From positions 248,001 to 312,000 of the forward strand of contig NZ_FOIJ01000010.1 in NCBI RefSeq assembly GCF_900111745.1: DNA of 64,000 nucleotides, in the 5' to 3' direction. Position 1 is the stretch's first letter; every line of letters begins with the position of its first letter. The notes under the pieces were generated by a model, which had not been told where the DNA came from, did no database searches, and saw only the letters and a program-made list of their open reading frames with translations. The DNA comes from Stigmatella erecta (GTDB taxonomy: Bacteria > Myxococcota > Myxococcia > Myxococcales > Myxococcaceae). This document shows positions 1 to 64,000 of this stretch, piece by piece. Made by a program: the position numbers and the translations under genes.

Positions 1-121
1 TAAAACGAGGAAAAACCGCATTTTGTCGGTCTGGCGGGAATGATCCGCGGGGGAGGCGCAACCAAAGGGCGGTTTGAACGACAATCAGGCAACGATTCAC
101 TTTTTTAAAGAGGGCCTCTCT

Positions 122-1861
122 TTGACCACCACGTCTTCTGTGAAGCCGAGCACCTATTCCGTTCGCAGCGGTGACACCCTCAACAAGCTGGCGGAGCGCT
201 TTGGAACGACCGCCACCGCGCTGGCTCAGAAGAACGGCATCTCGAACCCGAATCAGATCAAGGCCGGCCAGAAGCTCGTCATCCCGGACAGCTTCGAGGC
301 AGCCCCCGCCGCCCAGCCCTCCCGCGCGGCCAACACCACCGCCGCTGCGAACACCACCGCCGCCGGTCCTGCCCGGGACAGCAACGGCCGTGAGTACCCC
401 ACCTCGAGCGACGGCACGCCCATGTTCAAGCAGGGCGATGCCGAGTGGGGCAAGCGCACCCTGGGCAAGAGCTCCAGCGTGGGCGCCGCCGGCTGCGCGA
501 TGACGGCCACCGCCATGGCGGTCAGCAAGATCTCCGGGAAGACGATCAACCCCGGCCAGATGGACGCCTACCTGGACAAGAACGGCGGCTACTCCGGCAA
601 CGGCCTGAACTGGGACAAGGCGGCCCAGATGGGTGGCCTGCACGCCAGCAGCGCGGCGTGGAACCTGGACACCATCAACAAGCAGGTGGACGCGGGCCGC
701 CCGGTGGTCGTGGGCGTGGACTACAAGGCCGGCAGCAACGGCGGCGCCAACGGCACCGACCACTGGATCGCCATCACCGGTCGCGGCCAGGAGAACGGCA
801 AGCCCGTCTACTACGCGAATGATCCGGCCACCGGCAAGCAGATCACCCTGAGCCAGGATGGCAACACGCTCAAGGGCGGCCCCCAGGGCTACAAGACGAC
901 CGGCCAGCTGCGCACGTTCTCGGGCGGCAACCCCCCGCGCCCGGGCACCGTGGCCCAGCCCCCCGCGGGCCAGACCCCGAGCACCGGCGGCACCCCGGCC
1001 CCCACCGCTCCCACCACCCCCACCACCCCCGCGGCCAGCAACGGCTCGCTGAAGGGCACGACGCTGCCCAGCGAGCACCTGAAGCGCGGCTCCACGGGCC
1101 AGGGCGTGGAGCAGCTCCAGGACGCGCTCGTGAAGACGGGCTACATGACCAAGGCGCAGGTGGCCACGGGCCCCGGCACCTTCGGCCCGAAGACCGAGGC
1201 GGCGCTCAAGAAGTTCCAGAAGGACCACGGCGTGGAGGCCATCGGCGAGTACGGCCCCAAGACGCGCGCGGCCTTCGAGAAGCTCGGCGCGAAGATCGGC
1301 GGCGCCACGGGTGGCACGCCCAGCACCGGCACCCCGAGCACCGGCACCCCGAGCACCGGCACCCCCAGCACGGGCGGCGTGACGGGCCCGCTGCCCAAGA
1401 CGGGCAACGCGTTCATGGACAAGATGGCGGCCGACGCCATCAAGAGCCAGCGTGAGACGGGCGTGCCCGCCTCGGTGACGCTGGCGCAGGCGGCGCTGGA
1501 GAGCGGCTGGGGCAAGTCGGGCCTGTCGACGAAGGGCAACAACTTCTTCGGCATCAAGGGCAAGGGCCCCGCGGGCAGCGTCACCATGCCGACCAAGGAG
1601 TTCCTCGGCGGCAAGTGGGTGACGGTGGACGCGCCCTTCCGCAAGTACAACTCGCCGGCCGAGTCCTTCGCGGACCATGGCAAGTTCCTGCGCGAGAACA
1701 AGCGGTACGCCGAGGCCTTCAAGCACACGGGCGACGCGGAGCGCTTCGCGAAGGAGATCCACAAGGCCGGCTACGCCACGGACCCTGAGTACTCGAACAA
1801 GCTCATCGGGATGATCAACAAGTACGGCCTGGAGCGCTTCGACGCCATCGGCCGCCAGTAA
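122..1861 (+). CDS. LysM / C39-like / peptidoglycan-binding / glucosaminidase cell-wall hydrolase
   Basis: Modular cell-wall protein of 579 aa. In order: a LysM repeat (about residues 11-55, YSVRSGDTL), an Ala/Thr linker, a C39-like papain-fold peptidase region (about 95-270, with GAAGCAMTA carrying the likely nucleophilic Cys and DHWIAITG the likely His), a Pro/Thr linker, a peptidoglycan-binding domain (LKRGSTGQGVEQLQ, about 340-395), four GTPST repeats, and a C-terminal FlgJ-type glucosaminidase domain (about 425-579; ALESGWGKSG with the probable catalytic Glu). It should bind and cleave peptidoglycan. No classical signal peptide is visible, so the export route is unknown. A TTG at 122 is preceded by AAAGAGGG at 107-114; another in-frame TTG at 74 would add 16 residues. 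A strong hairpin terminator follows. The domain calls are firm; the substrate of the C39-like part is inference. Confidence 0.85.
   Translation: MTTTSSVKPSTYSVRSGDTLNKLAERFGTTATALAQKNGISNPNQIKAGQKLVIPDSFEAAPAAQPSRAANTTAAANTTAAGPARDSNGREYPTSSDGTPMFKQGDAEWGKRTLGKSSSVGAAGCAMTATAMAVSKISGKTINPGQMDAYLDKNGGYSGNGLNWDKAAQMGGLHASSAAWNLDTINKQVDAGRPVVVGVDYKAGSNGGANGTDHWIAITGRGQENGKPVYYANDPATGKQITLSQDGNTLKGGPQGYKTTGQLRTFSGGNPPRPGTVAQPPAGQTPSTGGTPAPTAPTTPTTPAASNGSLKGTTLPSEHLKRGSTGQGVEQLQDALVKTGYMTKAQVATGPGTFGPKTEAALKKFQKDHGVEAIGEYGPKTRAAFEKLGAKIGGATGGTPSTGTPSTGTPSTGTPSTGGVTGPLPKTGNAFMDKMAADAIKSQRETGVPASVTLAQAALESGWGKSGLSTKGNNFFGIKGKGPAGSVTMPTKEFLGGKWVTVDAPFRKYNSPAESFADHGKFLRENKRYAEAFKHTGDAERFAKEIHKAGYATDPEYSNKLIGMINKYGLERFDAIGRQ
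1313..1372 (+). repeat. Four 15-bp tandem repeats encoding GTPST linker
   Basis: Four consecutive 15-bp units encode Gly-Thr-Pro-Ser-Thr and differ only at silent third positions. They form the flexible linker between the peptidoglycan-binding and glucosaminidase domains of the surrounding gene. Copy number may vary between strains by slippage. Confidence 0.9.
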
Positions 1862-1887
1862 GCGGCAGGCAGGCCCCTGAAGTCACG

Positions 1888-1932
1888 AGGACCGCGCGCC
1901 CCGGAGCCAGGGGGCCGCGGTCCTTGTCTTTT
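1888..1932 (+). terminator. Rho-independent terminator after the cell-wall hydrolase
   Basis: A perfect 9-bp stem (AGGACCGCG at 1888-1896 with CGCGGTCCT at 1916-1924) is followed by TGTCTTTT. It lies 26 bases after the stop codon. Confidence 0.85.
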
Positions 1933-2041
1933 GAGGCCCCAGGCGCTGCCTTGCCTGGCTGGGTGGGAGGGGGGCCAGCAGCGGGGAAGGCCGGGCCGGA
2001 GCCACATGCGCACCCTTTGAGTCTGCAAAGGAGCGACAGCG

Positions 2042-2461
2042 ATGGATCGAGCGCAGCGTTTCGTGGACGCACTGGCGAAGCTGGAAGAGAACGGAGAGCT
2101 GGAGGCGCTGGTCTCGCTCTTCGCGGAGGATGCGCAGGTGAGCAACGCGGCCTCCTCGCACCGGTTCTCGGGCCAGGACGGTGCGCGGGAGTTCTGGCGC
2201 CACTACAAGGGCACGCTCAAGCAGGTGAAGTCCACCTTCCGGAACATGATCGAATCCGGGGACCGGGTGGCGCTGGAGTGGGAGTCCAACGGCACGGCCC
2301 ACAACGGCAAGGCGGTCAGCTACGAGGGCGTCTCCATCATCGAATGGGATGGAGACCGCATCTGCCGCTTCTACGCCTACTTCGACCCGGAGCTGCTGGG
2401 GCGGGAAATCACGGACGGGGTGGCGCCGCGCTCGGAGCCTCCCGCGACGACGCCCGCGTAG
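2042..2461 (+). CDS. NTF2-like / SnoaL-type protein
   Basis: A 139-aa protein with the cone-shaped NTF2/SnoaL pattern: a leading helix (MDRAQRFVDALAKLE), LFAEDAQVS, GARE-WRHYKGT and a C-terminal strand RICRFYAYFDP. Members range from ketosteroid isomerase-like enzymes to ligand-binding proteins without catalysis, so no substrate can be assigned. The ATG has AAAGGAG about 8 bases upstream. It follows the terminator of the upstream gene and is convergent with the membrane operon that begins one base after its stop, so it is probably monocistronic. Confidence 0.8.
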   Translation: MDRAQRFVDALAKLEENGELEALVSLFAEDAQVSNAASSHRFSGQDGAREFWRHYKGTLKQVKSTFRNMIESGDRVALEWESNGTAHNGKAVSYEGVSIIEWDGDRICRFYAYFDPELLGREITDGVAPRSEPPATTPA

Positions 2462-2462
2462 C

Positions 2463-3113
2463 TCAGGCGGCGCGGACTTCCTCCAGGGTGCGGCACAGCT
2501 CATCGATGGTGTCGGTGAGCTCGCGGGCGCGCCCGGCCGCATGCGCGGTGGCGCCCTCGTACCGCAGCAGGGTGAGGCGCGTGGCCAGCTCTCCGGCGCG
2601 GGCCAGCGCCCGCTCCAGGTCCGCCCGGGCCTGGGCGCGCAGGCCCTCCAGGCGCGCGAGGTGGGCCAGGCGCTCGCGGAGGATGTCGGCCACGGGCTGG
2701 GCGTCGGCGTGGGCCTCCAGCGAGGCCAGCTCCTGCGCCAGGGCCTTGCCATCGTGCGCGGGCAGGGCCAGCACCGCGTCCAGCTCGGCGAGCCGCTGGG
2801 CGGCGGCGCGCAGCGTGGTGCCCAGCACGCGCACCCGGTGGGTCTCCAGCGTCAGCGGATCTCCCAGCTCGCGGCCGAGCCTCTGGAGCGCGTCGTGGAG
2901 CGTGGCCTCGGCGGCCTCGATGCGGCCCCCCTCACAGCCCGGGGTGGCCGCGGGCGTGCTGGGCAGCAGCACGGGCAGGAAGAGGGGCCAGAGACAGGCC
3001 TGGAGCCCCAGGCGGGCCACGCCCAGGAGGCCCGGGCGGCCGGTGCGCCCGAGCAGGGTGGCCACCGCGATGCCCGCGAGCGCGTAGGCCCCCAGGGTGA
3101 CCAGGGCGATCAT
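2463..3113 (-). CDS. Membrane-anchored helical protein, third gene of membrane operon
   Basis: Unrecognised 216-aa protein. It starts with two hydrophobic segments (MIALVTLGAYALAGIAVATL and LQACLWPLFLPVLL). The rest is highly helical and rich in Ala/Leu/Arg/Glu, in a pattern compatible with a long coiled coil (about residues 65-210). The ATG shares a base with the TGA of the upstream gene (TGATG), so translation is probably coupled. The coupling suggests it works with the two polytopic membrane proteins encoded upstream. No enzymatic motif is seen. Confidence 0.75.
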   Translation of the reverse strand: MIALVTLGAYALAGIAVATLLGRTGRPGLLGVARLGLQACLWPLFLPVLLPSTPAATPGCEGGRIEAAEATLHDALQRLGRELGDPLTLETHRVRVLGTTLRAAAQRLAELDAVLALPAHDGKALAQELASLEAHADAQPVADILRERLAHLARLEGLRAQARADLERALARAGELATRLTLLRYEGATAHAAGRARELTDTIDELCRTLEEVRAA

Positions 3114-3907
3114 CAGAGCGACTCCTGGGCCGGGCCGGTCTCCGTGCTGAACTCCAGAGGCTCGGGCTGGGGGCGGCCGTCCAGGGAGTCGAGGTTGGAG
3201 CGCAGGAGGGTGGTGGCGGCATCGAAGGCGCTGCTCTCCAGGGGGCGGAAGGCCACGGTGGGGCTGCCCGGCGTGCCGACGAAGGGGCGCACCACCCAGG
3301 CCATCTGCATGCCCACCATGCCGTAGAGGGCGGTCCACGCGAGCAGGTGCAGGACGGTGCGGCCCTGGAGGCGGAGGGCCTCCACGAGCACCCAGATGCC
3401 CCGCAGGGCCGCGAAGCCCAGGAACACGAGGCTGCCGAGCATGACGTGGAAGTAGCCCGTGGGCGGGTGGTTCACGGTGTTGGCGAAGACGAGCCACACG
3501 GGGCACAGGCCCAGCAGGGTGAGGCCGGTGGTGCCCAGGGCCACGAGCGCCTCGCACACGGCCTGGAGGGCGCTGAGGCGGGCCCCCAGCAGGCGCCCAT
3601 AGACGTGGAGGGCGGGAAGACACACGGCGAGGCTGCCGAGCCCCACGAGCATGAGCTTGGGCGCGGCGGCGAGGCCCGCCAGCGGCGAGCGGGTGAAGCC
3701 CAGCAGGAAGCCAAAGGCGCCAAAGCCCGCGAGGGCACAGACGGCGAGGCGCAGGGGCAGCTCCCGCAGCTCGGAGCCCCCGGCCTGGACCTGGGCAATC
3801 AGGGCGGAGGGGTTGCGCAGCAGCAGCTCGGCGGTGCGCAGCATGCCGGTGGAGGGCAGGGCGAGGGGGGTGGACAGGGGCTCGGGGGCAGGGGTGATGG
3901 CGGACAT
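3113..3907 (-). CDS. Polytopic membrane protein, second gene of membrane operon
   Basis: Unrecognised 264-aa protein with about five or six hydrophobic helices between residues 45 and 205 (for example LRLAVCALAGFGAFGFLLGF and HVMLGSLVFLGFAALRGIWVLV), followed by a soluble tail with FVGTPGSPTVAF and a Pro/Glu-rich end. The layout resembles Yip1-type membrane domains, but that is only shape similarity. It starts 8 bases after the stop of the upstream membrane gene and overlaps the downstream gene by one base. The start ATG at 3907 was chosen because residues translated upstream of it are Arg/Pro-rich out-of-frame sequence. Confidence 0.75.
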   Translation of the reverse strand: MSAITPAPEPLSTPLALPSTGMLRTAELLLRNPSALIAQVQAGGSELRELPLRLAVCALAGFGAFGFLLGFTRSPLAGLAAAPKLMLVGLGSLAVCLPALHVYGRLLGARLSALQAVCEALVALGTTGLTLLGLCPVWLVFANTVNHPPTGYFHVMLGSLVFLGFAALRGIWVLVEALRLQGRTVLHLLAWTALYGMVGMQMAWVVRPFVGTPGSPTVAFRPLESSAFDAATTLLRSNLDSLDGRPQPEPLEFSTETGPAQESL

Positions 3908-3915
3908 GGCGGGCC

Positions 3916-4461
3916 TCAGGACAGGGAGAGCCCGGCGCCATGGGCGCACTGGGCGAAGGTGAGGGTGTGAAGGACGAGGAAGGCGAGACGGGGGAAGCCG
4001 GTGAGCGAAGCGCCCTGGCGCTGGAGGGCCTGGACGAACACGTGAACGCAGCTGAAGAGGGCCAGGGCGGTGAAGAGGAACGCGAGGACGGAGCTGATCC
4101 GCGACTCGGGGGCGGTGGCGGCGAAGAACCAGAGGATGGGCGTGGTGGAGGCGAGGCACAGCCCCAGGGTGTGAACGGCATCCCGGGCGGCGTGGAGGCA
4201 GTGGCTGGCGCCGACGTGGGGATGGCGCGTGGCCCAGAGGATGTAGAGGGCCGGGAGGCAGAGCGCCCAGGACAGCAGGGTGACGGCGGGAAGCGCGAGG
4301 GCCCACGAGAGGTGGGTGAGGCTCGCGCCCTCATGGCTGACGGCGGTGCGCAGGGCGAAACCGAAGAGGGCGGTGCCCCCGAGGCCCACGGCCAGCGGGC
4401 GCACCGAGGGCAGGGACAGCGGGGGCGCACCGCCGAGCGTGGCGAGTGAGAAGGACGGCAT
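3916..4461 (-). CDS. Polytopic membrane protein, first gene of membrane operon
   Basis: Unrecognised 181-aa protein with about four to five transmembrane helices (LAVGLGGTALFGFALRT, LALPAVTLLSWALCLPALYIL, LASTTPILWFFAAT, VLAFLFTALALFSCVHVF). The hydrophobic layout resembles that of the following gene, so the two may be distant paralogues (Yip1-like arrangement, inference). The ATG at 4461 has a GGAG eight bases upstream; a TTG at 4476 is a weaker alternative. The gene is divergent from thiD; the 187-base gap must hold both promoters. Confidence 0.75.
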   Translation of the reverse strand: MPSFSLATLGGAPPLSLPSVRPLAVGLGGTALFGFALRTAVSHEGASLTHLSWALALPAVTLLSWALCLPALYILWATRHPHVGASHCLHAARDAVHTLGLCLASTTPILWFFAATAPESRISSVLAFLFTALALFSCVHVFVQALQRQGASLTGFPRLAFLVLHTLTFAQCAHGAGLSLS

Positions 4462-4648
4462 GGGGGCTCCGTTCAAAGGGGACGGGAGCGCCCTTGTGCA
4501 CCTTCAGGGCCAGCGCCTGCCTCAGAGGGGAGCGGGCAAGCCCCGTGGCCCACCAGCCATACCCCTGCGTCCGCACGCCCGCACCTGAGGATCCAGACTT
4601 CAGTGGGCCGTCCCCGTATATCCTTCTGCCCAGGAGGAAGTGACGAGG

Positions 4649-5473
4649 ATGGAAACCCCCAGGAAGGTGGCAACGGCCCTCACCATCGCGGGTTCGGACA
4701 GCGGTGGCGGCGCGGGCATCCAGGCGGACCTGCGCACCTTCGCGTTCCACCGCGTCCATGGCACCAGCGCGCTGACCGCCGTCACCGCGCAGAACACGCA
4801 AGGCGTCAGCCGCGTGGACGTGCTGCCCGCCATGGCCGTCGCCGCCCAGGTCGAGGCGGTGGCCACCGACATCGGCGTGGATGCCCTCAAGACGGGCATG
4901 CTCGTCAATCAGCAGATCATCATCTCCGTGGCCCACCAGGTGCGCGCCCTCAAGCTCCGCCCGCTCGTGGTGGATCCCGTCATGGTCTCCCGCGCCGGCT
5001 CCCAGCTCATCGATGACCACGCCATCGGCGCCCTGCGCGAGCTGCTCTTGCCCCTGGCCACCGTCGTCACCCCCAACCGCCACGAGGCCCAGCTCCTCGC
5101 GGGCGTGGAGCTCCACACCCTGGAGGACATGCGCGAGGCCGCGCGCCGCATCCACCGGCTCGGCGCCCAGTCGGTCCTCATCAAGGGCGGCGGCATGCCC
5201 GGCCCCCTGTGTGGCACCGACGTCTGGTTCGATGGCCTGCAGTTCGAGACGCTGAACCTGGGCTTCGTGGAGACCCCCAACACCCACGGCACCGGCTGCA
5301 CCCTGTCCGCGGCCCTCACCGCGCACCTGGCCCTCGGGCGCTCCGCCCTGGAGGCCACGCGGCTCGCCAAGGCCTATGTCACCGCCGCGCTGCGTCATCC
5401 GCTGGCCCTGGGCCAGGGCAACGGCCCCTTCAGCCACTTCTTCACCCTGGGCCAAGGCCCCCAGGGTGGGTGA
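4649..5473 (+). CDS. thiD: Hydroxymethylpyrimidine/phosphomethylpyrimidine kinase ThiD
   Basis: Ribokinase-fold kinase (274 aa) that phosphorylates HMP and then HMP-P to HMP-PP for thiamine synthesis in the cytoplasm. The N-terminus [19 protein letters not shown] is the family signature. LKTGML, VVDPVM and the C-terminal anion-hole/catalytic motif [12 protein letters not shown] (catalytic Asp replaced in context TGC as usual for the family) are all present. The length is normal for ThiD. The ATG at 4649 lies 11 bases after AGGAGG; a GTG at 4640 is too close to that site. No other thi gene is nearby, and no convincing TPP riboswitch was found upstream. Confidence 0.93.
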
Positions 5474-5663
5474 GAAGGGACACCCCTTTTCCGTCAGCAG
5501 GTCAAGAAAGACCCGTGGTTTCGTGTAAAGCGGGATAGCACCATGTGGGCTTGAGGCCCGCTAAAGCCGCGAAAAGACTGCGAAACCTTGGAGAATTCGC
5601 GTCGGCTGGTGAGCAGTTGTTGGCCCTGCAATTGCTACAGGGGGGAGGTCCGGAGGTGACGCC

Positions 5664-5948
5664 ATGATGATGACGGGCACCGAGAAGCTGCTCCCCTACA
5701 GCTGGAAGCACCCGAACACCTCTCCTTTCGCGGGCCGCATCGTGTCGGCCCTGCCCGTGGTGGCGCTGGATCGTGCCTGGGCGCCCGTGAACGCCGTGAA
5801 GACGGTCCGCCTCCAGCTGCCGCGCGAGCTGGTGTGGCTGGCGGGCGGCGAGGAGCGTGAGGGCTACCGCATCCTGGGCCGCCGCCTCGCCCCGGAGCTC
5901 GAGGCCGGGCGCCCCCCTCGCGTCGGTGCTTCGAGGCGCGAGGGGTGA
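5664..5948 (+). CDS. Small hypothetical protein
   Basis: A 94-aa protein of unknown function with no recognised domain. It has a basic, partly hydrophobic centre (IVSALPVVALDRAWAPVNAVKTVRLQLPRELVWLAGGEE) that could form a small beta-rich fold, and an Arg/Gly-rich tail. A purine-rich GGAGGTGACG precedes the ATG, which supports translation. It is convergent with the CBS-domain gene, whose stop lies 10 bases away. The 190 bases upstream hold no other gene. Confidence 0.55.
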   Translation: MMMTGTEKLLPYSWKHPNTSPFAGRIVSALPVVALDRAWAPVNAVKTVRLQLPRELVWLAGGEEREGYRILGRRLAPELEAGRPPRVGASRREG

Positions 5949-5958
5949 GCCCGGGGCG

Positions 5959-7131
5959 CTAGAACAGCCGCTTCCAGAAGGAGCGCCGGGACGAGATGCG
6001 CTCCAGCGCCTCCTGCACTTCCTCGTCGTAGTCGGCGCGGTGGGCGATGTCCCCCAGCGAGATGATGCCGATGAGGTGGTCGTCCCGGTCCACCACGGGG
6101 ATGCGGCGGATCTGCCGCTTGCCCATCAGCTCGATGATGCTGAAGAGGTCCTCGTCCGGGTGGACGCACTCCACGTCGTCCGTCATGACGTCCCCGGCGC
6201 GCAGCTGGTCCGGCGTCTTGCCGCCCGTGAAGGCCCGGATGACCAGGTCCCGGTCGGTGACGATGCCCACCAGCGCGCCCCGCTCGTCCACGATGGGCAC
6301 GGCGCCGCAGTCCTCGTCCTTCATGAGCTGGGCCACCTCGCGCAGGGCGCTGTCCCGGCGCAGCGTCTTCACCCCGCGCGTCATGATTTCCCGGGCGGTG
6401 AGCGGCTCGCGCTGCCAGCTGCGGCGGCCCGTGCCCTGGGCCGCCGTGCTCCGGGTGCCCACGTTCACGCCCATGCCGGGCTGACCCGGGCTGGCGTGCC
6501 CCATGCCCAGCAGCGGATCATACCGGCCAGAGGGGGACGGGCCCTGCTCGACGGGGGCGCCCCGGCGCCCGGCGGACACGCCCTGGCGGGCTGGGACGCT
6601 GTAGTCGCCGTAGGGTTGGCCCTGGGTGCCCGCGTATTCCCCGTGGTCCTCGCGCAGGCGCCCTGGCTCGCCGCCGTAGCCGCCGCGGTCCCACGCGCGG
6701 TAGTTCTCATCGCCCGGCTCGCGGCGCAGCTCCAGCGAGTGGCGCACATCCTGCTGGCCCATCCGCGCCACCTGGCCCCTGCCGATGGCGTAGCGGTCAT
6801 CCCGGTCGTCCTGTCCGTAGGGGCCCGAGGGGCCGCCGTAGCCCAGCTCCCGTGGGCTGCCTGGGCCTTGCGTGCTGGTGCGCGGCTGCGCCATGCGCAT
6901 CGCGGCGGCGCGGTGGAAGCGCCCCTGGCGCTGGGCGTATTCCTCGTCGCGCTCGGGCGCATAGCCGCTCACGCTGGACTCGGAGCGCTCGCGCGAGCCC
7001 GGCGGGGCCGCCTCGGCGGAGCGGGTGGAAACCTCCGAGTCGTGAAGGGCGACGGCCCCCACGCCGCCCTGGGGGTTGGGGCGCTGCGCGCGAACGTCGT
7101 CCCTGCCATTGTCCAAGCGTCTGTCGGCCAT
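5959..7131 (-). CDS. CBS-pair protein with long disordered N-terminus
   Basis: A 390-aa protein. Residues 1 to about 235 are low-complexity and rich in Gly, Arg, Gln, Tyr, Ser and Pro with scattered RYGQDD/GYGGP-like patches, so probably disordered. Residues about 240-370 form two CBS domains: MTRGVKTLRRDSALREVAQL with GIVTDRDLVIRA, then VMTDDVECVHPDEDL with IGIISLGDIAHRA. CBS pairs bind adenine nucleotides and regulate a partner or attached domain; no attached enzyme is present here. The C-terminus is basic (SSRRSFWKRLF). GGAG lies 7 bases before the ATG. Function unknown beyond probable nucleotide sensing. Confidence 0.85.
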   Translation of the reverse strand: MADRRLDNGRDDVRAQRPNPQGGVGAVALHDSEVSTRSAEAAPPGSRERSESSVSGYAPERDEEYAQRQGRFHRAAAMRMAQPRTSTQGPGSPRELGYGGPSGPYGQDDRDDRYAIGRGQVARMGQQDVRHSLELRREPGDENYRAWDRGGYGGEPGRLREDHGEYAGTQGQPYGDYSVPARQGVSAGRRGAPVEQGPSPSGRYDPLLGMGHASPGQPGMGVNVGTRSTAAQGTGRRSWQREPLTAREIMTRGVKTLRRDSALREVAQLMKDEDCGAVPIVDERGALVGIVTDRDLVIRAFTGGKTPDQLRAGDVMTDDVECVHPDEDLFSIIELMGKRQIRRIPVVDRDDHLIGIISLGDIAHRADYDEEVQEALERISSRRSFWKRLF

Positions 7132-7330
7132 GGTGCTCTCCAATCGGAGACGTGGGTGGGCCGCGCCCTGAATGCACGGGCACGGACACGCCAAGGCTGG
7201 CGTCTGTGTCCACGCGTACCAAGGGGGGGGCGGGAGCTTGCTCGGTGACTGCCGGCTCCCCCGCAGGCTCCCCGGCCAGGGAGCCCACCGGTGGACACCG
7301 CCTCCGGTCACGGGTCAACGCAGGGGGGGC

Positions 7331-8446
7331 TCACCTCGCCGCGAGCGACTCGCCCAGCCGCGCCAGGCCCTCGAAGCTCTCCAGCTCTCCACTGGCCTCG
7401 GGCGCGGCCACCGCCACGGAGCCCTTGGGCAGGTTCTTCGCCAGCTGCGTGAGCAGCTCCCGGTGCTCCTGGGCCCGGGTCCGCTCGCGCTGGGCGAGCT
7501 GCTCCAGCGCGTCCACGCCCGCGCTCGCCGCCGCGTCCCCCGGGGGCACCTGGCGCCGCAAGTCCTGGGGCGTGGGCAGGGTCTCCTCCCGCGCCCAGCT
7601 CCGGTTGAGCACGTACCCGGCACACGGCAGGCCCCGCTCGGTGAGCGTCTGCTGGAAGTAGCGCACCTCCTCCAGGGCCGCCGCCTCGGGCGAGGTGACG
7701 AGCAGGAAGGTGGCCTCCGCCGAGGACAGCCGCTCGCGCAGCCGGTCCGAGCGCAGGCGGATGCCGGCGAACAGCCCGCTCGTGGCGCCGATGAAGGTGC
7801 GCAGGTCGGTGGTGAACGTCTCGCCGAAGATGGTGCCCAGCACGTTGCCGATGAGCCGCGTGGCCCGCCGCCACAGGCCGCCGCCGGAGCCCTCCTGCGG
7901 GCCGAAGAGCGCCACCACGCGATCATCCAGGAAGCGCGCCAGGCGCCCCGGCGCATCGAGGAAGTCCAGCGCGTGCCGGCTCGGCGGGGTGTCCAGCACG
8001 ATGAGCTCGTGCTGGCCCTCGTGGATGTACTGGTCGAGCGCCTCGGCGGCCGCGTACTCCTGGATGCCGGCCACCAGCTCCGTCAGGAAGCCGTAGAAGC
8101 GGTGCTCCAGGATGGAGCGCACCGCCTCGGGCGAGGGGGACAGCCGCCGCACCATGCGCTCGAACACGATGCCCGGGTCCAGCATCCACACATCCAGCCG
8201 GCCCGCGCCCGCGGCCTTGCTCCCATGCAGGATGTGCGGGGCCACGGCGGTGGGCTCCGCGCCGCTCTCGGGCAGGCCCATGGCCTCCGCGAGCCGCCGC
8301 GCCGGATCAATCGTGAGCACCAGCACCTTGCGCCCCGCGCGCGCGGCGGCCACGCCCAGCGCCGCCGCCGTCGTCGTCTTGCCCACGCCGCCCGCCCCGC
8401 ACAGCACGAGCACGCGCTTGTCCCGCAGTACCGCCCTCAGGCTCAT
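7331..8446 (-). CDS. ArsA/Get3-family ATPase, second subunit
   Basis: Cytoplasmic P-loop ATPase of 371 aa in the ArsA/Get3 (SIMIBI) class. The P-loop reads CGAGGVGKTT, followed by TIDPARRLAE (switch I region), IVLDTPPSRHALDFLDAP (switch II/Walker B) and a long helical insertion (TFIGATSGLF). The signature lysine of the deviant Walker A (GKGGVGK) is replaced by Ala. Its ATG overlaps the TGA of the upstream ArsA-like gene by four bases (ATGA), implying co-translation and probably a heterodimer. No arsenic operon genes or tail-anchor partners are visible, so arsenite transport should not be assumed. Confidence 0.88.
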   Translation of the reverse strand: MSLRAVLRDKRVLVLCGAGGVGKTTTAAALGVAAARAGRKVLVLTIDPARRLAEAMGLPESGAEPTAVAPHILHGSKAAGAGRLDVWMLDPGIVFERMVRRLSPSPEAVRSILEHRFYGFLTELVAGIQEYAAAEALDQYIHEGQHELIVLDTPPSRHALDFLDAPGRLARFLDDRVVALFGPQEGSGGGLWRRATRLIGNVLGTIFGETFTTDLRTFIGATSGLFAGIRLRSDRLRERLSSAEATFLLVTSPEAAALEEVRYFQQTLTERGLPCAGYVLNRSWAREETLPTPQDLRRQVPPGDAAASAGVDALEQLAQRERTRAQEHRELLTQLAKNLPKGSVAVAAPEASGELESFEGLARLGESLAAR

Positions 8447-9387
8447 GGCGCCTCTTTCCGGCTCAGCCGTGCATTCAAAGGGATGAGGGCCGCGGCGAGC
8501 TGCTCCACCAGCGCGGGCCCCGAGGCGAGCAGGTCCGGCAGGCACAGCAGCGGCGCGGCGATGCCCTGCTCCAGCCGGGCCCGCGAGGCCTCCGCCACCT
8601 CCAGCCGAGACAGGGCCCGCGAGCCCTCGTGCGGCCCGCCCGCCGCGAGCAGCTTGCCCAGGGCGGCCCGGGACTCCGGGGTGGGAAAGGGGTTCTCGGG
8701 CATGCGGTTGAGCAGCGCGGCGGCCAGGGGCATCCCCAGGCGGCGCACCTCGCCTGCCAGCTGGAGCGCCTCGCTCACCGGCAGGGGCTCCGGCAGCGTG
8801 GCCAGCAGCACCGCGGTGCGCACCGGATCCTGCAGGAACTCGAGCCCCTCGCGCACCGCGCGGCCAATGGGCCCGCCGGGCAAGAGCGACAGGATGGCGC
8901 GCGGCAGCGAGGCCATGGCCAGCGCGTGCCCGGTGGCCGGCAAGTCCATCACGCACAGCGGGTAGCGGGCGCGGCCCTCCGGCCCCGTCTGCCGCACCAG
9001 ATCCAGCATCTGGTACATGAGCCCCAGCTCCCGGAGCGAGGGGCCCGCCTCCAGGAAGCGCCGCAGGGCGCGCGAGCGCAGGGCCGCGTCCGCCATGAGG
9101 CGCATGGGCAGCACGTCCTCCAGGAAGCGCCGGTGGCCCGTGGCCGCGGAGATGCGCAGGAAGGACAGGCCGGGCTCCACCGGCGTCACCTCCGTGCCCG
9201 GCCCCTTCGCGCCCACCAGCGGGCCCAGCACCGAGGGGCCCTCCGTGGACGGGGTGACTTCCGCCAGGAGCACCGTATGGCCCGCGCGTACCGCCGCCCG
9301 GGCCAGGGTGGCCGCGAGGGTGCTCTTGCCCACGCCTCCCTTCCCGGAGACCAGCAAGGCCCTTTTGGTCCACAACGCTTCCAGCAC
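8443..9387 (-). CDS. ArsA/Get3-family ATPase, first subunit
   Basis: A 314-aa ATPase with an intact deviant Walker A (SGKGGVGKST), switch I VTPSTEGPS and switch II VMDLPATGHALAMASLP. It is single-domain, half the size of E. coli ArsA, like Get3 and most bacterial ArsA-like proteins. The start is a GTG at 9387; GGATGGGG lies just upstream. It is coupled to the downstream paralogue by an ATGA overlap. The pair is expected to form a nucleotide-driven dimer; the cargo is unknown. Confidence 0.88.
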   Translation of the reverse strand: MLEALWTKRALLVSGKGGVGKSTLAATLARAAVRAGHTVLLAEVTPSTEGPSVLGPLVGAKGPGTEVTPVEPGLSFLRISAATGHRRFLEDVLPMRLMADAALRSRALRRFLEAGPSLRELGLMYQMLDLVRQTGPEGRARYPLCVMDLPATGHALAMASLPRAILSLLPGGPIGRAVREGLEFLQDPVRTAVLLATLPEPLPVSEALQLAGEVRRLGMPLAAALLNRMPENPFPTPESRAALGKLLAAGGPHEGSRALSRLEVAEASRARLEQGIAAPLLCLPDLLASGPALVEQLAAALIPLNARLSRKEAP

Positions 9388-9505
9388 CCGACCCCATCCT
9401 CTCCGCAGGAGTGCGGCCCCTCAGACTAGGACGGGGCGTGGCCTCACGCACCCTCAAAATCTTGTCACGGGGAGGCACGGATGCCTGTCCCCCCCCCGCG
9501 CACGG

Positions 9506-9543
9506 CCGGCTCCTGGTGCGGGGGATTGTTCACCAGGAACCGG
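9506..9543. repeat. Inverted repeat, 13-bp arms, between unknown gene and ArsA pair
   Basis: CCGGCTCCTGGTG (9506-9518) pairs with CACCAGGAACCGG (9531-9543) with one mismatch and a 12-base loop. It lies 26 bases beyond the stop of the minus-strand gene at 9570-10253 and 119 bases before the ArsA-like start. There is no T-tract on the minus strand, so it is either an RNA 3' hairpin or a protein-binding palindrome. Confidence 0.55.
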
Positions 9544-9569
9544 AGTGTGCGCGGGGAGGGGACGTCCGC

Positions 9570-10253
9570 CTAGTTCACCGCCCAGAGCGCGCCGATCTCC
9601 TCACATGCGCGCTCCACGTCCTGGAGCCGCCGCAGCGTGGCCCGCGGGGCGCTGAAGAGGCTGCCCGCGAAGACGTCCACCACCTGGATGCGCCGCGGGT
9701 CCACCGGCCCCAGCCCCCGCAGGTGCTGCTCGGCGAAGCTCTGCAACAGGGTGGCGATGTACTGCCCGGAGCGCTCGTCCAGCGGGTGCCACTTGGAGAA
9801 GTAGAGCTTGAGCAGCCCCACGGTGGGCTGGCCATGCCGGTCCAGGCACTGGAGCACCACCTCGGGCCGGACATTGATGGTGACGCCGGCCACCTCCAGC
9901 ACGGGCGGCTCGGTGCCCACGGCGCTCAGCACCATGCCGTCCAGCTCCAGCTGGGGCACCAGCGCCGCGAACCGGTCCAGCGCCTCGCTGCACAGCTGCA
10001 GCCGCTGGGCCTCGAAGTCCGTGGCGGGCACGGTGGTGAAGAAGCGCTCCTGGTGGGCGCGCAGCACCCCGCCGTTGAGCCCCTCGCACAGAAAATCGGT
10101 GATGGCCTGCGCTGCCTCCGGGTAGCGCAGGTACTGCGGGTCACACGGGTGCTTCTGGTCGTGGATGATGCGCTTGCGCCTCGAGGGCGTGGCGGTGAGG
10201 TACTCGCCCAGCTTGTTCACCGAAACGCGCGGCGACTCACGGAACTCAGCCAT
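9570..10253 (-). CDS. Conserved-looking hypothetical protein, possible nuclease fold
   Basis: A 227-aa protein I do not recognise with certainty. The N-terminus is basic (VSVNKLGEYLTATPSRRKRIIHDQK), followed by a helical part. The centre alternates strands and charged residues: LDGMVLSAV, LEVAGVTINVRPEVVLQC, then GQPTVGLLKLYFSKWHPL. The last segment has the G-x-L-K-x-x-F-x-K look of a PD-(D/E)XK-type core strand, so a nuclease-like fold is possible, but this is inference. It is a single gene between the GNAT gene and the ArsA pair. Confidence 0.65.
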   Translation of the reverse strand: MAEFRESPRVSVNKLGEYLTATPSRRKRIIHDQKHPCDPQYLRYPEAAQAITDFLCEGLNGGVLRAHQERFFTTVPATDFEAQRLQLCSEALDRFAALVPQLELDGMVLSAVGTEPPVLEVAGVTINVRPEVVLQCLDRHGQPTVGLLKLYFSKWHPLDERSGQYIATLLQSFAEQHLRGLGPVDPRRIQVVDVFAGSLFSAPRATLRRLQDVERACEEIGALWAVN

Positions 10254-10323
10254 GAAAATTGCCCCTTCGTGTGTCGTTGAGAAGCCACACAGTACAGGGG
10301 CGGTCTGACATTCCCGGGGGGGC

Positions 10324-11148
10324 TCAGGGGGAGGGCACGAGCCCCTTTCCGGGCTTCACCAGCGCCACGCGCGAGTAGGCCATGGCGAAGCCCAGCCGCG
10401 TCGCGTTCCGCTCGGTGGGAATGCCCGGCCCCGAGGCGATGATGGCCAGGGTGCTGCCCTGCTCCTGGCCCCGCGCCAGCCGCGCGGCGATCAGCGCCTG
10501 CTGGATGCCCCGGCGGCGGAACGCGGGCTTCACCGAGGTGCCGAACAGGCACGTGAGCCCGCCGCTCGACTCGCAGCTGCCGGCCCCCGCGGCCTCCTTG
10601 CCGATGCGGGCCACGTACGCGGTGGTGCCCGGGTAGCGCACGCTCTTGATTCCCAGCTCCAGGAACACCGGCGACAGGGGCTCGCCCTCGGGCATGAAGC
10701 CGCTGCTGGACACCTCCACGAACTCGCGCACCGCCGCCTCGTCCGTGGGGTCCACCCGCTCGATGCGGACGCCCTCCGGCCACCCGTGGGGGAGCGTGCG
10801 CAAGTCCTCCCCGGCGCGCAGGGGCCGGTAGAGCACGTTGACGAACTCCCGGAGGACGAAGCCGCGCCGGCCCAGGCTCTCCAGCAGGGCCGGGGGGGCA
10901 AAGGGGCTCAGCTCGACCTTGGGCTCCACCCCGCGCGAGGCGAAGAACGCCTCGAGCGCATCGAGCTGGGCCTCGGTGACGGGCTGGTCGAAGCCGAAGC
11001 CACAGGACTTGTTCACATAGGAACCCTGGCCGCCGTAGGCCATCCACCCGTCGGCGAGCTCCTGGGACTCCAGGGCCAGCTCCACCGCGGCGGTGCCCTG
11101 CTTGCGCTCGAACAGTCGAGCGATCTCGACGAAGTTCCATTCGCTCAT
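10324..11148 (-). CDS. GNAT-family N-acetyltransferase
   Basis: A 274-aa protein. The C-terminal half carries GNAT motif A: LFGTSVKPAFRRRGIQQALIAARL, with RRRGIQ as the acetyl-CoA pyrophosphate-binding loop, and a later strand TRLGFAMAYSRVAL (motif B). The N-terminal half (residues 1 to about 120) has the alpha/beta pattern of a second degenerate GNAT repeat (QGSYVNKSCGFGF, LLESLGRRGF), so it may be a tandem GNAT. The acyl acceptor is unknown. The start ATG at 11148 overlaps the upstream end of nothing else and is divergent from the ROK kinase gene 58 bases away. Confidence 0.82.
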   Translation of the reverse strand: MSEWNFVEIARLFERKQGTAAVELALESQELADGWMAYGGQGSYVNKSCGFGFDQPVTEAQLDALEAFFASRGVEPKVELSPFAPPALLESLGRRGFVLREFVNVLYRPLRAGEDLRTLPHGWPEGVRIERVDPTDEAAVREFVEVSSSGFMPEGEPLSPVFLELGIKSVRYPGTTAYVARIGKEAAGAGSCESSGGLTCLFGTSVKPAFRRRGIQQALIAARLARGQEQGSTLAIIASGPGIPTERNATRLGFAMAYSRVALVKPGKGLVPSP

Positions 11149-11206
11149 GCGGCCATACTCCCCGCAGTCGCGGCAGGAACGCGAGGGAAAGCGCAGGGAG
11201 GCACGG

Positions 11207-12229
11207 ATGACACGCAGGCCCAAGGAAGACCGGAAGCGGCTGCTCGGGGGGCTGGACCTGGGGGGAACGAAGATCCAGGCCGTGGTGCTGGATGAGCACG
11301 GCACCGTCCTGAGCCAGGCCCGCCGCGCCACGCCGCAGGAAGGCGGGCCGCCCGCCATCGTCGAGGCGCTGGCCGCCGCGCTCCAGGACGTGACGCAGCC
11401 CCTGGCGCTGGAGCCCTCGGCGCTCACGGGGGTGGGCGTGGGGGCGCCGGGCGCGGTGAACGCCGCCACCGGCACGCTGCTCCAGGCGGGAAACCTGCCG
11501 GGCTGGAGCGGGCCCTACGCGCTCGCCGAGGCGCTCACGGGGCGGGTCCAGGTGCCCGTGTACCTGGGCAATGACGTGCAGGTGGCGGTGGCGGCCGAGG
11601 CCCGGCTGGGCGCGGGGCGCGCCTACCGCTCGCTGCTCGGGGTGTGGTGGGGCACGGGCGTGGGCGGCGGCATCATCCTGGATGGCCAGCGGTGGCTCGG
11701 CCGGGGGGCGGCGGGGGAAATTGGCCACACGGTGGTCCGGCGCGGCGGGGCGCGGTGCTCGTGCGGCCGGCGCGGCTGTCTGGAGGCCTATGCCGGGCGC
11801 GGCGCGATGGAGCGCAAGGCGCGCAAGGCCCTGGAGCGCGGGGAGAAGACGCGCCTGTTCGACACGATGGCGCAGGAGGGCAAGGACCGGCTGACCAGCG
11901 GGGTGTGGCTCAAGGCGCTGAAGAAGGGGGACCCCGTGGCGGTGAAGCTCATCGACCGGGCCCTGCGGATGCTGGGCGCGGGCATCGCCTCGGCGGTGAA
12001 CCTGCTGGACGTGGAGGCGGTCATCATGGGCGGCGGGCTGGGGACGCGGCTGGGGCAGCCCTACGTGGACCGGCTGCGCGTCCTGATGAAGCCGCACCTG
12101 TTCGTCCCGCAGCGGCCGCCGGACGTGCACCTCGCGGGGCTGGGGGAGCTGTCGGGGGCCATCGGCGCGGCGCTGCTGGCCGAGCCCGCGGCGGAGGTCC
12201 TCGCCCCCCGCGGGGGCCCCCCCGCCTGA
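11207..12229 (+). CDS. ROK-family sugar kinase
   Basis: A 340-aa cytoplasmic kinase of the ROK family, probably a glucokinase-type hexose or N-acetylhexosamine kinase. The ATP phosphate-binding motif GGLDLGGTKIQAVVLDEHG is at the N-terminus. GAPGAVNAATG and NLPGW form the sugar site, YLGNDVQVA holds the catalytic Asp, and GEIGHTVV with CSCGRRGCLE forms the ROK zinc site (His plus three Cys). No N-terminal helix-turn-helix is present, so it is a kinase and not a NagC/XylR-type repressor. The ATG at 11207 has AGGGAGG 5 bases upstream. Sugar specificity cannot be read from sequence. Confidence 0.92.
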   Translation: MTRRPKEDRKRLLGGLDLGGTKIQAVVLDEHGTVLSQARRATPQEGGPPAIVEALAAALQDVTQPLALEPSALTGVGVGAPGAVNAATGTLLQAGNLPGWSGPYALAEALTGRVQVPVYLGNDVQVAVAAEARLGAGRAYRSLLGVWWGTGVGGGIILDGQRWLGRGAAGEIGHTVVRRGGARCSCGRRGCLEAYAGRGAMERKARKALERGEKTRLFDTMAQEGKDRLTSGVWLKALKKGDPVAVKLIDRALRMLGAGIASAVNLLDVEAVIMGGGLGTRLGQPYVDRLRVLMKPHLFVPQRPPDVHLAGLGELSGAIGAALLAEPAAEVLAPRGGPPA

Positions 12230-12251
12230 CAGGGGCCCCGCGCGGGGCGGC

Positions 12252-12899
12252 TCACTCCGCCTTGGCGGTCTCGTCCTGCCGGCGCTGGGACTTCGGCTTG
12301 CGCACCTCCTCGGGCGGCGGCGGCGCGGCGTGCGCGCACGCCAGGAGCGAGGGCGGCTCGAAGCAGCCCAGCTGGAAGTTGTCCTGCACGCACTTGCCGC
12401 GCGGCGTCTGGGCGCACACCACCTCCGTGCGGCTCGTCTTGCAGTCATACCCGCAGGCGATGCCCGTGCCCGCCGTGGTGCAGGTGGGCCGGGCCAGCGC
12501 CGCGCCGTACTCGTGGATGGTGGCCTCGGACGGGTCCCAGCACCTTACCTCGCCGAAGTGCTCCCGGCACACGCCATAGGGCGTCCGCGCGCAGGCCACC
12601 TGGCCCTTGGTGACGACGCAGCCGAAGCCGCAGGCCACCGTGCCCCGCACCTCCTTGCACTCCGGCCGCAGCCCCTCATCCGGCGGGTGGTGAATGCTGG
12701 CGGGCAGCGGATCGACGCAATGCACCTCGTCATTCAGGACCGTGCAAGTCCCATACGGTGTGCTCGCGCAGCGCACCTGCCGGGAGCTTGTCTTGCAGGC
12801 GTAACCACACACCGTCTCTCCGTTGGCGGACAGACACGTGGGCGGAGGAATCGCGGGCGTGGCCGCGAGGAGAACGGCTCCTAGAAGGATGAAGGACAT
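12252..12899 (-). CDS. Secreted Cys-rich protein with three internal repeats
   Basis: A 215-aa protein with a signal peptide (MSFILLGAVLLAATPAIP) followed by three repeats of about 45-50 residues. Each has the spacing C-x(8)-CG-x(2)-C, then a C-A-x-TPxGxC segment and a final C-x-DP or C-x-EP. The units begin at CLSANGETVCGYACK, CKEVRGTVACGFGCV and CTTAGTGIACGYDCK. Six conserved Cys per repeat suggest three disulfides each in the envelope or outside the cell. The C-terminus is Pro/Arg/Lys-rich. No named domain is recognised. It is convergent with the ROK kinase. Confidence 0.8.
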   Translation of the reverse strand: MSFILLGAVLLAATPAIPPPTCLSANGETVCGYACKTSSRQVRCASTPYGTCTVLNDEVHCVDPLPASIHHPPDEGLRPECKEVRGTVACGFGCVVTKGQVACARTPYGVCREHFGEVRCWDPSEATIHEYGAALARPTCTTAGTGIACGYDCKTSRTEVVCAQTPRGKCVQDNFQLGCFEPPSLLACAHAAPPPPEEVRKPKSQRRQDETAKAE

Positions 12900-13049
12900 G
12901 GGCACCTCTGGACGAATGCGCAAGGGTTCGAGCGCGACGAGCGAGAGGCGCTGTTCATTCAATTCGGCGTGAGGGGTGACGCCGTGGGCGGATGTGTTGG
13001 GCAGCCGCCGCTATTTCAGGACAGACCTGGAAGACCTTATCATCTGGAC

Positions 13050-14387
13050 ATGCCTAAAACCGAGCGACCCGCGCGCGCTACTTCGGCCCCGCCCACCCCC
13101 GTGCCCGCCTCACGGTGCCCTCACCTGGGCGATGAGTACAACCCGTTCAAAGGTCCGCACCTCCAGACGCCCTATCCGTTCTTCGCGCGGCTCCGGAAGG
13201 AGGCGCCCGTCAGCTTCAACTCCATGCTGGGCATGTGGCTCGTCAGCCGCCAGGAGGACATCAACGAGGTGCTCAACAACGCCCCGAGCTACTCCTCGGC
13301 CAGCATGCTCACCTCCGCCTCCCAGCTGACGGACGAGGCGCTCGAGATCCTGGGGCCGGGGCCCATCCTCCACGACAGCCCGCTCAACACGGATCCGCCG
13401 GCCCACACCCGGCTGCGCCGGCTGCTGCAGCGCGGCTTTCTGCCCTCGCGCATCGCCCGCCAGGAGGCCAGCACCCGGCAGCTCGCCAACGCCCTCATCG
13501 AGAAGTTCATCCACAAGGGCCGGGCGGACCTCGTCAGCGAGTTCACCTATCCGTTCCCCATGCACGTCATCCTCAGCATGGTGGGCGTGCCCCACGAGGA
13601 CATGGACCGCGTGAAGCGCTGGTGCGATGACCTGTTCGGGCTCATCTTCTCGCAGGTGGCCCCGGAGGCGCAGCCCGCCATGGCGCGCGGCATCGTCGAG
13701 TACCGGGCCTACTGCGCGGACCTCATCGAGCAGCGGCGGCGCGAGCCCCGGGAGGATTTGACCAGCTACCTGGTGCACACCGAGCCGGGCGCGGACAGCC
13801 TGAACACCCCGGAGCTCATCTCGCTCCTGGGCGGCTCGCTGATTGGCGCCGGGCACGAGGCCACCACGGCCCAGCTCGGGCTCATCCTGCTCAACCTGCT
13901 GGAGCAGCCCGAGCGCTGGCAGGCGCTGTGCGAGAACCCGTCGCTCATTCCGCGCGCCGTGGAGGAGTGCATCCGCCTGGAGTCCGCCTCCCACGGCATG
14001 GTGCGCACCGCGGTCGAGGACGTGCGCATCGGCGGGGTGCACCTGCCCCAGGGCTCCCGGCTGCTGCTGCTCTACAGCTCCGCGAACCACGACGAGTCCG
14101 GGCACGCGAACCCGGAGCGGTACGACGTGCACCGGCAGAGCCTCCACCACCTGGGCTTCGGCCACGGCGTCCACTACTGCCTGGGCTCGCACCTGGCCCG
14201 GCTCGAGATGTGCGTCGCCATCGAGCTGTTCGTCCAGCGCATGCCGGGGCTCCGGCTGGTGCCCCATCAGGACGTGGGCTACCACCAGGAGCTGCTCATC
14301 CTGCGCAACATCACCCAGCTCCAGGTGGAGTGGCCCGTGGAGGCCCCTCCGCCCGGACCGGACGGCGCCGCTCAGTCCCCGGGGTAG
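13050..14387 (+). CDS. Cytochrome P450
   Basis: Soluble bacterial-type P450 monooxygenase of 445 aa. The I-helix oxygen motif reads GAGHEATTA (acid-alcohol pair replaced by E-A-T-T). The ExxR motif is ECIR, and the haem loop is FGHGVHYCLGSHLAR with the Cys thiolate ligand. An N-terminal Pro-rich extension precedes PYPFFARLRKEAPV. The substrate is unknown; myxobacterial P450s act in secondary metabolism and on sterols or fatty acids, but no biosynthetic cluster or ferredoxin is adjacent. ATG 13050 was chosen; its ribosome site is weak and a GTG at 12969 is possible. The gene overlaps the convergent small gene by 16 bases. Confidence 0.93.
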   Translation: MPKTERPARATSAPPTPVPASRCPHLGDEYNPFKGPHLQTPYPFFARLRKEAPVSFNSMLGMWLVSRQEDINEVLNNAPSYSSASMLTSASQLTDEALEILGPGPILHDSPLNTDPPAHTRLRRLLQRGFLPSRIARQEASTRQLANALIEKFIHKGRADLVSEFTYPFPMHVILSMVGVPHEDMDRVKRWCDDLFGLIFSQVAPEAQPAMARGIVEYRAYCADLIEQRRREPREDLTSYLVHTEPGADSLNTPELISLLGGSLIGAGHEATTAQLGLILLNLLEQPERWQALCENPSLIPRAVEECIRLESASHGMVRTAVEDVRIGGVHLPQGSRLLLLYSSANHDESGHANPERYDVHRQSLHHLGFGHGVHYCLGSHLARLEMCVAIELFVQRMPGLRLVPHQDVGYHQELLILRNITQLQVEWPVEAPPPGPDGAAQSPG

Positions 14388-14656
14388 CTGGTCCAGTAGA
14401 CGTCGGGCAGCGGGTTGGTGCCCCGGTCACTGCGCGGCCCATCCCCATCGGGGATGTCGTCGATGCCGCCGTGGCTGGGGTCCTCCTCCCCGTCCTCGTT
14501 CTCGTCCGCGGCCTTGCGCGGCGTGCGCTCGCCGCCCTCGCCGGGGGCGGCCTCGCGGGGCCGGGCCTCGGGCTCCGGGTGACGGGGGCTGGTGGGACGT
14601 CCGAACATGTCCTCGGCTGGCTGGGTCCCGGGCTGCGGCTTCTCTTGAGTTGCCAT
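14372..14656 (-). CDS. Small acidic, disordered hypothetical protein
   Basis: A 94-aa protein, strongly Pro/Glu/Asp/Gly/Arg-rich (EPEARPREAAPGEGGERTP and a later ENEDGEEDPS acidic stretch), with no hydrophobic core and so probably disordered. GGAGG sits 9 bases before the ATG, which supports a real gene. The 3' end overlaps the stop of the P450 gene by 16 bases in convergent orientation. No function can be assigned. The 257 bases between its start and the next gene on the plus strand hold no other convincing gene. Confidence 0.65.
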   Translation of the reverse strand: MATQEKPQPGTQPAEDMFGRPTSPRHPEPEARPREAAPGEGGERTPRKAADENEDGEEDPSHGGIDDIPDGDGPRSDRGTNPLPDVYWTSYPGD

Positions 14657-14913
14657 GTGGAAATCCTCCGCACCCTCAAGGTCGGGGTGGCCTGGGCGCC
14701 TGGCAACGGGGCGGCGATGGCGGACTGCTGAGCAAGCAGTCAGGAGCAGGCGAGGGAGCCGTCGTCGAAATCTGAGAGCAAGCGACAACCTTTACAGGCG
14801 CGGACCTGAAAATTCTTCTCGCCGTGGCCCGAAAACCGCCAGAACTCCCAGATTTCCCGGGAATCGCGCCGGGCGCGTGGCTTGCAAACACGCAGGTGTC
14901 CTCGGAGCCGACC

Positions 14914-15192
14914 ATGACCCGCGCACGACCCACCCTCACGCGGTACTACGACGTTGCCCTCGCGCCAGAGGCCTGGCGGGATGCGGGGTGCGTCACCGCG
15001 GATGACTTCCTCGTTTTACAGGATGTGATGAACCTGCTGGCCGCCGAAGGCACTCCGTATGAGCGCGGCATGGGGCCTCACTCGGTGACGGTGGCCGGGC
15101 TGGAGGTCCACTACACGCGCGATGACGTGGCCCGGACGCTCACGCTGCACCGCGTGGTGCGGGCCCTCGAGCAGCCCGGCTCGGCGTACTGA
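14914..15192 (+). CDS. Small hypothetical protein
   Basis: A 92-aa cytoplasmic protein without a recognised domain. It begins MTRARPTLTRYYDVALAPEAW and has an amphipathic centre (ADDFLVLQDVMNLLAAEG) and a beta-strand end (HSVTVAGLEVHYTRDDVARTL). The ATG at 14914 with GGAG 7 bases upstream was preferred over an in-frame GTG at 14824, whose extra residues look unstructured. It is convergent with the receiver-domain protein downstream. Confidence 0.6.
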   Translation: MTRARPTLTRYYDVALAPEAWRDAGCVTADDFLVLQDVMNLLAAEGTPYERGMGPHSVTVAGLEVHYTRDDVARTLTLHRVVRALEQPGSAY

Positions 15193-15244
15193 GTCAGTCC
15201 GGAGTTCTGGGGCGCCGCGGACCCGGGGCGGGCCGCCGCGCCGC

Positions 15245-17320
15245 TCAGGCGCCCTTGGTGAGCAGGCGCGACACCCGGGCGAGCAGGGTGTGAATGGAGA
15301 AGGGCTTGGCCACGAAGTCCGCGGCCCCCTCTCCCAGCAGGTTGACGACGTCGCCGTCGCGCACGCGCGCGGACAGCACCAGGGCCCGCACGGTCGAGCC
15401 GCGCTCCTTCAGGGCGCGCAGCACGTCGATGCCCGAGCGCCGGGGCATGTGGACATCCAGCAGCAGCAGGTCCACCGGCGTCAGGCTGGGGTTCAGCAGC
15501 CGGTTCAGGGCCTCCTCGCCGTCCTCGGCCGTCTCCACCACGTAGCCCTCCTGCTCCAGCAGGCGCTGGAGCACCCGGCGCAGCGCCGGCTCGTCATCGG
15601 CGACCAGGATGCGGCGGGAGCGCGAGGCGCCCGCGGCCCCGGGCTCGGCCCGGGCGGAGAGGGGGCGGGGGGTGGGGGTGGGGCTGGCCTCGTCCCGCGG
15701 GGGGGACGGCGAGGGCTTGGGCAGGGCCACCGGCTGCGTGGCGCGCGGGGGCAGGGGCGGCAGGGTCTCCGGGCGGGAGAGGGGCGGCCGGGTGACGGGG
15801 GAGGACACCCCCGGAGGCGGCGAGGGCCGGAAGGGGACGGACGGGGGCGCTTCCGCCTTGAGGGCGGCGCCCTGCCGCTCCAGGCTCTTGCCCACGTTGA
15901 GCTCGGCGGCCACGAGCAGCGCCTGGGCCCCGGTGCCAGGCTGGGCCCGGTTGTCGGCCACCCCCACCTGGGCCTCGCCCAGCCCCGGAGGCGCCTGGAG
16001 GAAGGAGAGGGTGGCGCGGGCGTCCTCGCCCGGCCGCGTCAGCGCGAGCGTGCGCTCGTCCCAGCGCGCCAGCATGTCGCTGGGGCGCATCCGCGCGCTC
16101 AGGCGCGAGGCGTGCTCGGAGGCGGCATCGGCCCGGGGAAAGCGGATCAGCGCCACGGAGACGGGCGCGGAGGTGCTCGCCTCCAGGTGCCGGGTGAGGG
16201 TGCGCACCAGGGAGTGCGCGTTGGCGAGCCCCGTGGAGGCGTCCTTCTCCAGCGAGGAGCGCAGCGAGGCGCGGCGCTGCAGGTGGGCGAGCAGCCGCAC
16301 GCGCAGCTCGGAGGGCTGCACGGGCTTGAGCAGGTAGTCGTCCACGCCCAGCTGGAAGGCGCGCACCCGCTCGGTGGCGGTGTCCCGCGACGTCTGGAAG
16401 ACGATGGTGAGGTTGCGCCAGGCGGGCTCGCCCCGGAGCTGGGAGAGCAGCTCCAGGCCGTCCACCGAGGGCATGGCCACGTCCAGCAGCAGCAGGTCCG
16501 GGTGGTGGCGCTGGAGGCTGGAGAAGAGGTTGCGCGCGTCGTTGAGCGTCACCACCTCCATGCCCGCCGCCTCCAGCACCGCCCGGGCGCTGGCCAGCAC
16601 GGACGAGTCCTCGTCCACGGCCAGGACGCGGAAGCGCACTGGGGCCGAGCGCTGGAGCGAGGCGATCTCCCGGGCCAGCAGGGCCGGGGGCGTGCCCAGC
16701 GCGAACACCGCGTCCACGCCCTCGCGGCCGCCGGCGCGCGCCTCGGCGGCGGGCACCAGCTGGATGAGCAGCGGCGGCGTGTTGAGCGTGCGCAGGGCCG
16801 AGCGCAGCGCGGGCATGAGGATGGGGCCCACCACGAGCCGCTCCGCGGGGCGCTCCGAGGTGAGCATCCGCAGCGCCTCGTCGTCCGTGGGCGCCCCGAG
16901 GGTCTCCACGCCCAGCGCCTCCAGGGCGCGGGTGAGCTCTCCGGCCAGCAGCGAGTCCGTCAGCCGCAGCAGCACGCGGGGGCGCTGCGGGGAGGCGTGC
17001 GGCTGGTTGGGGGGCAGGGAGAAGGCATCCGCCAGGGATTGCAGCAGCCCCAGGATGTGGGGCGAGAACGGCGGGGCATCCCCGTCGGCCAGGCGCTCCA
17101 TCTCCCCGGCGATGCGGGCCACCTCGGAGAAGCCGAGCGAATCGGCGGTGAGGCGCAGGGTGTGCGAGGACTGGGCGAGCTGGGCCGCGGCCCCCGGCGC
17201 CTGGGCCTTCCACGCATCGGCATGGCGGCGCAGCTGGGCAAGCCTTTCGGGCGCGGTGGCCCGGAAGCCACTCCGGATGGTTGCCAGGGCTGTCTCGTCT
17301 GCGACACCGCGCTCAGGCAT
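15245..17320 (-). CDS. Multi-receiver signalling protein (HPt-like, REC, GGDEF-like, REC)
   Basis: A 691-aa cytoplasmic two-component protein. Residues 15-95 resemble an HPt helical bundle (SSHTLRLTADSLG with His53). Residues 113-225 look like a receiver fold without the phospho-Asp. Residues 230-350 are a full receiver (DEDSS, Asp280 in LLLLDVAMP, Lys332 in LLKP). Residues 352-475 resemble a degenerate GGDEF-type domain (DASTGLANAHSL start, no GGDEF signature). A Pro-rich linker spans about 490-565. The C-terminal receiver covers 568-691 (ADDEP, Asp622 in LLLDVHMP, Lys672). No DNA-binding domain or kinase core is present. ATG 17320 was chosen over an upstream ATG at 17389. Confidence 0.85.
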   Translation of the reverse strand: MPERGVADETALATIRSGFRATAPERLAQLRRHADAWKAQAPGAAAQLAQSSHTLRLTADSLGFSEVARIAGEMERLADGDAPPFSPHILGLLQSLADAFSLPPNQPHASPQRPRVLLRLTDSLLAGELTRALEALGVETLGAPTDDEALRMLTSERPAERLVVGPILMPALRSALRTLNTPPLLIQLVPAAEARAGGREGVDAVFALGTPPALLAREIASLQRSAPVRFRVLAVDEDSSVLASARAVLEAAGMEVVTLNDARNLFSSLQRHHPDLLLLDVAMPSVDGLELLSQLRGEPAWRNLTIVFQTSRDTATERVRAFQLGVDDYLLKPVQPSELRVRLLAHLQRRASLRSSLEKDASTGLANAHSLVRTLTRHLEASTSAPVSVALIRFPRADAASEHASRLSARMRPSDMLARWDERTLALTRPGEDARATLSFLQAPPGLGEAQVGVADNRAQPGTGAQALLVAAELNVGKSLERQGAALKAEAPPSVPFRPSPPPGVSSPVTRPPLSRPETLPPLPPRATQPVALPKPSPSPPRDEASPTPTPRPLSARAEPGAAGASRSRRILVADDEPALRRVLQRLLEQEGYVVETAEDGEEALNRLLNPSLTPVDLLLLDVHMPRRSGIDVLRALKERGSTVRALVLSARVRDGDVVNLLGEGAADFVAKPFSIHTLLARVSRLLTKGA

Positions 17321-17561
17321 GAGGTTCCGGGGGAAAAAAAGGAAAGACGCGGGCCTGGACAGCACCCCATCCACCTTGGGTTTTAACATGGCATGCGAGG
17401 AACTTCGCGGCCCGTCAAGAGGGATGAAGCCAGCCTGGCTGGCCCCTCCTCTGAAAGCCCCGGACTTCACGAAGACACGGATGCTTTTGTGTTCAGAGAT
17501 AGAACAAGACGGCGGCCGGCCGCGGGCGGGCCCATGGTTGGCATTGCCCTAAAGGGCGGGG

Positions 17562-18239
17562 TTACTTTGACCGCCTGCGTGCGCCCGCCCGGGCGCTGCC
17601 GCCCTCGGCGGGGGCAGGGCCCGTGGTGGGCGTGGCGCCCGCGGGCGCCTCCGGGCTGGCGGCCTGTTTGCGTTTGAGCCTTCGCGGGGGCAGCAGCTCC
17701 GGCTCGCCGGGCACCTTCTGGGCCAGGAAGATGGCGGCATCCAGCTTGTAGAAGCTGCGCGCGCGGTACCACGCGAGCGCGGACTCGTTGTTCTCGGCCA
17801 CCTCCAGCATCAGGTGGGTGCAGCCCCGGGTCCGGGCCAGGTGCTGGAGCTGCTCCAGCATGAAGCCGCCCACGCCGCGCCCCTGGTAGTCCGGGTGCAC
17901 GGCCAGCTCCTCCACGAAGAGCGGCCGCATGCCCCGCTTCTCGAACCAGCGCGGGTTCACCCAGTTGTCGTCGCCGCTGGCCTCGTAGGCGCACTCGGAG
18001 TAGCCGACGATGTCGCTGCCCACCTCATAGAGGAGCTGCTCCACGCCCTCGGCGGAGTACACCTCCATGAAGCGGCGCTTGGTGCGGGGGCGCTGGTACT
18101 CCACCGTCTCCCGGTTCACGTCGCGGAAGACGAGCTTGAGGAACTCCCACGTCCGGTTGAGGTCGCGGCGGTGGATGCGGCGCACGCGGACCTCCAGGGA
18201 GGAGGAGGGCTCGCCACGGGACTTGGGGGACGTCGTCAT
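17562..18239 (-). CDS. GNAT-family N-acetyltransferase with basic tail
   Basis: A 225-aa protein. Motif A is clear: LFVEELAVHPDYQGRGVGGFMLEQL, where QGRGVG binds acetyl-CoA, followed by motif B LEVAENNESALAWYRARSFYK. The N-terminus (VRVRRIHRRDLNRTWEFLKLVF) is typical of the family. After residue 180 there is a disordered Pro/Ala/Lys/Arg-rich tail ending GARRRSK, which could bind nucleic acid or be a spacer. The acceptor is unknown. The ATG lies at the edge of a short gap to the neighbouring lipoprotein gene. Confidence 0.85.
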   Translation of the reverse strand: MTTSPKSRGEPSSSLEVRVRRIHRRDLNRTWEFLKLVFRDVNRETVEYQRPRTKRRFMEVYSAEGVEQLLYEVGSDIVGYSECAYEASGDDNWVNPRWFEKRGMRPLFVEELAVHPDYQGRGVGGFMLEQLQHLARTRGCTHLMLEVAENNESALAWYRARSFYKLDAAIFLAQKVPGEPELLPPRRLKRKQAASPEAPAGATPTTGPAPAEGGSARAGARRRSK

Positions 18240-18299
18240 GGCCCGTTCATTAGCACCATCCCAGGCGCCGCAAACGGGTCCTGGACGCGGGGCGCCGCC

Positions 18300-19172
18300 T
18301 TACGGACAGCCGCTGCTGACCTCCAGCGCGTCATAGGCCATCCACCCGTTGCGCTTGGTGCCGGTGGCGGCGATGACGTAGCCATAGAGGAACTTCATCG
18401 TCCCGGACTGCTTGCGGTAGCGCCCCTCGCTGTCCTGCACCCAGAGCGGCACGTCGATCGACGGGGCGCCCCCATCGGTCGGCACGTCCAGGCGCTGGAA
18501 CTTCGTGCCCGCGGGGAAGTGGTCCACCGCGGGGCCCCCCAGCCCGAAGCCCGGCACGTTGAAGGCCAGGTTGGCCGAGCGCTGGCCGTTGGCGCGCACC
18601 AGGGGCAGGTAGTCCCCCGCGCGCTCGTGGACCGCGTCGCTGTCGTAGACGACCTTCTTCAGCTCCAGCACCGGATCATGCGTGTTGCGCACCGCATAGC
18701 AGCCCAGCTTGTTCAGGCCCGCCCCCAGCGCCGAGACATGGCCGACTTTGCTGGCGAAGGACTCCTGTCCCAGGATGCTGGAGAGCGGCATCCAGCCTGC
18801 GCTGGAGTTCGAGGTGGAGACGGCGAAGACGTGCGTCTCCCCGGCGAAGGTGCGCGTCTGGCCATGGTTGAAGGTGGAGCGGGTCCGGTTGGAGGTGGCC
18901 ACCACCTCGCCGTGGCCGTTGCGCACGGGCACGCCCACCACCAGCCCCCAGGAGTCGTCATCGTCCGGGTCGTTGGTGGCGACGCGGTTGCCGCCCGACA
19001 CGCGCAGCTTGCAGTTGTAGGGGCTCGCCGTGCAGGCATCGCCGTTGACGCCGGCGTAGAGCGCCTGCGTGCCAGTGGCCAGGGCCTCCTCCCCGTCACC
19101 AGGGAGGGCATCGCCCGCGCAAGCAGAGGAAACCAGGGCCAGGGAACAGACCGTCAGGGATCGGAAGAGCAT
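18300..19172 (-). CDS. Secreted or lipoprotein hypothetical protein
   Basis: A 290-aa exported protein. The signal region MLFRSLTVCSLALVSSACAGD ends in SSAC, a near-lipobox. The mature part is beta-rich with Gly/Asn/Thr turns (NDPDDDDSWGLVVGVPVRNGHGE, HVFAVSTSNSSAGWMPLSSIL), and the C-terminus KRNGWMAYDALEVSSGCP. The ...GWM/PLSSI and GYV.. strands are reminiscent of an SH3-like barrel, but I cannot name the family. A few Cys (Cys-x(6)-NCK; CYAV; SGCP) may pair. An upstream in-frame TTG at 19190 with GGAGG is an alternative start. Confidence 0.7.
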   Translation of the reverse strand: MLFRSLTVCSLALVSSACAGDALPGDGEEALATGTQALYAGVNGDACTASPYNCKLRVSGGNRVATNDPDDDDSWGLVVGVPVRNGHGEVVATSNRTRSTFNHGQTRTFAGETHVFAVSTSNSSAGWMPLSSILGQESFASKVGHVSALGAGLNKLGCYAVRNTHDPVLELKKVVYDSDAVHERAGDYLPLVRANGQRSANLAFNVPGFGLGGPAVDHFPAGTKFQRLDVPTDGGAPSIDVPLWVQDSEGRYRKQSGTMKFLYGYVIAATGTKRNGWMAYDALEVSSGCP

Positions 19173-19244
19173 CCGCCATGAGAGGAACAAGTCCTCCGGG
19201 AAGTCAAGTCTCTCCGTGAAGTCGCGTTTTGGCCCGGAGGCCCG

Positions 19245-20264
19245 CTACTTCAGTTGATCAATCCAGGCGCGGACGGATTCCATGCCGGTGGGGTCCACAT
19301 GGTGGGTGCCCAGGGGCGGCATCTGGAGCGGGCCGCTGCGGTTGCCCATGCGCGTGAGCAGCGCGCTCTCCTGGGACTTGCCCGGCACGACGCGCTGGGG
19401 GCTCACGCCGGGGAGCACGGAGATGGAGGCGGCGTTGATGGCCGTGAGGTACGTGTCGGTCTTCTCCACGGCGTCGAGCTTGCCGGTGTCCAGGCGCAGC
19501 CGCAGGCCACTGGTGCGGCCCATGGCCAGCGAGCCGCCGCTGTGACAGGAGACGCCGCAGTTCATGTGGAGGTAGCCCAGGGCGGCCTGCTCCTGGGGGT
19601 TGCCGGGGATGCGGAAGTCCGCGGTGGGCGGGTGCGTGAGCAGCCCTTCCTGGACGAGCTGCCGCAGGGTGAGCCCTTCGGCCCGCTCGCCGGAGAGCGC
19701 CACGGCCTCGAAGCCGAGCACGTTGTCGCGCTTGCCGTTGTGGCACATGCCGCACTGGGCCTGGGAGGGGATGTCGTGGTGGTCCGTGCCGGGCACGTTG
19801 GCCTCACCGTCCTTCAGCTCCATCGCCTCGGACTCGTCCTCGCTCCAGCGGTAGGTGGTCTTCACCCACCGTTTCTCGCCCTGCTTCCAGAGCAGCCGGG
19901 TCTCGATGCGGCGGCCCTTCCAGCGAAACTCCTTCCAGAGCTTCGTCCCCACGGGGAACACCCAGTCGTCCATGTTCGCGGTGTTCACCTTCGTGCCGGC
20001 GGGCAGGTAGATGAAGCGCGACTTGTCGAGCCCATCGGTCCACAGGCGGTACGCGGGGGTGAAGCTCCTCACGCCGGGGGCCAGCGTCTTCGTGGCCCAG
20101 CCGTCCGGGGCGTACAGCCCCGTACAGGCCAGCTGGCGCGGATCACACGCCGGTGCCGCGGCCACGCCCGTGGCGGGGGCCTCGGGAGGTGTCTGCCCGG
20201 TGCACGCTCCGAGCAGGCCCGCGAGTCCACTGACGAGGAGCACCCTGTTCGCCCACTGCTTCAT
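19245..20264 (-). CDS. c-type haem-motif lipoprotein (TIGR03806/HNE_0200-like)
   Basis: A 339-aa lipoprotein (lipobox LLGAC, Cys21). The body has AYRLWTDGLDKSRFIYLP and WVFPVGTKLWKEF, the pattern of the HNE_0200 family of predicted envelope proteins. One CGMCH covalent-haem motif lies near residue 175, and a C-x(3)-CHS (CGVSCHS) lies further on in MNCGVSCHSGGSLAM. The end (LLTRMGNRSGPLQMPPLGTHHVDPTGMESVRAWI) matches the C-terminal cytochrome-like module of such proteins. Probably an outer-envelope redox or metal protein. It neighbours the MbnP/MbnH region, suggesting a common copper/haem theme (inference). Confidence 0.82.
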   Translation of the reverse strand: MKQWANRVLLVSGLAGLLGACTGQTPPEAPATGVAAAPACDPRQLACTGLYAPDGWATKTLAPGVRSFTPAYRLWTDGLDKSRFIYLPAGTKVNTANMDDWVFPVGTKLWKEFRWKGRRIETRLLWKQGEKRWVKTTYRWSEDESEAMELKDGEANVPGTDHHDIPSQAQCGMCHNGKRDNVLGFEAVALSGERAEGLTLRQLVQEGLLTHPPTADFRIPGNPQEQAALGYLHMNCGVSCHSGGSLAMGRTSGLRLRLDTGKLDAVEKTDTYLTAINAASISVLPGVSPQRVVPGKSQESALLTRMGNRSGPLQMPPLGTHHVDPTGMESVRAWIDQLK

Positions 20265-20406
20265 CCCTGCGTTCCTTCCAGGCCTCGCGAGCTGCGCGTT
20301 CGCGAAGGCCTTTTAACACGTCGCATCCGGTGGCTTCCAGGCAGCCAGGCCGGGGGGCCGGGGCCCAAGCCCGGAGGCCCTCCGGCCGGGCGAGTCCGCG
20401 CCAGGC

Positions 20407-21132
20407 TCAGGGCTGGCGCGACAGCTCGATGGTGTTGCCCACGTTGGTGAGCGCCTGGGACGCGGCGCCGGCGGACGCCCAGTCCACGTCATTGAGCCAG
20501 CGGTCATAGGCGAGGGTGAAGCGCAGGCTCGCCTCGCGCGCGTCATCCGAGAGCGTGAGCGCCTCGAAGGGCAGCTCCGCGCTGGCCAGGCCCGCGCTCT
20601 CCAGCCGGAAGGGCCGCACGGTGGCGCCGTCGGCGGACGTCACCTGGCCCTCCAGCAGCAGCGTCTTGTTCAGCATGAGCGCGCCCTCGGGCATCTGCTC
20701 CGCGTCCGCGTCGGCGGGCCCCAGGACGAGCCGCGCCCGGCAGTAGCTTCCCGGCGAGGGTTGCAGGGCCTGCATCTCCAGCACCTCGCCATCCGCCCGC
20801 TCCAGGCTGTCCACATAAGGGGTGCCCATGCGCCGCGGATCCGTGACGGAGTGGGCATGCGCGGTGCCGAGGGGGGAGAGCCACTGCAGCCACCTGCGGG
20901 CCCCCGTCACCGGACAGGCGAAGATCTCCACGCTGCTCACGGTGACGTAGGCGCGGGTGAGGGTGATCTGCTCGCCCCGGTTGTTGGTGAAGTGGCGCTG
21001 GGTGCCCACCCGCTGGACCTCCTGAACGGGCTGGTGGGCGAGCCGCAGGTTCAGGTGCAAGCCCTCCTCGCGCGAGCCACAGCCAGCGAGGGGAATCAGG
21101 ACAGAAATGAAAAGAGGGACGCTGGGTTTCAT
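20407..21132 (-). CDS. Lipoprotein, possibly MbnP-related
   Basis: A 241-aa lipoprotein (MKPSVPLFISVLIPLAGCG, lipobox LAGC). The mature part is beta-rich: LHLNLRLAHQPVQEVQ, then GEQITLTRAYVTVSSVEIF, GSYCRARLVLGPAD, and a long C-terminal pair of strands (ASLRFTLAYDRWLNDVDWAS). The order 'E-x-I-T-[FL]-T-x(4)-[LV]-S-x-V' matches the second MbnP-like protein of this region, so it may be a distant relative, though the W-rich MbnP motif is not obvious. It is divergent from the mbnP gene across a 159-base gap that must contain both promoters. Confidence 0.75.
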   Translation of the reverse strand: MKPSVPLFISVLIPLAGCGSREEGLHLNLRLAHQPVQEVQRVGTQRHFTNNRGEQITLTRAYVTVSSVEIFACPVTGARRWLQWLSPLGTAHAHSVTDPRRMGTPYVDSLERADGEVLEMQALQPSPGSYCRARLVLGPADADAEQMPEGALMLNKTLLLEGQVTSADGATVRPFRLESAGLASAELPFEALTLSDDAREASLRFTLAYDRWLNDVDWASAGAASQALTNVGNTIELSRQP

Positions 21133-21291
21133 GGGTTCACAATTTAGTGACAGAACCGTGAAGGCCCCCCGTGGTGAATTGCCGCAGCCCGGCTCGGCGC
21201 ACCCGGCAAGGTGTGACAACATGCCGCCTTCAGACGTGGGGGAGTTCCATGGTGAAAGGGCTCCTCCCCTCATTCTCTCAAGGAGTCCTTC

Positions 21292-22176
21292 ATGGCGTTC
21301 TCCCCCAGCCACCGGTTTGCCCTCGTGCCCCTGCTCGTTCTCGGAGCGGTGGGGTGTGGCGACGATGAACCGGGGACGCCCGCGAAGCCCTCCGTCGCCG
21401 TCACGATTCCGTTCGAGGCGCGCGTGGGCGGCGAGCCGTTCGCCTGCGGCCAGCGCTACACGGGGCTGGGGACGACGAAGACGGCGTACGAGCCGCAGGA
21501 CTTCCGGCTGTACGTCCACGACGTGCGGCTCGTCTCGGACACGGGGCAGGAGGTGCCCGTGGACCTGACGCCGGACGGGCGGTGGCAGGCCGAGGGCGTG
21601 GCCCTGCTCGACTTCGCGGACAAGAAGGGGCTGTGCTCCAACGGCACGGCGGAGACCTTCACCCAGCTGGTGGGCACCGTGCCCGAGGGCACCTACCGGG
21701 GCCTGCGGTTCCGGCTGGGCGTGCCCTTCGCGCTCAACCACCAGGATGTCTCCACGGCGCCCGCGCCCTTCAATGATCCGATCCTCTTCTGGGGCTGGCG
21801 CACCGGCTACCTCTTCGTGCGCATCGACGGGCGCACCACGGGCCTGCCGGGCGGCTACTTCATGCACCTGGGCAGCACCGACTGCGCGCCGCCGCCCGCG
21901 GGCCAGACGTCGGGCACCGCCGGGTGCGACTTCCCCAACCGCCCGGAGGTCTCGCTGGAGACCTTCACGCCCGGCCAGGGCAAGGTGGTGGTGGACCTCG
22001 CGGCCCTGCTCGCGGACGCCAACCTGGACCTCAACGCGGAGGTGCCCAACACCTCGCTGGGCTGCATGTCGCAGAAGGAGGATCCGGACTGCACCCCCGT
22101 CTTCCACCGCATGGGGCTCTCCCTCGACAAGCAGACCCCGGCCCCGGCCGCCCAGTCCTTCATCCGGGCCGAATAG
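21292..22176 (+). CDS. mbnP: MbnP-family copper-binding lipoprotein (four-Cys motif)
   Basis: A 294-aa lipoprotein (LGAVGCGDD). It fits MbnP (TIGR04052, 'metallo-mystery pair four-Cys motif'): VTIPFEARVGGEPFACG, YTGLGTTKTAYEPQDFRLYVHDVRLV, AEGVALLDFADKKGLCSNGT, TYRGLRFRLGVPFALNHQD and ILFWGWRTGYLFVRIDG with conserved Trp residues. Four or more Cys occur outside the lipobox (FACG, GLCSN, TDCAP, AGCDF, LGCMS, PDCTP). Known family role: a periplasmic copper-binding beta-sandwich in which a Trp is oxidised to kynurenine by the partner MbnH. The partner gene follows 9 bases downstream. AAGGAG precedes the ATG. Confidence 0.9.
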   Translation: MAFSPSHRFALVPLLVLGAVGCGDDEPGTPAKPSVAVTIPFEARVGGEPFACGQRYTGLGTTKTAYEPQDFRLYVHDVRLVSDTGQEVPVDLTPDGRWQAEGVALLDFADKKGLCSNGTAETFTQLVGTVPEGTYRGLRFRLGVPFALNHQDVSTAPAPFNDPILFWGWRTGYLFVRIDGRTTGLPGGYFMHLGSTDCAPPPAGQTSGTAGCDFPNRPEVSLETFTPGQGKVVVDLAALLADANLDLNAEVPNTSLGCMSQKEDPDCTPVFHRMGLSLDKQTPAPAAQSFIRAE

Positions 22177-22185
22177 GGGAACGCC

Positions 22186-23337
22186 ATGAGCATGCGCATG
22201 AACCGATGGCTGTGGCTGGTGCCGGCGTTGCTGAGCGTGGGCTGCGGGGAGGACCAAGCCGCGGCCCCGGCGCCCGGCGAGGCGTATGACTGGCGGCTGC
22301 CCACGGGCTTTCCCAAGCCCCGGGTGCCCGCGGACAACCCGATGACGGCGGCGAAGGTGGAGCTGGGCCGGCGGCTCTTCTACGACACGCGCCTGTCCCT
22401 CAACGGCACCCAGTCGTGTGGCTCCTGCCACGAGCAGGCCCTGGCCTTCACGGATGGGCGCGTCCACGCCGAGGGCAGCACGGGGGAGGTGCACCGCCGC
22501 AACGCCCAGGGGCTGGCCAACGTGGCCTATGCCACGAGCCTCACCTGGGCCAATCCCTCCCTCGGCACGCTGGAGCTCCAGGCGCTGACGCCCCTGTTCG
22601 GCACCGAGCCGGTGGAGCTGGGCTTCGCGGGCAAGCAGGACGAGCTGCTCGCCCGCCTGGGCCAGGACGCGGACACCGCCGCCCGCTTCGCCGAGGCCTT
22701 CCCCACCGAGGCCGAGCCGGTGTCCCTGGCCACGCTGACGCGCGCCCTGGCGTCCTTCCAGCGCGCGCTCATCTCCGGCAACTCGCCGTATGACAGGTAC
22801 GTCTACGGCGGCCAGGTGGATGCCCTCTCGGCCTCGGCCAAGCGGGGGTTGGATCTCTTCATGTCCGAGCGCCTGGAGTGCAACCACTGCCACTCGGGCT
22901 TCAACTTCCTGGATGCCACGGTGACCGAGCTGACCCCCGCGCCCAGCCAGCCCTTCCACAACACCGGCCTCTACAACCTGGACGGGAAGGGCTCCTACCC
23001 GGCGGCGGATCCGGGCGTCATCGAGCTGACGGGCCAGTCGGAGGACATGGGGCGCTTCCGGGCCTCCTCGCTGCGCAACGTGGCCCTCACGGCGCCCTAC
23101 ATGCACGACGGCAGCATCGCGACGCTCTCCGAGGTGCTCGACCACTACGCCGCGGGCGGCAAGGCGCGCATGGGGCTTCCGCAGGGGGGCACGTCCAGCC
23201 CGCTCCAGAGCGGCTTCGTGCGGGGCTTCACGCTGACGGCCCAGGAGCGGCAGGACGTGCTCGCGTTCCTGGAGTCCCTCACGGATCCGGAGTTCTTGAG
23301 CGATCCGCGCTTCTCGAACCCCTTCCCCACGCCCTGA
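22186..23337 (+). CDS. mbnH: MbnH-type di-haem enzyme (MauG-like, MXAN_0977 family)
   Basis: A 383-aa exported lipoprotein (LLSVGCGED) of the di-haem cytochrome c peroxidase/MauG superfamily. Two covalent haem sites: Cys78-GSC-His82 and Cys232-NHC-His236. GRRLFYDTRLS, FTDGRVHAEGSTGEVHRRN and RNVALTAPYMHDGSI are family signatures, and the length is typical of the MXAN_0977-type partner of MbnP. Known role: high-valent di-haem oxidation of a Trp in MbnP to kynurenine, creating a Cu(I) site. It begins 9 bases after mbnP, so it is co-transcribed. It is convergent, with 6 bases between stops, with the second di-haem gene. Confidence 0.9.
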   Translation: MSMRMNRWLWLVPALLSVGCGEDQAAAPAPGEAYDWRLPTGFPKPRVPADNPMTAAKVELGRRLFYDTRLSLNGTQSCGSCHEQALAFTDGRVHAEGSTGEVHRRNAQGLANVAYATSLTWANPSLGTLELQALTPLFGTEPVELGFAGKQDELLARLGQDADTAARFAEAFPTEAEPVSLATLTRALASFQRALISGNSPYDRYVYGGQVDALSASAKRGLDLFMSERLECNHCHSGFNFLDATVTELTPAPSQPFHNTGLYNLDGKGSYPAADPGVIELTGQSEDMGRFRASSLRNVALTAPYMHDGSIATLSEVLDHYAAGGKARMGLPQGGTSSPLQSGFVRGFTLTAQERQDVLAFLESLTDPEFLSDPRFSNPFPTP

Positions 23338-23343
23338 GCGGGC

Positions 23344-24435
23344 CTACCGGGGCTCCGGCGGCCCCAGCGCGGGGTCGGTGAGGAAGGACGGGTCCGTCAG
23401 CGCCTCCAGGAAGGCGAGGAGGGCGGCCTTCTCGCCCTCCTCCAAGCCAATGCCTGGAGAGGCGCCGCCGCGCTGGAAGGCGGCGTCCAGCGTGGCGGAG
23501 GGCACCATGCCGTGCCGGTAGTGCTCCAGCACCGCGTCCAGCGTGGCGAAGCGGCCATCGTGCATGTAGGGCGCCGTGAGGGCCACGTTGCGCAGCGTGG
23601 GCGTCTTGTAGTGGCCCGCGTCCTCGTCGCGCAGGGTGATGCGGCCCCGGCCCCGCGTCACGTCCTCGCCCGTGCCGAAGCGCGCGTCGAGCCCGTTGTT
23701 GTGGAACGCGTTGTCCGTGAAGAGCTCCGAGCCATGGCAGGGCGTGCAGTGCCGCTGCACGAGCGCGAGGCCCTCCTGCGCCAGGGGGCTCAGCTCCCCG
23801 CCCGGCTCCCCGCGCCGCCACCGGTCATAGGGCGAGTCCGCGGACACGAGCGTCCGCTGGAACTGGGCGAGCGCCTGGAGGAGGTGGCCCAGGGTCAGCC
23901 CGCCGGGGCCGAACGCGTCCTCGAAGCGCCGCACGGCCCCGGGGTCCGCGGCCAGCCGCGCCATCAACGCGCCGAGATCCGCCTGGCCCATCTCATCCGG
24001 GTGGGTGAGCGGGGAGAGCGAGAGGGACTCCAGGTTCTTCAAGCCCCCATCCCAGAACAGGGACTCCATCCAGGCCAGGTTGATGAGCGCGGGGGTGTGC
24101 CGCGCGAGCGGCTTGCCGCTCACCCCCCGCTGCGTGAGGGGGGCATCGTCCGAGAAGGCCCGGGAGGGGGGATGGCAGGTGGCGCAGGAGACCTGCCCGG
24201 TGCTCGACAGCGCCGGTGAATAGAACAGCCAGCGCCCCAGGGAGACGCCCTCGTCCGTGAGGGGATTGTCCTGGAGCGCCGGGATGGAATCGAAGCCCAC
24301 GGGCAGCGCCCGGGGGCGGGATTCCCCTTCCGGCGGAGCGGGGGCCCGAGGCCCGGCCGCTTCGCCACACGCTCCCAGCAGGACGGCCCACAGGAGCCCC
24401 GTGGCCATCCGCCAGCGCGTGCCAGGGGCTACCAC
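23344..24435 (-). CDS. Second di-haem MauG/MbnH-like lipoprotein
   Basis: A 363-aa di-haem protein paralogous to the MbnH gene it converges with. Haem motifs are Cys84-ATC-His88 and Cys230-TPC-His234; LRNVALTAPYMHDGRF is shared with the paralogue, and FDSIPALQDNPLTDEGVSLGRWLFY replaces the PDNPMTAAKVELGRRLFY segment. Lipobox LLGAC. The GTG at 24435 overlaps the stop of the upstream MbnP-like gene by seven bases and supplies two Arg to the signal n-region; ATG 24408 would give an uncharged signal. Its likely substrate is the upstream MbnP-like lipoprotein (inference). Confidence 0.85.
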   Translation of the reverse strand: MVAPGTRWRMATGLLWAVLLGACGEAAGPRAPAPPEGESRPRALPVGFDSIPALQDNPLTDEGVSLGRWLFYSPALSSTGQVSCATCHPPSRAFSDDAPLTQRGVSGKPLARHTPALINLAWMESLFWDGGLKNLESLSLSPLTHPDEMGQADLGALMARLAADPGAVRRFEDAFGPGGLTLGHLLQALAQFQRTLVSADSPYDRWRRGEPGGELSPLAQEGLALVQRHCTPCHGSELFTDNAFHNNGLDARFGTGEDVTRGRGRITLRDEDAGHYKTPTLRNVALTAPYMHDGRFATLDAVLEHYRHGMVPSATLDAAFQRGGASPGIGLEEGEKAALLAFLEALTDPSFLTDPALGPPEPR

Positions 24436-25547
24436 TGGAGGGCATTCTCCGCGGACACCATCGAGAACATGTTCTTGAAGCCGGTGGACAGCGTCTCGCG
24501 CGGGGCCGCGTGCGCGGCGCCGATGGTGGGCATCGCCGAGGGGCTGAGCGTCTCGAAGAGCTTGGACACCTCCGCGTTCAGGGCCACCTTCAGGTGCTTC
24601 TGCGCGTTCACGGTGACGGGGCTGGGGAAGGCCAGCCGCGTGGTGCGGAAGTTGGAGTTCGTCCCGGTGTCCCACGCGAAGGTGCCGGTGCTGCCGTCGG
24701 CGGCGGTGAACGTGCCCTTCGTCTTGGTGAAGATGTAGCTGGTGAACCACATCCAGGTGACCGAGGCCATGTTCTTGAACAGGTGCAGCTCGCCCGCCTG
24801 CCGGCTCAGGTTGTCGTTGTAGTACGGGTCCACGCCCACGCTGAACTCGATGCTGGTGTAGGTGCCGGCGGGCACGGTGATGGCGCTCACCTGCTCGCGG
24901 CGGTTGGCGGGCAGGGTGACGCGGGGGGCGGTGGGATCATTCGGCTGGGAGGCCTCCGCCACGTCCTGCTCCTTGATGTGCTCCATCAGGTAGTAGCTGG
25001 CGGGGATGGCCACCCCCGTGCCGTCCTCCCGGACGAACTTCACGTTGGAGAGCCAGTAGCGCAGCTCGGTGAAGGTGATCTTCTCGCCGCTCGCCAGGGT
25101 GTAGGACTGATCCAACGCGAACGGCTGGCCGCCAAAGCGCAGCGCGGCGGTGAGCTGCACCTGGCCGGCGAAGTTCGCCATGCGCCCCTGGAGCGAGGCG
25201 ATCTCCGCCCGCGCCGCGTCCAGCTTGACGAGCACGCCGTCCCAGTCCTGGGAGGCCAGCAGCGCGCGGGCCTCGGCGAGCTCCTCCTGGAGCGTGCCGA
25301 TCTGCGTGGTCAGCGCCTGCTTCTCACGCTCGGAGGCGGTAGCGTCCTTGGCGAGCTGGGCCTCCAGCGCGGCGACCGAGGCCTCCAGCTCCGAGATGCG
25401 CTGCTCGAACTGCTGACGCTCTTCGGCGGACAGGGTGGTGGGATCCGACGCGTCGTCCCCACAGCCCGGAAGGGCGGCGAAGGTCAGGGCCGCCAGGAGG
25501 AGGGCACGTCCAGAACGGAAGGGCGAAGCCATGAAAGAGATGGTCAT
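24429..25547 (-). CDS. MbnP-like lipoprotein with N-terminal coiled coil
   Basis: A 372-aa lipoprotein (FAALPGCGDD). Residues about 40-110 are a coiled coil (EERQQFEQRISELEASVAAL heptads, then KLDAARAEIASLQGRM). The remainder follows the MbnP order: LTAALRFGGQPFALDQSYTL, GEKITFTELRYWLSNVKFV, GTYTSIEFSVGVDPYYND, ASVTWMWFTSYIFTKTKG with the Trp pair, and VNAQKHLKVALNAEVSKLFE. It lacks the extra Cys of the four-Cys MbnP group. It is followed by, and overlaps, the di-haem partner gene. The coiled coil may oligomerise it or span the periplasm. A second ATG at 25532 is possible. Confidence 0.82.
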   Translation of the reverse strand: MTISFMASPFRSGRALLLAALTFAALPGCGDDASDPTTLSAEERQQFEQRISELEASVAALEAQLAKDATASEREKQALTTQIGTLQEELAEARALLASQDWDGVLVKLDAARAEIASLQGRMANFAGQVQLTAALRFGGQPFALDQSYTLASGEKITFTELRYWLSNVKFVREDGTGVAIPASYYLMEHIKEQDVAEASQPNDPTAPRVTLPANRREQVSAITVPAGTYTSIEFSVGVDPYYNDNLSRQAGELHLFKNMASVTWMWFTSYIFTKTKGTFTAADGSTGTFAWDTGTNSNFRTTRLAFPSPVTVNAQKHLKVALNAEVSKLFETLSPSAMPTIGAAHAAPRETLSTGFKNMFSMVSAENALQW

Positions 25548-25695
25548 GGCCCGGCATTCTTCATCAGTTCGCCGCGAATGTCCCTGTGACGAATCGCCGC
25601 GCCGTCCGTCAATCGAAGGATGTCGCGCGAACCGCTACTTCTGTGTCGCGCCGCGGACGATAAGTTCAATCCGCCCGCAGCGCGCGGGGCCCGCG

Positions 25696-26442
25696 TTACT
25701 TCTTCTTCGCCGCGCGGGCCTCGTCGAACAGGCGGTTGGCCTCGTTCCAGTTGAGCACCTCCCACCAGCCGGAGAGGTACGCGTCGCGCTTGTTGCGGTG
25801 CTTGAGGTAGTAGGCGTGCTCCCACACGTCATTGCCGATGACGGGCGTGCCCTTGAGCTCGGAGGCATCCATCAGGGGGTTGTCCTGGTTGGGCGTGGAG
25901 CCCACCTGGAGCTTGTCGCCCGTCCAGACGAGCCAGGCCCAGCCCGAGCCGAACCGCTTGGCGCCCGCGTCGGCGAAGGCCTTCTTGAACTCCTCGAGCG
26001 ACTTGAAGTCCTTGTTGATCTGCTCCGCGAGCGCCTTCGAGGGCGCGCCGCCCTTGCCCGGAGGCGCCATCAGCTTCCAGAACAGGGTGTGGTTGTAGTG
26101 GCCGCCGGCGTTGTTGCGCACCGCCGCGTCGTAGCGGGAGACGTTCGCGAGGATCTTCTCCAGGGACTGGCCGGCGAGCGCCGAGTTGGCGGCGACCGCC
26201 TTGTTGAGGTTGTCCACGTAGGCCTTGTGGTGGCCGCCGTGGTGGATGCGCATGGTCTCCGCGTCGATGACGGGCTCCAGCGCCTCGTAGGCATAGGGCA
26301 GCGCCTCGAGGGTGAAGGGCCCGGTGGCGGCGGGCTTCGCCTCCGCGGCCGGGGTGGGCTTCGGCGCCGGCGGGGTCCCCTGGGCCAGGGCGGCGGAGCC
26401 GGTCAGCGCCGCGGTGAGGGTCGTCATGAGAATCAAGCGCAC
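25696..26442 (-). CDS. Exported iron/manganese superoxide dismutase
   Basis: A 248-aa Fe/Mn superoxide dismutase. After a signal peptide (MRLILMTTLTAALTGSAALAQ) and a Pro/Ala linker, the family core starts at FTLEALPYAYEALEPVID. Metal ligands are visible: MRIHHGGHHKAYV (first His), NNAGGHYNHTLFW (second His), then WLVWTGD and DVWEHAYY (Asp and third His), with GSGWAWLVW typical of the family. It converts superoxide to O2 and H2O2 in the periplasm or outside the cell, protecting against respiratory burst or predation-related oxidants. The GTG at 26442 gives a positively charged signal; ATG 26427 is the alternative. Confidence 0.92.
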   Translation of the reverse strand: MRLILMTTLTAALTGSAALAQGTPPAPKPTPAAEAKPAATGPFTLEALPYAYEALEPVIDAETMRIHHGGHHKAYVDNLNKAVAANSALAGQSLEKILANVSRYDAAVRNNAGGHYNHTLFWKLMAPPGKGGAPSKALAEQINKDFKSLEEFKKAFADAGAKRFGSGWAWLVWTGDKLQVGSTPNQDNPLMDASELKGTPVIGNDVWEHAYYLKHRNKRDAYLSGWWEVLNWNEANRLFDEARAAKKK

Positions 26443-26574
26443 GGAAGAGCCTTTCGAATGGAAGTCGGGCGCAAGAGAACTGCAGGAAGGCGTGCTCCGC
26501 CAGCGGAAATCGAGCGGCGCCAGGCGCAGTTGATGGATGGCGAACGGCGTTCCGCGGAACACCCTCCAGCCGTC

Positions 26575-26841
26575 TTAGCCCTCGGCGCGGCGCACGTGCG
26601 CGAAAAGGGGCGCGCCTCCCGGCAGGAAAGACACCTCCAACAGCCACCTGCTTCGCTTCCAGGTCAGAACGGTGTCTCCGAAAACCTCCTCCTGCGTATC
26701 GGGTGTGGACAGGGCGGTCTCGAAATCCAGGGGAGTGACCCGCGAGGCCAACACCCGCCGGCCCGGCAGCAGAAGCATCCCCGAGAAGGGTTGCCAAGGC
26801 AGCGCGGAGGCTGAGCGCGATGCGGAAGGAGTCCAGCCCAT
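26575..26841 (-). CDS. Small hypothetical protein coupled to trigger-factor-like gene
   Basis: An 88-aa protein with no recognised domain. A strand-rich centre (LLPGRRVLASRVTPLDFETAL, VFGDTVLTWKRSRWLLEVSFLPG) suggests a small beta fold. Its ATG shares one base with the TGA of the upstream chaperone-like gene (TGATG), which argues for coupled expression and a real gene. No function assignable. The 132 bases after its stop lead into the superoxide dismutase gene on the same strand. Confidence 0.6.
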   Translation of the reverse strand: MGWTPSASRSASALPWQPFSGMLLLPGRRVLASRVTPLDFETALSTPDTQEEVFGDTVLTWKRSRWLLEVSFLPGGAPLFAHVRRAEG

Positions 26842-27956
26842 CAGGCCTTACCGAGCTGCGCCCGGCCCTCTTCCGCTCCCTCGAAGTGGATCCGCGCCCG
26901 GTCCATCACATACTCCACCGCCTTGAGGTGCAAGGCGGTCTGCGCCACCGTCCGGGCCGCTCCCCGGTCCTCCTTCAAGGCTGCTTTCACCTCGCTGCTG
27001 CTCAGGCCCAAATCGCTCGCGATCCGGTCCAGCAGTCCGTGGAGATCATCGGCCGTGACCTGCAGTTGCCCGCTCTCGATGAGCGCCTGGAGCCCGAGCG
27101 AGACGCGCAGCCTCCGCACGGCATCCTGGCGTTGGAAGTCGTCGGCGAGCCACGCCTGAAGGGAGAACTCCTGATGCTCCAGGGGCGTATTCAGGGAGAT
27201 CAACGTCCGGCCCTCCCCTCTTCCCCACGCGCGGCGGAGCTCTTCGTCGATGAGCGAAGCGGGCAGCTCCACCTGAGTCCGTTCCGCGACCTCGTCCAGG
27301 ACACGCTGTTCGGCTTCGAGCCACAGCTCATCGGAGAGCTGTTCCTCCAGCTCCTCCGCGATGGAGTGCATCACCTCCTCCAGGGTCATCCCCCGGCCCA
27401 TCTGTGTGAAGAACTCCGCGCTGTCCTCCGGCAGGAAGGTCAGCTCCCAGGCTTCATGGAGCATCACCAGGAACTCTGCCTTCGCGCCGCGCAGCCCTTC
27501 GACGGGATAGCCGGGAGGGAGCGTGATCAGCAGCCGTGTGGAGTCTCCCACCCGCAGGCCCACCATCCCCTCGAAAAGGCCGGGCAGCACGGGACGCGGT
27601 GCCAACTCAAGGCGCAGCCGCAAGCGGGCGCTGCCGGGGATGGGTTGGCCGTGGGCGAATCCGAGGATGTCCAGGACCACCTCGTCGCCGAGGGCTGCTG
27701 GCTCGCCTGGGCTCCGCTGGCGGCGCCGGGCGTGCTCACGCCGCAGCTCGTGGTAGCGCTCCAGCAGCGCGTCCCGGGAGGGAGCCGTGGCCCGCGGCAC
27801 CGTCACCTCGAGATTTTCCAAGGAAGGAGGTTGGACCTTGGGCAACTCCACGCCCCCGGTCGCGAGCGCCCGGGCGGCGGCGCTCTGCTCGACGCGTCTG
27901 CGCATGGCGGCCTCCTCCGAGGAGACCATCGGTTGAGACGAAGGCTTCTGGGCCAT
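26841..27956 (-). CDS. Trigger-factor-like peptidyl-prolyl isomerase lacking ribosome-binding domain
   Basis: A 371-aa protein. Residues about 90-195 match an FKBP-type isomerase as placed in trigger factor (GDEVVLDILGFAHGQPIPGS, LFEGMVGLRVGDSTRLLITL, KAEFLVMLHEAWEL). Residues 200-360 match the helical trigger-factor C-terminal arms (EQLSDELWLEAEQRVLDEVA, LPASLIDEELRRAW, DRIASDLGLSSSEVKAAL). The N-terminus is short, Ser/Pro-rich and lacks the ribosome-docking domain with its GFRxGxxP motif. It is probably a stand-alone chaperone or isomerase. The ATG 27956 has GGAGAG upstream. It forms an operon with the small downstream gene. Confidence 0.85.
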   Translation of the reverse strand: MAQKPSSQPMVSSEEAAMRRRVEQSAAARALATGGVELPKVQPPSLENLEVTVPRATAPSRDALLERYHELRREHARRRQRSPGEPAALGDEVVLDILGFAHGQPIPGSARLRLRLELAPRPVLPGLFEGMVGLRVGDSTRLLITLPPGYPVEGLRGAKAEFLVMLHEAWELTFLPEDSAEFFTQMGRGMTLEEVMHSIAEELEEQLSDELWLEAEQRVLDEVAERTQVELPASLIDEELRRAWGRGEGRTLISLNTPLEHQEFSLQAWLADDFQRQDAVRRLRVSLGLQALIESGQLQVTADDLHGLLDRIASDLGLSSSEVKAALKEDRGAARTVAQTALHLKAVEYVMDRARIHFEGAEEGRAQLGKA

Positions 27957-27991
27957 GGGGACGGGCTCTCCAGGGAAGGGGACGCTCCAGC

Positions 27992-28023
27992 AAAACAAAA
28001 GGCCCATGCCACTGCCACGGGCC
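27992..28023 (-). terminator. Rho-independent terminator after hydrophobic hypothetical gene
   Basis: Read on the minus strand: GGCCCGTG, a 7-base loop, CATGGGCC (one G-T pair), then TTTTGTTTT. It lies 24 bases past the stop of the gene at 28048-29088 and just upstream of the trigger-factor-like start, separating the two transcripts. Confidence 0.8.
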
Positions 28024-28047
28024 CCGGCGAGGCATGGCCGGCGAGTT

Positions 28048-29088
28048 TTAGTCGCGCTCGAACACGCCGCCCACGAAGCTTGACGCCACCGACAAGGCCG
28101 CGCCCCCCTGGCTCAGGAAGGGAATGTTGGTGGCGGCCAAGATAGAGCCAGCGGCGGTGACGGTGCTGGTCGCCCGGGCCAGGTTGGACGATTTGGGGTT
28201 GGCCCAGGTGGCGGCGGCGATGCCCACGTCCATCGCGGCGACGGCCACATTCACGCCAGGCGCGAACCGGGCCGCTGCGCGGCCCAAGGTGCCAGCCCCG
28301 GAATGGACCGCGGCGGTGGTGGCGGCACGGGCCGTCCTATTGGAGGCGACCTGGAGCTGGGGCCGGGCGACTGTTCGATCGCCCACGCCCATGATGGTTT
28401 TGAGGGCGTCTTTGCGCGAGTTCCGGACGCTCGCGGAGACGGCGCCCTCGACCGCTCCGACGCCCGCGCTGTTGATCGGGCGAGCCGCGTGAGGGTTCGC
28501 GCGGATGCCCGAATTGAGCGCATCGAGGGAAGACTTGGCGGCCTCGCGCGAAGCGGCCCGAACAGCGGTTTCCGATGCATTCGGAGCGGCTGCGCGGAAA
28601 GCGCCCTCGGCGGCCTTGTGGGCATGGCGGTAGGTGTTCGCCTGGGAGGCGCTGAACACGGCCCCGGCGGCAGCCAGGGTGTTGCGAGGGACCGTCACGG
28701 CCGAGGCGGCCGCCTTGGAGAGGGTGCTTTGGTTGGGATCGGCCTGCGCCGCGGTGATGTCTTTATACGCCACCTCAGCGGAGAGCGGCACGGCGGCGAG
28801 CGAACCCAGGACATTGAGCCCATTGAGGCCGAGCGACAGGTTGGGCGGCGTATTGGAAAACATGCCCGAGATGCCCGACGGCACGCCAGCGGCGTTGGCG
28901 GCGTTGGTGGCGGTGAGCAGCTTTTCCGGGTTCAGGACGAACTCCGAGACGGAAATGTGCCCCACCGGGCATGATTTGATCTGGGCGTCGGGCAGCCCCG
29001 TGGCGCGTGGACCCACGGCGGGAGTCTGCTCGAGGGGCCGGAGGAGCGGCGCCGTGGGATGGGACTTGGTCTCTCCAATGCGCGACAT
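28048..29088 (-). CDS. Ala-rich protein with hydrophobic C-terminal segments, function unknown
   Basis: A 346-aa protein with no recognised family. The N-terminus is hydrophilic (TKSHPTAPLLRPLEQ). Hydrophobic stretches occur near residues 90-110 (LNVLGSLAAVPLSAEVAY), 270-295 (VNVAVAAMDVGIAAATW) and 305-340 (TAAGSILAATNIPF, GGAALSVASSFVGGVF). Between them are Ala/Asn/Arg-rich amphipathic helices. The arrangement recalls proteins that insert hydrophobic hairpins into membranes, such as some effectors, but no toxin motif is seen. AGGAGAG precedes the ATG. Codon use looks less GC-extreme than the neighbours and the upstream intergenic DNA is AT-richer, so recent acquisition is possible. Confidence 0.65.
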   Translation of the reverse strand: MSRIGETKSHPTAPLLRPLEQTPAVGPRATGLPDAQIKSCPVGHISVSEFVLNPEKLLTATNAANAAGVPSGISGMFSNTPPNLSLGLNGLNVLGSLAAVPLSAEVAYKDITAAQADPNQSTLSKAAASAVTVPRNTLAAAGAVFSASQANTYRHAHKAAEGAFRAAAPNASETAVRAASREAAKSSLDALNSGIRANPHAARPINSAGVGAVEGAVSASVRNSRKDALKTIMGVGDRTVARPQLQVASNRTARAATTAAVHSGAGTLGRAAARFAPGVNVAVAAMDVGIAAATWANPKSSNLARATSTVTAAGSILAATNIPFLSQGGAALSVASSFVGGVFERD

Positions 29089-29295
29089 GGACTCTCCTGA
29101 TGAAGAAAAGCAACGCTTTCCTAAATTGTCGCATGGTGAGGGTCCCGGTTGTTTGGGTCCAGGGACCCCTGTGCCGTCTGTTTGGCTTAACGCAAGGAGA
29201 CCTGCCAGACAGTCATCCAGTCGGCAGACGGGGCCTCAAGCGAGCGGAGCCGTTGTCAGGAAAAGCAGGACAAGCGGCCAGCATACTGATTTTTA

Positions 29296-29310
29296 CACAA
29301 TTTGATTGTG
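29296..29310. promoter_or_regulatory. Probable OhrR operator upstream of ohr
   Basis: A perfect inverted repeat CACAAT-TTG-ATTGTG lies in an AT-rich patch 73 bases before the ohr start codon. Known OhrR operators in other bacteria are of the ACAATT/AATTGT type. The MarR-family ohrR gene lies directly downstream, so local peroxide-responsive repression is the natural reading. Confidence 0.7.
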
Positions 29311-29382
29311 CGCGATTGAAGCGCGCGCTATGTTGATTCGCGGGTGGCAATGACGCCACCGCCCGGATTGAAGGAGCACGCC

Positions 29383-29826
29383 ATGAGCCAGTCCCCCACG
29401 ATTCTCGAGAAGCGCCTCTACACCGCCACCGCCACCGCCACCGCGGGACGTGACGGACGCGTGAAGAGCGATGACGGCAACCTCGACGTCGCCGTCGTGC
29501 CCCCGCGCGCGCTGGGCGGCAATGGCGCGCCGGGAACCAACCCCGAGCAGCTCTTCGCCGCGGGGTACTCGGCGTGCTTCGGCAGCGCCCTGGGCCATGT
29601 TGCCCGCGCGCAGAAGATCACCACGGGCCCGGTCACCATCACGGCCCACGTGACGATTGGCCCCGTGGGGCAGGGGTTCGGCCTGGCGGTGGAGCTCCTC
29701 GCCGACATTCCCCAGCTTCCGCGCGAGCAGGCGGAGGCCCTGCTGCAGGCCGCTCACAAGGTGTGCCCGTACTCCAACGCGACGCGGGGCAACATCGTCG
29801 TGGATCTGAAGCTCAAGGAGCAGTAG
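29383..29826 (+). CDS. ohr: Organic hydroperoxide resistance protein Ohr
   Basis: A 147-aa OsmC/Ohr-family thiol peroxidase. It reduces organic hydroperoxides in the cytoplasm using two Cys, here GYSACFGSALGHVA and KVCPYSNATRGNIVV. Other family features are YTATATATAGRDGR and NPEQLFAAGYSAC. The ATG at 29383 follows AAGGAG; the preceding in-frame residues are not part of the family. ohrR follows after 51 bases and an ACAATT-type palindrome lies upstream, the usual ohr-ohrR arrangement. Confidence 0.95.
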   Translation: MSQSPTILEKRLYTATATATAGRDGRVKSDDGNLDVAVVPPRALGGNGAPGTNPEQLFAAGYSACFGSALGHVARAQKITTGPVTITAHVTIGPVGQGFGLAVELLADIPQLPREQAEALLQAAHKVCPYSNATRGNIVVDLKLKEQ

Positions 29827-29877
29827 GCCCTGGATGCCGTACGCTCCAGGCCTTGCTGGAGAAAGGAAGGCACACGG

Positions 29878-30354
29878 ATGACCGCCGCGAAGGACCCGCT
29901 CTTGTTGGAGCAGCAGCTCTGCTTCGCGTTGTACCGGGCTTCGCGGGCGATGATCCGTACCTATGGGCCACTGCTGGAGCCCCTGGGCGTCACCTATCCT
30001 CAGTACCTGGTGCTGCTCGCGCTGTGGGAGGAGGAGGGGATTCCCGTCAAGCGGCTGGGAGAGCAGCTCGTGCTCGACTCGGCCACGCTCACCCCCTTGC
30101 TCAAGCGCCTGGAGCAGCGGGGCATCGTCGAGCGGCGGCGGGATGGGCAGGACGAGCGGGTCGTCCGCATCTTCCTGACGGAGAGCGGGCGGGCCCTGCG
30201 CGCCCAGGCGAAACACATCCCGGGCCAGCTCGCGTGCCGCGCGGGCGTTGACGCGGCGTCCTCCCGCGCGATGGCGCAACTGACGCGGCTGCGCGAGGAG
30301 CTGACCGCCCTTTCGAAGGTGCTGGAGGAGGGCGAGGCGGACGGCGAATCCTAG
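29878..30354 (+). CDS. ohrR: MarR-family peroxide sensor OhrR
   Basis: A 158-aa MarR-type winged-helix repressor. The OhrR signature LLLEQQLCFALYRASRAM includes the reactive sensor Cys in QLCFALY. The DNA-binding helix region is LGEQLVLDSATLTPLLKRLEQRG, followed by the wing RRRDGQDERVVRIFLTESG. On oxidation by organic hydroperoxides the protein releases its operator and derepresses ohr. It follows ohr by 51 bases on the same strand, with AAGGAAGG before its ATG. A single conserved N-terminal Cys plus one further Cys (QLACRAG) allows one-Cys or two-Cys sensing. Confidence 0.93.
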   Translation: MTAAKDPLLLEQQLCFALYRASRAMIRTYGPLLEPLGVTYPQYLVLLALWEEEGIPVKRLGEQLVLDSATLTPLLKRLEQRGIVERRRDGQDERVVRIFLTESGRALRAQAKHIPGQLACRAGVDAASSRAMAQLTRLREELTALSKVLEEGEADGES

Positions 30355-30363
30355 CCCCGGAGC

Positions 30364-30849
30364 TCAGGAGCGGGGCCGCCGCACGGAGCGGCCGGGGGCC
30401 GCGAACCACGAGAGGGTGAAGTGCTTCGGAGCCGGGTGGAGGGCCAGCACGGCGCCCTTGCGCATCTTCCCCGGCAGCTCCTCATCGAGCGCCAGCTCTC
30501 CGGCGCGCTTCAGGCCCGGATTGTGGCCCACCAGGGCCCAGCCCGGCCCCACCTCGCGTGCCAGCTTCACGATGTGCTTGTGCGCGCGGGGGCCTGGCAA
30601 CAGGGCCGGGTGCACCTCCACCTGCGAGAGGCCAAAGGCCTCGGCGAGGATCTCCGCGGTCTGGACGGCCCGCACCAGGGGGCTGGTGAGGATGCCCATC
30701 AGCGGGGTGAGCTGGGCGAGCTTGCGCGCGTGCTTGCGAAAGGCGGCGCGGCCTTCGGACGTCAGGGCGCGGAACTCATCGCCCAGGCGGTGCTCCTCCT
30801 CGGCGATGGCGTGACGGACGAGCAGGATCGGAAGGTCTTGTCCAGGCAT
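30364..30849 (-). CDS. sixA: Phosphohistidine phosphatase SixA-like
   Basis: A 161-aa histidine phosphatase. The RHG catalytic motif is LLVRHAIAEEEHRLGDE, with the SixA-type EEE... and LTSEGRAAF continuation. SPLVRAVQTAEIL carries the conserved Arg and VGHNPGL the second catalytic His. Known SixA proteins remove phosphate from histidine phosphotransfer domains such as ArcB or PtsN-system partners. ATG 30849 was selected because the residues upstream are not part of the fold. It is convergent with ohrR. Confidence 0.87.
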   Translation of the reverse strand: MPGQDLPILLVRHAIAEEEHRLGDEFRALTSEGRAAFRKHARKLAQLTPLMGILTSPLVRAVQTAEILAEAFGLSQVEVHPALLPGPRAHKHIVKLAREVGPGWALVGHNPGLKRAGELALDEELPGKMRKGAVLALHPAPKHFTLSWFAAPGRSVRRPRS

Positions 30850-30944
30850 GGAGGGGTGCGTCCGTAGCCCCCGGGGGACAGGAAGGCAAGGCACAGCTGT
30901 GTCACGGACCGCGGCAGGTGTCCGCTGGGCTAACCTCCCACGCC

Positions 30945-33644
30945 ATGCCTCGGCTCTTTTGGTGGTGTCTCTTCGCGGTTGCTCTCGTGCGGTGTGCCCA
31001 TGCCCCTTCCGCCGCTCCGGCCCCCGTGGCCACCGCGGTGGAATGGCCCGAGCCCGCGCCCCCGGTGTTGCGTCTGCCCCACACCGTGCGGCCGGTGCGC
31101 TACGCGCTGGACCTGACGCTCCTGCCCGCGGAGCCCACCTACTCGGGCACCGTCACCATCGACGTGGAGATCCGCGAGCCGGTCCGCCAGGTGTGGCTGC
31201 ATGCCCAGGATCTCCAGGTGACGCAGGCCCGCGTCCTCCTGGGCGGGCGCACGCTGGAGGCCAAGGCCGTCACGGCGTCAGAGGGCCGCCTCGGCCTGTT
31301 GCTGCCCGAGCCCCTCGGGCCCGGTGCGGCCCAGCTCTCGCTGTCGTTCTCGGGCCGGGTGGACCGGGAGCGCAGCCAGGGGCTCTACGGGGTGGAGGAG
31401 GGCGGCGAGTCCTACCTTTATACGTTCTTCGAGCCCATCGACGCGCGCCGGGCGTTCCCGTGCTTCGACGAGCCGGGCTTCAAGGTGCCCTGGCGCCTGC
31501 GCCTCACGGTGAAGCAGGAGCACGTGGCGCTCGCCAACCACGCGGTGGTCTCCGAGGAGCCGCTGTCCGGAGGGCTCAAGCGCGTCACCTTCGCCGAGAG
31601 CCGTCCCATGCCCAGCTACCTCGTCGCCTTCGTGGTGGGGCCGTTCGACCTGGTGGAGGGCGCTCCCGTGGGCCGTGCGCGCGTGCCGCTGCGGTTCGTC
31701 GTCCCCAAGGGCCGGGGCGCGGAGACGGCCTATGCCGCGCAGGTCACCCCGCGCCTCGTCACGCTGCTGGAAGACTTCTTCGATGACACCTACCCGTACG
31801 AGAAGCTCGATGTGGCGGTGGTGCCGCGCTACTGGGGCACCATGGAGCACCCGGGCCTCGTCGCCCTGGGCCAGCCGCTCACGCTCATCCGCCCCGGGGA
31901 GGAGACGCCGGAGCGCCGGCAGGCCTACGCGAACATCGCCATCCACGAGCTGGGCCACTACTGGTTCGGCAACGTCGTCACCTGCCAGTGGTGGGACGAC
32001 ATCTGGCTGAACGAGTCGCTGACCTCGTGGCTCGACCAGAAGATCACCGACCGGTTCGAGCCCGCCTGGAGCTACGCGCTGGAGTCCCAGGCCGAGTCCA
32101 CCGTGTTCGCGCTCCGGACCGACTCCCTCACCCACACGTCACCGGTCCGCAAGCCCATCGCCACCAACGATGACATCATCGGCTCCTTCGACAACGCGAC
32201 GACCTATGCGAAGGGCGCCTCGCTGCTCAACATGCTGGGGGGATGGCTCGGCGAGGAGCGACTGCGGGACGCGCTGCGCGCCCACGTGCGCCAGCACACC
32301 TGGGGGCTCACCACCTCGGAGGACTTCCTCGCCACCCTGGGGAAGTCCCTGGGCGAGGACGCGGCCCAGGTGTTCCGGGGCTATGTGGATCAACCCGGCG
32401 TCCCCCGGATCGCCGCGGAGCTGAGCTGCCCGAAGGGGGCCGCCCCCCGGCTGAAGCTCTCCCAGGAGCGCTTCCTGCCCGCGGGCTCCCCGGGGACGGC
32501 GCCGCAGACGTGGACCGTGCCGGTGTGCGTGCGCGCGGGCACGGGCACGGCGTCCTCCCGGGCCTGTGTGCTGCTGGCCGAGGCGGCCTCGGAGGTGGAG
32601 CTGCCGGTGCAGGGCTGCCCCACCTGGCTTCTGCTCAACGCGGGCGGCAGCGGCTACTACCGGGTGGGCTACTCGCGCGAGCAGCTGGCCCGGCTGCTGG
32701 AGGTGCCCGCGGGGACCCTGTCCACCGCGGAGCGGCTGGCGCTGCTCTCCGACGTGGAGGCCGCCGTGTCCCGGGGAGACATGCCCCTGGGCGAGGCCCT
32801 GCGGCTCGTGCCCGCCACCGCCTCGGATCCCCAGCGCCTCATCCTCCAGGGCGGGAACCAGCTGCTCTCGGCCCTCCGGCAAGACTGGCTGTCCGAGCCG
32901 GAGCGCCTGCGCTTCAAGGCCTGGCTCCGGGAGCTCTACGGCCCGCGGGCCCGGGCGCTGGGCTGGTTGCCCAAGCCGGGCGAGAGCGATGAGGTGAAGC
33001 AGATGCGTGGCATGCTCCTCTTCCGCGCGGCGGTCACCGGGGAGGACCCCGCGCTGGGCGAGGAGGCGGGACGCCTGGCCCGGGCCTGGCTGGCGGACCG
33101 CAAGAGCGTGCCCGCGGAGAGCGCATCCCTCGCGCTCGCCGTGGCCGTGCGCCAGGGAGACCGGGCCCTCTTCCAACAGGTGCTCGCCCAGGCGCGCGCC
33201 ACGCAGGAGCCCGCCGAGCGGGCCCGGCTGCTCGGCACGCTCGGCGGCTTCCAGGAGCCCGCGCTCTTGCAGGAGGCCTTCGCGCTCGTCACCGGCAGCG
33301 AGTTCGATGTGCGCGACACGGTGAACATCCTCATGCGGGCCTTCTACAGCCCGGAGACGCGCCCCCTGGCCTGGGCCTTCTACCAGCAGCACTTCGACGC
33401 GCTCGCGGCCAAGATGCGCTCCGACGAGCTGGGAGGGTTCATCGGCGTGGTGAGCCTCTTCTGCGACGAGACGCGGCGGGCCGAGGCCGAGGCCCTGTTG
33501 AGCCCCCGGGTGGCCCAGATCGAGGGAGGCACGCGCGTGCTCTCCCGCGAGCTGGAGTCCATCCGGCTGTGCATCGAGTCGAAGCGCCGCCACCAGCCCA
33601 GCGTGCGGGAGTTCCTCCGCGCCACCGGCAAGGCGCGGCGCTGA
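30945..33644 (+). CDS. Exported M1-family zinc aminopeptidase
   Basis: An 899-aa M1 (gluzincin) metallopeptidase. Export signal MPRLFWWCLFAVALVRCAHAP. The beta-saddle domain precedes GTMEH at 298-302 (the usual family form is GxMEN; Asn is replaced by His). Zinc site HELGH at 334-338 with the third ligand Glu at 357 in WLNESLTSW, exactly the HEXXH-x(18)-E spacing. GSGYYRVGY begins the C-terminal domain, which is a long helical solenoid of ERAP1 type. It removes N-terminal residues from peptides in the periplasm or outside the cell, plausibly nutrition from prey protein. ATG 30945 chosen. The stop is 9 bases from the convergent reductase. Confidence 0.93.
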   Translation: MPRLFWWCLFAVALVRCAHAPSAAPAPVATAVEWPEPAPPVLRLPHTVRPVRYALDLTLLPAEPTYSGTVTIDVEIREPVRQVWLHAQDLQVTQARVLLGGRTLEAKAVTASEGRLGLLLPEPLGPGAAQLSLSFSGRVDRERSQGLYGVEEGGESYLYTFFEPIDARRAFPCFDEPGFKVPWRLRLTVKQEHVALANHAVVSEEPLSGGLKRVTFAESRPMPSYLVAFVVGPFDLVEGAPVGRARVPLRFVVPKGRGAETAYAAQVTPRLVTLLEDFFDDTYPYEKLDVAVVPRYWGTMEHPGLVALGQPLTLIRPGEETPERRQAYANIAIHELGHYWFGNVVTCQWWDDIWLNESLTSWLDQKITDRFEPAWSYALESQAESTVFALRTDSLTHTSPVRKPIATNDDIIGSFDNATTYAKGASLLNMLGGWLGEERLRDALRAHVRQHTWGLTTSEDFLATLGKSLGEDAAQVFRGYVDQPGVPRIAAELSCPKGAAPRLKLSQERFLPAGSPGTAPQTWTVPVCVRAGTGTASSRACVLLAEAASEVELPVQGCPTWLLLNAGGSGYYRVGYSREQLARLLEVPAGTLSTAERLALLSDVEAAVSRGDMPLGEALRLVPATASDPQRLILQGGNQLLSALRQDWLSEPERLRFKAWLRELYGPRARALGWLPKPGESDEVKQMRGMLLFRAAVTGEDPALGEEAGRLARAWLADRKSVPAESASLALAVAVRQGDRALFQQVLAQARATQEPAERARLLGTLGGFQEPALLQEAFALVTGSEFDVRDTVNILMRAFYSPETRPLAWAFYQQHFDALAAKMRSDELGGFIGVVSLFCDETRRAEAEALLSPRVAQIEGGTRVLSRELESIRLCIESKRRHQPSVREFLRATGKARR

Positions 33645-33653
33645 GCCGCGGGC

Positions 33654-34652
33654 TCACCGCTCGCTGTCGAGCTGATGCAGCTGGTGCTCGCCGTAGCGGG
33701 CGCCAGCGACCTGGGAGGCGGGCAGGGCCGCCTCGATGTCCTTCAGCTCCGAGGCGGACAGCGCGATGTCCAGGGCCCCCAGCGACTCGTCGAGCTGGAC
33801 CCGCTTCCGGGCCCCGATGACGGGGACAATCGCCGGGCCCTTGGCGAGCACCCAGGCGATGGCGAGCTGGGTGGGGGTGACGTGCTTGTCCGCGGCCATG
33901 GTCTTCAGCACCCCCACGAGCCGCTGGTTCTGCACGAGGTTCTCTCCCGAGAAGCGCGGCAGGTAGGCCCGGAAGTCGCCCTTGCCCGTGGTGGTGGAGC
34001 CGCTGAGCAGGCCCCGGGAGAGCACCCCGTAGGCCGTGACGCCGATGCCCAGCTCCTGGAGCACCGGGAAGATGGCCGCCTCCGGGCCCCGGCTCACCAG
34101 GGAGTATTCGATCTGAAGGTCGCTGATGGGGTGCACGGCCTGGGCGCGGCGCAGCGTCTCGGGGCCCACCTCGGACAGGCCGATGTAGCGGACGTAGCCT
34201 GCCGTCACCATGTCCCGGATGGCGCCCATCGTCTCCTCGATGGGCACCTGGGGATCGAGGCGCGCGGGCCGGTAGATGTCGATGTGGTCCACGCCCAGCC
34301 GCTGCAGGCTGTAGGCCAGGAAGTTCTTCACCGCCGCGGGGCGGGCGTCATAGCCGTTCCAGGAGGCATCCGGGCCCCGCAGGGCGCCGAACTTCACGGA
34401 CAGGAGGGCCTTGTCCCGCCGGTCCTTGAGCGCGCGGCCGATGAGCAGCTCGTTGTGCCCCATGCCGTAGAAGTCGCCCGTGTCGATCAGCGTGATGCCC
34501 CGGTCGAGGGCGTCATGGATCGTGGCGATGCTCTCGGCCTCATCCGACGGGCCATACATGCCAGACATCCCCATGCACCCGAGCGACAGGGGGAAAACCT
34601 TCGGGCCATGCGCGCCCAGCTGCCGGGGCGTGGTCTTGCTCTGCGTTGCCAT
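33654..34652 (-). CDS. Aldo/keto reductase
   Basis: A 332-aa NADPH-dependent aldo/keto reductase of the (beta/alpha)8 type. GCMGMSGMYGPSDEAESI is the usual start; IDTGDFYGMGHNE holds the catalytic Asp and Tyr; LLSVKFGALR holds the Lys. The fourth residue differs: the segment that normally reads QHR reads PAR (DIYRPARLDP), so the canonical His is missing. Coenzyme binding is suggested by IVPVIGARKRVQLDE near the C-terminus. Substrate unknown. It is divergent from the M28 peptidase and convergent with the M1 peptidase. Confidence 0.9.
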   Translation of the reverse strand: MATQSKTTPRQLGAHGPKVFPLSLGCMGMSGMYGPSDEAESIATIHDALDRGITLIDTGDFYGMGHNELLIGRALKDRRDKALLSVKFGALRGPDASWNGYDARPAAVKNFLAYSLQRLGVDHIDIYRPARLDPQVPIEETMGAIRDMVTAGYVRYIGLSEVGPETLRRAQAVHPISDLQIEYSLVSRGPEAAIFPVLQELGIGVTAYGVLSRGLLSGSTTTGKGDFRAYLPRFSGENLVQNQRLVGVLKTMAADKHVTPTQLAIAWVLAKGPAIVPVIGARKRVQLDESLGALDIALSASELKDIEAALPASQVAGARYGEHQLHQLDSER

Positions 34653-34756
34653 GAATGATCTCCTTGGGATGCAAGCAACGTAAACGTGCCGGTTTTCACC
34701 AGCAACAAGACAAAGGTCCGTTCCCTCGTGGCCGGACGGAAACCCAGGAGGTCTCG

Positions 34757-36412
34757 GTGGCGTTAGACGCGGATCGGCCGGAGAAGGTGGCGCGTGACCG
34801 GAGACTCCTGGCCTGTGCCTGGCTGCTGCTGCTGCTCCCCGCGCTGGGGCATGCGAAGGCGCCCTCGCCCGCGGCGAAGCGGTGGTGGGCCCACGTCGAG
34901 ACGCTGGCCAGCGACGCCATGGAGGGGCGTGACACGGGCAGCGAGGGCTATGACCGCGCCGCCGCGTACGTGGCGGCGAAGCTGGCCGAGGCGGGAGTCC
35001 AGCCCGGCGTGGGCCCGGAGTTCCTTCAGGAGGTGCCCCTCCTGTCGCGGCGGCTGGTGCGCGAGCAGAGCTGGCTGTCGCTGGTCCGGGACGGCCAGGA
35101 GGTGCCGCTGGTCCTCGGCGAGGATCTGATCCTGAGCGCCTCCTCCAGCCGGGAGGGGCCCGTGGAGGCGGGGCTCGTCTTCGTGGGGTACGGGCTGACC
35201 ATTCCCGAGGTGGGCCATGATGACCTGGCCGGATTGGACCTCCGGGGAAAGGTGCTGGTCGCCCTGTCCGGGGGCACCCCGCCCGGGGTGGCGGGCAACC
35301 TCGCCGCCCACGCCAAGTCGCGGGAGGAGATCTCCAAGGCGTATGCCCGCGCGGGCGCGGTGGGCGTGCTGATGGTGCGCAATCCCCGGCTCCAGGAGAT
35401 GCCCTGGTCGCGGAGCGTGGGGGCCATGCTGCACCCGGCGATGATGCTGGCCGAGCCCACCGCCCAGGACGCCCGGGACATTCCGCTGATGGGCACCCTC
35501 AACCCCGCGAGCGCGGACAAGCTGTTCGCGGGCAGTGGCCACACATTCCAGGAGCTGGTGGCGCTGGCGGACGCGGGCAAGCCCCTGCCGCGCTTCGCGC
35601 TGCCCGCCTCGGTCCGGGGACAGCTCACCCTGGAGCAGTCGCGGCTTCGCTCCTTCAACGTCGTGGGCCGGCTGCCGGGCAGGGATCCCCTGCTGGCCGG
35701 CGAGTGCGTGGTGCTCACGGCGCACCTGGACCATGTGGGGATCGGCCAGCCGGTGGACGGCGACAGCCTCTACAACGGGGCCATGGACAACGCCACGGGC
35801 GTGGCCGCGCTGCTGGAGGTGGCCCGGTCCTTTCAGGAGGGAAAGGGGCGCCGGCCGCGCCGGACGATCCTGTTCGTGGCCGTGACGGGGGAGGAGAAGG
35901 GGCTGCTGGGCTCGCGCTGGTTCGCCGAGCACCCCCCCGAAGGCACGGGGCGCATGGTGGCCAACGTGAACACGGACATGTTCCTGCCCCTGACGCCGCT
36001 CAAGCGGATCATCGCCTACGGCATGGAGGAGTCCTCGCTGATGGCGCCCATGAAGGCCAGCGCCGCCCGCATGGGCGTCGAGGTGCTGCCCGACCCCAAT
36101 CCCGACGCGAACACGTTCGTGAGGAGCGACCAGTACAGCTTCATCCGCAAGGGCGTGCCCGCGCTGTCCCTCAAGTTCGGCTACCGCAAGGGCTCGGCGG
36201 AGGAGGTCCTCTTCAAGGCGTGGCGCACGAAGCTCTACCACGCGCCCGCCGATGATCTGTCCCAGCCCATGGATCGCGAGGCCGCCGTGCGCTTCGTGGC
36301 GCTCCTGGGGGACCTCACGCGGCGGGTCGCCGATGCCCCCGCCCCGCCCCGCTGGAACGGCAGCAGCTTCTTCCGGCGCTTCGAGCCGTCCGCCCCTGCT
36401 TCGCCCCGCTGA
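34757..36412 (+). CDS. Exported M28-family zinc peptidase with PA domain
   Basis: A 551-aa exported metallopeptidase. Signal anchor LLACAWLLLLLPALGHA. A protease-associated (PA) insert spans about residues 85-260. The M28 zinc site is intact: VLTAHLDHVG (His), GAMDNATGVAALLE (bridging Asp), AVTGEEKGLLGS (catalytic and ligand Glu), VNTDM (Asp) and YHAPADD (His). Acts on peptides outside the cytoplasm as an aminopeptidase-type enzyme. The GTG at 34757 is preceded by AGGAGG with ideal 5-base spacing, which decides this start over upstream codons. It is close to, and convergent with, the SOUL gene. Confidence 0.92.
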   Translation: MALDADRPEKVARDRRLLACAWLLLLLPALGHAKAPSPAAKRWWAHVETLASDAMEGRDTGSEGYDRAAAYVAAKLAEAGVQPGVGPEFLQEVPLLSRRLVREQSWLSLVRDGQEVPLVLGEDLILSASSSREGPVEAGLVFVGYGLTIPEVGHDDLAGLDLRGKVLVALSGGTPPGVAGNLAAHAKSREEISKAYARAGAVGVLMVRNPRLQEMPWSRSVGAMLHPAMMLAEPTAQDARDIPLMGTLNPASADKLFAGSGHTFQELVALADAGKPLPRFALPASVRGQLTLEQSRLRSFNVVGRLPGRDPLLAGECVVLTAHLDHVGIGQPVDGDSLYNGAMDNATGVAALLEVARSFQEGKGRRPRRTILFVAVTGEEKGLLGSRWFAEHPPEGTGRMVANVNTDMFLPLTPLKRIIAYGMEESSLMAPMKASAARMGVEVLPDPNPDANTFVRSDQYSFIRKGVPALSLKFGYRKGSAEEVLFKAWRTKLYHAPADDLSQPMDREAAVRFVALLGDLTRRVADAPAPPRWNGSSFFRRFEPSAPASPR

Positions 36413-36423
36413 GGCCGGAGCCC

Positions 36424-37098
36424 TCAGTGCACGGCCGCCAGCCGGACCTCGATGAGGATCTCGTTCTTCCGGAGGAAGGGCGGCATGAGCGGCGAGTTGT
36501 ACTGGGCCAGGAGCGGCTCGCCCACCGGGTGCAGCCGCTGGCGGTGCAGGCGCTCCAGCAACTCGGCCGTCCAGGCTTTCACGGCCTCCTCGGTGGCCCG
36601 GCCGGAGAAGCGCAGCGCGGCCATCCGCTTGGGCGCGACCGCCTCGAGCCGGATGCGTGAGTCGATGGGAACCGGCAGGGACTCCAGCGTGAACTCCGAG
36701 GGCATCACGAAGGTCATCCGCCACGCCTCGTCCTGGCGCTGGAAGAAGACGGGGGCGGTCATCTCCAGGCGCTGGGCCTCCGGGGTCCAGTACCGGTGTT
36801 GCAGCACCTCCGGCGCCGCCGGGTCGAAGGACTCCTTCTTCAGGTTGCTGCCGAAGATGTAGCCCGCGAGCCGGTGGAAGCCCTCCTCCACGCTGGGGGC
36901 GAAGGTGCCCTCCACCCGCGTCGCCGCCACGGCCAGGGCCGGGTACTGCCGCAGCTCCACGCCGTCCTGCTCGCCGAGGGACTCGTAGACGGGCTGCTCG
37001 GCTGCCCGCTCGGAGAACACCCGCTTGCCAGCCCAGGCCAGGACCCCCGCCAGCGCCGCCCCCGTTCCGAACACCCAGGCCTGCTGTTGTCTGTTCAT
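36424..37098 (-). CDS. SOUL-family haem-binding protein
   Basis: A 224-aa protein with an N-terminal membrane anchor (WVFGTGAALAGVLAWAGKR) and a SOUL/HBP domain: YESLGEQDGVELRQYPALAVAATRVEG, GFHRLAGYIFGSN, EMTAPVF and MTFVMPSEFTLESLPVPID. Members bind haem or porphyrins in the lipocalin-like barrel and are widespread in bacteria, but function is not settled. The C-terminus ends YNSPLMPPFLRKNEILIEV. The stop lies 11 bases from the M28 gene's stop; the bases between form a short stem (CTGAGG/CCTCAG) spanning both stop codons. Confidence 0.9.
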   Translation of the reverse strand: MNRQQQAWVFGTGAALAGVLAWAGKRVFSERAAEQPVYESLGEQDGVELRQYPALAVAATRVEGTFAPSVEEGFHRLAGYIFGSNLKKESFDPAAPEVLQHRYWTPEAQRLEMTAPVFFQRQDEAWRMTFVMPSEFTLESLPVPIDSRIRLEAVAPKRMAALRFSGRATEEAVKAWTAELLERLHRQRLHPVGEPLLAQYNSPLMPPFLRKNEILIEVRLAAVH

Positions 37099-37185
37099 GA
37101 GAGAGGAGTAAGGACGGCGCCCTGCGGGAACCAGGGACGGGCCCCCGTGGCTGCCTGCTCCCCGGGGGGCCCGGGCGCCCGCACG

Positions 37186-37218
37186 AAAAAGGGGCTGCCC
37201 CTGGAGAGGGACAGCCCC
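37186..37218 (-). terminator. Rho-independent terminator after GH87 gene
   Basis: On the minus strand: GGGGCTGTCCC, a short loop, GGGGCAGCCCC, then TTTTT. It begins 27 bases after the stop of the alpha-1,3-glucanase gene and before the SOUL gene start. Confidence 0.88.
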
Positions 37219-37244
37219 CGGTGCTTCAGGGACGAAGGGCTAAC

Positions 37245-40200
37245 TTACCAGTTGTTGCCCGTGCCCTTGGTGACCGTGAAGGCGCCACCGGCCTGGTTGG
37301 CGAACTTCCCGGAGGGCGCGTTGTTCACCGTCACGTTGGTGAAGCTGGCGCCACCCTGGGCCGTCGGCAGGACCTGCACGCCGTAGGTCGTCGGGTTGTT
37401 GATGGTGATGTTCTCGAACGCCACGTTGGCGAAGGAGCCGCCGTTGCTCTGGATGCTGATGCCCTGGTAGGTCGGATCCACGATGTCCACGTTCTTGATG
37501 GTGATGCCGTTCGTGGGGGTCTGGTCCGCGCGCAGCCAGATGGAGCCGAACTGCTGGCCGTTCCAGTAGGTGCCGCCGGTGCGCACCAGCGTCAGGCCGT
37601 CGATCGTCACGGACTCCAGGGGGAACGGGTTGAACTCGGAGCTGACGGTCAGGCCCGGGTAGGTCATCACATCGTAGGCGATGCTGTTCTCGATGCGGTT
37701 GCCCCGGCCGCCGTACACGGCGTACGCGGCGGCGCGCCACACGAGCTGCACGGTGCAGTTGCGGATGACGTTGTTGATGTTCGGCTGCGGGTAGAGGTCT
37801 CTCGCGGACCAGATGGCGAAGGCGTCATCGCCGGTGTTCCGGGCGTGCGAGTTCTCGATGATGCTGTCCTTGTTGCCGTTGCAGAGGTTGACGCCGTCCG
37901 CGCCGGTGTTGCGGATGCGCACGTTGCTGATGCGCAGGTTGGTCGACTCCGAGGGGCCGCCCACCCAGTAGCCGCAGTGCACGTGCTCAATCCACATGTT
38001 CTCGATGACGGTGTTCTTGAAGGCCGAGTTGACCCAGGCCTTGCCGCCCTGCGTGCGCAGGCCGTCGGTGGCGCCGAAGATGGCGAAGTCGCGGAACTTC
38101 GCGTTGTCCCCGGTGATGATGAAGCCCGTCTGGCCCCAGCCGGCATCCTCCGCCAGGCTGGCGTTGTAGAGCCGCGTGTGCCACAGGCCCGCGCCCTGGA
38201 TGGTGACGCCCTTGACCTGGATCTTGTTGGTCTGGTCGTACACGCCCGGCGGCAGGTAGACGCCGGAGAACCGGCCCGCCTCGACCGCCCAGATGGCCTG
38301 GCTGATGGCGTTGTCGTCCGCCTTGCCGTCGTTCGGGATGGCCGGCTCCCAGCCGTTGCCCGCCTGGGTGACGTCCACGTACCCGGCCGGCTTGGCGATG
38401 GGCGCCGCCACCAGCTCCAGGTCGACGAAGTCGATGGCGTAGTACGGCGAGGTGTCGCCCGAGTCCTTCTGCAGGCGCACGGTGGCGCCCGCGGGGATGG
38501 TGGTGTTCAGCAGCTTGCTGGACTCGTCGTAGATGCGGCGCGGCGGGCCCGCGGAGGGGTTGTTGTACTGGGTGGCGTCATCGCCGTAGACCCACGCCTC
38601 CTTGGAGGAGAGGTTCAGCGTGCCCAGCTTGCTGCCGTTGACGTAGAGGCTCAGCGTGGCCTGGATGCCGCCACCGCCGGCCGCGTCGGGCATGCTGTTG
38701 CGCACGACGATGGCGTTGGCCGGCGCCGAGGTGGTCCACTCCACGTACTCGCCCGTCGCGTCGAGCACGACCGCCTTGCGGCCCGAGGCCTCACCCGCGA
38801 TGGTGCCCAGCTGGCGGCCAGGGCCCTGGACGGTGCCGTTGGTGCGCCCGCTCTCCGCCTCGTACTGCAGCCAGGGCACGTTGGCGCCACGGCCCACGTA
38901 CAGGCTCGACGACTGGGTGTTGTTGCTCTCCACCGCCTCGTTGATGGCGTTGGCCGGGTCCACCGTCGCCACGAAGGTGTGGTTGCCGTTGGCGGCCGTC
39001 CACGTGCCGCTGAAGGTGACCGCGGCGGAAGCGCCCGCGGCCAGGAACGAGGAGGTGGCCCCCGTCAGCGTCGTGCTCCCGTCGATGACGAGCCGGAGCG
39101 CCACGGAGTTGCCCGTCGTCGCGTTCAGGCCCTGGTTGGCCACGTTCACCGTGAAGCTCACGGCGGTGCCGGCCGAGGGCGTGCTGGGGCTCCACGAGAT
39201 GGACTGGACCACGAGGTCCGGCCCCGGGCTCTGGGACACCGTGAGGCTCTTGGTGAGGCTGTTGTTGGCGTCGCTGAACTCGGCGATGGTGTTGTCCGGA
39301 TCCACGACGGCCGTCACCGGGTAGGTGCCGAAGGCGGTGGACCAGGTGGAGTTGGCCGTCAGCGTGGTGCTCGCGCCGGCCGCCAGCGACGTGCTGGTGG
39401 GCAGCGTGGAGGTGGCCACTTCCTGGCCGCCCACGCGGAAGGAGACCTTGTGGACGCCGCTGGGGCTCGCCGCGGTGCCGGAGTTCTTCACCACGGCCTT
39501 GAAGGTGATGGCCTCGCCCTGCTGCGGCGGGCTGCTCGCCGAGGACCACTGGATGTCGCTGACCGACAGGTCCGGCTTCTGGGCGGTGGTGGCGGCCAGG
39601 GACAGCGCGTCCAGGTTGATGTTCGCCCCGTCACCGGCGTCGTACTGGTACGTCACCTGGTTGGTGCCGGCGTTGAGGTAGGCCACCTCGGTCTTGGTGA
39701 GCCAGGTGTCCCAGTTGCCCGTGGTGGGCAGGATGCTCTGGCCCAGCTTGGCGCCGTTCACGTAGTAGGAGATGTTGGACTCGGCGAAGCCGTTGCCGTA
39801 GCGCAGGCCCAGGTCGTACCAGCCGGCGCTGGCCACCGAGACGTTGAAGCGGGTGCTGGCGCCCTGGGTCCAGTACCCCTCCACGAAGCCCGAGCCCGTG
39901 TAGCCGGCGTGGTTGGTGGTCACCACGGCCCCACCGCTCAGCGTGGCGGACTCCGCCTCGTAGCGGCTGCCGCCCTGGGAGGCGGGCACGTAGGTGGCGG
40001 AGATCGTCGTGGCCGCCGCGGACGTCCGGTAGGTGGTGGAGGCCGCGTTGATGTTGCCGAAGTTCGCCGCCACGCCGCCCGTCCAGGCGCTGAACACCTG
40101 GCCGGAAGGGGGCGCCGCCGCGGTGATGTTCACCACGGTGTTGGCCGCGTAGGCGCCGCTGCCCGAGCCGTTGTTGACGGTCAGCGCGTAGGTGGCCGAG

Positions 40201-40763
40201 CCCGCCGTCGGCGAGCCAATCACCTGGAACTCCGCCACCTGGGCGCCCGTGGAGCCCGTGTTGGAGTTGAACTGGAGCCGCACCTCGCTCACGGTGGAGG
40301 TGACGGGGATCGTCACCTGGTTGCCCGTGGAGGGGTTGAAGGTGTAGTTGGCCGCGCCCACGAGCGTGGAGAAGGTGCTGGTGCTCGCGTTGTGGCCCAG
40401 CACGGTGATGTTCTGGGTGCGGGTGGCCCAGATGCTATCCGGGTTGAGCTGCAGCACGATGGACTTGATGTCGTGGTTGCTGCCCAGGTTCACCGTCAGC
40501 AGGTTGGGATAGGCATTGGGGGCGCCCTCCCAGTACGTGCCGCGGTTCCCGTCATTCGCGTTCGTGGCGTAATAGACCTGCGTATAGGAGGAGGCGGTGA
40601 TGGCCTTGCCCTGCGCGACGTTCGCGTCGGCGAAGGCTTCCACCTGGCCCAGCTCCTGCCGCGTCTGCGATTGGGGCTCGCAAGCGCTGAAAATCACTTG
40701 GGACACGAGCAGCGCGACGGCGCCGCCAGTCCTTTGCCAATGGGGGACGTTCCGTAATTTCAC
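37245..40763 (-). CDS. Modular lipoprotein GH87 alpha-1,3-glucanase (mutanase)
   Basis: A 1172-aa exported enzyme (lipobox IFSAC, Cys28). Domains: discoidin/F5-8C (about 43-190), InlB-repeat-like (192-258), CBM35 (267-391), two CARDB adhesion domains (397-510, 515-622), a second CBM35-like module (630-785), then a parallel beta-helix GH87 catalytic domain (about 790-1172). GH87 catalytic carboxylates sit as Asp956 (TGADGVNLC) and Asp979-Asp980 (NTGDDAFAIW), a 23/24-residue spacing matching characterised GH87 alpha-1,3-glucanases. Fungal cell-wall alpha-1,3-glucan, or bacterial mutan, is the expected substrate, so a role in fungal predation or nutrition is plausible. GTG 40763 with GGAGG five bases upstream. 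Confidence 0.9.
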   Translation of the reverse strand: MKLRNVPHWQRTGGAVALLVSQVIFSACEPQSQTRQELGQVEAFADANVAQGKAITASSYTQVYYATNANDGNRGTYWEGAPNAYPNLLTVNLGSNHDIKSIVLQLNPDSIWATRTQNITVLGHNASTSTFSTLVGAANYTFNPSTGNQVTIPVTSTVSEVRLQFNSNTGSTGAQVAEFQVIGSPTAGSATYALTVNNGSGSGAYAANTVVNITAAAPPSGQVFSAWTGGVAANFGNINAASTTYRTSAAATTISATYVPASQGGSRYEAESATLSGGAVVTTNHAGYTGSGFVEGYWTQGASTRFNVSVASAGWYDLGLRYGNGFAESNISYYVNGAKLGQSILPTTGNWDTWLTKTEVAYLNAGTNQVTYQYDAGDGANINLDALSLAATTAQKPDLSVSDIQWSSASSPPQQGEAITFKAVVKNSGTAASPSGVHKVSFRVGGQEVATSTLPTSTSLAAGASTTLTANSTWSTAFGTYPVTAVVDPDNTIAEFSDANNSLTKSLTVSQSPGPDLVVQSISWSPSTPSAGTAVSFTVNVANQGLNATTGNSVALRLVIDGSTTLTGATSSFLAAGASAAVTFSGTWTAANGNHTFVATVDPANAINEAVESNNTQSSSLYVGRGANVPWLQYEAESGRTNGTVQGPGRQLGTIAGEASGRKAVVLDATGEYVEWTTSAPANAIVVRNSMPDAAGGGGIQATLSLYVNGSKLGTLNLSSKEAWVYGDDATQYNNPSAGPPRRIYDESSKLLNTTIPAGATVRLQKDSGDTSPYYAIDFVDLELVAAPIAKPAGYVDVTQAGNGWEPAIPNDGKADDNAISQAIWAVEAGRFSGVYLPPGVYDQTNKIQVKGVTIQGAGLWHTRLYNASLAEDAGWGQTGFIITGDNAKFRDFAIFGATDGLRTQGGKAWVNSAFKNTVIENMWIEHVHCGYWVGGPSESTNLRISNVRIRNTGADGVNLCNGNKDSIIENSHARNTGDDAFAIWSARDLYPQPNINNVIRNCTVQLVWRAAAYAVYGGRGNRIENSIAYDVMTYPGLTVSSEFNPFPLESVTIDGLTLVRTGGTYWNGQQFGSIWLRADQTPTNGITIKNVDIVDPTYQGISIQSNGGSFANVAFENITINNPTTYGVQVLPTAQGGASFTNVTVNNAPSGKFANQAGGAFTVTKGTGNNW

Positions 40764-40811
40764 TCTGGCCTCCGGGGGATGCAGCGGTTCACAAACGGTC
40801 TGGCGAGGCCT

Positions 40812-40831
40812 GGCGTGTCCTGGGACACGCC
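40812..40831. promoter_or_regulatory. Perfect inverted repeat upstream of GH87 gene
   Basis: GGCGTGTCC-TG-GGACACGCC, a 9-bp palindrome 49 bases before the GH87 start. A related looser pair, GGGTGTCC (40894-40901) and TGACACCC (40925-40932), lies further upstream. These look like repressor/activator operators or a leader hairpin for the glucanase gene. Confidence 0.5.
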
Positions 40832-40969
40832 GCCTCTCGCCTTGCGCGGACAGAGGCATAAAACCGCTAAATCGGGTCACGGGCTTTTTTGAAGGGTGTC
40901 CGTTCTCGCTGGGAGAGCTGGTTTTGACACCCAGCGTCATGGCGGCGCGCGGGTGTAGCCTGGGGGGCG

Positions 40970-42076
40970 ATGAGGGTGACGCGGCTGGACATAGCGGGGT
41001 ACCGCTCGGTGAAGCGGATGGTGTTGCCGGTGCACCCGGTGACGGTGGTGGTGGGGGCCAACGGGAGCGGGAAGACGAACCTGTACCGCGCGCTGCACCT
41101 GCTGCAGGCGGCGGCGGAGGGGCGGCTGGCGCGGACGCTGGCGGAGGAGGGTGGCGCGCCGAGCGTGGTGTGGGCGGGGCCGCGCGAGGCCAAGCAGCCG
41201 GTGCGGATGCGGGTGGGGGTGTCGCTGGAGGACGAGCTGGCGTACGAGCTGAGCTGCGGCCTCGTGCCGAAGGACCCCTCCGAGCGCTTCAGCCTGTTCG
41301 TGCTGGACCCGGAGGTGAAGGAGGAGCACCTCTGGGCGCTGTCCGGCGGGCGGCGGGCGGTGCTGATGGAGCGCAAGGACCGGACGGTGTTCCTGAGGGA
41401 CGCGGAGGGCCAGCGCGTGACGTTCCCCTCGCAGCTGTGGAGCGCCGAGTCGGTGCTGGATCAGCTCGCCGAGCCCCACCGCTTCCCCCGGCTGACGGAG
41501 CTGCAGCGGGCGCTGAGCGCGTGGCGCTTCTACCACCAGTTCCGCACGGACCTGGACGCGCCCTCCCGGCACCCGCAGATTGGCGTCCGGACGACGGCGC
41601 TGGCGCCGGACGGGAGGGACCTGGCGGCGGCGCTGGGCACCATCCGGGAGATTGGCGACCGGCGGGGGCTGGAGCGGGCGCTGGAGGATGCGTTCCCGGG
41701 GGCGGTGCTGGAGGTGAAGGCCCCGCAGGGCCGCTTCAGCCTGGCGCTGCACCTGCCGGGGCTGAGCCGGCCCATGGAGGCCAGCGAGCTGTCGGACGGG
41801 ACGCTGCGCTACCTGTGCCTGCTGGCGGCGTTGCTGAGCCCCCGGCCCCCGCCGTTCCTGGCGCTGAACGAGCCGGAGACGAGCCTGCACCCGGAGCTGC
41901 TGGGGCCCTTGGCCCGGCTCATCGTGGAGGCGGCGAAGCACAGTCAGATCTGGATCACCACGCACGCGGAGCCGCTCGCGGAGGCCATCTGCCGCCGCAC
42001 GGGGTACGAGCCCGTCCGGCTGGTGAAGCGCGCGGGGGCCACGGAGGTGGAGGGCGCGAAGGTGGGCGAGGACTGA
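40970..42076 (+). CDS. SMC/RecF-like AAA ATPase (COG4637-type)
   Basis: A 368-aa P-loop ATPase. N-terminus MRVTRLDIAGYRSVKRMVLP, Walker A VVGANGSGKTN, signature-like ELSDGTLRYLCLLAALLS, Walker B LALNEPETSLHPE and a H-loop WITTHAEPLAEAI. The layout is that of the stand-alone predicted ATPases related to RecF and OLD ATPase domains, but without a TOPRIM domain. Role unknown: DNA repair and defence are both possible. GGGGGG precedes the ATG. A membrane protein gene begins 93 bases downstream on the same strand. Confidence 0.87.
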   Translation: MRVTRLDIAGYRSVKRMVLPVHPVTVVVGANGSGKTNLYRALHLLQAAAEGRLARTLAEEGGAPSVVWAGPREAKQPVRMRVGVSLEDELAYELSCGLVPKDPSERFSLFVLDPEVKEEHLWALSGGRRAVLMERKDRTVFLRDAEGQRVTFPSQLWSAESVLDQLAEPHRFPRLTELQRALSAWRFYHQFRTDLDAPSRHPQIGVRTTALAPDGRDLAAALGTIREIGDRRGLERALEDAFPGAVLEVKAPQGRFSLALHLPGLSRPMEASELSDGTLRYLCLLAALLSPRPPPFLALNEPETSLHPELLGPLARLIVEAAKHSQIWITTHAEPLAEAICRRTGYEPVRLVKRAGATEVEGAKVGED

Positions 42077-42169
42077 GGGGGCAGGCAGGCGGCTTCACCG
42101 GGAGGAATTCGCGCCGTCATGGCGGGGGCGTAGACTGGCGTCCTGTCCGGTGAATCCAGGGAGCCCCCG

Positions 42170-43774
42170 ATGAACAAGAGCGGCGCAGGGCCAGGCGGCA
42201 AGACGCTGGCGTCCGAGGGCGCGGAGACGGTGTGGCAGCGCGGGTGGGGCCTGCTCCAGCGCATCGTGGGGTGGGGCCTGCTCGTCGTGGCCCTGGTCAT
42301 CGTGGCCCTCTATTTCCTGTGGAGCGTCCCGGGGGATGCGCCGCCCCCGCCGGGGTTCCTGGGGGGCGTGCACCAGGTGATGGTCCGGCTGCGCGAGGGC
42401 AAGGATGCGGCCGGGGTCTTCCTGCTCATCGTGGCGCTCTGGGCCTGCTCCCAGTTTCTGTTCCTCAAGAAGGAGAGCGACGGCGTCCGGGCCGTGCTGG
42501 GCCTGGTGCTGGGCGGGCTCGTCTTCATTGGCCTGGGCGGGCACATGCTGTCGCACCAGACGCTGTGGGGCTGGGGGCTGGCGGTGCTGCCGGCCATGCT
42601 GGTGGTCCACCACGGGCTCTACCTGGGGCGCATCAAGCCGCACTTCCTGCCGGAGGAGTTCAAGGCGCACCCCGAGAAGGTGGGGCTCGACCGCTACAAC
42701 CTCAAGGACCTGGTCGAGGCGAGCGACCGGTACTTCAACGCCAGCAACATCGCGCTGCGCTACGGCTTGCCGGCGCTGGCCATCCTGGCCATCGGGGCCA
42801 TCCTCTTCCACAGCCTCAACCCCGTGACGGGCTGGGCGCTGGAGAGGGTCCTCGAGGGGGAGATCCTCGGGCCGCAGGGCAAGGAGGTCCGGTTGTGGAT
42901 CTCCCCGCCAACGCTGGAGGCGGCCCGGTACGGGGCGGCGGGGGCGTACGTGTACGTGCTGCTGTACCTGGGGCAGCGGGGCTTCCGGCATGACATCTCC
43001 AGCGGCTCGGCGCTCTGGTGCGCGGTGACGCTGGGGCTCGGGCCCATCCTGGCGGCGGTGTTCTCCACGGTGTGGGTGGGCGAGGCGGGCGCGGGGGCCA
43101 CGGGCTGGGGCACGCGGGCCCTGTACTTTGGCGTGGGCCTGTCCCCGCGGCACCTGGCGCAGCAGGTGACTCGCCTGGTCCAGCGCGTGGTCGTGGATTC
43201 GGAGAAGGGGGGCCTGAAGGACCGCACCATTCCCCTGACGGTCATCCGGGGCATCACCCCGCTCATCGCGGAGCGGCTCTCGGAAGAGGGCATCTACGAC
43301 GCGGTGGGCATGGCCATGGCGGATCCGATGCGGCTCCAGCGCAACACCAACTTCGACAAGCACCAGATCCTCGCCTGGATTGACGCCGCCCTGCTGGTGC
43401 ACGCGCTGCCCGGGTCCTGGGAAGTCCTGGAGAGCAAGGGCATCCGGGGCGCGAGGGACCTGGTCTGGTACACCTATGACACGGGGCCCGAGGCGGACCA
43501 TGGCTTCAAGCAACTGGCCAGCGGGGTGCTGGACGAGAGCCTCCTGAAGGACGTGGCGTGGCGCCTGGCGCAGGACGCGCAGGCCCAGCGCATCCAGCTG
43601 CTGTACCAGCTCGTCAACATGCAGATGGAGGACGAGCTGGCTTCCACCCAGCCGCCGTCCTTCGAGGCGCCCCCGGGGCTGGCGCTGGCCGCCCCCCAGC
43701 TTCAGGGCGCGGCGTTGCCCGTGGAGCCGGAGCCCGCCCCGGAGCCGGAGGAGAAGCGGGCTTCCAAGGCCTGA
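42170..43774 (+). CDS. Polytopic membrane protein with cytoplasmic HhH-like domain
   Basis: A 534-aa protein, not recognised as a named family. Six or seven hydrophobic segments fall between residues 30 and 325 ([79 protein letters not shown]). The soluble C-terminal half contains [20 protein letters not shown], resembling a helix-hairpin-helix/DUF4332-like DNA or protein-binding motif, then helices rich in Gln/Leu and a Pro/Glu tail. A role at the membrane is clear; function is not. The 3' end overlaps rpiB by 73 bases in convergent orientation. Confidence 0.78.
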
Positions 43775-44196
43775 ACCTTGGACAGCCGGCGCGCGTGGCG
43801 CTCCTCCCCGGTGAAGCGGGCGGAGAGGAACGCGCGCACCAGGTCCTCCGCGAGCGCCACGCCGATGACGCGGGCGCCCAGCACCAGCACGTTCATGTCG
43901 TCATGCTCGACGCCCTGGTGCGCCGAGTAGGTGTCATGGCACAGGCCCCCGCGCACGCCGGGCATCTTGTTGACGGCGATGGAGGCGCCCACGCCGCTGC
44001 CGCAGATGAGGATGGCCCGGTCCACTTCGCCTTGGCGCAGGGCCTCGCCCACCGCCTGGGCACAGTCCGGGTAGTCCACGGGCGCGGTGCTGTGCGTGCC
44101 CTTGTCCACGAGGGTGTGGCCCGCGTTCTCCAGGGCCTTCAGCAGCCAGCTCTTCAGCTCGAACCCCGCATGGTCGGCGGCCAGGGCGATGCGCAT
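43702..44196 (-). CDS. rpiB: Ribose-5-phosphate isomerase B
   Basis: A 164-aa LacAB/RpiB-family isomerase that interconverts ribulose-5-phosphate and ribose-5-phosphate in the cytoplasm. [15 protein letters not shown] (phosphate/His region), [35 protein letters not shown] with the catalytic Cys, [15 protein letters not shown] and [11 protein letters not shown] are family features. A Gly/Ser tail is extra. The gene starts 74 bases after the transketolase stop on the same strand, so the two pentose-phosphate genes likely form one unit. The 3' end overlaps the convergent membrane-protein gene by 73 bases. Confidence 0.93.
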
Positions 44197-44270
44197 GGAC
44201 GGCTCCTCGGAACGGCGTGGGGGAGAGGGGCCTGGAGGACACGCGTGCTCCAGGCCCCGGGGGACAGCGG

Positions 44271-46325
<2,055 letters not shown>

Positions 46326-46519
46326 GGGAAGTCCTTGGTTTACGCGGACGCACAATGCCGCAAGCGCGGCCCTTTCGCCGCAGAAAGGCGCAGGACGGAG
46401 GCCCTGGCATGTCAGACGGGGCCCGTAGACTTGAGGGAAATGAAGCCGAACGTTGTTCGTATCAGGAAAACAGGAGACGGCACGTCCAGGAGGGCAGTCC
46501 TCGTTTAGGGGGGTAATTG

Positions 46520-46627
46520 ATGATTCATCTGTTCATTCCTGCGCTGTTGGTGCTGTGGGTGGCGTGGGCGGTCCCGCGCTCCCGGCGCCGCATGCGCCGG
46601 TTCAAGGTGGGCGCTCGCGCCCGGTAA
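46520..46627 (+). CDS. Very small single-pass membrane protein (35 aa)
   Basis: A 35-codon open frame: a hydrophobic helix (MIHLFIPALLVLWVAWAVP) followed by a strongly basic tail (RSRRRMRRFKVGARAR). The ATG has GGGGGG six bases upstream and the TAA is at 46625-46627. The hydrophobic-then-Arg pattern suggests a true small membrane protein with a cytoplasmic tail that could bind nucleic acid or phospholipid. No homologue is recalled. It lies between the divergent transketolase and the AlaLys-rich protein gene. A 22-codon frame (46440-46508) with a weak site lies just upstream and is not called. Confidence 0.5.
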   Translation: MIHLFIPALLVLWVAWAVPRSRRRMRRFKVGARAR

Positions 46628-46682
46628 GGGCAGGCCGCGCCGAGCCGTCCGGGACCGCGGCCCCACCCGCTGAAAGCGGTTA

Positions 46683-46746
46683 CATGTCTGTAGACAGGCC
46701 CCGGGGGAAGTTGGGACCCCCAGGGCCCTGTCCAGAGACAGACATG
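46683..46746 (+). repeat. Long imperfect hairpin upstream of the AlaLys-rich gene
   Basis: CATGTCTGT (46683-46691) pairs perfectly with ACAGACATG (46738-46746); ACAGGCCC (46694-46701) pairs with GGGCCCTGT (46723-46731) with one bulge; GGGGG/CCCCC closes the centre. The 64-base stem-loop sits 49 bases before the start of the downstream gene and has no T-tract. It could be a leader hairpin or an operator. Confidence 0.65.
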
Positions 46747-46794
46747 AAAGGCTGTTTTCCACACCGGGACTTATCGGTGTATACACAGCGCCAC

Positions 46795-47451
46795 ATGTCC
46801 TTCGAGAAAGCCCTTCGAGAAATGATTCGGGTTGAGCTGACGACCCAGCTGCGGCCCCTCCAGAAGTCCATTGCAGGCCTTGAGAAAGGCCTGGGGCATC
46901 TTGAGCGCCTGCGCTCGATGACCGCGAAGCTGGCCCCGCTGGCGGCCTCTCAGGGGTTGAAGCTCCCGCTGCCTCTGGTGCGGGGCGCGGGGCGGCCGGC
47001 CGCGGGCAAGGCCATGGGCAAGGCCGAGGCGAAGGCGGCCCCCGCGAAGGCAGCCTCCGTGAAGGCAGCCCCCGCGAAGGCGGCCCCTGTGAAGGCAGCC
47101 CCCGCGAAGGCCCCGGCCGGGGCGGCGCGGTCCTCGGGCAAGGGGGCCTCGGCCGCGGCCGCATCGTCCGGTGCGTGCGCGGTCATCGGGTGCAAGCGCC
47201 CGAGCCGGTCCAAGGGCTACTGCTCGGCGCACTACCAGAAGCTGCGGCTGCTCATCCGGACGGACCGCCGCCCCTCGGACTGGGGCGACAACGCGCCGCC
47301 GCAGTCCGCCAAGGACGTGAAGCTGCCCCGGGGGCGGGCGGCCGCCCAGGAGCGCCAGGCCGAGCCGCGGCAGGAAGAGCCGAAGGAGCCGCCCAAGCCC
47401 AAGGCGTGGGTGCGCAAGAAGGGCGCGCCGGGGATGATCTCCCTGAACTGA
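46795..47451 (+). CDS. AlaLysPro-repeat protein with Cys/His zinc-knuckle-like motif
   Basis: A 218-aa protein. Residues 1-60 form an amphipathic helix (EKALREMIRVELTTQLRPLQ). Then comes a histone-H1-like linker of repeats such as KAAPAKAASVKAAPAK. The conserved-looking module CAVIGCKRPSRSKGYCSAHYQKLRLLIRTDR has C-x(4)-C-x(9)-C-x(2)-H spacing, compatible with zinc binding. A basic tail ends in KAWVRKKGAPGM. DNA or RNA binding is plausible from charge (estimated pI very high), but not shown. ATG 46795 chosen; the ATGs at 46684 and 46744 lie in the upstream hairpin. Confidence 0.75.
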   Translation: MSFEKALREMIRVELTTQLRPLQKSIAGLEKGLGHLERLRSMTAKLAPLAASQGLKLPLPLVRGAGRPAAGKAMGKAEAKAAPAKAASVKAAPAKAAPVKAAPAKAPAGAARSSGKGASAAAASSGACAVIGCKRPSRSKGYCSAHYQKLRLLIRTDRRPSDWGDNAPPQSAKDVKLPRGRAAAQERQAEPRQEEPKEPPKPKAWVRKKGAPGMISLN

Positions 47452-47544
47452 GGGGCGAGGGAGCGGCGCGCATGACGAGGGCCTCCCAACACGCCAGGTC
47501 GCGCGGCCGTTGACAGACCTGCCGGGGGATGGGATTCGGGCGGC

Positions 47545-48054
47545 ATGAGCGAGCAAGGTTATCCGGTCACCGTGGCGGTTCAGCGTCCCGATGGCCGCGT
47601 GGAGCACGTGCGCGTGGGCACGGCATACAAGAGCGAGGAGGGGTTCTCCCTGCGCATGGGCGAACTCTCCATCGGTGCGGTTCCGGACGCGGCCTCTTCC
47701 GCGCCCCGCCGGGCCGCGAGCAGCGCGGGGGCGGGCGGCGGTGGTGGCGGTGGCGGCGGCGGCGGCGGCGGCGATGGGGCCATGTTCCCCAACTACGGCC
47801 GCAGCAAGGGAGGCGCCATCTACGGGGCCACCATGCAGGACCTGGAGTATTACGCCAATGGCGCGCGGCGCTCCCTGGCCGACCCGAGCAAGTCCCGGTG
47901 GCATGACAAGGAGCGGTCGCTGCTGGCGAGCATCGAGGCGGAGATTGCCCGGCAGCGAGGCGGAGACGCGGACGCCCCCCGGGCCGGAGGCTTCGGCCAT
48001 TCGCCGGGAGACGGCGAGCCGCCGCCGCACACCGATGACGACATTCCCTTCTAA
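47545..48054 (+). CDS. Poly-Gly protein ending in an SSB-type DDDIPF tip
   Basis: A 169-aa protein. N-terminal strand region (VTVAVQRPDGRVEHVRVGTAY), a polyglycine tract (about 64-76), then YGRSKGGAIYGATMQDLEYYANG and a helical segment, a Pro/Gly/Asp tail and the C-terminal end HTDDDIPF. The last six residues equal the acidic-hydrophobic tip of E. coli SSB, which recruits DNA-repair proteins, yet no OB-fold SSB domain is visible. The stop overlaps the next gene's start by 20 bases. TTGACA lies at 47510-47515, but no good -10 was seen. Confidence 0.75.
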   Translation: MSEQGYPVTVAVQRPDGRVEHVRVGTAYKSEEGFSLRMGELSIGAVPDAASSAPRRAASSAGAGGGGGGGGGGGGGDGAMFPNYGRSKGGAIYGATMQDLEYYANGARRSLADPSKSRWHDKERSLLASIEAEIARQRGGDADAPRAGGFGHSPGDGEPPPHTDDDIPF

Positions 48055-49606
48055 ACCCACGGGGTGGGCGGCTGCCTTCGGGGCGGGGGTGGCCACCGCC
48101 CTGGTGGTGGTGCCCCTGGCGCTGTGTGCGGGCGTGGGGCTGGGCGCGCTCTCCTCGAACACGGTGAGGGCCGCGGTGCCCGCGCTGCTCGTGGTGGGGC
48201 TGGTGCCCCCGCTGGCGGTGGTGGGAATGGAGGCCTGGGTGCGCCGCCGGATGGGCGCGGCCCCTGGGCGGACCGGGCTGGCGGTGGGGCTGGCCCTGGG
48301 GACGCAGGTGCTGGTGCTGGCGGGGGCCATCGGGCTGCATGCCTCCGCGCGGCGGCCCGGCGACGCGGCCCTGCTCACCGGCGTCCTGGCGGTGCTCTTG
48401 CCCGCGGGCGTGACGGGGGCGCTGAGGGCCCGGAGGCGCTCCGGCGCGGCGGCCCTGGGCGCCTCGGGGGCGAGCCTGCCGCTGTGCCTGGTGTTGCTGG
48501 GGCTGCCGGGCGGGGCGGACGCCGGGTGTCCCGAGCGGGCCCTCTGGCCCACGCAGGACTGGGCCTCGGCGCCCTTGCCGGCCGGGCATGAGCCCGCGCT
48601 GCGGGCCTTCGAGGCGTATGCCTTTACCCGGAAAGAGCCTGCCGGGGAGCGCCAGGGGATCCGCACGGACGGGGTGCTCATCCTCCACCAGGGGCGTCTG
48701 GTGTACGAGCGCTATGCGCCCGGCTGGACGGCACGGAAGCGGCACCTGGGCTGGTCCATGGCCAAGAGCGCCACCAATGCCCTCACGGGCCTGGCGGTGG
48801 CCCAGGGCGCGCTGGCGCTGGAGGACTCCATCTGCCAGTACGTGAAGGCCACGCGGGAGTCCGCCTGTGCCATCCAGGTGCGGCACCTGCTGGAGTTCGC
48901 CTCGGGATTGGACTGGCAGGAGGGCTACGAGAACGGCCCGCTCCAGACGTCCTCGGTGCTGGCGATGCTCTACGGCGAGGGCCACGCGGACATGGTGGCC
49001 TTCATCACGTCCCACGCGCAGCGGGACGCGCCGGGCACGAGCTGGGAGTACTCCTCGGGGGACACCACGCTGCTGGCGGCGGTGGTGGGCTCGGCGATGC
49101 GCCCCCATCAGCCCGAGGGCTGGGAGTGGCGGCTGCTGTTCGAGCCGCTGGGCATGCGCAGCGCGGTGTGGGAGCGCGACGGCCAGGGCGCCCTGGTGGG
49201 CTCCTCGCTCCTGTACGCCACGCCGCGGGACTGGGCGAAGCTGGGCTTTCTCTTCCTGAATGACGGGTGCTGGGAGGGCCAGCGGCTGCTGCCCGAGGGC
49301 TGGGTGGCCCGGTCCACCGCCGTGTCCGAGCCGCTCCGGAAGAAGCGGTTGTATTGGGATCCGGGGGATGTGCAGGGCTGGCAACTGTGGCTCAACCGCC
49401 GCGTGCCGGGCGTGCAGGACGAGAAGCCCTGGCCGCACGTGCCCGAGGATGCCTATGCCCTGCGCGGGCACTGGGGGCAATCCGTCACCGTTATTCCCTC
49501 GCTGGATGTGGTGGTGGTGCGCATGGCCGACGACCGGGAGCCGGGCGCCTTCGCGCTGGATGCCTTTCTGGCCCGGGCCCTGGCGCTGGTGGGGCAGCCG
49601 CCATGA
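48035..49606 (+). CDS. Membrane-anchored serine beta-lactamase-family hydrolase
   Basis: A 523-aa protein. Residues 1 to about 165 hold four hydrophobic helices (GVATALVVVPLALCAGVGL, AAVPALLVVGLVPPLAVVG, LALGTQVLVLAGAIGL, ALLTGVLAVLLPAGVTG). The rest is a penicillin-binding/class-C-like hydrolase: catalytic Ser241 in WSMAKSATN (S-x-x-K), WEYSSGDTTLL with Tyr but Ser rather than Asn in the Y-x-N position (as in NylB/esterase-type members), and LRGHWGQSVTVIP as the third motif. Substrate unknown: amide, ester or peptidoglycan. It overlaps the preceding gene's stop by 20 bases and the following lipoprotein by 4. Confidence 0.85.
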   Translation: MTTFPSKPTGWAAAFGAGVATALVVVPLALCAGVGLGALSSNTVRAAVPALLVVGLVPPLAVVGMEAWVRRRMGAAPGRTGLAVGLALGTQVLVLAGAIGLHASARRPGDAALLTGVLAVLLPAGVTGALRARRRSGAAALGASGASLPLCLVLLGLPGGADAGCPERALWPTQDWASAPLPAGHEPALRAFEAYAFTRKEPAGERQGIRTDGVLILHQGRLVYERYAPGWTARKRHLGWSMAKSATNALTGLAVAQGALALEDSICQYVKATRESACAIQVRHLLEFASGLDWQEGYENGPLQTSSVLAMLYGEGHADMVAFITSHAQRDAPGTSWEYSSGDTTLLAAVVGSAMRPHQPEGWEWRLLFEPLGMRSAVWERDGQGALVGSSLLYATPRDWAKLGFLFLNDGCWEGQRLLPEGWVARSTAVSEPLRKKRLYWDPGDVQGWQLWLNRRVPGVQDEKPWPHVPEDAYALRGHWGQSVTVIPSLDVVVVRMADDREPGAFALDAFLARALALVGQPP

Positions 49607-49911
49607 GGCGGATGGTGTGGCTGGGCATGGGGGCGGCGGGGCTCGTGGCCTGTGAGGGCGGGGACCGGCGCTTGTATGACAACAATGACTTGCGGCTCGT
49701 GACGGCCTACACGGCGAAGGATGCGTGCTCCTGTCTGTTCGTGGCGGAGCAGGACGAGGCCTTCTGCCGGGCCTGGGTTCAGGCCCGCCCCGCCGTGGCG
49801 CACCTGCGCATCGACGCGGAGCGGAAGGCGGTGGAGACCTCGGCGCTGCTGCTCTGGGGCGCCCGGGCGCGCTTCGTGGATGCGCGCACCGGGTGCGTGC
49901 TGGAGGAGTAG
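49603..49911 (+). CDS. Small lipoprotein
   Basis: A 102-aa lipoprotein (MRRMVWLGMGAAGLVACEGG, lipobox LVAC). The mature part has a conserved-looking LRLVTAYTAKDACSCLFVA and CRAWVQARP, with Cys residues at DACSC, EAFC and TGCV that could form disulfides. Function unknown. Its ATG overlaps the stop of the serine-hydrolase gene (ATGA), implying coupled translation and a shared envelope function. Confidence 0.75.
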   Translation: MRRMVWLGMGAAGLVACEGGDRRLYDNNDLRLVTAYTAKDACSCLFVAEQDEAFCRAWVQARPAVAHLRIDAERKAVETSALLLWGARARFVDARTGCVLEE

Positions 49912-49914
49912 GGG

Positions 49915-51735
49915 CTAGGTGCCCTTCCACAGGCCGTGGCGGCGCGCCCTTCGGCCCAGCGTCACCGGGTCCATGCCCAGGGCCACCGCGGCGCGGCGCA
50001 GCACCCCGCCACTCTGCTCCAGGGCCTCGCGGATGAGCTCCCGCTCCAGCTGCTCCATCCGGGTCCGCAGCGGGCCCGCCGGGGCCGCGCCCCCGGCGCG
50101 CAGGCTCGCCAGCATCACCGGGGGCAGCAGGCTGCGGGTCACCAGCTCTCCGGGCTTGGACAGGAGCACCGCGCGCTCCAGCACGTTGCGCAGCTCGCGC
50201 GCGTTGCCCGGCCAGGCATACGCCAGCAGGGCCTCCTCCGCCTCGGGCGCCACCCCGCTCGCCGAGCGCTTCAGCGACTGATTGAAGAGCTCCAGGAAGT
50301 GCCGCGCCAGCGAGAGGATGTCCTCGGGGCGCTCGCGCATGGGGGGAATGTCGATGGTGAAGCTGTTGAGCCGGTAGAAGAGGTCCGCCCGGAAGCGCCC
50401 GGCGCGCACCTCTTGGGCCAAGTCTCTGTTGCTCGCCGCCACCACCCGCACGTCCACGTGGCGCACCTGGGTGCCGCCCACGGGGCGCACATCGCCTCCC
50501 TCCAGCACGCGCAGGAGCTTGGCCTGGAGGTTGGGGGTGGTGTTCTCGATTTCATCTAGGAAGATGGTGCCGCCGTCGGCCAGGACGAAGAGGCCCGGGT
50601 GGTCGGCCACCGCGCCGGTGAAAGCCCCCTTCACGTGGCCGAACAGCTCGCTCTCCAGGAGCGTCTCGCTCAGCGCGCCGCAGTCCTGCACCACCAGGGA
50701 CACGTTCCCCCGGCCGCTCAGCTTGTGGATGATGCGCGCCAGCACCTCCTTGCCCGTGCCCGTCTCCCCCTGCAGCAGCACCGCCACCCGGTGGGGGGCC
50801 GCCACGCGCACCATCTCCATGACGCGCTTCATGGGGGGGCTGGAGAAGCCGGGCCCTTCCCCCCCGGTGGGGCTGGGCGTGCCCGCGGTGCCCTCCAGGA
50901 GCGCCCGCTCCCGCAGCAGGTTGCGCTCCAGCTCCAGCGCCAGGCGCCGCTGCTCCGTGCGCACCCCGTGCTCGCGCCCCGCGTCCAGCACCGCCTGCCG
51001 GATGAGTTCCGGTTCGGGCGAAGGGCCCAGCGCCCGGAAGATGCCCCCCGCGTTGAACAGCTCCACCAGCCGCTCGGCCGGGGCGGGCGCGCAGTAGACG
51101 ATGCGCGCCGCCATGTCGCTGGGGGGCGCCGCGCCGGTGACATCCACCTCTTCCATGCGCCGGGCGGAGAGCTGCTCCACCAGCGACAGGGCCTGCACCT
51201 CGTCCGTGCCGGCCACCAGCAGGACGGCCACGTCCCCCCGGTTGAGCAGCGCCTGCACCTCCGGGGAGGACGTCGCGTGGCCCAGCCGCGCGTGCCCCTC
51301 GAGCGCCGAGCGGAGGAGCCGCACCTGGGACTCCGTGGCGTAGGCCACCGCCACCTGGAGGGCGCTCTCCTGGAGGTAGCGCGCCAGGGTGACGCGGTGG
51401 GAGCCCTCGAAGGAGCGGAAGAACACCCCCATCGCCATCACGGTGCCGCCGTTGCCCACCGCCGTGTCATGCCGCCAGCGCACCTCGCCCTGGGCCCGGA
51501 TGCGCGCGTGGGAGTCCGGCAGCGAGAAGGCCAGCTCGAAGAGCTGCCCCTCGCGAGGCCCCGCGGCGGGCCCCTCGAACGAGGTGGCCACCAGGCCGAT
51601 CCCCGTCTCGCTGATGTTGACTGACCAGCACCCGTGCAGCGCCGGCTGCGTCACGACCTGGACGTACAGGGGCTTGCGGGGGCTGCGGTCCGTGAAGGAC
51701 CGGGCGGAGGAGGGCTTCAAGGGAGGGGGCTTCAT
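49915..51735 (-). CDS. Sigma-54-dependent activator with PilZ-like N-terminus
   Basis: A 606-aa enhancer-binding protein. Residues about 20-115 match a PilZ-type domain (PRKPLYVQVV, WSVNISETGIGL, VMAMGVFFRSF). Residues 120-260 resemble a receiver without its phospho-Asp. The AAA+ core (about 290-530) has Walker A GETGTGKEV, the sigma-54 loop GAFTGAVADHPG, DEIENTTPN and VAASNRDL. The C-terminus is a Fis-type HTH (VLRRAAVALGMDPVTLGRRARRHGLW). It should activate sigma-54 promoters, possibly sensing c-di-GMP. ATG 51735 was preferred to a TTG at 51756. It is divergent from the TIGR02265 gene. Confidence 0.92.
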   Translation of the reverse strand: MKPPPLKPSSARSFTDRSPRKPLYVQVVTQPALHGCWSVNISETGIGLVATSFEGPAAGPREGQLFELAFSLPDSHARIRAQGEVRWRHDTAVGNGGTVMAMGVFFRSFEGSHRVTLARYLQESALQVAVAYATESQVRLLRSALEGHARLGHATSSPEVQALLNRGDVAVLLVAGTDEVQALSLVEQLSARRMEEVDVTGAAPPSDMAARIVYCAPAPAERLVELFNAGGIFRALGPSPEPELIRQAVLDAGREHGVRTEQRRLALELERNLLRERALLEGTAGTPSPTGGEGPGFSSPPMKRVMEMVRVAAPHRVAVLLQGETGTGKEVLARIIHKLSGRGNVSLVVQDCGALSETLLESELFGHVKGAFTGAVADHPGLFVLADGGTIFLDEIENTTPNLQAKLLRVLEGGDVRPVGGTQVRHVDVRVVAASNRDLAQEVRAGRFRADLFYRLNSFTIDIPPMRERPEDILSLARHFLELFNQSLKRSASGVAPEAEEALLAYAWPGNARELRNVLERAVLLSKPGELVTRSLLPPVMLASLRAGGAAPAGPLRTRMEQLERELIREALEQSGGVLRRAAVALGMDPVTLGRRARRHGLWKGT

Positions 51736-51878
51736 GGCTGAAGGAGGGGGCTTCAAAGGTGAAGCATGGCTTCAGAACATTGAAATTGCATGTTCCGGTG
51801 AACGCCTTGTGCTGTGGAAGCTTCAGCCGTGAATCCCAGGGGGGGAGGTAACACCTTGTTTTCCAAGGGTTTGAGGGG

Positions 51879-51894
51879 TGGCCCAAATCCTGCT
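51879..51894 (+). promoter_or_regulatory. Candidate sigma-54 (-24/-12) promoter
   Basis: TGGCCCAAATCCTGCT matches the -24/-12 spacing and the invariant GG and GC of sigma-54 promoters (consensus TGGCACG-N4-TTGCW). It lies 66 bases before the TIGR02265 gene and divergent from the sigma-54 activator gene. Confidence 0.65.
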
Positions 51895-51960
51895 CTTGGC
51901 TGCACGCGGCAGCGGTCCCCGGCTTTCTCCCGGCAGGTCCTCACTTCAGGAAACGCCATC

Positions 51961-52584
51961 ATGCACGCACACCTCGAGTCGCTACCGCCGGTGATGGACC
52001 TCGACGTGGAGCGCCAGCTCCGCCACCGGATGGCGATGACCAGCCCCACGGATACGGCACACGGGATGTTCTTCAGCGGGGTGCTGGAAACCGTCCGCAC
52101 ACTCGGTGGGAGTGAAGCCGCGGACCGCTGCCAGGAAGTCTCGGAGAGGCGACGCTTCATTGCCTCTCTTCCTTATCCCGTGGCCGGGCTGCTTCGCATG
52201 ATGCTCGTGGCGGTGCGGGAGCTGGGGCCGCGCGCGGGAGGCGGCTCGGCGGTGCTGCGGCGCATGGGGCGCCAGGCGGCCCATGATTTTTTGCGCGCCC
52301 CGGCCGGCCGCACCCTGCTCGTGCTCTCGGAGGGCAGCCCCCGGCGGCTCCTCCAGCAGCTGCCCTCCAGCTACCGCGCCACGGTCAGCTACGGCGAGCG
52401 GCGGATGGTGGGCTTCCTGCCGGGCAACACGGGCCGGTTCGTCACGCAGGGAGACTTCATGCCTCCGGCCTACACCAAGGGGCTGTTGCAGGGCGTCCTG
52501 GAAGAGGGCGGCGCACGGAACGTCTCGGTGATGGGCGGCGCGCAGGGGCTGCTCGACAGCGAATACGCGCTGGCCTGGGATTGA
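51961..52584 (+). CDS. TIGR02265/DUF2378-family myxobacterial protein
   Basis: A 207-aa protein of the family expanded in myxobacteria (DUF2378): VDRQLRHRMAMTSPTDTAHGMFF-type start, GGSEAADRCQEV, FIASLPYPVAGLLRMMLVAVREL, and a C-terminal beta-rich part ending MGGAQGLLDSEYALAWD. No biochemical function is known; members often sit beside regulators. A sigma-54-type promoter lies upstream. The ATG is at 51961, after AGGAAACG. A strong hairpin begins 17 bases after the stop. Confidence 0.87.
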   Translation: MHAHLESLPPVMDLDVERQLRHRMAMTSPTDTAHGMFFSGVLETVRTLGGSEAADRCQEVSERRRFIASLPYPVAGLLRMMLVAVRELGPRAGGGSAVLRRMGRQAAHDFLRAPAGRTLLVLSEGSPRRLLQQLPSSYRATVSYGERRMVGFLPGNTGRFVTQGDFMPPAYTKGLLQGVLEEGGARNVSVMGGAQGLLDSEYALAWD

Positions 52585-52600
52585 TGGGAAGAAAGAGAAG

Positions 52601-52630
52601 GCCTGCGAGTTGCAAGCAACCCACGCAGGC
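52601..52630 (+). terminator. Hairpin after TIGR02265 gene
   Basis: GCCTGCG-A-GTTGC-AA-GCAAC-CCA-CGCAGGC: an extended stem with a 2-base loop beginning 17 bases after the stop codon. No T-tract follows on the plus strand, so it may be a processed 3' hairpin rather than a strict intrinsic terminator. Confidence 0.55.
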
Positions 52631-52663
52631 AGGGCAAGGGCAGATCACGAGGAGTGAGAGGAG

Positions 52664-52876
52664 ATGCGGATGAGGCTCGACGACGGGAGGGTGGAGGGGA
52701 CGCAGGGCGCGCCGCGCAAGGGCTCGTCCGAGGGCGTAGGCCGGGGAGCCTCTGGCGCGCGGGACTTGTCCCGGAGTGGCACGCCGGGCGCGCGCGGCGA
52801 GGGAGCCTCCGAGTCCGCCCCCCGGGCGCGCGCGGAGCACCGGAAGCTGCAGGATTTTCTGAATGCCTTTGTCTAG
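52664..52876 (+). CDS. Small basic, disordered hypothetical protein
   Basis: A 70-aa protein, Gly/Arg/Ser/Ala-rich, without hydrophobic core, ending in a short amphipathic helix (EHRKLQDFLNAFV). AGGAG and GAGAGGAG sit just upstream of the ATG, and a stem-loop starts directly after the stop, so the frame may be genuine despite its low complexity. Function unknown. It lies between the TIGR02265 gene and the response-regulator/kinase pair. Confidence 0.45.
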   Translation: MRMRLDDGRVEGTQGAPRKGSSEGVGRGASGARDLSRSGTPGARGEGASESAPRARAEHRKLQDFLNAFV

Positions 52877-52897
52877 GGCCTGAAGATTCTTCAGGCC
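52877..52897 (+). terminator. Perfect 9-bp hairpin directly after small gene
   Basis: GGCCTGAAG-ATT-CTTCAGGCC starts one base after the TAG at 52874-52876. There is no T-tract, so it could be a terminator, a 3' stabiliser or a protein-binding palindrome between the small gene and the response regulator. Confidence 0.5.
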
Positions 52898-52979
52898 GTG
52901 CCGCCACAACCCTCTTTCGCCGCTTCACGGAAAGAGCGATTTTCTGTTGCCCTCCACCACCGGCGGGCAAGAGGAAGTC

Positions 52980-53435
52980 ATGGGACGAGCCAGAGCCACC
53001 ACCATCCTGATGGCGGACGATGATGCGGATGACCGGGAGCTGGCGCAGGAAGCCCTCCGGGTCAGCCAGGTCCCCAGTGACTTGCGGTGTGTCGAGGATG
53101 GGGAGGAGCTGCTCGACTACCTGAACCGGCGGGGCCGCTACCGCGAGCCCCAGAGCGCGCCGGCGCCCGGGCTCATCCTGTTGGACCTGAACATGCCCCG
53201 CATGGACGGCCGCGAGGTGCTGCGGACGCTCAAGCAGGACCCGCGCCTCAAGCGCATCCCCGTCGTCATCCTGAGCACCTCGCGCCGGGACGAGGACGTG
53301 GTGGGCAGTTACGACCTGGGGGCCAACTGCTTCATCACCAAGCCGGGCTCCTTCTCGGAGCTCATCCAGATGATGAAGGTCCTGGACGCGCACTGGGTCC
53401 AGACCGCCGAGCTGCCCCGCGCGGCCCTCTCATGA
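52980..53435 (+). CDS. Single-domain response regulator (Rcp1-type CheY-like)
   Basis: A 151-aa receiver-only protein: acidic pocket MADDDADD, phospho-Asp in ILLDLNMPRMDGREVL, Thr/Ser in ILSTSRR and Lys in FITKPGSF. It resembles Rcp1-type regulators found beside hybrid kinases or phytochromes. The TGA of this gene overlaps the ATG of the following hybrid kinase (ATGA), so the pair is translationally coupled. No output domain: it presumably relays phosphate from the downstream kinase. Confidence 0.92.
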   Translation: MGRARATTILMADDDADDRELAQEALRVSQVPSDLRCVEDGEELLDYLNRRGRYREPQSAPAPGLILLDLNMPRMDGREVLRTLKQDPRLKRIPVVILSTSRRDEDVVGSYDLGANCFITKPGSFSELIQMMKVLDAHWVQTAELPRAALS

Positions 53436-55366
53436 CGCAGCAGGCCGCTTCTTCCCCCGTGCGCGTCCTGCTGGTGGAGGACGACGAGGATGACTTCCTG
53501 CTGGTCCGGGACGCGCTGCGCGCCATGGGCTCGGGCGGGGTCACGATTGACTGGGTGCGCGAGGCGGACCCCGCGCTCGCCGCGCTGGGGGAGGCGCGCC
53601 ACGAGGTGTGTCTGCTGGACTACCGGCTCGGGGCGCACACGGGCGTGGAGCTGCTGGAGCAGGCCCGGCGCCAGGGGGTGCACACGCCCATCATCCTGCT
53701 GACGGGCATGGCGGAGGGCAGCGAGGTGGACCGCCAGGCGCAGCAGGCGGGGGCGGCGGACTTCCTGGCGAAGTCCGAGGTGACGCCGGTGCTGCTGGAG
53801 CGCTCCATCCGCTACGCCATCCAGCACGCGCGGACGCTGGAGGTGCTGCGGCGCTCCCAGGCGAACTTTCGCGAGCTCATCGAGCAGATGCCGGCGGGGC
53901 TCACGGTGCTGACCGGGGGGCGGGTCATCTATGTGAACCCGGCCATGGCCCGGCTGAGCGGGGTGTCCCGGGAGGCGCTCCTGGGGCGGACGCTGGATGC
54001 CTTCCTGGCGCCGCTGCTGGGGGCCGAGGAGTGGCCGAGGCTGCGCGAGGCGCTGCCGGCGGAGGACGCCCCGGTGGCGCCCCGGGATGCGCGGCTGCTG
54101 CGGCCCTCGGGCGAGGCCATGCCCGTGGAGCTGGCCCGGCTGCCGGTGGTGTTCGACGGCCAGCCCGGCTCGCTGTGGGTGGCCCGGGATTTGACCGAGC
54201 GCAAGCTGTTGCAGTCGCGCCTGATGCTCGCCGAGCGCATGGCCTCGCTGGGGATGGTGGCGGGCACGGTGGCGCACGACATCACCAACCCGCTCTCCTA
54301 CGTGCTCGCCAACCTGCACCACCTGGAGGCCGACGTGCTGCCGCGCCTGCCGCTGGCCGAGGCGGAGCGCTCCGAGGTCCGCACCCTGCTGGGGGACATC
54401 CGGCACGGCGCGCAGAGCTTCCGCGACATCATCCAGCAACTGCGCGTCTTCGCCCACGAGGGCAAGGAGGCGCCGGCGCCCGTGGAGGTGCACCGGGTGC
54501 TGGAGTCCTCCGTGCGCATGGTGCAGCACACCCTGCGGCAGCGGGCCCGGCTGGTCCGGGACTACACCCAGCCGCTCTCGGTGATGGCGGACGAGGGGAA
54601 GCTCGGGCAGGTGTTCATGCACCTGCTCATCAACGCGGCCGAGGCCCTGCCGGAAGGGGACGTGGAGCACCAGGAGATCCGCCTGGTGACGCGGCCCCAG
54701 GGCGCCCGGGTGGCCATCGAGTTCCACGACACGGGGGCGAGCATTCCCCCGGACCGCCGGGAGCGGGTGTTCGAGCCCTTCTTCCCGGACGCCGCGGGAG
54801 GGGTGGACACGGGGCTGGGGCTGTCCGTGTGCCGCACCATCGTGACGGACCTGGGCGGGCGCATGGAGCTGGAGAGCGGGCCGGGGCGGGGCCGGGTCTT
54901 CCGGCTGCTCCTGCCCGTCCCGGAGCGGCAGGCCGTGCTCTCCCCGCCGCCCGTGCCCCTGGGGGGCGTGCCCCGGCGGGGGCGCATCCTCATCGTGGAT
55001 GACGAGCGGATGGTGGGGGTGGCCATCCGCCGGGCCCTCCAGCGGGAGCACGAGGTGGTGGTGATGACGGAGGCGCGCGAGGCGCTGGAGCGCCTGGCGG
55101 CCGGAGACCCCTTCGACATCATCCTCTGCGACATGATGATGCCGGAGATGAGCGGGATGGAGCTGTACGAGGAGCTCTCCCGGGTGGCACCGCAGGTGGC
55201 CGGCCGGATGGTGTTCCTGACGGGCGGGGCCTTCACGCCGCGGGCCCGGGAGTTCCTGGGCCGGGTGGGCAACCCGTGTATGGAAAAGCCGTTCCTGCCG
55301 GAGGAGCTCCGCCAGCTCGTGCAGTCGCTGCTGGCCCGTGAGTCCTCCGCGCCGCCGAGGGCCTGA
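53432..55366 (+). CDS. Hybrid histidine kinase (REC-PAS-HisKA-HATPase-REC)
   Basis: A 644-aa cytoplasmic hybrid kinase. N-terminal receiver (VEDDEDDF, Asp63 in LLDYRLG, Lys in LAKSEV), then a PAS domain (about 140-255), a dimerisation/phosphoacceptor helix VAGTVAHDITNPLSYVLANL with the His, an ATPase domain (INAAEALPEG N-box, FEPFF, DTGLGLSVCRTI) and a C-terminal receiver (VDDERM, Asp in IILCDMMMPEMSGMEL, Lys in EKPFLP). No transmembrane segment. Substitution of Glu by Asp after the phospho-His is unremarkable. Probably exchanges phosphate with the upstream single-domain regulator. The input is unknown. Confidence 0.93.
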   Translation: MTQQAASSPVRVLLVEDDEDDFLLVRDALRAMGSGGVTIDWVREADPALAALGEARHEVCLLDYRLGAHTGVELLEQARRQGVHTPIILLTGMAEGSEVDRQAQQAGAADFLAKSEVTPVLLERSIRYAIQHARTLEVLRRSQANFRELIEQMPAGLTVLTGGRVIYVNPAMARLSGVSREALLGRTLDAFLAPLLGAEEWPRLREALPAEDAPVAPRDARLLRPSGEAMPVELARLPVVFDGQPGSLWVARDLTERKLLQSRLMLAERMASLGMVAGTVAHDITNPLSYVLANLHHLEADVLPRLPLAEAERSEVRTLLGDIRHGAQSFRDIIQQLRVFAHEGKEAPAPVEVHRVLESSVRMVQHTLRQRARLVRDYTQPLSVMADEGKLGQVFMHLLINAAEALPEGDVEHQEIRLVTRPQGARVAIEFHDTGASIPPDRRERVFEPFFPDAAGGVDTGLGLSVCRTIVTDLGGRMELESGPGRGRVFRLLLPVPERQAVLSPPPVPLGGVPRRGRILIVDDERMVGVAIRRALQREHEVVVMTEAREALERLAAGDPFDIILCDMMMPEMSGMELYEELSRVAPQVAGRMVFLTGGAFTPRAREFLGRVGNPCMEKPFLPEELRQLVQSLLARESSAPPRA

Positions 55367-55504
55367 AAGACCTGAAGGGTTTGAATAAATCCGGACAGCC
55401 CCCGTCTGGAGGCCGTGTTGGGGCTGGTGGGGATGGGCGCACGAGCGCCCGGTGGGAGGCGGGATGGGCCGGCGGCTCCACACTTCCCAAAGGGCAGGCC
55501 CCTC

Positions 55505-58078
55505 ATGCGGATACAGAAGTGGTGGGCAGGCGCACTCGCCAGTGCGCTCGTCGGCTGTGTCGTAGGACCTTATGACGACGCGTGGGAGGACGATGACTTC
55601 CCCCCCCTCGTCCCAGGACCGGACCCCGAGCCCTGGGTCCCCACCCCGGGCACCCAGGGGGTGGACTTCCAGGTCGAATTCCTCTCCGGGCCGTCGTCGC
55701 TCGGCGTGGGCTCGCTGGTGCGCGCCAGGCTGTGCAACCTGGGCAGCGCGCCGGGCAGCACCCAGGTGGCCTTCCTCCTTTCGAAGGATGCGGTCATCGA
55801 CGCGCGCGATGCGTGGGTGGGCTCCAGCCAGAGCCTGCTGGTGCAGCCGGGGCAATGCCAGGAGATCAGCGCCGTCATCGACATGCCCGACGTGGCCTCG
55901 GGCACCTATGTCCTGGGCGCCATCGCGGACCTGGAGAACCGGGTGAGCGAGTCGAATGAGCGGAACAACGCCCGCGCGGGCGGCAGCGTGCAGGTGGACC
56001 GCACGGCGCCGTCGATGCCCAGCCTCTCGTGGCGGGCGCCGGGGGCCTCGGATTCCCTGCAGGTGCCCCACCTGGTGGTCCGGGCCGAGCCCCGGGCGAC
56101 GGTGCGTGTCTACAGCAGCCCGGACTGCACGGGCACGGAGGTGGCCAGCAGCGAGACCAGTTCAGGGGGCTCCTGCGAGATGCCCATCTACACGCCGGGC
56201 TACACCGCGGGCGTCTACTCGGCGCGCTCCTATAATGGTGGGGGCTACGCGTCGGGCTGCGCGACCGCTCCTTCCTATGGAGGCGGCGGTGGGGGCGGTG
56301 GCGGCTGCACCGGCGGTGGCGGCAGCGGGGGCTATGGCTACGGCAGCGACGGCGGGTACGGAGGGGGCAACGGGGGCTGCGATACCACCCCGCCGTCGCC
56401 GCCGGTCATCGTCGAGGCCACCTGGCAGTACGGCAATACGCGGCACGAGCTGCGCGTGAAGGGCACCGCCGAGCCGGGGAGCACCGTGGGGGTCTTCATC
56501 GACGTGGCCTGCACGGGAACCCCCGCGGCCACGGCCACGGTGGGCGCCGATGGAAAGTTCAACCTGGTGGTGCTCGTGAACGCCACGGGCCCGGGCTCCG
56601 TGCGCCGGGTGTTCTTCGCCGCGAAGGACGCTGCGGAGAACGTCTCGTCCTGCATCGAGGGGCCGGTCTATGAGACGCCTTGCGCGCCGGGGTACGGCAA
56701 CTGCGATGGGAACCCGGCCAACGGCTGCGAGACGGACCTCACCTCGAACGTGAACCACTGCGGCACCTGCGGCACCACGTGCCCTGGCCAGGACTCGACC
56801 GTGGGCGTCTGCATGGCCAGCCAGTGCAGCACGGCCTGCGCGCCCGGCCGGTACGACTGCGATGGGAACGCCGCCAATGGCTGCGAGTCCACCTGCGCGT
56901 GCACCCCGACGGCCTGCACCATCGACCGCCAGGCGGAGCTGGTCATCACCTCGCTGTCGGTGGTGGAGGACCCCGTGCGGACCGCGCCCGGAGGCGCCTG
57001 GCACTTCGGGACCCTGATGAAGGCGATGGCGGGCAACCAGGATCCGTCCGCGATGGTGCGCCAGTGGCTGCGCACCTGGAACACGGCCCAGACGGTCAAC
57101 GGCATGACGCTGCCTGCGCGCTCGCAGCTGCAGACGCTGGTGCTGGGGCCCTGGGAGCAGCGCAGCGGCGGGGCGAACAAGCCGCTCGACTTCAGCACGG
57201 CGCCGTTCCGGCTCCTGGCCATCGTCAACCGCATGGACCTGCGGCAGCCGGGGGTCCAGGCCGGTGAGGGGCGCTTCGTCTTCGGCGTGCTCGATGCGCA
57301 GGGCCGTCCGCTCGAGTTCACCGTCATCCTGGAGTACACGCTGCCCGGAAGCAGCCCGGAGGCCATCCTGGCCTGGGCGCGGGACTGGCATGCCCTGGGG
57401 CAGCTCGGCCTGGGGAGCGCCAACTACAAGACGAAGCTCCAGCAGATCACCGATCGCTTCGCGGCGGCGGGCGTGATGCCCACGCGGCCCTTCGGCAGTG
57501 CCATCCACCATGTCCGCACCAACGAGGCGGCGCTGTCCACGCTGTGGGAGATGCGGGACTTCTCCCTGACGGCGGAGGGGCTGGTGCCAGCCGCGACGGC
57601 GCTCACGCCGGACTTCGGCTTCAACAACTCGAGCGCCCTGGGCAACTTCATCCGCGCCAACGAGGACGCCATCCTCGCCGAGAAGCACCAGGTCCCCGCG
57701 GTCTTCTCGGGGGCCCCGTTCCTGGCGGCGGGCGTCCGGGTCCCGGAGGAGACGTTCTTCTGGCGTGCGCCTTCGGTGAGCGTCGAGGCCCGGCACAAGT
57801 TCTCGCTGAACACCTGCAGCGGGTGCCACGCGGGCGAGACGAAGACGGACTTCACCCACATCCTCCCGCGCGCCGCGGGGCAGGCGTCGAACCTGTCCCT
57901 CTACATGCGGGGCGTCTCGGTGAAGGACCCGGTGGGGACCGTGACGCGCACGTTCGACGACGTCGGCCGCCGCGCCGAGGACATGGCCGCGCTGGTGTGC
58001 GGCAGCGGGAACATGCTGAACGCCAGCGGCAGTGGCCTCCCGCCGGCGTCCAACCTGCCCCGGTCCCGCGTGCACTGA
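55505..58078 (+). CDS. Large CARDB-type lipoprotein with Cys-rich repeats and a CSGCH motif
   Basis: An 857-aa lipoprotein (lipobox ALVGC). A CARDB/adhesion-like domain runs from about 45 to 160 (VDFQVEFLSGPSSLGVGSLVRARLCNLG...). A Gly/Tyr-rich low-complexity loop (about 250-300) is followed by an Ig-like domain and two Cys-rich repeats (CDGNPANGCETD...; CDGNAANGCEST) typical of myxobacterial secreted proteins. A large C-terminal domain contains a single haem-like CSGCH (in LNTCSGCHAGETKTDF) and GAGGGSGRRGRAEDMA-type helices. Envelope-located; could be an adhesin with a redox module. The start is chosen at ATG 55505. Confidence 0.8.
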   Translation: MRIQKWWAGALASALVGCVVGPYDDAWEDDDFPPLVPGPDPEPWVPTPGTQGVDFQVEFLSGPSSLGVGSLVRARLCNLGSAPGSTQVAFLLSKDAVIDARDAWVGSSQSLLVQPGQCQEISAVIDMPDVASGTYVLGAIADLENRVSESNERNNARAGGSVQVDRTAPSMPSLSWRAPGASDSLQVPHLVVRAEPRATVRVYSSPDCTGTEVASSETSSGGSCEMPIYTPGYTAGVYSARSYNGGGYASGCATAPSYGGGGGGGGGCTGGGGSGGYGYGSDGGYGGGNGGCDTTPPSPPVIVEATWQYGNTRHELRVKGTAEPGSTVGVFIDVACTGTPAATATVGADGKFNLVVLVNATGPGSVRRVFFAAKDAAENVSSCIEGPVYETPCAPGYGNCDGNPANGCETDLTSNVNHCGTCGTTCPGQDSTVGVCMASQCSTACAPGRYDCDGNAANGCESTCACTPTACTIDRQAELVITSLSVVEDPVRTAPGGAWHFGTLMKAMAGNQDPSAMVRQWLRTWNTAQTVNGMTLPARSQLQTLVLGPWEQRSGGANKPLDFSTAPFRLLAIVNRMDLRQPGVQAGEGRFVFGVLDAQGRPLEFTVILEYTLPGSSPEAILAWARDWHALGQLGLGSANYKTKLQQITDRFAAAGVMPTRPFGSAIHHVRTNEAALSTLWEMRDFSLTAEGLVPAATALTPDFGFNNSSALGNFIRANEDAILAEKHQVPAVFSGAPFLAAGVRVPEETFFWRAPSVSVEARHKFSLNTCSGCHAGETKTDFTHILPRAAGQASNLSLYMRGVSVKDPVGTVTRTFDDVGRRAEDMAALVCGSGNMLNASGSGLPPASNLPRSRVH

Positions 58079-58093
58079 GGCCCTGACGGCGGC

Positions 58094-61000
58094 TCAGTCC
58101 ACGGCCAGCCGCAGGGAGAGCGAAGCGCCTGGAGGCCGGTGGCTCCAGGCGTGAAAGGACTCGCGGAACGCGTCCAGGGTCTGGCGCAGAGCGCTTTCCG
58201 GATGCAGCGAGAGGGCCTCTTCCCCCTCCTGGCCTTGAACGGCCAGGCCCACGAGGAAGGGGCCCTCGGGCTGAGCTGGGGGAAAGGGCCGCAGAAAGAG
58301 CCGGCGATCTCCCTCCAGCCGGTACACCAGGGCCGTGAGGTGCCCGAGCACCCAGCCCGCGGCCACCTGGCGATCCTCGGGAGACGCGGCCTCGATGGAG
58401 ACCACCACGCGGGCGGGCATCTGCTGGGAGACGTCCACGGGGGTGAACAGGGCCTCCCAGGCCTCCGCCGTGCCTTCGCCCCGGGCCCGCCGCAGCACTT
58501 CACTGGCGCGCGCGAACTCGTCTCGAAGAACACGCAGCGTCGAGCGCGACACGTTGCGGGCGGTGTTGCGGGGAGGCAGCGCGGGCGCCACCACGGGCAT
58601 CAGGTCGCGCTTCCCCTCCGGGGTGTACCGCGCGGTGCCTGGCGTGAGGGTGACAGGCAGGGGCCACGGCCAGGCCGCGAACATCTCGAAGACGTACGCG
58701 AGCAGCTGCTCCTCGGAGCGGGAGGACTCCTGGGGGGCGCGCAGACAGGCCCAGGCCACCAGCACGGCCCAGGAGAAGCCCCCCAGATAGCCGAGCGCGT
58801 GGGAGTACACCCCGCGCGCCTTCGCCCAGGCCTTGACGGCCCGCAGCACGGTCCGGAACCGCTCGCGCCCGGGCCCCTCGGGCCCGGCACAGCCCAGCAG
58901 CGCCTCCGTGTCCGCCCAGCCCGTGAGGGAGCGGAACCCGGCGAGCTCCAACCGCTCGCCGGCCTGCGCCAGCAGCTCCGCGGGGCCACAGGGCGCCACG
59001 TCCTCGGGGCGGCTCGCATAGGACACGTCGAACGCCACGCCCTCGAGGGACAGCTTCACCAGCGGGATGGCGGCATCCGCGACGAAGCGGCCCCCCTCGC
59101 CGCCGCGCTCCTGGGCGAGCGCCTGGAGGAGGGCCTGCGCGAAGTCCTCGCGGGACAGGTGCGCGGGGCCGATGGCCACCGCGTCCACGTCACCGCCGGG
59201 ACGGCTCATGCCCATCCGGAACGAGCCATAGGGGTACAGCGCCACGCCGAGCCGGGAGCACACCGCCTCCAGGTGCTTCACGGCCTGCGCGTGGGCCTGG
59301 GAGGCTTCGCTGGAATCCACGTCCCCTCGCGCGGACAGGACCTCGGAGAGGGTGGTGGGCGGCGGGGCGGCGGGGCGGCGGGCACCTCCTCCGAGCGCCA
59401 CGCGCCGTCTCACCGCGAAGGGGCCCTGGCCCCGGCGGCTGATCAAACAGACCTCGCGGACCTCGAACGAGAGGGGGCGCCAGTCCTGCTCCCAGGTGGA
59501 GAGTTGCTGCCGGATGTCCGCGGGGGCCGAGCGGGGGAGCTGGCCGACACTCAGATGGGGCGTGAACCCGCGTTCGGACTTGCGGCCCTGTTCATCGCAC
59601 GGAGGGAGCGCGGCTTCGAGCGCGGCTTGCAGGGCCTTCAGGGCGCCGTGAGGCTGGTCCTCGGGCTGAAGCCAGGCGGTGGCGCTGGCGCGGTGCTCGA
59701 AGAAGCCGAAGCCCGTGAGGGTCACCTGGAAGGGGGCGACGGACCGCAGGGCCTCGTCGATGAGCGCCTCGGCCTCCAGGAAGTGCTCTTCGGGGATGAA
59801 CGGATAGAGCAGCGTCACATGCGGCATCCACCGCGAGTAGTTCCGGTCATGCTGGGCGCGCAGGGCCTGGATGGGACCCCATTGCGCCTCCGGGGGGATG
59901 AGCACCACGGCGGCCTCGTGGACGGGAACCGCCGCGAGCGCCCGGGAGAAGGCAGGCGGGGGAGGGGGCACGCGGGGCTCATCCAGGCGCAGCACACAGC
60001 TCACCCCGAAGTGATCCGACGTGAAGAGGGGGCCTCCCGCGGGCGCCTCGGGGGGAGGCAGGGGCGTCTCCCCGAAGAGCGACACGGTGCGAGGCGTGAG
60101 CCGCCCTGAACGAGAGCGCACGAGCACCCGGTCCAGCCGCTGCCGCCGGCCGGTGACGGTCATCGCCGTGGCCAGCGCATTCCGCTCGGGGTCGAACGTG
60201 AACCCAGGCTCCCCGGGCCGCAGCAGGGGCCAGACATCCACGAAGCCCTCCTGGGTGAAGGCCTGGGTCTCGGCGGTGTCCTCGCCGCCGAGGTTGAAGT
60301 CCCCCGCGAGCACCACATCGGGGGCCTCCGGGCCCCGCGGCCCGAGGGCCTTCGCCCAATCGATGAGCACCTGGAGCTGGGCCGCGCGCGCAGTGTCGGC
60401 CGAGGCGGTGCGGTTGCTCGTCAGGTGGAGTGTGGCCACCCACAGGGGGCCGTCCTTCAACCGAAGCTCCCCGGCGATCACCCGCTTGTCCCGGGTGAAG
60501 ACGCACTGGCTCAAGGAGGCAAAGGGAAACCGGGACAGGAGCAGCTGGCCGTAGGGTTTGACGGTGGCGGCCCCCGGTCCGTCCGAGAGAAAGTAGTGCT
60601 CGCGGATCCACGGCGTCGCGAGGAGCACCCGGAGAAACGGCTCGGTGACTTCCTGCAAGGCGATGAGGTCGGCGTCGACCGAGCGCAGCAGGGAGAGGGC
60701 CTCCGGGATGCGCCTCCGGGTGTCGAGCAGCTCCGCGTCGTGGAGATCGAAGAGGACGTTGAAGGTGGCCAGCGTGAGCGCCTCCGGCGAAGGGAGGGCC
60801 CCGGGGGCCGCCATGTCCGGGGGCGCGTGCTCACACCAGGCCGCCGCGTGCGAGTCATACCGGTACGCGGGAATCGGCGTGAAGGCAGGCGCGGCTTCGT
60901 CCGGGTGAGGGGGGGAAGCCGCGGGGGCCGCCGGGCCCGAGGCGAGCCCGGCCAGCACATCGGTGCGGCTCTTCCGGTCCCAGACCCGGTCCGGACCCCG

Positions 61001-61183
61001 GCGGAAGTACCAGACGCGGTGCCAGGGAATCTCTCCATCGGGAACGAAGGCCGCGAAGGGCACTTCCTCCATCTCGCCGGAGTGGGCGTCGTAGCCGATG
61101 ACGAACTCGCGGGCATCGAGCCGGGGATCCCAGCGGATGCGGTGGTAGACCTCTCGGCTGGGGGTAAAGCGCTCGTGAGACAT
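58094..61183 (-). CDS. Four-domain RNA-repair-like enzyme: MJ1316 + EEP + 2H + poly(A)-polymerase-type NTase
   Basis: A 1029-aa cytoplasmic protein. (1) About 10-75: an MJ1316/DUF504 RNA-end recognition domain (RIRWDPRLDAREFVIGY, EIPWHRVWYF). (2) About 136-402: endonuclease/exonuclease/phosphatase fold (ATFNVLFD with Asn142, LQEVT Glu178, GDFN Asp295/Asn297, SDHF Asp390/His391). (3) About 425-595: a 2H phosphoesterase with HVT (455-457) and HLS (543-545). (4) About 625-1029: a polymerase-beta-fold nucleotidyltransferase (GS at 653-654; GGDVDAV with Asp665/Asp667; Asp719 in FDVSY) and the eukaryotic PAP central motif GYLGGFSWAVLVAWACL. Together these suggest end-processing and nucleotide addition on damaged RNA. 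ATG 61183 with AGAGGG upstream. Confidence 0.9.
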   Translation of the reverse strand: MSHERFTPSREVYHRIRWDPRLDAREFVIGYDAHSGEMEEVPFAAFVPDGEIPWHRVWYFRRGPDRVWDRKSRTDVLAGLASGPAAPAASPPHPDEAAPAFTPIPAYRYDSHAAAWCEHAPPDMAAPGALPSPEALTLATFNVLFDLHDAELLDTRRRIPEALSLLRSVDADLIALQEVTEPFLRVLLATPWIREHYFLSDGPGAATVKPYGQLLLSRFPFASLSQCVFTRDKRVIAGELRLKDGPLWVATLHLTSNRTASADTARAAQLQVLIDWAKALGPRGPEAPDVVLAGDFNLGGEDTAETQAFTQEGFVDVWPLLRPGEPGFTFDPERNALATAMTVTGRRQRLDRVLVRSRSGRLTPRTVSLFGETPLPPPEAPAGGPLFTSDHFGVSCVLRLDEPRVPPPPPAFSRALAAVPVHEAAVVLIPPEAQWGPIQALRAQHDRNYSRWMPHVTLLYPFIPEEHFLEAEALIDEALRSVAPFQVTLTGFGFFEHRASATAWLQPEDQPHGALKALQAALEAALPPCDEQGRKSERGFTPHLSVGQLPRSAPADIRQQLSTWEQDWRPLSFEVREVCLISRRGQGPFAVRRRVALGGGARRPAAPPPTTLSEVLSARGDVDSSEASQAHAQAVKHLEAVCSRLGVALYPYGSFRMGMSRPGGDVDAVAIGPAHLSREDFAQALLQALAQERGGEGGRFVADAAIPLVKLSLEGVAFDVSYASRPEDVAPCGPAELLAQAGERLELAGFRSLTGWADTEALLGCAGPEGPGRERFRTVLRAVKAWAKARGVYSHALGYLGGFSWAVLVAWACLRAPQESSRSEEQLLAYVFEMFAAWPWPLPVTLTPGTARYTPEGKRDLMPVVAPALPPRNTARNVSRSTLRVLRDEFARASEVLRRARGEGTAEAWEALFTPVDVSQQMPARVVVSIEAASPEDRQVAAGWVLGHLTALVYRLEGDRRLFLRPFPPAQPEGPFLVGLAVQGQEGEEALSLHPESALRQTLDAFRESFHAWSHRPPGASLSLRLAVD

Positions 61184-61529
61184 GGCGGAGCCCTCTGGAA
61201 CGGATGACTCGGGAAGGCCTCCCTTCAGGCCGTACAACGCCGAGTCCACGCGCGGTTTTCGCGTGCCGCCCCTGACGCGATGCGAAGCGGTGAGCTGACA
61301 CGGTTGATGGGTTGAGAGGCAGCCAGACGAGCACTCCCACGCTGGCGAGTGCCTCGGGATTGCCCTGCTCACGGAAAATTCCGCGACAGCTTGGATGGGC
61401 CCGATTTCTCGGCCCCTCGCGCGCCGGAAACACGCCTGTAGGTGTTCCTGCCCGGTTGCCATGTCGAGTAAAAAACGGATGTTGCCGCGCCGGGTTCACG
61501 CGCGGGACTTCCTTCTTTCAGAGGCGTGT
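61184..61529. other. Divergent intergenic region with several small inverted repeats
   Basis: A 346-base gap between the divergent RNA-repair-like gene and the Ig-repeat lipoprotein gene. It has no gene, but holds short palindromes (CACGCG/CGCGTG near 61251; GCACTC/GAGTGC near 61331; GGAACAC-type/GTGTTCC near 61430) and must contain both promoters. No consensus -35/-10 could be fixed. Confidence 0.5.
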
Positions 61530-64000
61530 ATGGCATCTCAATTTCTTTCATTCCGTTGGTGCCTCACGCTGGGCGCCCTCGTGCTGGGCCTGGCGTCTGG
61601 CTGCTCGAGTGAAACCACGCCCCCCCGGCCACCGCCTCCCAGCCGGGACTTGCCGGATGTGGATCGCTCCACGGTGGAGGTGAGCCGCGCCACGGGCGTA
61701 CGGGCCGATGGCCTGGACGAAGTCACCATCACCGTCACCGTGCTCAAGAGCGATGGCATGCCGCTGCCGGGGCGCAACGTGATGCTGAAGGCCTCTGGCG
61801 AGGGCAACACCTTCTCGCCGGCCTCGGCGCAGACGGATGAGAAGGGCGTGATGGTGTCGAAGCTGGTGTCCCGCGTGGCGGGGCCGAAGCAGGTGACGGC
61901 GCAGGTGGAGTCCACCGGAAAGCCCGTGCTGCTGGGCCGCGCGCCCACGGTGCAGTTCATTGTCCCGCCGGCCCCGCAGATCTCGAAGCTCGCCCTCGTG
62001 GGCACGGGCCTCGGGGGCGTGGCGGGCTCTCCGCTGAAGCCAGTGCTGGAGGTGCAGCTCCAGGATGAGGCGGGCGCGGTGATTCGCGGGGCGACGGCCC
62101 GGGTCAAGTTGGAGGTGGCAGCGGGGCCTTCCTTGGACTTGAAGGGGACGGTGGAGGTCAACGCGGTGGACGGCGTGGCGCGCTTCACCGAGCTCGTCCT
62201 CCAGCGGTCGGGGGAGTACAAGCTCCGGGCAAAGCTGAACGCGCTCTCCGTGGAGAGCCCGTCGTTCCAGGTGGTGCCTGCGGCCGCCTCCGTGGTGGAG
62301 CTGACGGGGCTGCCTGCGGACGCGGTGGCGGGCAGCGCGGTGGGCGCCCAGGTCCAGCTGTACGACGCGTTCGACAACGCGGCGACGAACTACACGGGGA
62401 CCCTGCGCATCGTCACCTCGGACACCACGGCGGTGATTCCGGCGGATCTCGTCTTCTCGACCACGGATCAGGGACGCAAGGGGTTCACGGGACTGTCGCT
62501 GCATCGCGCGGGCCTCCAGACGGTCGGTGTGAAGGACACCGGGAACGAGGCGCTCCAGGGGCAGGTAGAGATCGACGTGAAGCCCGGAGCGGCCGCCCGG
62601 CTTACCTTCGCCCAGGCGATTGGACAGCACTCCGTGCGCGCGGCCCTGTCCCCGGTCCAGGTCGCCCTCACCGATGCGTACGGCAATTCCGCCGGGGCGC
62701 CCACGCAACAGGTCACCGTGACGCTCTCGCCCGGGAGTGGCGGGCTGGAGGGCACCGCCACGGTGGCGCCCGTGGGCGGCGTGGCCACCTTCACGAACCT
62801 GAGCATCGCCCAGGAGGGCACCTATACCCTGACCGCCCAGGCACAGGGTCTGCCGGACGCGAGCAGCACCTCCTTCACCATCGTGGATGACGTGGCGCCC
62901 GCGCAGCCCGTGCTCACCCAGGGCCCCACCACGGAAAACTCCTTCATCGTCCAGTGGAATGCCGTGGGCGATGATGGGCTGCTGGGCACGGCCACCAGCC
63001 AGGAGCTGCGCCGCGCTTCGACGCCCATCCTCACGGATGCGGACTTCGCGGCGGCCACGCTGGTGTTCAATGGGGCGCCCCAGGCTCCGGGATCCGCTGA
63101 GCAGGCCTCGAACACCTCGCTCGCGGCGGGCACCACCTACCACGTCGCGTTGAAGGTGACGGATAACGCGGGCAACTCCGTGCGCTCGGCCTCGCGCGCT
63201 TTCTCCACCACGGATCCGAGCGTGGCGAAGCTGGCCTTCACGGTTCAGCCGGCGAATGGCACCGCGGGGGTGGCGCTGGCGGACGTGAAGGTGGCCTTGC
63301 AGGACGCGGGGGGCAACACGGTGGGCAACGCCACGCTGGCGGTGACGCTCGGCCTGGCCGAGGACGAGCCGTTCACGCCGGTGACGGTGAACGCGGTGGC
63401 CGGCATCGCGACCTTCCCGGGCCTCACCCTCAACAAGGTGGGCACCTACCACTTCAAGGCCTCTTCGGGCTCGTTGACCGAGGTGCAGAGCAATTCCTTC
63501 TCCATTCAGCCCGCTGCCGCGGCCCGCCTGGATCTGGTGGGCCTGGTGGGGCCCGTTACCTCTGGGGTGCCGGGCAGTGTCGAGGTGAAGGTCTTCGATG
63601 CGTTCGACAACGTGGCCACCGGCTTCGTGGGCACGGTGCACTTCTCGTCCACGGACACCGCGGCGACGCTGCCGCCGGACTACACCTTCACGCCGGGGGA
63701 TAAGGGGCACAAGGCCTTCACCGGCGTCGTGCTCCAGACGGTGGGGGCTCAGACGGTGACGGTGCAGGACCTCGCGACGCCTTCGCTCCAGGACGAGCTG
63801 ACGGTGGAGGTGGGCGATGTCTCCGTGGAGGAACTGGTGCTCGAGGTGCCCTCGGCCCCTGTTCAGGCCGGAAGCCCCTTCGCGGTGACGGTCACGCTCC
63901 GGGATGGCAACGGGAACATCGCCACGGGCTACACGGGCACGGTGAGCTTCGGCTCCAGCGATGGCCAGGTGACGCTGCCCACGGACTATGCGTTCACCGC
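61530..64000 (+). CDS. Ig-repeat (invasin-type) lipoprotein, incomplete at window end
   Basis: An open frame of at least 823 residues running off the window. Lipobox LASGC (MASQFLSFRWCLTLGALVLG then LASGCSSE). The mature part is a series of bacterial Ig-like repeats of about 90-110 residues, several with the Big-1-like form xxVxVTLxDxxGNxxxG (for example VQVALTDAYGNSAG, VKVALQDAGGNTVG, VTVTLRDGNGNIATG) and A(x)VATF(x)GL endings. One fibronectin-type-III-like domain (TTENSFIVQWNAVGDDG) interrupts the series. Expected to project from the outer membrane as an adhesin or stalk. GAGG lies just before the ATG. C-terminus unknown. Confidence 0.85.
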   Translation, partial: MASQFLSFRWCLTLGALVLGLASGCSSETTPPRPPPPSRDLPDVDRSTVEVSRATGVRADGLDEVTITVTVLKSDGMPLPGRNVMLKASGEGNTFSPASAQTDEKGVMVSKLVSRVAGPKQVTAQVESTGKPVLLGRAPTVQFIVPPAPQISKLALVGTGLGGVAGSPLKPVLEVQLQDEAGAVIRGATARVKLEVAAGPSLDLKGTVEVNAVDGVARFTELVLQRSGEYKLRAKLNALSVESPSFQVVPAAASVVELTGLPADAVAGSAVGAQVQLYDAFDNAATNYTGTLRIVTSDTTAVIPADLVFSTTDQGRKGFTGLSLHRAGLQTVGVKDTGNEALQGQVEIDVKPGAAARLTFAQAIGQHSVRAALSPVQVALTDAYGNSAGAPTQQVTVTLSPGSGGLEGTATVAPVGGVATFTNLSIAQEGTYTLTAQAQGLPDASSTSFTIVDDVAPAQPVLTQGPTTENSFIVQWNAVGDDGLLGTATSQELRRASTPILTDADFAAATLVFNGAPQAPGSAEQASNTSLAAGTTYHVALKVTDNAGNSVRSASRAFSTTDPSVAKLAFTVQPANGTAGVALADVKVALQDAGGNTVGNATLAVTLGLAEDEPFTPVTVNAVAGIATFPGLTLNKVGTYHFKASSGSLTEVQSNSFSIQPAAAARLDLVGLVGPVTSGVPGSVEVKVFDAFDNVATGFVGTVHFSSTDTAATLPPDYTFTPGDKGHKAFTGVVLQTVGAQTVTVQDLATPSLQDELTVEVGDVSVEELVLEVPSAPVQAGSPFAVTVTLRDGNGNIATGYTGTVSFGSSDGQVTLPTDYAFT

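Follow-up and report, generated by a model that had tools for sequence, protein, structure and literature searches.

The gene at positions 37245 to 40763 (minus strand) of the analyzed window, a stretch of 64,000 nucleotides from Stigmatella erecta, is confirmed as a real gene of glycoside hydrolase family GH87. With a probability of roughly 0.8, its product is an anchored α-1,3-glucanase that works on fungal walls together with chitinases and three other GH87 enzymes. α-1,3-Glucan is a polysaccharide present in the cell walls of many fungi. The enzyme itself is ordinary for the GH87 family; what is new here is that the genome of this predatory bacterium harbors four GH87 genes of different ancestry. 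The features of the locus are as follows:

40812..40831, unstranded: upstream palindrome GGCGTGTCC-TG-GGACACGCC, no role supported
40769..40773, minus strand: likely ribosome binding site GGAGG, five bases 5' of the GTG, read from the sequence
37245..40763, minus strand: GH87 α-1,3-glucanase gene, 1172 codons plus stop (protein of 1172 residues), GTG start at 40761 to 40763, stop at 37245
40680..40763, minus strand: predicted signal peptide and lipobox (IFSAC, Cys28), cysteine common to 13/13 orthologues
40227..40601, minus strand: discoidin (F5/8 type C) module, residues 55–179 (Pfam, E 9e-12)
39978..40208, minus strand: β-strand module, residues 186–262, without Pfam match at E <= 1
39633..39965, minus strand: CBM35 (CBM_35) module, residues 267–377 (Pfam, E 2e-10)
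39249..39578, minus strand: CARDB module 1, residues 396–505 (Pfam)
38907..39221, minus strand: CARDB module 2, about residues 515–619 (two CARDB stretches in Pfam; match to 2l0d_A over query residues 515–619)
38409..38882, minus strand: CatAgl_D1, galactose-binding-like half of the catalytic unit, residues 628–785 (Pfam, E 3e-57; PMC6814745)
37248..38273, minus strand: CatAgl_D2, right-handed β-helix half of the catalytic unit, residues 831–1172 (Pfam, E 5e-60; predicted structure)
37896..37898, minus strand: predicted catalytic Asp956 (AglFH1 D1045, Agl-KA D1067), from alignment and predicted structure
37824..37829, minus strand: predicted catalytic Asp979 and Asp980 (AglFH1 D1068/D1069, Agl-KA D1090/D1091), from alignment and predicted structure
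37190..37219, minus strand: intrinsic terminator, 13-pair stem followed by a T-run (terminator scan; comparable hairpin in orthologues)

Both halves of the catalytic unit lie far over their Pfam cut-offs of 27 bits each, with 193.3 bits for CatAgl_D1 and 203.8 bits for CatAgl_D2. In the predicted model, whose ten-residue mean pLDDT is 75–97 and mostly at least 85 over residues 831–1160, a galactose-binding-like domain is packed against a right-handed β-helix, as in GH87. Foldseek placed GH87 entries of three enzymes at ranks 1–7, and the AglFH1 structures 6k0q and 6k0m gave a TM score of 0.87 over the target. Asp956, Asp979 and Asp980 align with the residues mutated in the AglFH1 entries 6k0p, 6k0q and 6k0s. 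The spacing of this triad (D, +23, +24), as claimed in a preliminary description of this DNA, is exact and equals that of D1045/D1068/D1069 in AglFH1, and the aspartates are unreplaced in the alignment of all 13 orthologues. The equivalent residues of Agl-KA are described as important for catalysis (PMC6814745). Compared with each of 12 orthologues, the window copy shows dN/dS ratios of 0.22–0.45 over residues 30–1172 and of 0.12–0.42 in the catalytic unit. Judged from sequence, model and characterized relatives, α-1,3-glucan is very probably the substrate of the encoded enzyme; in analogy to Agl-KA and AglFH1, the D1/D2 unit would cut α-1,3 linkages by inversion via Asp956, Asp979 and Asp980.

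The N-terminus carries a signal peptide and a lipobox cysteine, as expected for a bacterial lipoprotein, with a putative location at the surface. The lipobox IFSAC (residues 24–28) fits the relaxed, PROSITE-type pattern and fails the strict one ([LVI][ASTVI][GAS]C). Among the orthologues, the relaxed pattern is found in 13/13, the strict pattern in 9/13 and the cysteine in all 13. The Phe at position –3 of the lipobox counts against the preferred reading. The myxobacterial orthologues, which share 74–96% identity, retain the triad, the lipobox cysteine and the module order throughout (13/13), and the initial assignment as a GH87 α-1,3-glucanase with lipobox is thus backed by sequence, fold, catalytic residues and orthologues alike. 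The discoidin module and the two CARDB modules of that assignment were likewise found by Pfam. Of its two CBM35-type modules, one stands (residues 267–377), while the other is CatAgl_D1 and hence integral to the catalytic unit. Isolated CBM35 crystal structures match the predicted model with TM scores of 0.79–0.93 of the target (Foldseek), and residues 186–262 form a further β module without a Pfam name. Presumably, the lipid anchor tethers the enzyme to the exterior of the cell, binding to the insoluble wall falls to the discoidin and CBM35 modules, as suggested by Agl-KA, and the CARDB modules serve as spacers.

The strong terminator proposed to follow the gene is present. The terminator scan alone is weak, since it yields three such sites in 4 kb versus 2.4 expected by shuffling; a comparable hairpin, judged by eye, lies 3' of the stop in 13/13 orthologues. 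The proposal that palindromes upstream might render the gene inducible is unsupported, because the palindrome is not conserved: it exists in the window and recurs, with a single base substitution, solely in the closest of three syntenic congeners, and the two others lack the whole stretch that holds it. A genome-wide search allowing one mismatch returned only two sites, and a role as operator was rejected. The neighbors scanned by Pfam comprise M1 and M28 peptidases, an aldo/keto reductase, a SOUL protein, an AAA_21 ATPase, a MarR regulator and one protein without match, none of which indicates fungal attack. A conserved operon or locus was also rejected: of 12 orthologous loci, screened over 17 kb each for eight neighbor proteins, only those of the three congeners (L092–L094) contain the full set, and the other loci gave single matches only, i. 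e. the M28 peptidase in L103 and the aldo/keto reductase in L095 and L102.

The four GH87 genes of this genome are spread over different GH87 clades. An origin of the myxobacterial copies in one clade was rejected by a tree test (p-AU 5e-19) in which the tested group had been defined after inspection of the first tree, so that an origin of the four copies by duplication within the lineage is rejected as well. The fourth copy (G000:C1), rather than the window copy, sits within an actinobacterial clade. The window copy and AglFH1 share a larger clade (support 99/95) in a tree where long branches (copy B, AglFH1) are unsurely placed. The search for relatives gave at least 591 candidate stretches, of which 477 among those listed were confirmed and the best 80 kept. 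From these named loci (L012–L091), the first tree omitted L012, which is the same gene as L096, and used L013–L015 as well as 13 hand-picked loci out of the 76 from L016 to L091, among them Streptomyces JHA26 with two rows; its spans still included accessory modules. The second tree, restricted to the catalytic unit, omitted Agl-KA, the G035 remnant and the second Streptomyces JHA26 row. In both trees, the window's genome supplied the single copy that stands for clade B and the single one for clade D, and clades C, E and F include a subset of the copies from other genomes. Group E entered the Pfam scan with a single protein (L105), which matched D1 and not D2, although D2 had scored 63 bits in the genome search.

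Across the family, GH87 exceeds the Pfam cut-off in 13 of 96 genomes. It is absent at this cut-off from all 27 genomes of genus g19 and all 16 of g6 (0/43), which we take to be Myxococcus and Corallococcus. In these two genera GH71, which is to our knowledge unrelated to GH87, is common (29/43 genomes), and 12 of the 27 g19 genomes lack both families. Within the genus of the window and one related genus, the eight GH87-bearing genomes have 7–9 GH18 chitinase matches and the five genomes without GH87 have 0–2, a complete separation that only 1 of 420 stratified permutations equaled in a test that ignores shared ancestry. The controls of this test are not clean, since GH13 and GH16 show the same tendency (10/420 each); all three counts are uncurated matches at E <= 0.001, and GH13 includes split pieces. 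Each of the 13 genomes with GH87 in the family has at least four GH18 matches, yet chitinases are equally common where GH87 is lacking (at least three matches in 46/83 genomes, a threshold chosen after the table had been viewed), so that chitinase number is no predictor of GH87 outside the two genera. These comparisons took the 13 genomes over the cut-off and omitted G049, with a partial match below it (E 1.4e-5). Presumably, G034 and G038, which possess GH87, are Cystobacter fuscus and Stigmatella aurantiaca, and G002, which lacks it, is Archangium gephyra. The former two are described to degrade chitin, and the latter is described not to do so (PMC12093494). If G038 is indeed S. aurantiaca, this species possesses an orthologue of the window gene.

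This distribution bears on whether the enzyme is directed at the producer itself. Myxococcus and Corallococcus sporulate, and an enzyme that acts during development or germination to remodel or open α-1,3-glucan, which may occur in the producer's own spore coat, would hardly be expected to be missing from all 43 of their presumed genomes, nor would the 12 g19 genomes devoid of both GH87 and GH71 be expected. The idea derives from the suggestion that Myxococcus spore-coat glucose may form an α-1,3 chain (PMC3858216, citing Sutherland and Mackenzie 1977). The separation by chitinase number within the two genera favors fungal walls over the own spore coat, and a spore-coat role is therefore disfavored and, in our view, very improbable; a narrower, lineage-specific spore role would still be compatible with the data. 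Fungal α-1,3-glucan as the target is itself supported only indirectly, by this separation, by the absence of GH87 from the sporulating genera and by the known activity of the family.

As to the linkage that is cleaved, GH87 also includes the mycodextranases of actinomycetes (PMC10696023), which counts against the preferred reading, and the position of the fourth copy inside an actinobacterial clade would agree with a preference for nigeran, an alternating α-1,3/α-1,4 glucan, on the same fold and the same walls. The window copy, in contrast, belongs to the larger clade of AglFH1, in a tree without characterized mycodextranase sequences, and over aligned columns it is 42% identical to this α-1,3-glucanase versus 33% to Agl-KA, which makes a mycodextranase-like preference unlikely for the window enzyme. 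A use of the same enzyme on the same substrate for general scavenging of α-glucan debris in soil, instead of predation on live fungi, is a possible, if less probable, reading that overlaps with the preferred one. It would involve the same genes and activities, and the best 80 of at least 477 named GH87 relatives stem mostly from soil-type Streptomyces and other actinobacteria. The sequence itself does not tell the two readings apart; a lipid anchor would favor use by contact over release.

If the enzyme indeed serves in the attack on fungal walls, the cell would deploy it alongside chitinases and its other three GH87 enzymes to breach these walls and feed on them. On a broader scale, fungus-eating myxobacteria may, as we tentatively suggest at somewhat less than even odds, have armed themselves against α-1,3-glucan several separate times: Stigmatella, Cystobacter and Archangium via GH87 genes acquired from different foreign lineages (four clades here, one inside an actinobacterial clade), and Myxococcus and Corallococcus mostly via GH71. 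Breaching the α-1,3-glucan layer would then be a recurrent step of bacterial fungivory favored by selection, and which bacteria can eat fungi could be predicted from their gene sets. A search of the open-access literature, with variant spellings ("GH 87", "family 87") and subscription papers outside its scope, found no paper on GH87 or GH71 in myxobacteria among the matches listed, and the antifungal enzymes of myxobacteria covered in a review are β-1,6- and β-1,3-glucanases and chitinases (PMC10800785). The pattern of presence and absence marks out genomes in which an α-1,3-glucanase would be expected to contribute to fungal predation, or not to contribute, and the orthologues could be cloned as enzymes for biocontrol or plaque removal.

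Among the known enzymes, AglFH1 from Paenibacillus glycanilyticus FH11 (GH87, PDB 6K0M series) shares with the window protein the D1+D2 unit, the three aspartates at identical spacing and, besides the high TM score, 37% identity in the structural alignment; it stems from a Gram-positive source, and the comparison is limited to its catalytic unit. Agl-KA from Bacillus circulans KA-304 (GH87, PDB 5ZRU) likewise combines a discoidin and CBM array with a C-terminal catalytic unit and the triad D1067/D1090/D1091 (PMC6814745), but is arranged as DS1-CBM6-TP-DS2-UCD versus DS-β module-CBM35-CARDB-CARDB here, with 28% identity in the structural alignment. Agl-EK14 from Flavobacterium sp. EK-14 (GH87) is also Gram-negative and was shown to hydrolyze fungal-wall α-1,3-glucan; by its description, the catalytic domain comes first, followed by Ig-like, ricin-type and secretion domains, and the main text of that paper does not mention the word "lipoprotein" (PMC10696023). 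GluM is, by description, a glucanase for fungal walls that is bound to the surface and that a myxobacterium employs against fungi, as proposed here, yet it acts on the β-1,6 linkage (PMC10875029, PMC11936981). The closest non-myxobacterial relatives among the best 80 of at least 477 are a GH87 pair from a Fibrobacteres MAG (L013 and L014, 61% and 54% identity over aligned columns). By eye, L014 shares the order CBM35-CARDB-CARDB-D1-D2, whereas no discoidin module is seen in either and their C-terminal tails differ.

The window gene (37245-40763, minus strand, 1172 codons) encodes a well-formed GH87 member and not a new kind of enzyme. In a phmmer search against solved structures, the best match of its product was AglFH1 from Paenibacillus glycanilyticus FH11 (E 6e-91), followed by Agl-KA from Bacillus circulans KA-304 (5e-70), both characterised α-1,3-glucanases, and the Streptomyces enzyme 7c7d (3e-55). 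The triad spacing proposed in the preliminary description (D, +23, +24) is exact: D956, D979 and D980 align with D1045, D1068 and D1069 of AglFH1, Asp occupying all three positions, and PDB titles list the corresponding AglFH1 mutants D1045A, D1068A and D1069A. In Agl-KA the corresponding residues, D1067, D1090 and D1091, are described as important for catalysis (PMC6814745). Using an AlphaFold2 model predicted from 21 sequences (whole-chain mean pLDDT 78.7, pTM 0.55), the top seven Foldseek matches were seven GH87 chains from three enzymes, with a TM of 0.87 to AglFH1.

Modules of the window protein (residues, module, basis)
55-179, F5/8 type C, Pfam
186-262, β-strand stretch without Pfam name, strands in the predicted model at moderate confidence
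267-377, CBM_35, Pfam
396-505, better of two CARDB stretches, Pfam
628-785, CatAgl_D1, Pfam (E 3e-57)
831-1172, CatAgl_D2, Pfam (E 5e-60)

This list departs from the two CBM35 modules initially assigned, the second of which is CatAgl_D1, the galactose-binding-like domain of the catalytic unit. Such a domain, buried against the β-helix, is a common feature of the GH87 family according to the same paper (PMC6814745).

The GTG start is preferred because GGAGG lies five bases upstream. A longer frame would begin with an ATG at 40940; in the orthologue comparison its extra N-terminal part was common only to the closest congener (L094), the frame is shut nine codons ahead of the GTG in the congeners L092 and L093, and no similarity was detected in the remaining orthologues. 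The upstream region is shared with a divergent AAA_21 ATPase gene (40970-42076, plus strand; 91-99% identity in three syntenic congeners), and 42170-43774 (plus strand) encodes a 534-residue protein without Pfam match that is 83-95% conserved in those three congeners.

Full-length orthologues of identical module order occur in 13 genomes, including that of S. erecta. They are 74-96% identical to the window gene with dN/dS values of 0.22-0.45 relative to it, so selection maintains the gene. The proposed lipobox is borne out, its cysteine and a relaxed pattern being found in 13/13 orthologues; a strict pattern matches in 9/13 and is missed by the window copy owing to Phe at -3. The signal peptides (residues 1-47) diverge widely, with 30-37% identity to the window copy in nine of the twelve other orthologues and 68-92% in the three congeners L092-L094. 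Also present is the suggested terminator, a 13-pair hairpin with a T-run 3′ of the stop codon; by eye, all 13 orthologues carry a counterpart with differing stem sequences, and a scan yielded three terminator-like sites in 4 kb versus 2.4 in shuffles. The upstream palindromes, from which possible inducibility had been deduced, lose their weight. The palindrome recurs only in L094, with one base altered, the stretch bearing it is absent from L092 and L093, and elsewhere in the S. erecta genome a single additional site occurs, at one mismatch. Hence, there is no basis for a conserved operator, and this candidate was dropped.

GH87 matches were found in 14/96 genomes of the family, and a phylum-wide search of 195 genomes returned the same 14. 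Thirteen exceed the Pfam cut-off, with one to seven matches each when all matches are counted. Four genes of the S. erecta genome (G000) lie above this cut-off, the window gene on contig C10 and three others.

Further GH87 genes of S. erecta
G000:C20:19048-20259 (L002/L009)
G000:C4:125628-126686 (L003/L010)
G000:C1:221380-222369 (L004/L011)

All four retain the D...DD triad and, by eye, an N-terminal signal peptide with a candidate lipobox cysteine at its end. The three additional copies are 42-44% identical to the window copy over the aligned part; one has no accessory module by Pfam, one carries two CBM35/CBM6-type stretches, and one two discoidin and two CARDB stretches. In three of the four genomes of genus g7, a second GH87 gene from another clade is convergent to the window-gene orthologue.

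Second GH87 genes of g7
L098 12199-14691, minus strand
L099 3768-5633, plus strand
L100 12422-14467, minus strand

A 452-residue remnant in genome G035 (L109 4010-5368, plus strand), with Gln, Ala and Asp at the triad positions by eye, appears to be a decayed or repurposed GH87 copy, and the copy at G038:C1:4768020-4769099 contains an in-frame TAA. A further GH87-like group (L104-L107) has open frames of 723-750 residues; by eye, the signal peptides of L105 and L106 are plain ones that lack the lipobox cysteine, and L105, the member scanned, has a C-terminal DUF7910 and a CatAgl_D1 match with no D2 match by hmmscan.

Unrooted catalytic-unit trees were calculated from 44 rows and subsequently from 41 trimmed rows. 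A single clade for the 24 myxobacterial rows was rejected in the 41-row tree (p-AU 5e-19). In this tree, whose named relatives were drawn from the 80 top-ranked of at least 477, two genes from a single Fibrobacteres MAG form the sister of the window-gene group (97/94). Copy D (the S. erecta gene on C1) belongs to a 13-row clade (100/100) whose other members are 11 actinobacteria and a Chloroflexota MAG; the 41-row tree does not fix the position of copy D within it. Copies C and F form a loose group with a different Chloroflexota gene (94/91 and 88/69). Group E branches by itself, and B pairs with AglFH1 at weak support (88/54). The simplest reading is several separate GH87 acquisitions, partly from actinobacteria, whose direction we infer since the tree is unrooted.

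In a profile search, GH87 was absent from all 27 g19 and all 16 g6 genomes, genera that we take to be Myxococcus and Corallococcus. GH71 is another α-1,3-glucanase family, with characterised members of fungal origin (PMC11837517, PMC12394665). This fungal-type family is frequent in the two genera that lack GH87, occurring in 14/16 g6 and 15/27 g19 genomes (G016-G031 and G053-G079; together 29/43), and is found in 4/13 GH87 genomes. In the two genera with patchy GH87, the eight GH87 genomes have 7-9 GH18 matches each, the five others 0, 0, 0, 1 and 2. Among all 96 genomes, at least three GH18 matches occur in 42/44 with GH87 or GH71 and in 17/52 with neither, counts that ignore shared ancestry and use a threshold chosen after the data were seen; 46/83 genomes without GH87 also reach it. 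Permutations as extreme numbered 1/420 for GH18 and 10/420 each for the controls GH13 and GH16, which point in the same direction more weakly. The enzyme could instead act generally on the bacterium's own spore coat, which possibly holds an α-1,3 glucose chain according to PMC3858216, yet the joint distribution of GH87/GH71 and GH18 speaks against such a role. Taken together, the separation in GH18 numbers and the GH87/GH71 pattern lend moderate support to chitin-walled fungi as the putative target.

Genome sequences of S. aurantiaca and C. fuscus were released years ago, so automatic annotation of their GH87 genes presumably exists. A functional account of myxobacterial GH87 genes was not found in the open-access literature, nor was any paper on GH87 or GH71 enzymes in myxobacteria; the main text of a CAZyme survey of 61 myxobacteria (PMC12093494) contains neither the string GH87 nor GH71. 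Beyond the preliminary description, the present comparison with characterised GH87 enzymes and related genomes shows how many copies of these genes there are and that their ancestry is mixed, corrects the set of modules, removes the argument from the palindrome and makes a case, by comparison, for fungal walls.

Follow-up and report, generated by a model that had tools for sequence, protein, structure and literature searches.

An SSB-type DDDIPF tip is conserved on a two-domain myxobacterial protein without an SSB domain

The protein P0001, encoded at 47545..48054 on the + strand of the window (the whole stretch of DNA that was analysed, 64,000 nucleotides of contig C10 of the 9.2-Mb myxobacterial source genome, G000), is 169 amino acids long plus stop, its translation ending PPPHTDDDIPF. 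As the initial annotation had observed, the last six residues are identical to the tip of Escherichia coli SSB; they are also the tip of the single PF00436 SSB of the source genome (contig C5, L001), which ends GSGDDDIPF. Comparison of orthologue sequences indicates that the tip is conserved by selection and not by chance and, since the tail is conserved in this way, the protein probably plugs into the repair machinery served by SSB, entering it by a separate route. We lean towards P0001 being a small accessory protein of DNA metabolism, acting in recombination or repair, that would dock on the receptors of the SSB tip.

An AlphaFold2 model built on 40 homologues, taken with the pattern of sequence conservation, indicates that P0001 consists of two conserved domains rather than one (all features on the + strand). 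The N-terminal domain (residues 1–44; 47545..47676), conserved in A1/A3, is predicted to be a three-stranded antiparallel sheet with strands at residues 5–13, 19–30 and 33–38; the sheet (5–38) is a confident part of the full-length model, and the domain modelled alone gave the same sheet with a mean pLDDT of 82.6. It is followed by a variable Gly/Ala/Ser linker (residues 45–78; 47677..47778), predicted to be disordered with pLDDT below 50 at residues 44–76, and by a C-terminal domain (residues 79–140; 47779..47964) in which a FPNYGRSKG hairpin precedes two helices (residues 97–112 and 114–143), the modelled hairpin and helical hairpin together covering approximately residues 79–143. This second domain is the best conserved module of the protein and also occurs in viral and prophage proteins. 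It had been missed by the initial annotation, which had pictured an N-terminal domain as what the tip carries: that domain exists, but it is not the sole cargo. The remainder comprises a Gly/Pro/Asp tail (residues 141–163; 47965..48033), variable in sequence and of low confidence in the model, in agreement with the disordered tail first described, and the SSB-type tip itself (residues 164–169; 48034..48051).

The absence of an OB fold, also proposed at the outset, agrees with both the model and the profile searches. The AlphaFold2 model contains no five-stranded barrel but a three-stranded sheet and, in the second domain, a hairpin with two helices. P0001 matched nothing in Pfam even at an E value of 5 and nothing in NCBIfam, and none of the 40 homologues had an SSB Pfam match; a hidden SSB domain was rejected on the basis of these searches of P0001 and its homologues. 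For P0001, PHROGs gave no convincing match and the PADLOC anti-phage defence profiles 0 families, and PDB sequence searches returned low-complexity or weak matches only. The best fold-search match of the full model was to ribosomal L29-type helical hairpins (VIA Z 6.2) and that of the N-terminal domain had a Z of 2.5, both of which we read as uninformative, and no match in the viral library had an E value below 0.001; the fold searches exclude no family, and the fold gives no functional clue. By eye only, the GR.KG motif resembles the FGK.KG-type hairpin-helix of ExoX-like_C (PF20600) and DUF3820 (PF12843). Hmmscan found neither family in P0001, its homologues or the prophage relative L246, and the P0001 gene was not among the members reported by PF20600 and PF12843 family searches.

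Homologues were present in 91 of 96 genomes of the Myxococcaceae-type family in a family search, while the order-level families f2 and f3 gave no match in their listed genomes. We recovered 85 homologue sequences and used the 81 that carry the GRSKG motif as the full-length orthologue set for tip counts. Orthologue C-termini, which had been suggested as a check on the tip, proved far from divergent: 77 of the 81 end in PF and 76 in (I/A)PF, the variants including DDNIPF (40), DEDAPF (12), DDDAPF (8) and DDDIPF (6). Among the PF-ending orthologues, tail positions −26 to −7 are only 29–35% identical in pairs with 50–90% identity in the C-terminal domain, the tail differs in length, and synonymous changes occur in the I and P codons of the tip. 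Every same-genome SSB that was fetched for comparison ends D(I/V)PF. The exceptions among the orthologues are two EEEQF/DEEQF ends, one DDDAP and one apparent frameshift; order-level relatives end in DDEAY and PPDES. Because Ala replaces Ile before PF in roughly one in four of the 81 orthologues, and a few ends have no motif, fully SSB-like affinity would not be needed everywhere. In the frameshifted case (L043 2782–3402, − strand, genome G062) the tail shifts frame and a DDDNIPF-coding stretch lies in the neighbouring frame, so the gene appears to be broken or to contain a sequencing error. Four family genomes hold short homologues (L083–L086) that carry neither the GRSKG motif nor the tip.

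The initial annotation had allowed that the tip might be accidental, given that its codons overlap the start of the next gene, and an origin by chance or as a by-product of that overlap was weighed as a rival reading. The overlap is real: the next gene, which is serine-hydrolase-like with N-terminal membrane segments (48035..49606, + strand) and not part of the system, has a possible start at 48035, giving a 20-nt overlap with the tip codons both in G000 and in G037, its closest relative. In G036 and G038, however, homology to the next gene begins only about 120–180 nt past the stop and the tip is still DDDIPF, and further genera retain the tip in front of a different downstream sequence. Because the tip persists where the overlap is missing or another gene lies downstream, the overlap did not create it. 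A DNA pattern for [DE][DE]x(I/V/A/T/M)PF-stop had four matches in the 9.2-Mb source genome. Three of these close an ORF, namely those of SSB, P0001 and XseB (the small subunit of exonuclease VII), and the tip was found on no other protein in G000. The reversed control pattern matched once in the same genome and, across 29 family genomes, about once per genome versus about 2.7 times for the real pattern; from assumed residue frequencies, about 7e-5 exact C-terminal matches are expected per proteome. With the 77 PF-ending orthologues set beside this rarity and the persistence of the tip where the overlap is absent, we rejected chance or gene overlap as the source of the tip, an origin that we regard as extremely improbable.

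The tip of XseB lies at G000:C9:112019–112039 (L259) and reads EDDVPF, with variants elsewhere. It was found on a variable linker in all 49 Myxococcaceae loci sampled (within L261–L310). Of the 22 XseB loci examined in the phylum outside this family (21 genomes, one fetched twice), 20 lack it, and the other two end DDPDKIPF (G159) and GGDPVPF (G134). Since XseB also carries a conserved tip, at least two unrelated non-SSB proteins gained an SSB-type tip in this lineage. Exonuclease VII acts on ssDNA. Separately, we observed an SSB-type tip on a Ser/Thr protein kinase of about 390 amino acids in two genomes of one genus (L346 852–2021 in G037:C2, and L340 in G038:C1), where it reads GDDDIPF or DDDNIPF; the best PADLOC match of the L346 kinase is PD-T4-6 (E 1e-39).

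Upstream of most orthologues lies a promoter-like element, which in the window occupies 47510..47537 on the + strand and consists of TTGACA (47510–47515), a spacer of about 16 nt and a TGGGATTC-like box that stops 7 nt short of the ATG. The same order of TTGACA, spacer and TGGGATTC-type box recurs ahead of most orthologues, where the spacer measures roughly 16–18 nt and the box ends within ~10 bases of the ATG. Because this conserved element so directly precedes the ATG, it supports the start codon at 47545, and its sequence suggests a housekeeping-type promoter giving a leaderless transcript. The host neighbours of the gene include no DNA-repair genes and vary across the family, a synteny comparison that revealed no repair operon around it and that argues against a role in repair; the upstream gene is retained in the core genera and the downstream gene is not. 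The upstream gene (46633–47451, + strand), conserved near the P0001 gene at 31 loci in core genera, encodes a protein with a middle part rich in Ala, Lys and Pro and with a zinc-finger-like motif, CAVIGCKRPSRSKGYCSAHYQK.

Relatives of P0001 occur on two IMG/VR contigs, one represented by L253/L254 and the other by L252. The relative at L254 5001–5384, whose N-terminus differs (MTTDERLDEINRKLDLLLKG...), keeps the GRSKG domain and the tip, ending GDDDIPF; upstream of it lie a gene of phrog_10048 and an exonuclease gene of phrog_69. With its different N-terminus, this protein shows that the GRSKG domain and the tip can occur without the N-terminal domain. The relative at L252 2959–3390 has both domains and ends DDSGLPF. 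A tipless relative in a prophage-like region of G010 (L246 1989–2270) directly follows genes for an Erf-like annealing protein and an exonuclease, and because L254 and L246 adjoin Erf and/or exonuclease genes, the GRSKG domain travels with recombination genes. Viral contigs searched with L246 as the query yielded nothing, and the phage and plasmid collections contained no relatives, one search giving chance-level matches only.

These relatives bring into view a second-ranked reading, in which the GRSKG/helical domain would itself bind ssDNA and the tip would recruit repair clients, making P0001 a non-OB analogue of SSB; with such a domain and tip, a phage or host could coat certain ssDNA without a classical SSB. 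The layout is SSB-like (folded body, Gly linker, acidic tip), and so are the net charges, which are +3 for the C-terminal domain and −6 for residues 141–169, against +3 and −5 for the body and tail of the source-genome SSB. Phages often keep an SSB in their recombination modules; one viral relative lies in such a module, and neither viral record contains a PF00436 SSB, although these records may be fragments. Nearly every host genome, however, has a normal SSB, and the N-terminal domain of P0001 is near neutral, so that we treat this reading as a minor possibility. Viral relatives with a tip the same as that of SSB also suit a role as decoy or regulator, in which the protein would vie with SSB for its docking pockets and thereby hold repair enzymes in check, like a phage-derived inhibitor. 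Such a role is unlikely: the protein is retained in nearly all family genomes, with a conserved promoter-like element, its two conserved domains exceed the needs of a decoy, and competition would demand high expression because SSB is normally abundant in cells.

In the accessory role that we rank first, and with some reserve prefer, the folded C-terminal domain (GRSKG hairpin and helical hairpin) would act either on DNA or on a recombination partner, assisted by the small N-terminal β-sheet domain, and the disordered acidic DDDIPF tail would fit the SSB-tip pockets of enzymes such as RecO, PriA, RecQ and exonuclease I type proteins. Docking by the tail would let the protein join or redirect SSB-organised repair and recombination without itself being an SSB. 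We infer docking in a tip pocket because the terminal Phe is critical for the interaction of E. coli SSB with DinG, where F177C abolishes binding (PMC11981726), and the last six residues of the phage HK620 SSB, NDYPPF, are required for Sak4 (PMC5928155). In favour of this role are the terminal PF kept over a tail that otherwise changes freely and codons that vary synonymously, the identity of the tip with that of the host SSB and its confinement to three ORF ends in the source genome, the recombination-type neighbourhoods of C-terminal-domain relatives, and the joint loss of GRSKG motif and tip in the four short homologues. Against it, in addition to the host neighbourhood, stand the Ala tips, the few tipless orthologues, the uninformative fold and the prophage relative without a tip. 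The opposite charges of C-terminal domain and tail would also fit an intramolecular tail, autoinhibitory or DNA-mimicking, that ends in Phe and is no docking peptide; for T4 gp32, the acidic C-terminal domain has been proposed to bind back at or near the ssDNA-binding site (PMC5892887). A purely electrostatic tail, however, needs no strict terminal PF while its acidic residues vary, which makes this explanation very unlikely.

The docking tip is already known, SSB being treated as the hub that displays it; the open-access literature searched yielded neither a natural protein other than SSB reported to bear an SSB-type tip nor a conserved natural non-OB family carrying one. If other proteins show the same tip, partners could be recruited to ssDNA from more than one source, with competition and hand-off among them. 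The P0001 family occurs in the majority of genomes of a model bacterial family, falls outside the Pfam, NCBIfam and PADLOC families tested and offers a prediction open to direct test; the exonuclease VII tip adds an independent second case from these genomes. Tentatively, P0001 and its relatives may form a non-OB ssDNA-binding family of myxobacteria and viruses that acquired the SSB-type tip independently; if so, this family and the tip-bearing XseB would make the SSB tip a transferable docking code in the lineage, and not something peculiar to SSB.

Compared with known systems, P0001 resembles bacterial SSB (PF00436; E. coli and the source genome) in bearing DDDIPF on a disordered Gly/Pro/Asp linker, but SSB has an OB domain where P0001 has two other small domains and no Pfam SSB match. 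The phage HK620 SSB and Sak4 (PMC5928155) likewise place an SSB-type tip inside a phage recombination module, as relatives of P0001 adjoin Erf or exonuclease genes, although the HK620 protein is described in that work as a bona fide SSB and P0001 is not an OB protein. In the same genomes, Myxococcaceae XseB is a further protein other than SSB whose variable linker leads to a conserved tip, of the [DE][DE]DVPF type; it is a known nuclease subunit of family PF02609, however, and is not homologous to P0001. Finally, the PriB-SSBc chimera (PMC8509808) carries an SSB tail on a non-SSB body, as P0001 does, but that chimera was engineered and PriB is structurally SSB-like, whereas P0001 is natural and not of the OB type.
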